A DNA stretch of 33,143 nucleotides from Acidobacteriota bacterium (GTDB lineage Bacteria; Actinomycetota; Thermoleophilia; Miltoncostaeales; Miltoncostaeaceae): contig JAGWYY010000004.1 in assembly GCA_018969105.1 (NCBI GenBank), forward strand, positions 1 to 33,143, given 5' to 3'. This document shows, piece after piece, positions 1 through 33,143 of the stretch. The position numbers and the translations under genes are program-made. The notes under the pieces were generated by a model that saw only the letters and a list, made by a program, of their open reading frames with translations, was not told the DNA's origin and searched no databases. Numbering within the stretch: position 1 is the stretch's first letter; every line of letters begins with the position of its first letter.

Positions 1-1245
1 TGCCCCGTTGGAATTGCTCGCCACCACCGACGCGATCAGGAACCTGCCGATGTCCGCGGTGGTGACGGTGTACGACGATGACGTCGCCCCGCTGATGGCC
101 ACGCACCCCGCGCCCGCCGCCGACGTGCACCGCTGCCATGAGTAGGCATGCCCGGTGGGCAGGTACTTCCAGGTGCCGTTGGACACCGTGAGCACCGTGC
201 CGACCTTCGGCCGTCCGGATACCGACGGGGCGGTGACACCCGTGGGCACCACGCCGGTGAGCACGCGCCCGACCCTGCCGCCGGGATCGGCGTACCACAC
301 GTTGCCGTCGGGGCCGGCGGTGATGCCGAGCGGCGTGGCCCCGCTGCGGGGGATCACATACTCCGTCACCTGCCCCGACGGGGTGATGCGCCCCACCCGA
401 CCGGAATCCTCCTCGGTGAACCACAGATTGCCGTCGGGGCCTGAGGTGATGCCCTTGAGCCGCGTGGCGCCCGACGTCACCGGGAACGTGGTGACGGTGC
501 CCGACGTGGTGATGCGGGCAATGGCCGGCGGCGTGGTTCCACGGAGCGTCACCCACAGGTTGCCGTCGGGGCCGCTGGTGATGGCGCCCGGGTTGGAGCC
601 GGCTGCGAAGGTGCTCGCAATCACGGTGACGCCCGCGGGCGTGGTGCGCGTGAGCGCATCCTCGCCGCCGGCGATGCCCCACACGTTGCCGTCAGACCCG
701 GCCGCGAGGCCCGTCAGCAGGGTCACGGCACTGGGAAGCGCGAAGGTCGACACAGCGCCGCCGGTGGTCGCCCGGACGACCGACCCGACAATCGAGAGCC
801 ACATGTTGCCGTCGGGGCCTGCGATCACGGCCTGTGCATAGGCGTTCGCAGGCACCGGGAAGGTGCTCACGGGCGTCACCGCTCCCGCGGTGGTGGACCG
901 CGCGAGGGCAGGCACCGGGTTGAAGGCCTCGGTGAACCACAGGTTGCCGTCGGGGCCGCTGGCAATTGACAGCGGTGCCGAGTCGTTCGGAATGCCTGCG
1001 GTGAAGCCGGTGAACGTGCCGCTGGGGGTGACCCGGCCGATTCCGCTCAACGAGTTGGTGGTGGGGAGCACCTCGGTGTACTGCCCGATCCACAGGTTGC
1101 CATCCGGTCCGCTGGTGATCGCCTGGGGGCCGCCGCCGGTCACGGGGAACTCCGTGACGTCGCCCACCGCGGCGCTGCCAACGGCCGGCAGTGCCAGGGC
1201 ACCGGCGAGCCCGAGCAGCAGGGCATGGCGAATGGGATGGGACAT
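1..1245 (-). CDS. Secreted NHL/Vgb-like (streptogramin-lyase-fold) beta-propeller with C-terminal Ig-like region; 3' end lies outside the window
   Basis: Minus-strand frame from ATG at 1245 (MSHPIRHALLLGLAGALALPAVGSAAVGDVTEFPV...) appears open to the window edge. Seven degenerate GPDGNLWFTE-type repeats about 42 aa apart, then a GRPKVGTVLTVSNGTWKYLPTGHAYSWQRC Ig-like segment. Missing from the ORF track because it is unterminated. Confidence 0.8.
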   Translation of the reverse strand, partial: MSHPIRHALLLGLAGALALPAVGSAAVGDVTEFPVTGGGPQAITSGPDGNLWIGQYTEVLPTTNSLSGIGRVTPSGTFTGFTAGIPNDSAPLSIASGPDGNLWFTEAFNPVPALARSTTAGAVTPVSTFPVPANAYAQAVIAGPDGNMWLSIVGSVVRATTGGAVSTFALPSAVTLLTGLAAGSDGNVWGIAGGEDALTRTTPAGVTVIASTFAAGSNPGAITSGPDGNLWVTLRGTTPPAIARITTSGTVTTFPVTSGATRLKGITSGPDGNLWFTEEDSGRVGRITPSGQVTEYVIPRSGATPLGITAGPDGNVWYADPGGRVGRVLTGVVPTGVTAPSVSGRPKVGTVLTVSNGTWKYLPTGHAYSWQRCTSAAGAGCVAISGATSSSYTVTTADIGRFLIASVVASNSNGA

Positions 1246-1340
1246 GAAGGAGGTCTACGCGCCCTTGGCCAGCAGTCCTGCCGAGGCGGTAATGCAGCGA
1301 CGTCACATCATGATGCGACATTTGTGGCACCCTGATGCAC

Positions 1341-1610
1341 ATGGAAGGCAAGAAGCCCGGGAAGATGGGGCGTGTGCGCACGACCGTCACGCTCGATCCC
1401 GATGTCGCCAAGGTGCTGGAGGACCTCCAGCGCGAACGCGGCCAGGGGCTCAGTGAGGTGCTCAACGACCTCGTCCGCTCTGGGCCGGCCAACGCACCCG
1501 TGCGGGCGCCGTTCGTGCAGCGGACGTCCCCCATCGGCATCACGGGCCCGTCGTGCACCGGGGAGATCCTCGGCATGGATGACGACCAGCGCTTCCCGGT
1601 GACCGGGTGA
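1341..1610 (+). CDS. Ribbon-helix-helix (CopG/VapB-like) antitoxin, apparently orphan
   Basis: RVRTTVTLDPDVAKVLEDLQRERGQGLSEVLNDLVRSG is a typical RHH antitoxin N-terminus. Its stop overlaps the start of a PIN-toxin remnant (GTGA). Alternative start at 1335. Confidence 0.75.
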   Translation: MEGKKPGKMGRVRTTVTLDPDVAKVLEDLQRERGQGLSEVLNDLVRSGPANAPVRAPFVQRTSPIGITGPSCTGEILGMDDDQRFPVTG

Positions 1611-1726
1611 TCGTCGACGCCAACCTGCTGCTGTACGCGCGCGACGACCTCTCGCCATTCCACGAGCGGGCGCGCCCCTGGCTCGAGGTGCGGTGGAGCA
1701 ATCCGGTGGCCGAACCGGCCGGCTGA
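1607..1726 (+). pseudogene. Truncated VapC/PIN-domain toxin remnant (39 aa)
   Basis: GTG start overlaps the antitoxin stop; translation VIVDANLLLYARDDLSPFHERARPWLEVRWSNPVAEPAG*. The first 27 residues match the PIN N-terminus (MIVDANLLLYA...SPFHERARxWLE), then homology is lost and a stop follows. Not in the ORF track because of its length. Confidence 0.7.
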
Positions 1727-1848
1727 ACGCCGACCGCTTCACATAACCCGAACAGGGTTCTTCGACCGCTCTTAGGTTGCCCTCACCCGGCTCTCGCGGG
1801 AGCCCGTGAATGTGGCGTCGCCTGCTCAACCAACCCCAGGAGCAACCG

Positions 1849-2547
1849 ATGAAGACCCGTTCCCGCAAGATCACCAGCCTTCTGCTCGCCGGCAGCATCC
1901 TCGCCACCGGTGCAGCCGGAATCGGCATGTCGAGTGCCATGGCCCATGACAACGGCGGCACGCAGGGTGCCGCCCGCCAGGCGCGCGCCGGGCACCAGAT
2001 GCCCGCTGCCGTGGCCACGGCCGTGAAGAGCCTGCTCGGCGTGGACGACGCCGCGCTCGCCGCCGCCCGCCAGGCCGGCACCTCGCTCACGGCGCTTGCG
2101 CAGCAGAAGGGCATCGCGCGCGACACCCTGGTGACCACCATCTTCAATGCGCTCAAGGCCAACCGGCCGGCGAACGCCCCGGCGCGCACCGATGCCCAGA
2201 TCACCGCCAAGGCCGGCCACATCGCCGACCACGTGCCCGGGCAGGGCGGTCGCAGGGCCGACGGGGTGCGCACGGCGGTCGAGGGCGCCATCGCTCAGGC
2301 CATCGGCGTGAGCGCCGACGAGCTGAAGGCCGCGCGCCAGGCCGGCACCTCGCCCGCCACGCTCGCCCAGCAGAAGGGAGTGTCCCGCGACACCGTGGTG
2401 ACCGCCGTCGTCGCCGCCCTCAAGGCCAACAAGCCCGCTGACGCGCCGGACCTCACCGACGCCCAGCTCACCGAGATGGCCGGCCGCGTGGTGGACAACG
2501 CGCGACCCGGTCACGGTCCCGGCGGCCATGGGAGCCACCGCCGGTAG
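1849..2547 (+). CDS. Secreted protein with two tandem ~65-aa helical repeats
   Basis: AGGAGC RBS before ATG 1849; signal peptide MKTRSRKITSLLLAGSILATGAAGIGMSSAMA; repeats LGVDDAALAAARQAGTSLTALAQQKGIARDTLVTTIFNALKANRP... and IGVSADELKAARQAGTSPATLAQQKGVSRDTVVTAVVAALKANKP... Confidence 0.75.
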   Translation: MKTRSRKITSLLLAGSILATGAAGIGMSSAMAHDNGGTQGAARQARAGHQMPAAVATAVKSLLGVDDAALAAARQAGTSLTALAQQKGIARDTLVTTIFNALKANRPANAPARTDAQITAKAGHIADHVPGQGGRRADGVRTAVEGAIAQAIGVSADELKAARQAGTSPATLAQQKGVSRDTVVTAVVAALKANKPADAPDLTDAQLTEMAGRVVDNARPGHGPGGHGSHRR

Positions 2548-2609
2548 GTGCCCCGGGCCCCCCGGGCCGGTAGCCTGACCTCGTCACCAATCGCAGGGGA
2601 GAGCGATCG

Positions 2610-3119
2610 ATGGGCGAGTCAGAGCGCAAGCCGGTTCCGGGGGGCCTGAGCACCGGTCTCGGGAGGGCCGCCGTGGCGGATCCCGCGGCCAATCCCTGGG
2701 GGGCACTCGTGGTGGGCCTGCCTGGCACGCAGGCCGAGGGCGTGGAGGCCATGTGCTGGTTCGCCGATGGCAACGCGCTGGTGAGCGCGCTGGCCATGGA
2801 GATCCCGCTGTGGAACGTGAACCCGGCCGACGAGGAGGATGCCCACCGCGCGCGCCAGCTGGCCAGCATGGGCCAGCGCATCGTGGCCGGCGGCGGAGCC
2901 GGCGATGAGACCTTTGCCTACTCGGCCCCGGCGGTGAAGCATCTGCTGCAGCAGGACGCCGACGTCCGCTGGCTCGGCAAGGTGGATGACCTCATGACCA
3001 GTGACGACGCCCTGGCCGTGGAGCTGCGGGCGGCGTTCACGTCGGGCGACGGCGCGGCCCCGGTGGCCGATGCCGAGCGCGAGGCCTTCACCACCTTCCT
3101 GCGCGAGCGCTACGCCTAG
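2610..3119 (+). CDS. Hypothetical protein (169 aa)
   Basis: Open frame with plausible composition, GGGGAGAG upstream; no family recognised. Confidence 0.55.
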   Translation: MGESERKPVPGGLSTGLGRAAVADPAANPWGALVVGLPGTQAEGVEAMCWFADGNALVSALAMEIPLWNVNPADEEDAHRARQLASMGQRIVAGGGAGDETFAYSAPAVKHLLQQDADVRWLGKVDDLMTSDDALAVELRAAFTSGDGAAPVADAEREAFTTFLRERYA

Positions 3120-3169
3120 AGGCGGCACCGCGTGGCCGGCGGCGGAGACGGCGCCGGCTGCCTGCCGGC

Positions 3170-4018
3170 TCAGCCCACGAACTTCTGCAGCTCGGCGGCC
3201 ACGATGAGCGTGGCGGCCTCGGTGGGCGTGAGCCCCTCCCCGGCCGCGAAGGCGAGGATGCTGTCGGCCGTCACGGTGACGGGCAGGCCGCCCACCACGC
3301 CGGCGATTGCCTGACGGCCGGGATCCCACGCAAGGGTGGTGAGGTCCGACGGGATCGCCGCGGCAGCGATGTCATCCCAGAAGCCCGGCGCCACCGCGAT
3401 GAGGGCCGTGACCCGGTCAATCACGTCTCCCGCGTAGTCCCACTCGCGCCACCAGCCACCGCGTGAGGGGTGCACGCGCACGGCCTCCGACGCATCGAGC
3501 GGACCGCGACCCAGGTCGGGCACCGCCGCCTCGCCCTTGGGGGCCTGCACCACGGCCACGGCGCAGCCCGGCGCGATGATCTCCCAGCACGTGGTGCCGG
3601 GGTCGGCCTTCGCCTGCGCGAAGGCCCGCCGCCAGGCGTCGCGCGCACAGGGCCAGCGTCCCCACGCGCGCGCGATGGCCTCGCCATCCGCGTGGTGGCC
3701 GATGGCCACGCCGGCCTCCACATCGGGCAGCGCGCCATCCAGCCGCGGCAGCAGGGCCGCAACGCCCGTGGCGCTCACGGCCAGGGTGGGCAGCGCGCGC
3801 TCGTCGGGGGTGATGGTGAGGAACGTGCGCTCGGGGTCGGGGTCGCGACTGGGCAACGCCTGCGTGCCGTTCTCGTGGATCTCCGCGATGAGCGCGTAGG
3901 GGTCGCCGTCGAGCGGGAATGCCGCCTCGCCACAGGGGTGGATGTCACCCGGCATGTCGGTGAGGTGCATCCACACCACGCCGCCCACGGCCAGGCCCTG
4001 CTCGGTGTGGAGGATCAC
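3170..4018 (-). CDS. Hypothetical protein, translationally coupled to the USP gene
   Basis: GTG start at 4018 overlaps the USP stop by 4 bp (GTGA). The ORF-track extension to 4402 is antisense-like N-terminal noise. Confidence 0.55.
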   Translation of the reverse strand: MILHTEQGLAVGGVVWMHLTDMPGDIHPCGEAAFPLDGDPYALIAEIHENGTQALPSRDPDPERTFLTITPDERALPTLAVSATGVAALLPRLDGALPDVEAGVAIGHHADGEAIARAWGRWPCARDAWRRAFAQAKADPGTTCWEIIAPGCAVAVVQAPKGEAAVPDLGRGPLDASEAVRVHPSRGGWWREWDYAGDVIDRVTALIAVAPGFWDDIAAAAIPSDLTTLAWDPGRQAIAGVVGGLPVTVTADSILAFAAGEGLTPTEAATLIVAAELQKFVG

Positions 4019-4833
4019 GCGGGCGGGCGGACGACCAGCACCGATGAGGCCGACTTGTGCGCCACGCGCTCCGACACGCTGCCCAGCGCCTTCGCGCCCT
4101 TCAGACCACGGGCGCCCATCACGATGAGGTCTACCCCCTCGCCCACCCGGGCGATCGCGTCGTGCGCGCGGCCGCGCAGCTGCTCCACGGGGATGTCCCC
4201 GAGCGGGCCCGGCGCCACGGCACCGGCGGCCACGCGACCGGCGGTGACCACGCGCAGCGTGGGGCGGCCCGCGGCGGCGACCTCGATCTGCCGGGCCACC
4301 TCGAGCGCGTAGAGCGACGGCTCCGAGCCGTCGACGGCCACGGCGATCGCCCGCGGGAAGTCGTCCTCGTCGAAGGGCGGGCGGGCCACCAGCACCGAGC
4401 ACGCGGCGTGGCGGATCATGTCGGTGGCCGTGCTCGAGAGCACCAGCCCGCTCACGCGTCCGCCGCCGTGGCTGCCCAGCACCAGCACGCGGGTGTCGCG
4501 CGAGGCATCCAGCAGCACGTCACGCGTGGCGCCTTCGATCACCTCGCCCGTCACCTCCACGCCATCGGGCACCTGCTTGCGTCCGTCGGCCACCGCCTCG
4601 GCGGCCCGCTCGAGCAGGCGCTGCTTGGCCAGGTGGTCGCCGTCAGACGTCACGATGTCCTCGGGCGACACCAGGCGCTGGCCCGCCCAGGTGTTCATGG
4701 CGGCGAAGTAGGGGTCGGCGACGGCGATGAGGCGCACGGAGCCCCCCGGACTCACCAGGCGCCCCGCCTGGCGCGCGGCCTCGAAGCCCGCGCGGGTGCC
4801 ATCGATGGCAGCGGTGATTCGGCTGAGTGGCAT
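4015..4833 (-). CDS. Tandem-domain universal stress protein (USP) family
   Basis: ITAAIDGTRAGFEAARQAGRL...VLVLGSHGGGRVSGLVLSSTATDMIRHAACSVLVARPP followed by IAVAVDGSEPSLYALEVARQI...LIVMGARGLKGAKALGSVSERVAHKSASSVLVVRPP. Confidence 0.85.
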   Translation of the reverse strand: MPLSRITAAIDGTRAGFEAARQAGRLVSPGGSVRLIAVADPYFAAMNTWAGQRLVSPEDIVTSDGDHLAKQRLLERAAEAVADGRKQVPDGVEVTGEVIEGATRDVLLDASRDTRVLVLGSHGGGRVSGLVLSSTATDMIRHAACSVLVARPPFDEDDFPRAIAVAVDGSEPSLYALEVARQIEVAAAGRPTLRVVTAGRVAAGAVAPGPLGDIPVEQLRGRAHDAIARVGEGVDLIVMGARGLKGAKALGSVSERVAHKSASSVLVVRPPA

Positions 4834-4929
4834 GCGCGGATGATGCCGCGCCGGGCGCGCTGCGGCCCCGGTATCGGCCCCCCGGCAGGACGGGCCCGCC
4901 GATGCGGCCGGTGCGACCGATGCGGCCGG

Positions 4930-7020
4930 TCACCCCGCGGGGCGGGTGATGCTGACGGCGTCGGCCCCGGCGATGCGCGCCGAGATGGTGATGGTGCCCG
5001 AGACCAAGCCCGCTGGCGCGAGGGTGACTGTCACCACCCGGCGGCCGGCCGAGCGCGCGACGAACGCCGTCCTGCCGATGACGCGGCCCGATGAGGTGCG
5101 GGCCACCACCACCACGCGACCGGCGCGGCGGGTGGTGACTGTCACCCGGTTCGCGCCCGCGCGCAGCGTCGACGGAGCGGAGACCGTCACCGGATCGCCG
5201 CCCACGAGGCGCAGCGACTCGATGTCGGATCCCGGGTCGAGGCCCGGCTGGCGCGCGGTGGCGGCCACGCTCACAAGGCCACGCCGGGCGCCGGAGTTGA
5301 GCGGCACGTTCACCCAGCGCACCCCGGCCTTGGCGAAGCGCACCACCTGGCGCCCGATCACGCGCGAGCGCTTCACCCTGTCGTTGTCGCGGAAGTCGCG
5401 CCTGAGCACCAGCACCACGCGCGACGCCTGGAACGTGCGCACGCGCACGCGCACCGGGCCCGACACCGGTGCCGTCTTGCGCACCACGAGGCCCACGCGG
5501 GCGGTGACGCCGAACGACGGTCGCGCGAGCCGCTGCCCGGTGTCCACGCCGGCGGTGGGCGCACCCGGGGCGGGAATTGCGCCGTCCATGCCGTTCACGA
5601 CCGGGGCGAGGTCGCCGTTGGGCCCCGCCGGCTGGATGTCGATGCCGCCGGGCCCGGGCGGCGGAGGCGGCGGCACCGCGCCGAGCATCTCGGGCCGCTC
5701 GTACGCGCCGATGTCGGGCGCCGGGTTGCGCAGGTTGGCGGCGCCCTGCGGACGCGATCCGGCCTCCCCGTATCGCCACGACGAGAGCGACTGCGGGGCC
5801 ACCGCCGCGGCGGAGGCAGAGAAGGCGTCGGTGGCCGCGTTGAGCAGGGGCGATCCGGCTGAGGGCATCATGCCGCCAGGCCAGTCACGGGTGTTGAGGC
5901 CCCCCTCCACGCCCGGGTCGCCCACCGAGTTCCCGTTGAGCACCGGTCCGTCAAGGCCCAGGGTGATGGCGTCGAGAGGGCCCGGCACCCCGACGAAGCG
6001 GTTGTTCACGATGCTCGCGGATGCGCCCCCGCGGCCGGCACCGAGGGGCTGGGTCGCGCTGACGGGGGCCAGGCAGTTGGGAGCGGCCACCCGCACGAGC
6101 GACCCGGCGAGCAGCACCGCGACCTGGCGCCCCGCGGCGCCCGGACGCGAGAGGCTGATGGGCGGCCTGCACGAGCGCTGCCAGATGCTGGACAGCGCGA
6201 TGTACGGGTAGTTGAGGGCGGCCGGTGCCTGCCCGGGCTCCTCACGCACCTCCACGGCCGAGCTGTTGGCCTGCTGGGGCGTGGTGATGGCCGAGTTGTA
6301 GACCGCCGCGCGACCTCCCCAGGTCACGTAGCCCCCCTGCAGCACGGAGGCGTTCACCACCGGGGCCGGTGCGTCCGCGCCACCGCCGTCGGGCCCCACC
6401 GCCAGGCGGCCACCGGAGATGGTGCTGCCGAGCACGTACCCGGAACCCTTCATCACCACCGCGGTCTCATTCCCCGTGGCGGCGACGAGCGAGCTGAGCA
6501 CCTGCAGGTTGCCCCCGCGCATGCTGAGCGTGGGGGCATTCGCCCGCGCGCGCGTGACGGTGAGGTTGAAGAGCCACCCGCCGGCGCCGGCGGAGGAGAT
6601 CCACGTGCCCGGCGCGGTGCCCGTCACGCCGAAGCCGACGGCCTGCACCCCGCCGCTGAAGATGAGCGCACCGGCTCCGGTGAGGTTCACGAGCGCCTGC
6701 ACGCCCCCGGGGCCGGCCACCGCCACCATTCCGCGGAACTGCGCGGGCGCCGCGACGTCGTGACGCCCTGGCTCGAGCACCACGAGCACCACGGGACCCA
6801 CCGGGGCGGCGTTCTCGAGCGCCGCCACGCGCGCGATGGTGCGGCATGCAGTGGCGGCGCTGGGGTCGTTGCCCCGCACCAGGGCGCAGCGGGCGTCGTC
6901 ACCCGCAACGGGGTCAACCCGCACCGAGAGGTCGTTCGGGCCGGCGCCGCCGCCAAGGGCCAGCCCGGGGATGCCCAGCGTGGCAGCAGCCACCAGCGAT
7001 ATGGGGAGGGCGCGGTTCAT
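4930..7020 (-). CDS. Secreted beta-helix-like protein
   Basis: Signal peptide MNRALPISLVAAATLGIPGLALGG; CRTIARVAALENAAPVGPVVLVVLEPGRHDV resembles the parallel beta-helix N-terminal pattern, followed by irregular beta-rich repeats. Start taken at 7020. Confidence 0.65.
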   Translation of the reverse strand: MNRALPISLVAAATLGIPGLALGGGAGPNDLSVRVDPVAGDDARCALVRGNDPSAATACRTIARVAALENAAPVGPVVLVVLEPGRHDVAAPAQFRGMVAVAGPGGVQALVNLTGAGALIFSGGVQAVGFGVTGTAPGTWISSAGAGGWLFNLTVTRARANAPTLSMRGGNLQVLSSLVAATGNETAVVMKGSGYVLGSTISGGRLAVGPDGGGADAPAPVVNASVLQGGYVTWGGRAAVYNSAITTPQQANSSAVEVREEPGQAPAALNYPYIALSSIWQRSCRPPISLSRPGAAGRQVAVLLAGSLVRVAAPNCLAPVSATQPLGAGRGGASASIVNNRFVGVPGPLDAITLGLDGPVLNGNSVGDPGVEGGLNTRDWPGGMMPSAGSPLLNAATDAFSASAAAVAPQSLSSWRYGEAGSRPQGAANLRNPAPDIGAYERPEMLGAVPPPPPPGPGGIDIQPAGPNGDLAPVVNGMDGAIPAPGAPTAGVDTGQRLARPSFGVTARVGLVVRKTAPVSGPVRVRVRTFQASRVVLVLRRDFRDNDRVKRSRVIGRQVVRFAKAGVRWVNVPLNSGARRGLVSVAATARQPGLDPGSDIESLRLVGGDPVTVSAPSTLRAGANRVTVTTRRAGRVVVVARTSSGRVIGRTAFVARSAGRRVVTVTLAPAGLVSGTITISARIAGADAVSITRPAG
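5023..5035. repeat. 13-bp palindrome GGTGACTGTCACC, copy 1
   Basis: Exact match, inside the beta-helix-like CDS. Confidence 0.8.
5134..5146. repeat. 13-bp palindrome GGTGACTGTCACC, copy 2
   Basis: Exact match, 111 bp from copy 1. Confidence 0.8.
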
Positions 7021-7132
7021 GGAGGGAGTCCTTGCGGTGGAGGCTACTCCGGTCCGGGACTGCATCCACACATCGCAGGCATCACCCCTGCCGCGGGCGT
7101 CCGGCCCCTGCGCGCCGCCGCGCGCCCTGCGG

Positions 7133-7477
7133 TCAGAGCGACGCGAGAACGGCGACGGGGTCGCCGTCGGGGCCCGTCCGCACGAACAGCCACCAGCGGT
7201 AGAAGTCGTCGCGGGCGTCCGAGGTGATGGCCACGCCGCACGCGGTTGACTCCGCGGGGCTCAGCCGGAACACCGCATCGGTCACGTGCGCGGGGTCGAG
7301 GGCGTCGGCGCCGAAGGCCGTGAGCGCCGCGGCCACGGCATCGGGAGCGCTTCCCTCTCCACCCTCGTACCGGGCGCCGCACTGCGGGCACGCGCCAGGC
7401 GCGATGTCGTCCACGCCGTCCACCACCACCGCGCCGCACAGCGGGCAGTCGAGCCGGGCGCTCACCGGGACCACCAT
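7133..7477 (-). CDS. Small zinc-ribbon-containing hypothetical protein
   Basis: CPLC...CPQC pair near the N-terminus. Confidence 0.5.
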   Translation of the reverse strand: MVVPVSARLDCPLCGAVVVDGVDDIAPGACPQCGARYEGGEGSAPDAVAAALTAFGADALDPAHVTDAVFRLSPAESTACGVAITSDARDDFYRWWLFVRTGPDGDPVAVLASL

Positions 7478-7501
7478 GCCCTCACGCGGCCCACCCCGCG
7501 C

Positions 7502-8206
7502 TCATCGCGTGACGATGGGGATGATGAGCGACGCGAGCACGATCACCGTCGCGGTGATGGCCATCCATGGCGTGCCGCGACCGCGCGTGAGGCGGTGCAC
7601 CCCGTAGTAGGCAAGCACCGATGCCACGCCTGCCACCACCACGGTGATGAACGAGGTGACCACCGTGAAGTCGCGTGACACCGCCACGCCCGCCAGCACC
7701 GTGGAGAGCAGCGTGCCGAGCGCCACGGAGTCGAGCCCGCCGGCGTCGAGGTCGCGCAGGTTGTTGGCCTCCCACGCCAGCCAGATGCCGGCGAAGATGA
7801 ACCACACGGCCATGATGAGCTCGGCGGTGGCGCGGGTCTCGGCGGGCGTGCCACGCCAGTCCATGAACAGCAGCACGGCCTCCACCACCTGCACGCCCGC
7901 GGAGATCGCCACGGCGACCCATGTGATGCCCAGAAGCGACTTCTGGTCGGCTGACATGCCTGCGGGGCCCGGGATCTCCAGTTCGGGGTCCACGGGATGG
8001 ATGCGCCCGCTCGCGATGAGCCGTCCGCGCACCCAGATGCCGATGCCCAGCATCACCAGGCCCGCGATGGCGCCGATGATGAACGAGATGAGCGCCACGC
8101 CGGCGGGGGTGCCCCCCGCCACGCGCATGGCGTTGTACACCACCACCCAGCCGATGAGGATGGCGGAGAGGGTCCACGAGATGAGGCGGCCGGGGGCCAG
8201 GCTCAC
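7502..8206 (-). CDS. Multi-pass membrane protein of unknown function
   Basis: GTG start at 8206 overlaps the SDR stop (GTGA); six or so hydrophobic helices (ISWTLSAILIGWVVVYNAM... to ...VIVLASLIIPIVTR). The longer ORF 7502..9046 reads through upstream genes. Confidence 0.65.
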   Translation of the reverse strand: MSLAPGRLISWTLSAILIGWVVVYNAMRVAGGTPAGVALISFIIGAIAGLVMLGIGIWVRGRLIASGRIHPVDPELEIPGPAGMSADQKSLLGITWVAVAISAGVQVVEAVLLFMDWRGTPAETRATAELIMAVWFIFAGIWLAWEANNLRDLDAGGLDSVALGTLLSTVLAGVAVSRDFTVVTSFITVVVAGVASVLAYYGVHRLTRGRGTPWMAITATVIVLASLIIPIVTR

Positions 8207-8940
8207 GTGCGCTCCGCCTGGCCACCGTCCACCACGAGGCACTGGCCCGTGACGTATTCGGCGCTCACGACGTAGAGCATGGCATCCACGACGTCGCCGG
8301 GTGTGCCCACGCGGCCGAGCACGGTCTCGGATGCCACGTTGGCCTCCGCCTGCGCGCTGGAGTCGTCGGGCATCAGCACGGGCCCGGGGATGATTGCGTT
8401 CGCAAGCACGTCGGGAGCGTACGCCTGCGCGAGGATGCGCGTGAGCATCACGAGCCCGGCCTTGCTCACCGAGTGCGGGGCGCGGTGGGCCCAGGGGCGC
8501 AGGCCCGCGACGTCGCCAATGTTCACGATGCGCCCGAAGCCCCGGCCGGCCATGGCCTGCCCCAGCGCCTGCGACAGGAACATCGGCGCGGTGAGGTTGG
8601 TGGCCATGGCGCGATCCCACATGGCGCGGTCCACCTGGTCGAACGGCGCGCTCTCCCATGTGCTGGCCGAGTTGATGAGGATGTCCACGCCGCCGAGCGC
8701 CTGCTCGGCCTCGGCCGCCAGCGCCTCGGCCGCGCCCGGCTCGCCGAGGTCGGCCTGCAGCACCACGGCGTTCACCCCGCGCTCGCGGCAGGCGGCGGCC
8801 AGCGCCTCGGCGTCGTCGGCGGATGACCGGTGGTGGATCGCCACGTCCACCCCGCTCGCCGCGAGCGCCGACACCATCGCGGCTCCCACGCGGCGCGCGC
8901 CGCCGGTCACCAGGGCGTGCTTGCCCGCGGGGTCGATCAT
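8203..8940 (-). CDS. Short-chain dehydrogenase/reductase, pteridine-reductase-like, with catalytic Tyr replaced by His
   Basis: TGGARRVGAAM nucleotide-binding motif; NSAS; NIGDVAG; APHSVSKAG where Y-x-x-x-K is expected; NAIIPGPVL; VDGGQ. Confidence 0.8.
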   Translation of the reverse strand: MIDPAGKHALVTGGARRVGAAMVSALAASGVDVAIHHRSSADDAEALAAACRERGVNAVVLQADLGEPGAAEALAAEAEQALGGVDILINSASTWESAPFDQVDRAMWDRAMATNLTAPMFLSQALGQAMAGRGFGRIVNIGDVAGLRPWAHRAPHSVSKAGLVMLTRILAQAYAPDVLANAIIPGPVLMPDDSSAQAEANVASETVLGRVGTPGDVVDAMLYVVSAEYVTGQCLVVDGGQAERT

Positions 8941-9548
8941 GCCGCGGCCGCTCGGTGACTGTCACCAACGCCGCCACCGCTGATTCCCAGCATGCGCGCC
9001 ATGCCCCGGGCCGCCCTCCCGCGGTGGCTGATGGCCGCCTTCTCATCGCGGGTCATCTCGGCCAGCGTGCGGTCGTCCGACAGCGGCCGGAACACCGGGT
9101 CGTAGCCAAAGCCGTCGGTGCCCGAGGCCTCGCGGGTGATCTCGCCCGGCAGCACCCCGGAGCTCACCAGCACCGCGCCGTCGGGGGCGATGCAGTAGAG
9201 CACGCAGGCGAAGGCCGCCCCGCGTTGGTGACTGTCACCAAGTTCCTCCAGCAGCAGGTTGCAGTTGTCGGCATAGGTGGCATCGGGGCCGGCGTAGCGG
9301 GATGAATAGACGCCCGGCCGGCCATCGAGCGCGTGCACGAACAGCCCGGAGTCGTCGGCCATCACCCAGGCATCGGCGGGGGCGTCGGGGCGCAGGGCCT
9401 CGGCCTTGATGCGGGCGTTCTGCACCAGCGTGGTGCCGGTCTCGTCGGGGTCGAACCCGTCGGGGGCGGCCGTGACCTCGGTGCCTGCGAGCAGGGCCTC
9501 GAGCTCGCGCACCTTGTCCTTGTTCCCCGTGGCCAGCATCACGCGCAC
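8937..9548 (-). CDS. rdgB: RdgB/HAM1 family XTP/dITP pyrophosphatase
   Basis: MRVMLATGNKDKVRELEALL...VMADDSGLFVHALDGRPGVYSSRYAG...GTDGFGYDPVFRP...TLAEMTRDEKAAISHRGRA. Confidence 0.95.
   Translation of the reverse strand: MRVMLATGNKDKVRELEALLAGTEVTAAPDGFDPDETGTTLVQNARIKAEALRPDAPADAWVMADDSGLFVHALDGRPGVYSSRYAGPDATYADNCNLLLEELGDSHQRGAAFACVLYCIAPDGAVLVSSGVLPGEITREASGTDGFGYDPVFRPLSDDRTLAEMTRDEKAAISHRGRAARGMARMLGISGGGVGDSHRAAAA
8954..8966. repeat. 13-bp palindrome GGTGACTGTCACC, copy 3
   Basis: Exact match, in the 3' end of rdgB. Confidence 0.8.
9225..9241. repeat. Palindrome copy 4, extended to 17 bp (TTGGTGACTGTCACCAA)
   Basis: Perfect inverted repeat around the central T, in the middle of rdgB. 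Confidence 0.8.
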
Positions 9549-9591
9549 GCAGGCACCTTACCGGGGGTGACGGACCCCGGTCAGGCGTGGA

Positions 9592-10644
9592 TCAGGCTCG
9601 GACGCACGACAGCTGAACCTGCACCTGGGTGGGGTGGACCGCCCGGGTGAGAGATACGGTGACCCGTGCCGCCGAGGCACCGATTCGCGACTTGCTGGTG
9701 ATCACGCGTGAGTGATCGCGCCACCGCGGCGCTCTGCCACCGGGCGTCCACATGACGTATTCATGGTTGACGCGGCCGGTACGCACGTAGCCGGTCGGGC
9801 ACGTGAGCACTGCCGTGCGGGCACGGCCGACCGAGGGGTTGAGGTTCGACACCACGAGCGCACGGGACTTGTCGCGCGAGAAGCTTCGCAGGTTGCGCGA
9901 CTCGGCGGGGCGCGTCGGCCGGGCGCTCGCAGCGGTCGCAGCCCGGCGCTCGGGCGGGCTCACCCCGATCGTGCCGGGGCGGCGCTCCGACTCGGTGAAG
10001 AGCGACGTGACCGATGCGAGGTTGTTCGGGGGCACGCCACCGCAGTCCGGCGGGAAGTCCTGCACCCAGCACTGTGCGCCCACGTTGTTGAGGCATCCAA
10101 CGGCCATCTGCCAGGACGAGCCGTTCAGGTTCGAGCCGTTTCCCCAGAAGGTCACGCCGGCTCCGCTCTGCCCGTACGAGGGAGCGCCCTGGCCCTGTGC
10201 CCAGTAGCCGGGCTGATCGGTGCCGGCCTCGTTTCCGTACGCCTCTGCCGTGAAGCCGTTGCTCGACCCCTGCCAGCCGATGTTGTTTCCCGTGCGCCCC
10301 CACCAGCTGGGCACCGGGGCGTACCACCACGGGCCGTTCTGCACCAGCGACTGACCGTCGAGACTCCATGACGACCCGGCCGCGGAGCAACTCTGCATGT
10401 AGTACGAGGTCCCGTCGAAGCTGATGCCGATCCAGCCCGATACCGCCTGCGTGCAGAACTGGCCGTTTGCCGCATTCAGCGGGCCCAGCATGGTCTCCGC
10501 CGGTGTCTCGACCGCGCTGCACGTTGCCGACCCATTGCTGCCCCAGTTCGACGAGTTCCCGCTCGCAGCGCCAGTGCCCACGAGAAGGGCGGCGGCGAGA
10601 ACGGCTGATGTCGTGAGCGTGGCGAGCACGCGGGGGCGGTTCAT
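9592..10644 (-). CDS. Secreted Trp/Gly/Asn-rich hypothetical protein
   Basis: Signal peptide MNRPRVLATLTTSAVLAAALLVGTGAASG; W-rich N-terminal half. Confidence 0.6.
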   Translation of the reverse strand: MNRPRVLATLTTSAVLAAALLVGTGAASGNSSNWGSNGSATCSAVETPAETMLGPLNAANGQFCTQAVSGWIGISFDGTSYYMQSCSAAGSSWSLDGQSLVQNGPWWYAPVPSWWGRTGNNIGWQGSSNGFTAEAYGNEAGTDQPGYWAQGQGAPSYGQSGAGVTFWGNGSNLNGSSWQMAVGCLNNVGAQCWVQDFPPDCGGVPPNNLASVTSLFTESERRPGTIGVSPPERRAATAASARPTRPAESRNLRSFSRDKSRALVVSNLNPSVGRARTAVLTCPTGYVRTGRVNHEYVMWTPGGRAPRWRDHSRVITSKSRIGASAARVTVSLTRAVHPTQVQVQLSCVRA

Positions 10645-10684
10645 GCGGGATCCTTTCAGGGTTGGTGGTCCACTGGCGGAGGCG

Positions 10685-11524
10685 TCAGCAGGCGCCGGTG
10701 ACCGACTTCGTGCCGTTCGGGCAGGTGATGTTGCGCAGGGTGGCGCCCGAGAGATTCAGCGACGTCCAGGCGGTACCGGTGAAGTTCGCGCCTGTCAGGT
10801 TGGCGCCCACGAAGTAGGTGCCGGTGAGGTTCGCGTTCGTGAAATTGGCGTTCTGCAGGTTCGCGCCCGTGAAGTTGGCGTTGGTGAGGTTGGCGCTCGA
10901 GAAGTTGGTGGATGTCGCCGTCGCGCCGACGAAGTAGGCGCCGGTGAAGTTGGTGCCTACCGCCGTGGCGCTGCTCAGCACGGCGTAGCCGAAGTTGGCG
11001 TTGGTGGCGTTGGCACCGTTGAGGTTGGCCGTCACCAGGTCAGCCCACGAGAAGATGCCATTCACCAGATTGGCGCCCGAGAGGTTCACGCCGAAAAGGT
11101 CAGCCCCCTGGCACACGGGCATGCCGTTCGCCGCGTTGTTCACGCAGCCGACGCCGGCCTGATGCGCACTGCGGCGCGATGTACCAACCGGACCAAAGTT
11201 CGCTCCGGCGAGGTTCGCGTCGTTCATGCGTGCGTGCCGCAGCACTGCCTGACGAAGGTTGGCTCGGCGCAGGTTGGCGCCGCGGAGGTCGGCACCATGA
11301 AGCCGGGCGCGCTGGAAGTTGACACGGTGCAGATTGCCGTGGTGCTCGAGGCCCCACCGATGGACGATGCCGCTGCAGTCGGCAGCGGGAGCGAGGACGC
11401 ACGTGCGGACACCGGTGCCGGCGGTCACCGGAGGCACGGCGGCAGCCGCGGTGCCGGAAACGACGGCGGCGGCGAGGGCGAGGGGCACGAACAGGCGCAG
11501 GGAAGGCCGGCGGGAGCGAGTCAT
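10685..11524 (-). CDS. Exported pentapeptide-repeat protein
   Basis: Signal peptide MTRSRRPSLRLFVPLALAAAVVSGTAAAAVPP; A(D/N)LxxANL/F repeats (ADLRGANLRRANLRQA...ANLTNANFTGANLQNANFTNANLTG). Confidence 0.85.
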   Translation of the reverse strand: MTRSRRPSLRLFVPLALAAAVVSGTAAAAVPPVTAGTGVRTCVLAPAADCSGIVHRWGLEHHGNLHRVNFQRARLHGADLRGANLRRANLRQAVLRHARMNDANLAGANFGPVGTSRRSAHQAGVGCVNNAANGMPVCQGADLFGVNLSGANLVNGIFSWADLVTANLNGANATNANFGYAVLSSATAVGTNFTGAYFVGATATSTNFSSANLTNANFTGANLQNANFTNANLTGTYFVGANLTGANFTGTAWTSLNLSGATLRNITCPNGTKSVTGAC

Positions 11525-11631
11525 GGCCGGAAGTCTAGGACGCGCGCACGGGGCGGGCGGGCGGGACCGTCGGGCGAGGACCGGCCAGCGCCTGACGCGG
11601 TCGTCGAGGGCCCCCGCGGCCAGTCGCGATC

Positions 11632-12348
11632 TCAGCGTCCGACTGCCGCCCTCTGCATCACCGTGAGCTCCGCGCAACCGGCCAGCGCCATGTCGAGCAG
11701 GCCATCCACCACGGAGCGCTCCACGGGCGGGCCCTCAGCCGTGGCCTGCACTTCCACGAGCAGCCCCGACCCGGTGGCCACCACGTTCATGTCCACGTCG
11801 GCGCGGGAGTCCTCCACGTAGGGAAGGTCGAGCAGCGACTGGCCGTCCACCACGCCCACGCTCACCGCAGCGATGCTGTCGCGGAGCGGAAGCTCGGGGA
11901 TGAGCCCCTGGTCCACCAGCTGCTGCAGGGCCATCTCGAGGGCCACGTAGCCGCCGGTGATGCTGGCGCAGCGGGTGCCGCCGTCGGCCTGGATCACGTC
12001 GCAGTCCACCCACACGCTGCGCTCGCCCAGCTTCTCGAGGTCCATCACGCTGCGAAGCGACCTGCCGATGAGGCGCTGGATCTCCGTGGAGCGGCCATCC
12101 ACCTTGCCGCGGCTGGCGTCTCGCTGCTTGCGGGTGTCGGTGCTGCCGGGGAGCATTCCGTACTCAGCGGTGACCCACCCCTTGCCCGATCCCCGCCGCC
12201 AGCCGGGAACCTGCTCCTCCACCATGGCGGTGCAGATCACACGCGTGTTGCCCGCGGCGATCAGCACGCTGCCGGTGGCACTCGTGATGAATCCCGGCTC
12301 GATCGTGATGGGCCGGAGCTGGTCAGGGGCTCGTCCGTCTGCGCGCAT
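11632..12348 (-). CDS. rph: Ribonuclease PH
   Basis: MRADGRAPDQLRPITIEPGFITSATGSVLIAAGNTRVICTAMVEEQVPGWRRGSGKGWVTAEYGMLPGSTDTRKQRDASRGKVDGRSTEIQRLIGRSLR. Confidence 0.95.
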   Translation of the reverse strand: MRADGRAPDQLRPITIEPGFITSATGSVLIAAGNTRVICTAMVEEQVPGWRRGSGKGWVTAEYGMLPGSTDTRKQRDASRGKVDGRSTEIQRLIGRSLRSVMDLEKLGERSVWVDCDVIQADGGTRCASITGGYVALEMALQQLVDQGLIPELPLRDSIAAVSVGVVDGQSLLDLPYVEDSRADVDMNVVATGSGLLVEVQATAEGPPVERSVVDGLLDMALAGCAELTVMQRAAVGR

Positions 12349-12500
12349 GGGCGAGAACCCTAGTGGGCGGGGTGCGCGGCGGGCGGGGTGCACGCCGGGC
12401 GTGGTCCGCGCGGGCAGGTGACCACCCGCGCGCCGGACTCTTCGGAGACTCTTACCTGCCTCTCACCGACGCGAAGGCTACGGCTGGCAGGCTGCCCGCC

Positions 12501-13388
12501 ATGAAGACGCCCTCGATACTCCTCGGCACCGCGCTCATCGGCGCCGGTGCGCTCGGCACGGCCGCGGTCGTGCTGCCCACCATGGCCTCGAGCGCCACCC
12601 CGTGTGATGCCGCGCTGTTCACCATCAAGGCCGGCATGCCCGGCGCGGGCTCCGGCTACGCCGACGCCAAGGTGTCGGCGAAGTGCCAGGGCACGAATCT
12701 GGTGGTCACATCCAACGGCATGCCGTCCTACACGTTCGTGAAGAAGACGCCCAACGCGCTTCGCACCCAGAGCTGGACCTGGACCGTCCCGGCGTCGCCG
12801 AAGAAGGCCGCGAGCACCACCAGCGTGCGCCGGTACATGGGCACCGTGGGCTTCACCGTCACGGGCATCCCCATCTACGCCGCGATGGAGGGACCCATGC
12901 CGGCATCCGAGGCCTATGGCGACCCCAAGTACAACGGCCTGCTCGACACCTGTGGCGGCCACACCGGCCCGAGCGCGGAGTACCACGACCACTACATCAA
13001 CTCGGCCGGTTCGTGCGGCTTCGCGGCCAACCGCATCGTGGGCTACGCCATCGACGGCATCCCGATCTACGGCAGCCGCGGGTGCCTCGACACCGCCTGC
13101 ACGAAGACCGCGGTGATGAAGTCGGGCTACGTGCGCACTGGCAACCCGAAGAAGGACTCCTGGAGCGCCTACACCTGGAAGAAGTCGTCGTCCGCCACCA
13201 CGCTCGACAAGTGCAACGGGCGCACGCAGCCGGACGGCTCGTACGGCTACCACGCCACCACGGCCTTCCCGTACACGATCGGGTGCTTCCGGGGCACGCC
13301 GGTGACGCAGCAGGGCGCGGCCGGCGGGCCGATGCCGCCGATGGGGCCGGGCGGCTCGGGCGGACCAGGCGGCCCGCCGCCGCGCTGA
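12501..13388 (+). CDS. Secreted YHYH-domain protein
   Basis: Signal peptide; DTCGGHTGPSAEYHDHY...GYAIDGIPIYG...LDKCNGRTQPDGSYGYHATTAFPYTIGCFRG; Gly/Pro-rich tail. Confidence 0.85.
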   Translation: MKTPSILLGTALIGAGALGTAAVVLPTMASSATPCDAALFTIKAGMPGAGSGYADAKVSAKCQGTNLVVTSNGMPSYTFVKKTPNALRTQSWTWTVPASPKKAASTTSVRRYMGTVGFTVTGIPIYAAMEGPMPASEAYGDPKYNGLLDTCGGHTGPSAEYHDHYINSAGSCGFAANRIVGYAIDGIPIYGSRGCLDTACTKTAVMKSGYVRTGNPKKDSWSAYTWKKSSSATTLDKCNGRTQPDGSYGYHATTAFPYTIGCFRGTPVTQQGAAGGPMPPMGPGGSGGPGGPPPR

Positions 13389-13472
13389 GCCGGGGGCGCG
13401 GCGAGTGGGATCAGCGGCGCGGAGGGCATGCCCGGGCCGGTAGCGTTGTGGTGTCTCCCGGAAAGGATCGCC

Positions 13473-13970
13473 TTGACCCTTCGCCCACTTCTCGCCGCGG
13501 CGTTCGCCACCACCCTGCTCGCAGCCGGAGCGCTCGTCGGCGCCGGCTGCGGATCGGATAGCGGCACCGGCACGTCGGCATCTGGCACGGCCACGGTGAG
13601 CGCCGCGAATGCGAGGAAGCTCACGGCCGCGTGCACGAAGACCGCCGCCACGGCGCTGGCGCTCTCGAAGGCGGGCAACAAGGCCACCTCTGCCGTGCTC
13701 ACCAGCGCCAACACCGCGGTCGATGGCGTCGCCGTGAGCCTCGCCACGGTCACGGTGCCCGCGCCGGCCAAGCAGGCATGGGGCGCGGTGGTACGTCACC
13801 TGGGCGATGCCAGCGACGCCCTCGACGACGGCCTTGCCGCCCTCGTGCAATCACAGGGCGGGCAGGCCGCGTCGAAGGCGCTCACCACCGCCACCAGCGA
13901 GGTGGACAAGGCGGTGTCGTCCCTGCAGCTGCTCGCGGCCGAGGCCGGCTTCGAGTGCCCCGTGGAGTGA
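13473..13970 (+). CDS. Putative lipoprotein
   Basis: TTG start after GGAAAGGATCG; MTLRPLLAAAFATTLLAAGALVGAGCGSDSG has a lipobox (VGAGC). Confidence 0.6.
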   Translation: MTLRPLLAAAFATTLLAAGALVGAGCGSDSGTGTSASGTATVSAANARKLTAACTKTAATALALSKAGNKATSAVLTSANTAVDGVAVSLATVTVPAPAKQAWGAVVRHLGDASDALDDGLAALVQSQGGQAASKALTTATSEVDKAVSSLQLLAAEAGFECPVE

Positions 13971-14716
13971 GCGACTCGCCCGAGGCCCTCGCCGCGCTGC
14001 TTGCCGAGGCAGATCACGCGGTCGTGCTCACGGGCGCGGGCATCAGCACAGAGAGCGGCATCCCGGACTTCCGCTCGGCCGGCGGCCTGTGGGAGACCTA
14101 CGACCCCATGAAGGTGGCATCCATGAACACGTTCATGGATGACCCGGCGCTCTTCTGGCGCTTCCACCGCCCGCGCATCGACATGCTGGGGGCGGTGGAC
14201 CCCAACCCGGCGCACGAGGCGGTGGCCGAGCTGCAACGGCGCGGCATCGTGAAGGCGATCATCACCCAGAACATCGACCGGCTGCACTCACGCGCCGGGG
14301 CGGTGGACGTGATCGAGGTGCACGGGTCGCTCGACGGCGGACGGTGCATCCGGTGCAGCCACGCGGTGAGCATGGACGAGCTCTGCGCCCGGTCCGACGC
14401 GGCAGACGACGGCGTTCCGCGCTGCAACTGCGGCTTCCAGCTGAAGAGCGGCGTGGTGCTGTTCGGCGAGCAGCTGCCGATGGAGGCCATCGAGGCCGCG
14501 TACGACGCCGCGGAGCGCGCGGACGTGATGCTGGTGATCGGCTCGTCGCTGCAGGTGACTCCCGTGAGCCAGCTGCCGGGCATCGTGCTGTCGCGCGGCG
14601 GACGCCTGGCGATCCTCACCGAGAGCGAGACCGATTACGACCACCGGTGCACGGTGAGGATCCACCAGAAGGCCGGCCCCACCATGACGGCGGTGCTGGC
14701 GGCCCTGCCAGGCTGA
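13967..14716 (+). CDS. Sir2-family NAD-dependent protein deacylase
   Basis: VVLTGAGISTESGIPDFRSAGGLW; TQNIDRLHSRAG; EVHGSL; CIRC and RCNCG zinc ligands; VLFGEQLP; VIGSSLQVTPVSQLP. GTGA overlap with the upstream ORF. Confidence 0.9.
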   Translation: MSDSPEALAALLAEADHAVVLTGAGISTESGIPDFRSAGGLWETYDPMKVASMNTFMDDPALFWRFHRPRIDMLGAVDPNPAHEAVAELQRRGIVKAIITQNIDRLHSRAGAVDVIEVHGSLDGGRCIRCSHAVSMDELCARSDAADDGVPRCNCGFQLKSGVVLFGEQLPMEAIEAAYDAAERADVMLVIGSSLQVTPVSQLPGIVLSRGGRLAILTESETDYDHRCTVRIHQKAGPTMTAVLAALPG

Positions 14717-14738
14717 TGCCCGGCGCTATCCTGCGGCC

Positions 14739-16238
14739 ATGGGACGCCACTCCCCGCACCGCCCCCGCCCGCTCGGCTCACTCCAGGTCGCCATGGTCGC
14801 GCTCGCCGCCACCATTGGCCTGTTCTGCCTGGTGCCCACCGCGGGGCTGGCCGCGGGCAGCGCGTGCAACGAGGCCACGGCGCTCATCCCGCGCCTGCAC
14901 GGGGTTACGCCGCTCGACGTCGGCACCGGCACCGCAGGCGACCTCATCAGCACGCAGGGCCTCGAGGCGAGGGGCATCGCCTACTCCCCCGACGGCTCAC
15001 GCGCCTACATCGCAGCCGACGACAACGCCTCGGTACGCACCTTCCGCGAGGTGAACACCGCGACCGGCCAGACCCTGCGCGAGATGGCGCTGCCGGCGGC
15101 CGGCAGGGCAGTGGCGATTACCCCCGATGGGCGGAATGCGTTCGTGGCGCTGGGCACTGCATCGCCCGGCGTGGCCGTGGTGGACCTCGCGACCATGACG
15201 ATGACGGACGGCATCACGATCACCGACTCCGGCCACGAGCTCGCCCCCGACAACATCGTCATGGCACCCGATGGCGCGCGTGCATACGTGACCGCCATGT
15301 GGGGGGGGACCCTCTGGCTGGTGGCCGCAATCGATACCGCCACCCGCACGGTTGCCGGCCTCGGGTCCGGTGGAGCGTCCCAGCGGGCGCTGGCCATCAC
15401 CAGCGATGGCCGCTACCTCATCGTGAGCCGCTACTTCACCTTCACGCAGAGCATGGTACGCGTGATCGACACGGCCACACTCACGATCGAGCGATCGGTG
15501 AACATCGGGTACCAGCACGTGATCACCGGCGCTGCCACGGCCGCTGACCCCTCGCTCGTCTACGTCCTCGACGAGACGAGCCACGATGTGCGGGTGATCG
15601 ACGTCACCACCGGGCAACTGGTGCGCACCATCTCGGGGATTGGCAACGCGACCCAGCAGGTGGCCGTCACGTGGGACGGCTCGCGCATGATCGTGAGCGG
15701 CGACGACGGCTCGTACAGCCAGATCGCCTGGAAGGTGATGAGCCCGGTCGACGGCCAGGTGTTCAGTTCGGGCACCTCGTCGGGGGCGGGGGGCGGGTTC
15801 ACCTTCAGGGGCCAGATGCCGCTCTGCCCGCGTAATGTGCCCGACCCGGCCCCGAGTACGGCGGGCGGCTCCGCCCCCGGCACGGTCGCGGGTGCCTGCG
15901 ACATCCCCATCGCATCGGCCCTCGATCGTGCGCGCGTCAGGCGCCGCGGGCCGCTGGCTGACGTGACCCAGGCCGTGCGGCTCGACCAGCGTGGCCGCTA
16001 CACGCTCATCTACCAGGACGCCACAGGGGCCCGGGTCGCGATGGCGCGCGGAAGCACGGTGTCCACGCGCGTGCTCGGCCGGGTGTTCACCGCGCCGGTA
16101 AGGAGCACCGCGGGCCCGGCCGAGCGGCTGGTCATCCGTGCGCGCCTGCACCACCGGGGCACGACGGGCCTCACGCTGCGGGCCATCTACAGATCAGCCG
16201 ATGGCACGCTGTGCGGCACCGCACTGCCCGTGGCGTAG
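14739..16238 (+). CDS. Secreted YncE/YVTN-like beta-propeller protein
   Basis: Signal peptide; repeats such as ARGIAYSPDGSRAYIAADDNASVRTFREVNTATGQ, RAVAITPDGRNAFVAL, NIVMAPDGARAYVTAM. Confidence 0.75.
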   Translation: MGRHSPHRPRPLGSLQVAMVALAATIGLFCLVPTAGLAAGSACNEATALIPRLHGVTPLDVGTGTAGDLISTQGLEARGIAYSPDGSRAYIAADDNASVRTFREVNTATGQTLREMALPAAGRAVAITPDGRNAFVALGTASPGVAVVDLATMTMTDGITITDSGHELAPDNIVMAPDGARAYVTAMWGGTLWLVAAIDTATRTVAGLGSGGASQRALAITSDGRYLIVSRYFTFTQSMVRVIDTATLTIERSVNIGYQHVITGAATAADPSLVYVLDETSHDVRVIDVTTGQLVRTISGIGNATQQVAVTWDGSRMIVSGDDGSYSQIAWKVMSPVDGQVFSSGTSSGAGGGFTFRGQMPLCPRNVPDPAPSTAGGSAPGTVAGACDIPIASALDRARVRRRGPLADVTQAVRLDQRGRYTLIYQDATGARVAMARGSTVSTRVLGRVFTAPVRSTAGPAERLVIRARLHHRGTTGLTLRAIYRSADGTLCGTALPVA

Positions 16239-16292
16239 GACGGGCGCAGAGAGCGGGCGCGGCGTCGGGCCCGGGCACCCTGCTCGCAGGCA

Positions 16293-16598
16293 CTACCTGC
16301 GCACGTAGACGTGCACCAGGTCCATCTCGGTGCGCGTCGGAGGACCCGTGATGAGATCCTCGATGCTGTCCATGAAGGCGGCGAATGACGCCAGGCTGTT
16401 GGCGTCGGCACCGGCTTGCCAGGAGTCGAACACGCCGATGCCGCGGATCGTGCCGCTGGCGGCGTCACCCGTGATGAGCGCGAACTCCTCCTCGGGCTGC
16501 CCCTGCACGAACGCGTCGGCGAACGCGATGTACTTGTCCTTCACCTCGTCGTAGTGGCCGGGCTTGGCCTGGAGGGTGAACTCGATCACTGCGGGCAT
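16293..16598 (-). CDS. Antibiotic-biosynthesis-monooxygenase (ABM)-like ferredoxin-fold protein
   Basis: 101 aa; MPAVIEFTLQAKPGHYDEVKDKYIAFADAFVQGQP...FDSWQAGADANSLASFAAFM. Confidence 0.6.
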   Translation of the reverse strand: MPAVIEFTLQAKPGHYDEVKDKYIAFADAFVQGQPEEEFALITGDAASGTIRGIGVFDSWQAGADANSLASFAAFMDSIEDLITGPPTRTEMDLVHVYVRR

Positions 16599-16642
16599 GG
16601 AGGCCTCCTGCGATGGGTTTGACGCAGGAACTCTGCCGCATC

Positions 16643-16655
16643 GGTGACAGTCACG
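16643..16655. repeat. Palindrome variant GGTGACAGTCACG (12/13)
   Basis: Intergenic, between the ABM-like and MFS genes. Confidence 0.6.
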
Positions 16656-16661
16656 GCCCCT

Positions 16662-17906
16662 CTATGCCAGGCCCGGCGCGCTGTCGTCCATTGCGCGCAC
16701 GCTCGGGGTGGCCAGCACCATGAGCACGTTGGCGAATACCGCGGCCACTGCCAGCCACATGGTGCCGGCGAGGCCGATGCCGGTGATGATCGCGCCGGCC
16801 AGGGCGAAGCCGATGGGCTGGCACACCTGGCTGCCGAGGGCGCGGAACGAGCCGACGCGCGAGCGGAGGTCGGGGGTGACCTGCCGGGTGATGGTGGTCT
16901 CGAGCAGGCTCCCGGAGATGATGATTACCGTGCCGCCGAGCCATGCGAGCGCGGCGATCACGGCCACGGGTGCCGGGATCGACAACGCGATGAACGTGCC
17001 GACGAATGGCAACGTGATGGCGTAGGCCAGCACCAGCGGGCGCCTCGGCGAGAGCCTGGCCACCACGAGTCCCCCCGTGATGAAGCCGAGCCCGAAGCAC
17101 GTGATGATGGTCGCCCACGACGACGCGCCGCCCAGGGAGTCCTCGGCCACGAGCGGGCCGCCCACGAAGATCGCCGGCATCACCAGCAGCGCGTAGAACG
17201 ACTCGCCCACCACCACCACCACCAGCCATGTGCGCCGGCGGAAGGCATCCCACCCCTCGCGAAGATCAGCGAGGAACGACCGGCCCGCCTCGGCCATCGC
17301 CACCGTCCGGAAGCGCGCGAAGGCCAGCAGGCCGATGGCCACCACGAAGGTGGCGGCGTCGATGGCGATCGCGCCCGCGGGAGAGATGAGCGCCACGGCC
17401 GTGCCGCCGAGGATGCCGCCGAGCGTCATGCCCACGGCCGGCGTGATGGCGATGAGCCCGTAGGCCTCCTGCAGGCGCTCCGTCGATACCGACTGCGGCA
17501 CGATGCCCGACAGCGCGGGCCGGAAGAACGCCTCTGCCGATCCGTAGACGAACATGATCGCGACGATCGCCCACACGCCACCGACCCCCATGAAGAGGAT
17601 GGCGGCGAACGCCGCCTGGCAGGCGGCACGCACGCTGTCGCTGGCGATCATCACCGTGCGGCGCGAGATGCGATCGGACCACACGCCCCCGACCAGCAGG
17701 AAGAGCACGAGGGGTACGGCCCGGGCACCCAGCACCAGGCCGATGTCCCCGGCCCCGCCACCCAGGGCGAGGATCGCGAACGGCACCGCCACCGACGCCA
17801 CGGTGTCGCCGATGGCGCTGAGCAGCTGCGACGTGAACAGCAGGCGGAACGACTGCTCGCGCAGGCATCCGACGCCGGGTAGCGCGAGGGACGGCATCAC
17901 CACCAC
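16662..17906 (-). CDS. MFS transporter (EntS-like exporter type)
   Basis: LREQSFRLLFTSQLLSAIGDTVASVAVPFAILALGGGAGDIGLVLGARAVPLVLFLLVGGVWSDRISRRTVMI. Confidence 0.85.
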   Translation of the reverse strand: MVVMPSLALPGVGCLREQSFRLLFTSQLLSAIGDTVASVAVPFAILALGGGAGDIGLVLGARAVPLVLFLLVGGVWSDRISRRTVMIASDSVRAACQAAFAAILFMGVGGVWAIVAIMFVYGSAEAFFRPALSGIVPQSVSTERLQEAYGLIAITPAVGMTLGGILGGTAVALISPAGAIAIDAATFVVAIGLLAFARFRTVAMAEAGRSFLADLREGWDAFRRRTWLVVVVVGESFYALLVMPAIFVGGPLVAEDSLGGASSWATIITCFGLGFITGGLVVARLSPRRPLVLAYAITLPFVGTFIALSIPAPVAVIAALAWLGGTVIIISGSLLETTITRQVTPDLRSRVGSFRALGSQVCQPIGFALAGAIITGIGLAGTMWLAVAAVFANVLMVLATPSVRAMDDSAPGLA

Positions 17907-17943
17907 CCTAGCCCGCGCGCCGCATGGAGCGACGCGCGGGCCG

Positions 17944-17983
17944 GGCGATGGTCGGCCCGATCAGGCGATGGTGATCCCGATCA
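17944..17983. repeat. Two-unit 20-bp tandem repeat at the 3' end of the rhodopsin gene
   Basis: GGCGATGGTCGGCCCGATCA / GGCGATGGTGATCCCGATCA, with the start of a third unit. Confidence 0.6.
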
Positions 17984-18694
17984 GGTGGTCCCGGGACGCG
18001 CGGCCTCGAGCACCTTCCGGTTGGAAAGCAGCAGGAAGCCGAACCCGACCTTGGCGATCAGGTCGATGATGGCGAACGTCGCCACCTCGCCGGTGATGCC
18101 GATGACGTTGAAGCCCTCGGTACCGAGCAGCCAGAGGATCGGATAGATGGTCCAGAGGATCGCCAGCAATATCGCCAGCTGGTTGAACTTCGATCTGACC
18201 TCTGGAGGTCGCTGCTTCGCGGCCTTGAGGATCTCGGCCAGCAGCACCCACAGCAGCCAGATGAAGACGAGGCTGCTCACGATGAACCACACGTAGCGGA
18301 GGTTCGTCGAGGTGACGCCGGCGAAGAAGCCGGTCGCGATCATCAGCACGTCCAGGCCCAGCAGCCAGACGATGGCCTCCATGGTGGCCCCGGCGAGAAG
18401 CGCGAGGTCGAGCAGGAGGAGCGGGGTCGTGAAGAACCAGTCGACATACCGCGCCCAGTAGAAGGGCTCGGCCAACTCCTGGCCCTCGCGGAGGATCGGG
18501 AACCAGCCCTGCTTGAGGGCCATCGCCAGATAGGCGATTGCGGCGATCCCCGCCACGAAGAAGGTGATGGTGTGGAACCAGCGGTTGCCGGGCTTCTCCC
18601 GGGCCGCCATGTACAGGAAGACAAGTGCACCGAGCGCCATGCCGATCGTGCCAATCCAGAGCCAGATCTGCACCGCGTCTGAGGGCTCAACCAT
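17981..18694 (-). CDS. Type-1 (microbial) rhodopsin, bacteriorhodopsin-like outward proton pump
   Basis: Helix C YWARYVDWFFTTPLLLLDLALL (BR R82, D85, T89, D96); helix F ILWTIYPILWLLGTEG; helix G FAIIDLIAKVGFGFLLL (D212, Schiff-base K216); E194 and E204 equivalents also present. Confidence 0.95.
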   Translation of the reverse strand: MVEPSDAVQIWLWIGTIGMALGALVFLYMAAREKPGNRWFHTITFFVAGIAAIAYLAMALKQGWFPILREGQELAEPFYWARYVDWFFTTPLLLLDLALLAGATMEAIVWLLGLDVLMIATGFFAGVTSTNLRYVWFIVSSLVFIWLLWVLLAEILKAAKQRPPEVRSKFNQLAILLAILWTIYPILWLLGTEGFNVIGITGEVATFAIIDLIAKVGFGFLLLSNRKVLEAARPGTT

Positions 18695-18734
18695 GAGGAA
18701 CCTCGAATGAAGTAAGGACAGAGGGAACGGACTA

Positions 18735-18764
18735 CCTGAACAACATGTCCACAGTTTGTACAGG
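18735..18764 (-). promoter_or_regulatory. Imperfect 30-bp dyad upstream of the rhodopsin gene (candidate operator)
   Basis: CCTGAACAACATGTCCACAGTTTGTACAGG: 22 of 30 positions match the reverse complement; consensus CCTGwACAAnnTGTnnACAnnTTGTwCAGG. Confidence 0.5.
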
Positions 18765-18864
18765 GTTCCTCCACACCTTCGCCGGACAACCGTCGTTCAC
18801 AAGCCGATCGCGCACGATCCGTTACCTGTGGATAACCCGGGAGCACCTGCTCTCGGACCTGCTT

Positions 18865-19845
18865 TCAGGCCAGGTTCGCCAGCCAGGCGGAGGCCAGGTC
18901 GGACACCACGTCCACGCACCCCGTGAACACGTGATCGGCCTGCGTCACCACGTCGAGCAGCACGTCGTCGTTGCCCGCCGCCGCGGCCACGCTCAGCAGG
19001 TCGTAGCCCTCCCCCGGCTGGATCAGGTGGTCGTTCCCCGCCTGCAGGATCGCGATGGGCACCCTCACCTTGCCGATCTGGTCGCGGCTCACCGCGTGCG
19101 GCGACTCCGGCCCGCGCGACGACCACCACGTGGCGTACGTCCAGATCTCGCCGTTCTCGGGAGTGGGCCGCGGCCCGTTCGCGCGCATCACCGTGAAGAT
19201 GCGGTCGCCCGGCGGGTCGTCGGGATCCTCCGCCACGACCTCCCGCGCGTAGTCGGCCACCACCTCGTACGACGGCGTGGCCCCGTAGCGCTGCCACCGC
19301 AGGCGCAGGGCCTCGGGCAGCGACGCCGGGTGCGCGATGGTGAGCAGCCCCACCACCTCGGGCGCGTCGGTGTTGGCGATGAAGTTGGTGCACACCGTGC
19401 TGCCCATGCTGTAGCCCAGCAGCACCACGCGATCGAACCCGTTGGCCCGGGCCACCTCGAGGGCCGCCTCGAGGTCGAGAGGCGTCTTGTGGAACAGCCC
19501 GCCGCCGAAGAACGGGCCGTAGTTGGCCAGCCGCGTGTTGATGGTCATCACCGGGAAGCCGTCCTCGGCCAGCTCGAACGCCACGCGCCGGGGCACGCCC
19601 GTGAGGTAGTTGCCCACCGATCCGTGCACCACGATCACCAGCAGGCGCCGGAACGCCGGATCGCCGAAGCGCGGGCGCAGCAGCAGGCCGTCCCACTCGT
19701 GCCCGTCGGCGGGCTTCAGCGTGACCAGCCGGGTGGAGATCTCGCGGTCGTCGCGCCCGAAGGCGGGGCGCCGCCGGATGCGATGCGCCTGGCCCGCACG
19801 CGGCGCCCCCTCGCGCGGCCCCCCGCCGCCGCGGCGCGTGCTCAC
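18865..19845 (-). CDS. Alpha/beta hydrolase (paralog 1)
   Basis: VVHGSVGNYLTGVPRRVAFELAEDGFPVMTINTRLANYG; nucleophile elbow GYSMGS; TWWSSRGPE; AGNDHLIQPG; QADHVFTG. Start GTG 19845 overlapping the paralog 2 stop; exact start uncertain. Confidence 0.8.
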   Translation of the reverse strand: MSTRRGGGGPREGAPRAGQAHRIRRRPAFGRDDREISTRLVTLKPADGHEWDGLLLRPRFGDPAFRRLLVIVVHGSVGNYLTGVPRRVAFELAEDGFPVMTINTRLANYGPFFGGGLFHKTPLDLEAALEVARANGFDRVVLLGYSMGSTVCTNFIANTDAPEVVGLLTIAHPASLPEALRLRWQRYGATPSYEVVADYAREVVAEDPDDPPGDRIFTVMRANGPRPTPENGEIWTYATWWSSRGPESPHAVSRDQIGKVRVPIAILQAGNDHLIQPGEGYDLLSVAAAAGNDDVLLDVVTQADHVFTGCVDVVSDLASAWLANLA

Positions 19846-20741
19846 GCGATCTCCCTCAGGAAGGCGGCGATGGCATCCACGAGCAGGATCTCCTGCCCCT
19901 TGTAGAAGTGCGTGGCGCCCGGCACCCATGCCACGTGCACGCGATCGTTGCCCGACGCGCGCAGCAGGTCGGCCTGTCGCTGGGCCTCCTCGGGCGCCAC
20001 CACGTCGTCGGCATCGCCCTGGGTGAAGAGCGTGGGCACCGTCACGTGCGGCAGCTGCCGGTATGCCTGGGCGGCGTGCGCCTCGGGCCCGCGCGAGTGC
20101 CACCACGTGCGGTAGGTGTACACCTCGCTGTCCCTCGGGCGGCGCGTGGGGCCACGGCTCTGCTCGATGACGAACAGCCGGTCGTCGGCCGGGCTGTCGG
20201 GCGTGCCCTCCCCCACCACCTCGCCCAGCCGGGTCACGATCTCCTCGTAGGTGGGGTCGGCGCCCCACTCGCGGCTGCGGGCCTCGAGCGACTCCGGCAG
20301 GCCCCAGGGCCCCGAGATCGAGATGAGCCCGCGCACGGCATGGAACGGATGCGTGGCCACGTACCGCGCCGCCAGCGTGGCCCCGCTCGAGTAGCCGCAC
20401 ACCACCACGTGGTCGTAGCCCTGCACCTGCAGCCAGCTCCAGGCCGCGGCGATGTCGCGCACGGCATCGTCGAAGATCGCCTTGCCGAACAGCTGCCCCA
20501 CGTTGCCCATGCGGGTCTCCACCACCAGCGTGGGGAACCCCAGCCGCGCGATGCGCCCGGGCAGGAACCTCAGGGTGCCCACCAGGAAGTTGCCCATGAT
20601 GCCGTGCACGTGGATCACCGCGGTGCGCCGCCCGGTGGCGCGCTCGCGCACGCGGGTGGGGCGGTCGTCGATGTGCAGCAGGGCGTCGTGCACCTCGCCA
20701 TCCTCGGCGGTGATGGTGGCGAGGATGCGCTCGACCGCCAC
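19842..20741 (-). CDS. Alpha/beta hydrolase (paralog 2)
   Basis: HVHGIMGNFLVGTLRFLPGRIARLGFPTLVVETRMGNVG; GYSSGAT; TWWHSRGPEA; GDADDVV; GATHFYKG. GTG start 3 bp after the murI stop. Confidence 0.85.
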   Translation of the reverse strand: MAVERILATITAEDGEVHDALLHIDDRPTRVRERATGRRTAVIHVHGIMGNFLVGTLRFLPGRIARLGFPTLVVETRMGNVGQLFGKAIFDDAVRDIAAAWSWLQVQGYDHVVVCGYSSGATLAARYVATHPFHAVRGLISISGPWGLPESLEARSREWGADPTYEEIVTRLGEVVGEGTPDSPADDRLFVIEQSRGPTRRPRDSEVYTYRTWWHSRGPEAHAAQAYRQLPHVTVPTLFTQGDADDVVAPEEAQRQADLLRASGNDRVHVAWVPGATHFYKGQEILLVDAIAAFLREIA

Positions 20742-20744
20742 GGG

Positions 20745-21566
20745 CTACGCCCCGTCGATGAAGCCCGGGTCCACCTGCTCCACGTCGCCGAAGGGCATCT
20801 GCAGGAACCTCGACCCGATGCTGCGGAACTCGCCGGGGTCGCCCGAGCACGCGAAGCGGTAGTCGCCCTCCCCGCCCGGCCTCAGCACCCCCTGCCGCTC
20901 GAGCGTGACGGCGATCTCGCGGGCGATCTCCTCGCCCGACGAGATGAGCACGGCGTCGGCCGGCACGTGGCGACGGATGAGCTTCTCCACCATCGGGTAG
21001 TGCGTGCAGCCGAGGATCACCGTGTCCACGCGGGCGGTGCGAAGCGGCGCGGTGTAGTCGCGCACCATCTCCACGATCTCCTCGTCGTACGGGGCGTCCC
21101 GCTGGATCGCCGGCGCCAGCCCCGGGCACGCCACGGCCGTCACCTCGGCCCCGGCATCGTGCGCGAGGATCATCCGCTGGTACGACCCCGACGCCACCGT
21201 GGCCTCGGTGGCCAGCAGGCCAATGCGCCGCGACCGGCTCGACTGCACGGCGGCGTGGCTCTCGGCGGTCATCACGCCGATCACCGGAACCTCCACGTGC
21301 GTCTGCAGGTGGGCCAGCGCCGCCGCCGTGGCCGTGTTGCACGCCACCACGATGAGCTTGGCGCCCTGCCCCACCAGCCAGCGGGCAATCGCCTCGGATC
21401 GCCCCCTCAGCTGCTCGGGAGTCTTGTCGCCGTACGGGAACCACGCGGTGTCGCCGAAGTACACGAAGTGCTCCGCGGGCAGCCGGGCCAGGCACTCGTC
21501 GAGCACCGTGAGCCCGCCCACGCCGGAGTCGAACACCCCGATCGGGCTGTCTGGCGATGCGTCCAT
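20745..21566 (-). CDS. murI: Glutamate racemase
   Basis: PIGVFDSGVGGLTVLDECLARLPAEHFVYFGDTAWFPYGDKT; VACNTATAAAL; VILGCTHYPMVEKLI. Confidence 0.95.
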   Translation of the reverse strand: MDASPDSPIGVFDSGVGGLTVLDECLARLPAEHFVYFGDTAWFPYGDKTPEQLRGRSEAIARWLVGQGAKLIVVACNTATAAALAHLQTHVEVPVIGVMTAESHAAVQSSRSRRIGLLATEATVASGSYQRMILAHDAGAEVTAVACPGLAPAIQRDAPYDEEIVEMVRDYTAPLRTARVDTVILGCTHYPMVEKLIRRHVPADAVLISSGEEIAREIAVTLERQGVLRPGGEGDYRFACSGDPGEFRSIGSRFLQMPFGDVEQVDPGFIDGA

Positions 21567-21651
21567 CACGCGTAACCCTACGGGGCGTCCCGGCACGAGG
21601 GTGCCCGGCGGGGGGATGGTGCCGGGCAGCACCGGGGTTACGATGGCCAGC

Positions 21652-22194
21652 ATGAGCCCGCACCCCGCGCTCGCCATCGGCGACACCGCCCCCGCATTCA
21701 CCCTGCCCCTCACCGATGGGCGCACGGTCGACCTGGCCCACCTGCCCGGCGCGCAGGCCATCGCCGTGGTGTTCTGGTGCAACCACTGCCCCTACGTGAA
21801 CGCCTGGCTCGGGCGCCTCAACGACCTGGCCGAGGAACTCGCCGATCGCGGGCTCGTGGTCATCTGCATCAACAGCAACGACGCCGTCACCTACCCGGCG
21901 GACTCCTTCGACGCCATGGTGGAGAAGGTGCGCCAGACCGGCACCGTGTTCCGCTATGCGCACGACGAGACGCAGGAGGTGGCCCACGCCTACGGCGCCG
22001 AGCGCACTCCCGAGGTGTTCCTGCTCGACGGCGAGAGGCGCCTGCGCTACCGCGGCGCCATCGACGACTCCACGCAGCCCGACAGCGTGACCCAGCGCTG
22101 GCTGCGCGACGCCGCTCTCGCCGTGATGCGCGGGCAGGACGTCGCCACTGCCGAGACGCCCGCGGTGGGCTGCTCGGTGAAGTGGCGCCACTGA
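21652..22194 (+). CDS. Thioredoxin-fold (AhpC/TSA-ResA-like) protein
   Basis: GDTAPAFTLPLTDGRTVDLAHL...VVFWCNHCPYVNAWLGRLNDLAEEL (CxxC in CNHCPYV)...YGAERTPEVFLLDGERRLRYRGAIDD. Alternative start 21643. Confidence 0.85.
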   Translation: MSPHPALAIGDTAPAFTLPLTDGRTVDLAHLPGAQAIAVVFWCNHCPYVNAWLGRLNDLAEELADRGLVVICINSNDAVTYPADSFDAMVEKVRQTGTVFRYAHDETQEVAHAYGAERTPEVFLLDGERRLRYRGAIDDSTQPDSVTQRWLRDAALAVMRGQDVATAETPAVGCSVKWRH

Positions 22195-22205
22195 GACCCG
22201 CCGCC

Positions 22206-23633
22206 GTGCCCGACCGCAAGCGCCTTATCCTGCTTCTCGCCTGCCTGGGCAACTTCATGGTGGTGCTCGACGTCGCGGTGGTCAACGTGGCCCTGCCGGC
22301 CATGCGCATCGACCTCGGCTTCAGCGCCACGGGGCTGCAGTGGGTGGTGAACGCCTACACGCTCACCTACGCGGGATTCCTGCTGCTGGGCGGGCGCACC
22401 GCCGATCTCTTCGGGCGCCGGCGGATGTTCCTGGTGGCGCTGCTGGTGTTCACGCTGGCGTCGCTGGTGTGCGGCCTCGCCCCCACCTCGGGCACGCTCA
22501 TCGCGGCCCGGGCCATCCAGGGCCTGGGCGCGGCGATCCTCGCACCCGTCACCCTCACGATCATCACCACCACGTTCACGCAGCCCCGCGAGCGCGCCTA
22601 CGCGCTGGGCTGGTGGGGCGCATCGCTGGCCAGCGGTGGCGCCGTGGGCGTGCTCATCGGGGGCATCCTCACCGACCTCCTCTCGTGGCGCTGGATCTTC
22701 CTCATCAACCTGCCGGTGGGCGTGCTGGGCGTCATCGCCGCCCGCGCGCTGCTGGTGGAGAGCCGCGCCGACACCGGCGACCGTAGCCTCGACATCGGCG
22801 GAGCGGTGACAGTCACCCTCGGGCTCACCGCCTTGGTGTTCGGGGTGGTGCAGAGCGAGACCCACGGCTGGGCGTCGCCCTGGACGGTGGTGCCGCTCGC
22901 GGCCTCGGTGGTGCTCATCGCGCTCTTCGCGATCATCGAGCTGAAGGTGGCGCGCGCGCCCATCGCGCCGCTGCGCATCTTCAGGTCGCGCGCCCTCACG
23001 GCATCGAACATCGCCATGTTCTGCGTGGGCGCGTCGATGTTCGCAATGTGGTACTTCGTATCGCTCTACCTGCAGCTGGTGCTGGGCCAGAGCCCGCTCA
23101 TCGCCGGGCTGTGCTTCATCCCCGCTGCCCTGGCGATCATCGTGGCGTCGCAGGTTGGCGGGCGACTGGTGCCACGCTTCGGGCCGCGCCCCCTGCTGGT
23201 GGCCGCCGGGCTGATGATCTCCTCGGCGCTGTTCTGGATGTCGGGCCTGAGCGCCGACGGCTCGTACGTGACCGACATCCTCGGCCCCATCATCCTGGTG
23301 TCCATCGGGCTCGGCCTGGCGTTCCCGCCCAGCACGTGGGCGGCCACCGCCGGCGTGGCCCCGCACGAGGCCGGCCTGGCATCGGGGCTCATCAACAGCA
23401 ACCGGCAGATCGGCGGCGCCGTGGGCCTCGGGGTGCTGGCCACCATCGCGGCCGCGCACAGCGCCACCCTGGCCACCGATGAGCCACAGCTCTCGGCACT
23501 GGCCGGGGGCTACTCGCTGGCGCTCGTGGTGGCGGGCTTCGTGGCCCTCGGCGCCGTGGCGGCGGCCTTCGCCATCCCCCGCTCCCGGCCGGCGCCCACC
23601 GTGGCCGCCACGGTGGAGCCTGAGGGCGCCTAG
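22206..23633 (+). CDS. DHA2-type MFS drug exporter (EmrB/QacA-like)
   Basis: LILLLACLGNFMVVLDVAVVNVALPAMRIDLGFSATGLQWVVNAYTLTYAGFLLLGGRTADLFGRRRMFL. Confidence 0.9.
   Translation: MPDRKRLILLLACLGNFMVVLDVAVVNVALPAMRIDLGFSATGLQWVVNAYTLTYAGFLLLGGRTADLFGRRRMFLVALLVFTLASLVCGLAPTSGTLIAARAIQGLGAAILAPVTLTIITTTFTQPRERAYALGWWGASLASGGAVGVLIGGILTDLLSWRWIFLINLPVGVLGVIAARALLVESRADTGDRSLDIGGAVTVTLGLTALVFGVVQSETHGWASPWTVVPLAASVVLIALFAIIELKVARAPIAPLRIFRSRALTASNIAMFCVGASMFAMWYFVSLYLQLVLGQSPLIAGLCFIPAALAIIVASQVGGRLVPRFGPRPLLVAAGLMISSALFWMSGLSADGSYVTDILGPIILVSIGLGLAFPPSTWAATAGVAPHEAGLASGLINSNRQIGGAVGLGVLATIAAAHSATLATDEPQLSALAGGYSLALVVAGFVALGAVAAAFAIPRSRPAPTVAATVEPEGA
22805..22817. repeat. 13-bp palindrome GGTGACAGTCACC, copy 5
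   Basis: Exact match, inside the DHA2 MFS CDS. Confidence 0.8.
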
Positions 23634-23636
23634 CCC

Positions 23637-24146
23637 CTAGCCGGCGTCGGCGTCGGCGTCGGCGAGGCGGCGGTAGCCGCCCTGCCACCAGGCGAGCGGC
23701 GTGCCGTCGCTCACCTCGGCCTGCAGCACGCGACCGATGAGGATCGAGTGGTCACCGCCCGCCACCACCTCGTGCCGCTCGCATGCGAGGCGCGCGAGGC
23801 ACCCCGGCAGCAGCGGCGCGCCGAGCGGTCCCTCCTGCACCTCGAGGCCCTCGAAGCGGTCCTCGCGCTTGAAGGCGAAGGTGTTCGACACCTCCTCCTG
23901 GGTGGCGTCGAGGATATGCACGCCGAATCCGTCGGCCTGCACGAGGTGGTCGTGGTGGTACGAGGCCTGCCCGATGCACACCAGCACCAGCGGCGGGTGC
24001 AGTGACAGCGACGAGAACGCCGATGCCGTGAGGCCCACGGGCCCGTCGGGGCCCTGCGCCGTGACCACCGTGATGCCGCTGGCCCAGCGACCCAGGGCCG
24101 CCTTGAAGTCGTCCGGCTCCACGCCGGGAAGGTGCGAATCCGCCAT
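23637..24146 (-). CDS. Flavin reductase-like (FMN-binding) domain protein
   Basis: FKAALGRWASGITVVTAQGPDGPVGLTASAFSSLSLHPPLVLVCIGQ...HSILIGRVLQAEVSDGTPLAWWQGGYRRL. Confidence 0.85.
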   Translation of the reverse strand: MADSHLPGVEPDDFKAALGRWASGITVVTAQGPDGPVGLTASAFSSLSLHPPLVLVCIGQASYHHDHLVQADGFGVHILDATQEEVSNTFAFKREDRFEGLEVQEGPLGAPLLPGCLARLACERHEVVAGGDHSILIGRVLQAEVSDGTPLAWWQGGYRRLADADADAG

Positions 24147-24187
24147 TCCGTGACTGTATCCCGTCGGCGCGCCGCCGGCGCCTCGGG

Positions 24188-24586
24188 TCACGCGGGGCTT
24201 TCGACGGGAAGGCCGAGCGACCGCGCGGCCTCGGCCATGCGGGCGTCGTAGGTGAGCAGCACGCCGAGGTCGTCGCCCAGGCTGAGCGCGGTGGCCAGGT
24301 GTATGGCGTCGAGCGACCTCACGCCGGGATCGGCCACGTGCGCGGCGATGTCGAGCACCTCGTCGTCCACCGGCACCAGCACCACGCGCCGCAGGGCCGC
24401 GCCCACGGCCTCCACCGCAGGCGTCCCCACGCGCGCGGCGGCACGCGTGGCCTCCACCCGCAGGATCGCGCTCGATGCGCGCATGCCCCATTCGTCAGCG
24501 GCCGCCGCCAGGGCCCGCGCGTCGCGCTCGCCGAGCGGCGCCTTCACGAATGCCGAGGTGTCGAGGTATGCCAACCGGCCGTTCAC
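24188..24586 (-). CDS. PIN-domain ribonuclease toxin (VapC family)
   Basis: LAYLDTSAFVKAPLGERDARAL...SAILRVEATRAA...VRSLDAIHLATALSLGDDLGVLLTYDARMAEAARSLG. Start GTG overlaps the antitoxin stop. Confidence 0.85.
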   Translation of the reverse strand: MNGRLAYLDTSAFVKAPLGERDARALAAAADEWGMRASSAILRVEATRAAARVGTPAVEAVGAALRRVVLVPVDDEVLDIAAHVADPGVRSLDAIHLATALSLGDDLGVLLTYDARMAEAARSLGLPVESPA

Positions 24587-24864
24587 AGGCGATCCGCCCT
24601 CAGCCCCTCGAGGATCTCGTCGATCGACATGTCCCCGGGCACCAGCGGCTGGTCGGGCACCACGTCCGCCAGGCCGCCCGGCTGCGGCATCGACGCGCCC
24701 CGGGCCAGCAGGCGATCGAGCGCGGGCGGCAGGGCGCCCGCCGGCACGAGCCGGGCGACCTCGCGCCCATGCTCGGTGACCACCAGCGACTCGCCGGTCT
24801 TCACGCGGTCGAGGTACTTCGAGAGGTTCTGGCGCAGCTCGCGCACGCCGACGGATTCCGACAT
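24583..24864 (-). CDS. Phd/YefM-family antitoxin
   Basis: MSESVGVRELRQNLSKYLDRVKTGESLVVTEHGREVARLVP. Confidence 0.85.
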   Translation of the reverse strand: MSESVGVRELRQNLSKYLDRVKTGESLVVTEHGREVARLVPAGALPPALDRLLARGASMPQPGGLADVVPDQPLVPGDMSIDEILEGLRADRL

Positions 24865-24898
24865 GTGCGTCGTTGTAGCACAAATGTAGGATGCACCC

Positions 24899-26170
24899 GT
24901 GAGCCAGACCTCCCCGGGCGACGACCCGCGCATCCCCGACCGCCTGCGACACCCCGTGGTGTGGATCGCCGTTGTCGCCGTGCTCGTGGCGATCCTCGCC
25001 TGGGTGGTGCTCACGATCACCGGCGACGTGAAGGAGGACGAGCGGCAGGACGCCCTCGCGCCCTTCTACACGCCGCCGTCGCCCCTGCCGCCGGGCCCCC
25101 CGGGAACGATCATCCGCACCGAGCCACTGGGCGTGACGGTGAAGGGCGGCCGCGCGGTGCGCGTGCTCTACCGGTCGCAGGATGCCCTCGGCAGGCCCAC
25201 GGCCACGAGCGGCATGGTGTTCATCCCCACCGGGCCCGTGCCCGCCGAGGGCGGGCGCACCGTGGTGGCATGGGCGCACGGCACCGTGGGGCTGGCCGAC
25301 CAGTGCGCGCCCTCGCGCATCGATGCGCCCACGAAGAACATCCCGTGGGTCGAGCTCATGATGGCCCGCGGGTGGGTGGTTGCCGCCACCGACTACGCCG
25401 GCCTCGGAACGCCCGGCACCCCGGGCTTCCTCATCTCCGGTGACGAGGGCCGCGACGTCATCAACTCCGTGCGCGCCGCGCGCAACCTCCCCGGTGCCAA
25501 TGCCTCCAACCGATGGGTGGCCTGGGGCCACTCGCAGGGCGGCCACGCCGCGCTGGCGTCAGCGGACATCGCGGCCTCCTACGCGCCCGAGCTCGACCTC
25601 GCGGCCATCGCCGCGGCGGCACCGGCCACCGACCTGCGCGGCCTGCTCGCGCTGCAGTGGAACCAATCGGCCGCGTGGGTGATCGGCGCCTACGTGGTGG
25701 GCACCTGGCCCACCGTCTACCCCGGACTCGATCGCAACTCCCTGCTCACCGCGAATGGGCAGAACCACTGGCAGGAGATCCTCGGCGAGTGCGTGAAGGG
25801 CGCCGCCCTCACGGCCATCGTGCGCCAGGACCTCCTCGGGCAGGACTTCTTCGTGGACGACCCGTGGCAGTCGCCCCCATGGCGGCGGCGGTTCATCCAG
25901 AACACCCCGCAGCCCACGCCGCGGGGCGTGCCCCTGATGATCGCCCAGAGCACCACGGACGACGTGGTGCTGCCCCGCACCACGGCATCGGTGATCGACC
26001 GCTGGTGCCGCGCCGGAGTGGGCATCGGCACGCTGTGGGTGAACGACGTGAGCCACATCACCACGGCAGAGGTGGTGGGGCCATCGGTGGTGCAGTGGAT
26101 CGGCCAGCGCCTTGCCGGCGAGCCCGCGCCGAATGACTGCGGCGCGCCCACACCGGTGCCGCCGCTCTAG
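24899..26170 (+). CDS. Secretory-lipase-family alpha/beta hydrolase with N-terminal TM helix
   Basis: VVWIAVVAVLVAILAWVVLTI; VVAWAHGTVGLADQCAPSR; WVAWGHSQGGHAAL; STTDDVVLPRTT; DVSHITTAE. Confidence 0.8.
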   Translation: MSQTSPGDDPRIPDRLRHPVVWIAVVAVLVAILAWVVLTITGDVKEDERQDALAPFYTPPSPLPPGPPGTIIRTEPLGVTVKGGRAVRVLYRSQDALGRPTATSGMVFIPTGPVPAEGGRTVVAWAHGTVGLADQCAPSRIDAPTKNIPWVELMMARGWVVAATDYAGLGTPGTPGFLISGDEGRDVINSVRAARNLPGANASNRWVAWGHSQGGHAALASADIAASYAPELDLAAIAAAAPATDLRGLLALQWNQSAAWVIGAYVVGTWPTVYPGLDRNSLLTANGQNHWQEILGECVKGAALTAIVRQDLLGQDFFVDDPWQSPPWRRRFIQNTPQPTPRGVPLMIAQSTTDDVVLPRTTASVIDRWCRAGVGIGTLWVNDVSHITTAEVVGPSVVQWIGQRLAGEPAPNDCGAPTPVPPL

Positions 26171-26176
26171 GCGCTG

Positions 26177-26192
26177 CCCCGGGAACGCCCGG
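26177..26192. terminator. GC hairpin in a convergent intergenic region
   Basis: CCCGGG-AACG-CCCGGG. Confidence 0.4.
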
Positions 26193-26266
26193 GCCGCACG
26201 CCGAAGGCGAAATCGGCGACGCGGCGCCCTGCTCATGCGGGGCGCGCGCGGGAGGAAAGAGGCCTC

Positions 26267-26295
26267 ATGCCGGGCGCGCTGGGCGCACCCGGCAT
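26267..26295. terminator. Bidirectional terminator-like hairpin between convergent genes
   Basis: ATGCCGGG-c-GCGC-tgg-GCGC-a-CCCGGCAT: two stacked stems, no strong T-tract. Confidence 0.5.
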
Positions 26296-26302
26296 GGCCT
26301 AG

Positions 26303-26503
26303 CTATTCGACGGGGCCATCCTCGATGGCCGCGCCCGGCTTCCCGGGGTTGATGATGAGGACGATGATGAGAGCGATCAGCGGCACGAACACGGCGAGCA
26401 GACCGAACCCCAGCACGCTGCGGTTCTTCTGGTTCGCGATGCCCATCGTGATGAAGATCAACGCGATGTAGACGATGATCGCAATGATGTATAGGAAGAT
26501 CAT
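26303..26503 (-). CDS. Small membrane protein (66 aa)
   Basis: MIFLYIIAIIVYIALIFITMGIANQKNRSVLGFGLLAVFVPLIALIIVLIINPGKPG: two TM segments. Confidence 0.65.
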   Translation of the reverse strand: MIFLYIIAIIVYIALIFITMGIANQKNRSVLGFGLLAVFVPLIALIIVLIINPGKPGAAIEDGPVE

Positions 26504-26572
26504 GGGCGGCACCTTACGCGTTCCCCCGGGCGCGTCCGGGAAGCGCTGATAGGTTTCCTCTACCGAACGCCC

Positions 26573-26755
26573 GCCGTGGGAGAGACCGGCTTCGAGCCGG
26601 CGCCGAAGGAGCAACCGCCCCGGAATCTCTCAGGCACAAGGGACCGTGGTGGGCGCGGTGACGCTGGAGAGAGGGTGCATCAGCACCCCGCCGATGGGGA
26701 AAGCCTCTTCACCGAGGTGCATCTCTCAGGCAGATGGACAGCGGGGGCTCCGATC
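26573..26755 (+). promoter_or_regulatory. Tandem glycine riboswitch (two aptamers) upstream of gcvP
   Basis: Aptamer I ~26577-26649: GGGAGAGACC-[CCGGCTTCGAGCCGG hairpin]-CGCCGAAGGAGCAA...ATCTCTCAGGCACAAGGGACCG. Aptamer II ~26662-26745: GGAGAGAG-[GGGTGCATCAGCACCC hairpin]-CGCCGATGGGGAAA...CATCTCTCAGGCAGATGGACAG. Confidence 0.93.
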
Positions 26756-26775
26756 GCAGGCGAGCGAGGAGCACC

Positions 26776-29658
<2,883 letters not shown>

Positions 29659-29714
29659 TGGCCGAATGGCCTGATGGCCTGAACCAGGCCCCACCACCCC
29701 GTCCCGGAGGACCC

Positions 29715-30479
29715 ATGCGCCGCCGTCCCATCTTCGCCATCGTCGCCATCGCCGCCGCGGGCACCGCGCTCGCGGGCGCGTCCGCCGCCACCGCCCAGGT
29801 GCCCAGGGTCATCACGGCCCTCACCATCAGCGCCAATGGCCCGTTCGACTTCCGCACCGGCGGCAAGCTGACGGGCTTCGACATCCAGCTGGTGGAGCGC
29901 ATGGCCCGCACGGCCGGAGCGAGGGACGTCACGTGGAAGGTCGTCGACTTCGACAACCTGCTGAACGCCATCGACAACGGCCAGGCGATGATGGGCGCCG
30001 CGTCCATCACGATCACGCCGCAGCGCGCGGCCATCGTCGACTTCGGCAACCCCTACCTCGAGGCCGACATGGGCATCGTCACCCGGGCCGGCAGCACGGG
30101 CATCACGAACCGGCAGAGCCTGCGCGGCCAGACCATCGGCGTGCTGCAGGGCTCCACCGCCGTGCCAGTGGCCAAGGGGATCCAGGGGGCGAAGGTGCTG
30201 CAGTACCCGACGATGGGCCCCATCTACACGGCGCTCCTCAACGCCAAGGTCAACGCCGTGCTCAACGACTACGGCCAGTCGCGCTGGTACGTGAACCACA
30301 ACAAGCCAAAGTTCCGCTTCGGCGGGATCATCCCCGTCAACCAGAACTACGGCCTGGCGTTCAACCAGTCGCGCGACTCCCTGCGCGTGGCGATGAACCG
30401 CGCCCTCGCCACGATGAAGCGCAACGGGTCGTATCAGGAACTGATCACGAGGTGGGGCCTGCAGTCACTCGTGCCGTAG
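29715..30479 (+). CDS. Periplasmic/extracellular solute-binding protein (SBP_bac_3 type, amino-acid ABC)
   Basis: Signal peptide MRRRPIFAIVAIAAAGTALAGASAATAQ; FDFRTGGKLTGFDIQLVERMARTAG...WKVVDFDNLLNAIDNGQAMMGAASITITPQRAAIVDFGNPYLEADMGIVTR. No permease or ATPase gene in the window. Confidence 0.85.
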   Translation: MRRRPIFAIVAIAAAGTALAGASAATAQVPRVITALTISANGPFDFRTGGKLTGFDIQLVERMARTAGARDVTWKVVDFDNLLNAIDNGQAMMGAASITITPQRAAIVDFGNPYLEADMGIVTRAGSTGITNRQSLRGQTIGVLQGSTAVPVAKGIQGAKVLQYPTMGPIYTALLNAKVNAVLNDYGQSRWYVNHNKPKFRFGGIIPVNQNYGLAFNQSRDSLRVAMNRALATMKRNGSYQELITRWGLQSLVP

Positions 30480-31595
30480 CGCGAAGGCCCTGCGAAAGCC
30501 CCTCGTGCGTATCGGCGTCTCGATGAAGCGGTACGACAGCGCCGCGATGGCCACGGTGACTGCCACCTGCACCAGCGAGAGCCAGCCGACCGACAGGTCC
30601 AGTCCGTACTCGGGGGTCATCAGCGTGATCACCGGCAGGTGCCACAGGTAGATGCCGTACGACCGCGCGCCGATCCAGATGAGCGGCGCCAGGCCGAAGA
30701 GGCGGCCGGTCGCGGTGTCGGGATGCGCGGCGGCGATCACCAGCAGGCCCGCCACCACCGCGATGATCGCGAAGCCGCCCCGGTAGAGCAGGGCCTGCCC
30801 CTGCGAGAACCCCACCATCAGACCGAGCGTCCCGACCAGTCCCAGCACGCCCGCGAGTTCCACCAGCCCACCGCGCAGGCCCTCGAGCCGCCAGGCCGTG
30901 AAGCGCGCCGGCGGCAGCGCCAGCGCGGCGATGATGCCGATGAGCAGCGCGATGGCCCGGGTGTCGGTGCCCAGGTAGATGCGTGCCTCCGATGCCCACG
31001 TCTCGTCGAAGATGAGGAACGACAACGCCACCGATGCCGCGGCGCCCGCGATGGCGCCCACCAGCAGCGTGCGCCGCCCCAGCCCGAAGAGCACCATCAC
31101 GGCGCCCATCACCAGCGGCCACACCAGGTAGAACTGCTCCTCCACCGCCAGCGACCACAGGTGCTCGTAGGCGCCACTCCGTGACTCCGGGCTCCACGGC
31201 ACCCACGGCACGGCGATGACGTACCAGTTGGTCACGTAGCCCACGCCCGCCAGCAGCATCGTCTTCGTGCGCGTGACGAGCGACCAGTCGACGATGGCCA
31301 TCCATGCGGCGCTCACCACCATCATCACCACGAGCGCCGGTATCAGGCGGCGGATGCGGCGCATCCAGAACGACCCGAGCCTGATGCGCCCGGTGCCCTC
31401 GGCCTCGGCCATGAGAAGTGACGTGATGAGGTAGCCCGAGAGCACGAGGAAGAGGTCCACGCCGATGTAGCCGCCGCCCAGCTGGGCGATGGGCAGGTGG
31501 AACATCACCACCGCCGCCACGGCGAGCGCGCGCACCCCGTCGAGGGCGGGCATGCGGGGAATCCCCGGCGGGCGGGGGATGGAACCCGGGCTCAC
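30465..31595 (-). CDS. OafA/YrhL-type membrane acyltransferase
   Basis: MPALDGVRALAVAAVVMFHLPIAQLGGGYIGVDLFLVLSGYLITSLLMAE...RIRRLIPALVVMM. Confidence 0.9.
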   Translation of the reverse strand: MSPGSIPRPPGIPRMPALDGVRALAVAAVVMFHLPIAQLGGGYIGVDLFLVLSGYLITSLLMAEAEGTGRIRLGSFWMRRIRRLIPALVVMMVVSAAWMAIVDWSLVTRTKTMLLAGVGYVTNWYVIAVPWVPWSPESRSGAYEHLWSLAVEEQFYLVWPLVMGAVMVLFGLGRRTLLVGAIAGAAASVALSFLIFDETWASEARIYLGTDTRAIALLIGIIAALALPPARFTAWRLEGLRGGLVELAGVLGLVGTLGLMVGFSQGQALLYRGGFAIIAVVAGLLVIAAAHPDTATGRLFGLAPLIWIGARSYGIYLWHLPVITLMTPEYGLDLSVGWLSLVQVAVTVAIAALSYRFIETPIRTRGFRRAFALRHE

Positions 31596-31649
31596 CCACC
31601 CAATCTACGCCCACGTGTAGCGTTCGGCGCCCACCCCGTGGAGGACCCC

Positions 31650-33143
31650 TTGCGACGCACCGCCGTTTCCATCGCCCTCGCCACCGCCGCGCTCCTCGGC
31701 GCCACGGCATCCGCCGCGCTCGGCAGCTTCATCCCGAGCAAGCTGGCGGTCAACCCGGAGCTGGTCAACCCGGTGGTGGTCAGCCAGTCGTTCCTGTCCG
31801 GGGCCCTCACCATCACGCCGGAGGTCTCGGGGGTCGCCCCCACGCCGCCGTCGCTGCCCGACTTCTGGACCATCACCAGCGGGGACATCCCGGTGCTCAC
31901 CACCCCCCCGGCGGAGGATCCGGAGATCGTCATCGCGGACGTCCAGAAGCGCATGTCCATCCTCTACGCCACCGACCCCTCGGTGGCGGCGATCCTCGGG
32001 TCGTCCGATTCCATGCGCCGCCTGCCGTGGCTCTTCCGCCAGGAGCCCGCGAACTCCGCCGGTGGCGCCGCCCTGGGTGACGAAACCACGAAGCGCACCG
32101 GCACGCAGCGCATCTCCAAGGTGAACGGTGCCGCACTGGCCGCCAAGCCCAGCGCCGACGCCATGGCGGCCATGCTGAAGGCGGCGGTTGACCGCAACTG
32201 CACCACGCCGGCCGGGGTGAACACCTGCGGCGCGCACCTGGCAACCGTCGACGAGCTCGGATCGGTCTTCGGCACCGCACCGGGCGAGTCGGACGCCGGC
32301 AGCCCCGGCGAGCGGCTCAAGAACGCCATGGTCATCCTCTCGAAGAAGCAGTTCCAGCCCGGGGAGTCGTACGCCAGCCGCATCCACTTCTACGTGGCGC
32401 CCGGCATGAGCACGTCGATCGCGGCGGGCCTCGGGACCAACCGCACGCTCGGCGCGAACGGCAAGGAAATGCGCCGTGACTACTCGCAGGCGATGTCCGC
32501 CCTGTCGCGTGCCGGCGGGGTGTGGCTCGAGATGTTCCACTACCCCGAGCGCGGCAGGCCCCGCCTGCCGTTCACGGCCGCCGAGTGGCGCGACGTGCCG
32601 ATCAACTTCGCGGGCTTCCTGAGGCAGCGCACCACCGGCAACCGCAACCCGCTGAACTACCTGCACTTCGTGCTGACCGACACCCCGGGCGCACCGAAGC
32701 CGGTGCCGGAGCCCTGCCGCGCCCAGCCGCCGACCGGGCAGTCGCCCAACTCGCTGAACATCGACGTCATCAGCCTCGCGCTCGAAGGCCTGCCGGCCTG
32801 CCCGGCCACGCCGCCCCCGGCGTGCCCCGTGCTGCGACCGGTTGCGTCACCCAATGCGCTCTCGATCGACCGACTGCGGCGCCCGGACCTGAGCCCTGCG
32901 CCCCGAGGCCCCTACCCCCAGTGGATCAGCCGTGCGGCCGAGGCGATGATCACGCCGGTGGTCGTGAGAAGTCCCGTGCAGTTGGCGGTGATGCAGCCCG
33001 ACGACTCGGGCATGACCTGCCAGTGGCAGCGCGCCCAGGCGGGCGACACCAACACCACCATCCTCTCCAACGGCCCCGCCGCGTACCGCGTCACCGAGGA
33101 GGAGGCCACCATCTACGGCGACCAGTTCCGGCAGTTCTTCCTC
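31650..33143 (+). CDS. Secreted hypothetical protein, 3' end beyond the window
   Basis: Frame from TTG 31650 (or GTG 31638): LRRTAVSIALATAALLGATASAALGSFIPSKLAVNPELV..., hand-translated as open to the window end (...ATIYGDQFRQFFL). Missing from the ORF track because it is unterminated. Confidence 0.7.
   Translation, partial: MRRTAVSIALATAALLGATASAALGSFIPSKLAVNPELVNPVVVSQSFLSGALTITPEVSGVAPTPPSLPDFWTITSGDIPVLTTPPAEDPEIVIADVQKRMSILYATDPSVAAILGSSDSMRRLPWLFRQEPANSAGGAALGDETTKRTGTQRISKVNGAALAAKPSADAMAAMLKAAVDRNCTTPAGVNTCGAHLATVDELGSVFGTAPGESDAGSPGERLKNAMVILSKKQFQPGESYASRIHFYVAPGMSTSIAAGLGTNRTLGANGKEMRRDYSQAMSALSRAGGVWLEMFHYPERGRPRLPFTAAEWRDVPINFAGFLRQRTTGNRNPLNYLHFVLTDTPGAPKPVPEPCRAQPPTGQSPNSLNIDVISLALEGLPACPATPPPACPVLRPVASPNALSIDRLRRPDLSPAPRGPYPQWISRAAEAMITPVVVRSPVQLAVMQPDDSGMTCQWQRAQAGDTNTTILSNGPAAYRVTEEEATIYGDQFRQFFL

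Follow-up and report, generated by a model that had tools for sequence, protein, structure and literature searches.

Bacteriorhodopsin (BR)-type phototrophy in actinobacteria has so far been known mainly from Rubrobacter. The rhodopsin of Rubrobacter xylanophilus (RxR, PDB 6kfq) pumps protons outward in E. coli (PMC5349596) and absorbs at 541 nm, and mutagenesis has assigned D74 as the proton acceptor, D85 as the donor, E187 and E197 as the release group, and D205 as the counterion partner that assists (PMC6959264). Here we compare with this system a rhodopsin gene located at 17981..18694 on the minus strand of the window, the whole 33,143-nucleotide stretch of DNA analysed. RxR comes from a thermophile whereas the present host is an aquatic actinobacterium, yet the two proteins share 48% identity, the same R, D, T, D, E/E, D, K proton path, and Phe at BR position 138. 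A BR-type pump in actinobacteria is already known from Rubrobacter; the present protein adds a separate deep clade and a probable dependence on retinal from elsewhere. Our literature search, outside of which lay subscription journals and preprints, found nothing joining Miltoncostaea with rhodopsin, and the parts available to us of papers on Thermoleophilia and Gaiellales do not describe the host group.

The rhodopsin gene and its predicted fold

The open reading frame starts with ATG and encodes 237 residues (N-terminus MVEPSDAVQIW), predicted to form a BR/RxR-type DTD proton pump. The protein matches the type-1 rhodopsin family PF01036 with 201.5 bits (E=1.6e-59; cut-off 24.6 bits), and the gene, which has no internal stop, is the only PF01036 match in its genome, a 1.87 Mb MAG that is 94% complete. 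The GC content at the three codon positions (0.58/0.42/0.92) identifies it as a real gene. Its overall GC of 64% is lower than the 71–73% of the neighbours, but its third-position GC is similarly high, the pattern expected for a membrane protein. Comparison with nine relatives in the genus gave dN/dS values of 0.07–0.17, and the gene is thus under purifying selection across the genus. A scan for a promoter and a terminator of the gene gave no signal above chance.

The AlphaFold2 model, built from a 34-row alignment, has a mean pLDDT of 92.1 and shows seven helices with a BR-type B–C hairpin. A structure search with this model returned deltarhodopsin and BR as the best PDB matches, with TM-scores mostly between 0.85 and 0.95. 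RxR was the best PDB match by sequence (E 7.8e-55) and was absent from the best 50 fold matches listed. The Pfam score, the codon-position GC, the dN/dS values, and the confident seven-helix model together exclude a chance reading frame. The initial annotation had, without naming a strand, placed a proton-pump rhodopsin here in an apparently actinobacterial chromosome; the gene is indeed real, and it lies in a MAG of Miltoncostaeales-type Thermoleophilia.

The BR proton path is retained

Residues were numbered through an alignment with BR, RxR, deltarhodopsin, archaerhodopsin-2, XR, GR, Kin4B8, and ClR, in which the BR reference matches PDB 1o0a letter for letter. At the BR positions the protein carries R82, D85, T89, L93, D96, D115, F138, W182, Y185, P186, W189, E194, E204, D212, and K216. 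R82, the acceptor D85, T89, and the donor D96 lie in the helix C motif RYVDWFFTTPLLLLD (18407..18451, minus strand), and D115 in helix D is encoded at 18350..18352. Further along the same strand follow the codons of the proton-release pair, E193 (BR E194, RxR Glu187; 18116..18118) and E203 (BR E204, RxR Glu197; 18086..18088) (PMC6959264), of the second counterion D211 (BR D212; 18062..18064), and of the retinal Schiff-base lysine K215 (BR K216; 18050..18052). The protein also retains T46, to which D96 is hydrogen-bonded in BR (PMC10154332). All elements of the DTD signature (Asp acceptor, Thr, Asp donor, R82, and D212) are hence present together with the extracellular release pair. The alignment with BR is gap-free through helices C–D and F–G; nearby, there is just a single-residue gap, in the loop that follows helix D. 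All the residues listed in the initial annotation sit where it had placed them, including Leu at position 93 and, at 138, Phe rather than the Gly of carotenoid-binding xanthorhodopsins. The proton-path residues are invariant in the 11 tabulated sequences of the genus and mostly so in 34 BR-like relatives. Haloarchaeal BR, archaerhodopsin, and deltarhodopsin likewise share the residues, the fold, and the B–C hairpin (39–47% identity), but they have Trp at BR 138, where the rhodopsin of this aquatic bacterium has Phe.

Because the residues of the RxR mechanism all have counterparts here, an outward, green-absorbing proton pump is to be expected. By analogy, the protein very probably works like RxR and is charged with scavenged retinal; retinal binding, outward direction, green absorption, and retinal uptake are what we infer from these comparisons. 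In such a pump, all-trans retinal would be held by K215, and its isomerization by light would send the Schiff-base proton to D85. E193 and E203 would let a proton go to the outside, and D96 would reprotonate the Schiff base before regaining a proton from the cytoplasmic side. For an aquatic heterotroph, the proton motive force built up in this way would add to what respiration provides.

Distribution in the genus and retinal supply

A PF01036 match was found in 13 of the 20 sampled members of the host genus. Seven members have none, and one of the genes found is internally deleted (G007; L011/L128, G007:C66): in-frame deletions leave 161 aa, with the central stretch and the retinal lysine gone. 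This gene is a decayed allele or an assembly artefact. These seven absences and the deleted gene indicate that the pump is dispensable. No type-1 rhodopsin was found in the other genera of the family sampled; a weak match in one genome of the family (L036 in G029) is a heliorhodopsin, and another heliorhodopsin occurs in the same class (L035 in G046). The rhodopsins of the genus member G006 (Miltoncostaeales) and of L003 are identical. Two sequences titled Bifidobacterium breve (L006 and L010) encode rhodopsins 79–84% identical to the Thermoleophilia protein, with the same neighbours, and these titles look wrong.

The retinal-forming enzyme Blh/Brp (PF15461) is absent from the host genome and from 17 of the 18 other members of the genus scanned, and is missing in 11 of the 12 rhodopsin-positive genomes scanned; it is present in G013 only. 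RPE65-type enzymes were found in none of 16 genomes of the genus scanned, including that of the host. The number of PF00494 genes in the 16 genomes is two in 14 of them, one in G011, and three in G013. The two in the host are the hopanoid-type squalene synthases HpnC and HpnD, the latter scoring 0.7 bits under its own cut-off but adjoining HpnC and a squalene-hopene cyclase gene, and they were thus rejected as phytoene synthases of a carotenoid pathway; a similar tandem spacing recurs in the other genomes. As the host genomes are MAGs, gaps could account for part of these absences, although ten members whose rhodopsin is near-intact reach 65–97% completeness and all of them are without Blh. 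From the gene content, the host and nearly all of the genus appear to have no recognizable route to beta-carotene and retinal. Retinal is therefore probably taken up from other organisms, most likely so throughout the genus except in G013; Rhodoluna lacicola (PMC7734400) and Saccharibacteria (PMC9296517) offer precedents. A synthesis route that is not recognized is also possible by analogy with Aurantimicrobium minutum, which makes retinal without known genes (PMC7734400).

The exception, G013, comes from the Black Sea. Directly after a rhodopsin 3' end lie genes for a CrtI-family desaturase, the third PF00494 protein, Blh, and a lycopene cyclase, arranged as crtI-crtB plus a convergent blh-crtY (L124, G013:C106:30000-42291). 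The rhodopsin is split over contig ends, and a near-identical 3' end on another contig runs into the MFS transporter gene (L126, G013:C7:1-6000; also L125). G013 thus either has two rhodopsin copies or combines strains that carry the cassette with others that lack it.

The lack of recognizable retinal genes and the patchy occurrence in the genus also fit an apoprotein that, deprived of retinal, seldom if ever works in nature and is heading for loss. We consider this very unlikely, because the low dN/dS across the genus and the invariance of all key residues speak against it. Moreover, Rhodoluna lacicola, which lacks blh, pumps when retinal is added and only then, Aurantimicrobium pumps natively (PMC7734400), and the rhodopsins of Saccharibacteria need no more than 30 s to bind retinal supplied to them (PMC9296517).

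Gene neighbourhood

The gene is flanked on the same strand by an MFS transporter gene (16662..17906) and, upstream, by a conserved alpha/beta hydrolase gene (18865..19800) with no known link to the pump. The usual order, seen in most members with enough flanking sequence, is racemase, two alpha/beta hydrolases, rhodopsin, and MFS transporter. The MFS gene lies beside the rhodopsin in most of the genus and is kept in two members without it, G003 and G010. In G010 a SAM methyltransferase gene fills the slot between the hydrolase and MFS genes (L132:6273-7055, G010:C185), and in G003 the start of the contig before the MFS gene resembles the end of a similar gene. In L003:2379-5705 the order is changed to hydrolase-MFS-rhodopsin. 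An operon of rhodopsin with the MFS gene was rejected on these grounds, and the transporter is probably not part of the rhodopsin system. The retention of the MFS gene without rhodopsin and the reordering in L003 indicate that the rhodopsin gene is accessory and occupies a semi-conserved position outside any fixed operon.

The neighbourhood also bears on whether the protein could be a light sensor with a BR-like fold instead of a pump, since the fold, D85, D212, and K216 are common to sensory rhodopsins (rows L103 and L105 of our alignment). No transducer gene lies beside the rhodopsin, and the donor D96 and the release pair E194/E204 are retained, whereas the two haloarchaeal sensory-type rows have Tyr at position 96 and have lost at least one release Glu. 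The chance that this rhodopsin is a sensor therefore seems slight; chloride-pump and sensory functions were both rejected in the motif comparison because the motif differs.

Phylogenetic placement

In two unrooted trees (82 and 66 rows), the BR side was split from the xanthorhodopsins and actinorhodopsins with support of 100/100, and the rhodopsin fell on the BR side. The rhodopsins of the host genus form a deep clade of their own with 11 rows (100/100 or 100/99). The best tree joins this clade with other Thermoleophilia at weak support (48/84). AU tests did not reject joining it with the haloarchaea (p 0.348) or with Rubrobacter (p 0.158), although the best tree places it elsewhere and an exclusive sister relation to RxR lacks support. 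The family f19 was named Rubrobacter-type because its row L040 lies at zero branch distance from RxR; Blh occurs in seven of the eight genomes tested in this family, unlike in the present host. The initial annotation had pointed to the BR-like clade with Rubrobacter rhodopsin as the bacterial precedent. This agrees with the position in the trees and with RxR as the nearest solved sequence, but the genus does not group specifically with RxR.

The type-1 rhodopsin tree that had been proposed together with that annotation also settled the position relative to the actinorhodopsins: holding the host-genus clade together with them cost 153 log units, and this placement was rejected (p about 1e-84). 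Joining the host-genus clade with all xanthorhodopsin-type rows gave p 0.207, which does not support membership because in an unrooted tree this asks only whether the clade branches deepest within the BR side. An ordinary actinorhodopsin or xanthorhodopsin-type pump, possibly with a carotenoid antenna, would also pump protons outward, as predicted here, and is the kind that most freshwater actinobacterial rhodopsins represent, several of them in the same phylum, but it is hardly credible for this protein, which has an Asp rather than a Glu donor, keeps the E194/E204 pair that is missing in XR, GR, and Kin4B8, has Phe in place of the Gly that forms the carotenoid fenestration in antenna types, carries IAAIAYLAM without a His where helix B of those pumps has the His of the IAGYHYF motif, and is 22% identical to XR.

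A donor switch among Thermoleophilia rhodopsins

The Asp donor of the host genus is not shared throughout its class. The remaining Thermoleophilia families in which type-1 rhodopsins occur (f3, f5, f7, and f8) have Gly at the donor position, accompanied by His42 and Ser46 in BR numbering. These DTG rhodopsins (L068-L086) are 37–41% identical to the present protein, lie on the BR side, and keep E194/E204, but have G96/H42/S46 in place of D96/F42/T46. Among the BR-like rows, Asp96 occurs with Phe or Tyr at 42 and Thr46 in 30, Gly96 with His42 and Ser46 in 21, and Thr96 with His42 and Gly46 in one. The Gly96/His42/Ser46 pattern was seen in most of the other BR-like Thermoleophilia rhodopsins (L068-L086, L013, L052, and L053), and the coupling may trace back to no more than one or two events in evolution. 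In mirror proteorhodopsins, too, a pair of histidines on the cytoplasmic side, H32 and H33, is conserved, and a further one, H37, at the T46 position, is the proposed donor (PMC10154332); counting from H37 = T46, the pair corresponds to BR 41 and 42. From the sequence pattern, His42 is a candidate relocated proton donor that would act alongside a BR-type release pair. Blh was found in three of four f8 genomes and in none of the eight genomes tested in f3, f5, and f7. Taken broadly, the data may describe a deep, separate radiation of BR-type rhodopsins in Thermoleophilia, divided between an Asp donor and a relocated Gly/His donor, with the host genus living on scavenged retinal; we offer this picture tentatively and regard it as somewhat improbable as a whole.

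Several other rows of the alignment depart from the BR pattern. The rhodopsin of a Natrialbaceae MAG (L015) has Gln at both R82 and D85, and in that of Halohasta salina (L019) the retinal lysine is replaced by Thr. Type-1 rhodopsins from Micromonospora and Pseudokineococcus (L014 and L021) carry Pro instead of D212, together with Ala96 and Glu42, and their genomes also hold a rhodopsin with an NDQ motif (L097 and L098).

Implications

BR-type phototrophy would thus extend beyond Rubrobacter to aquatic Thermoleophilia. Judging by their sample names, some relatives may live in estuaries, in lakes, and in the Black Sea, and the gene content suggests that cells of the host genus depend on the retinal of their neighbours. 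The switch between Asp and Gly at the donor position, together with the coupled residue in helix B, occurs within one class and so provides natural pairs for tests of donor movement.
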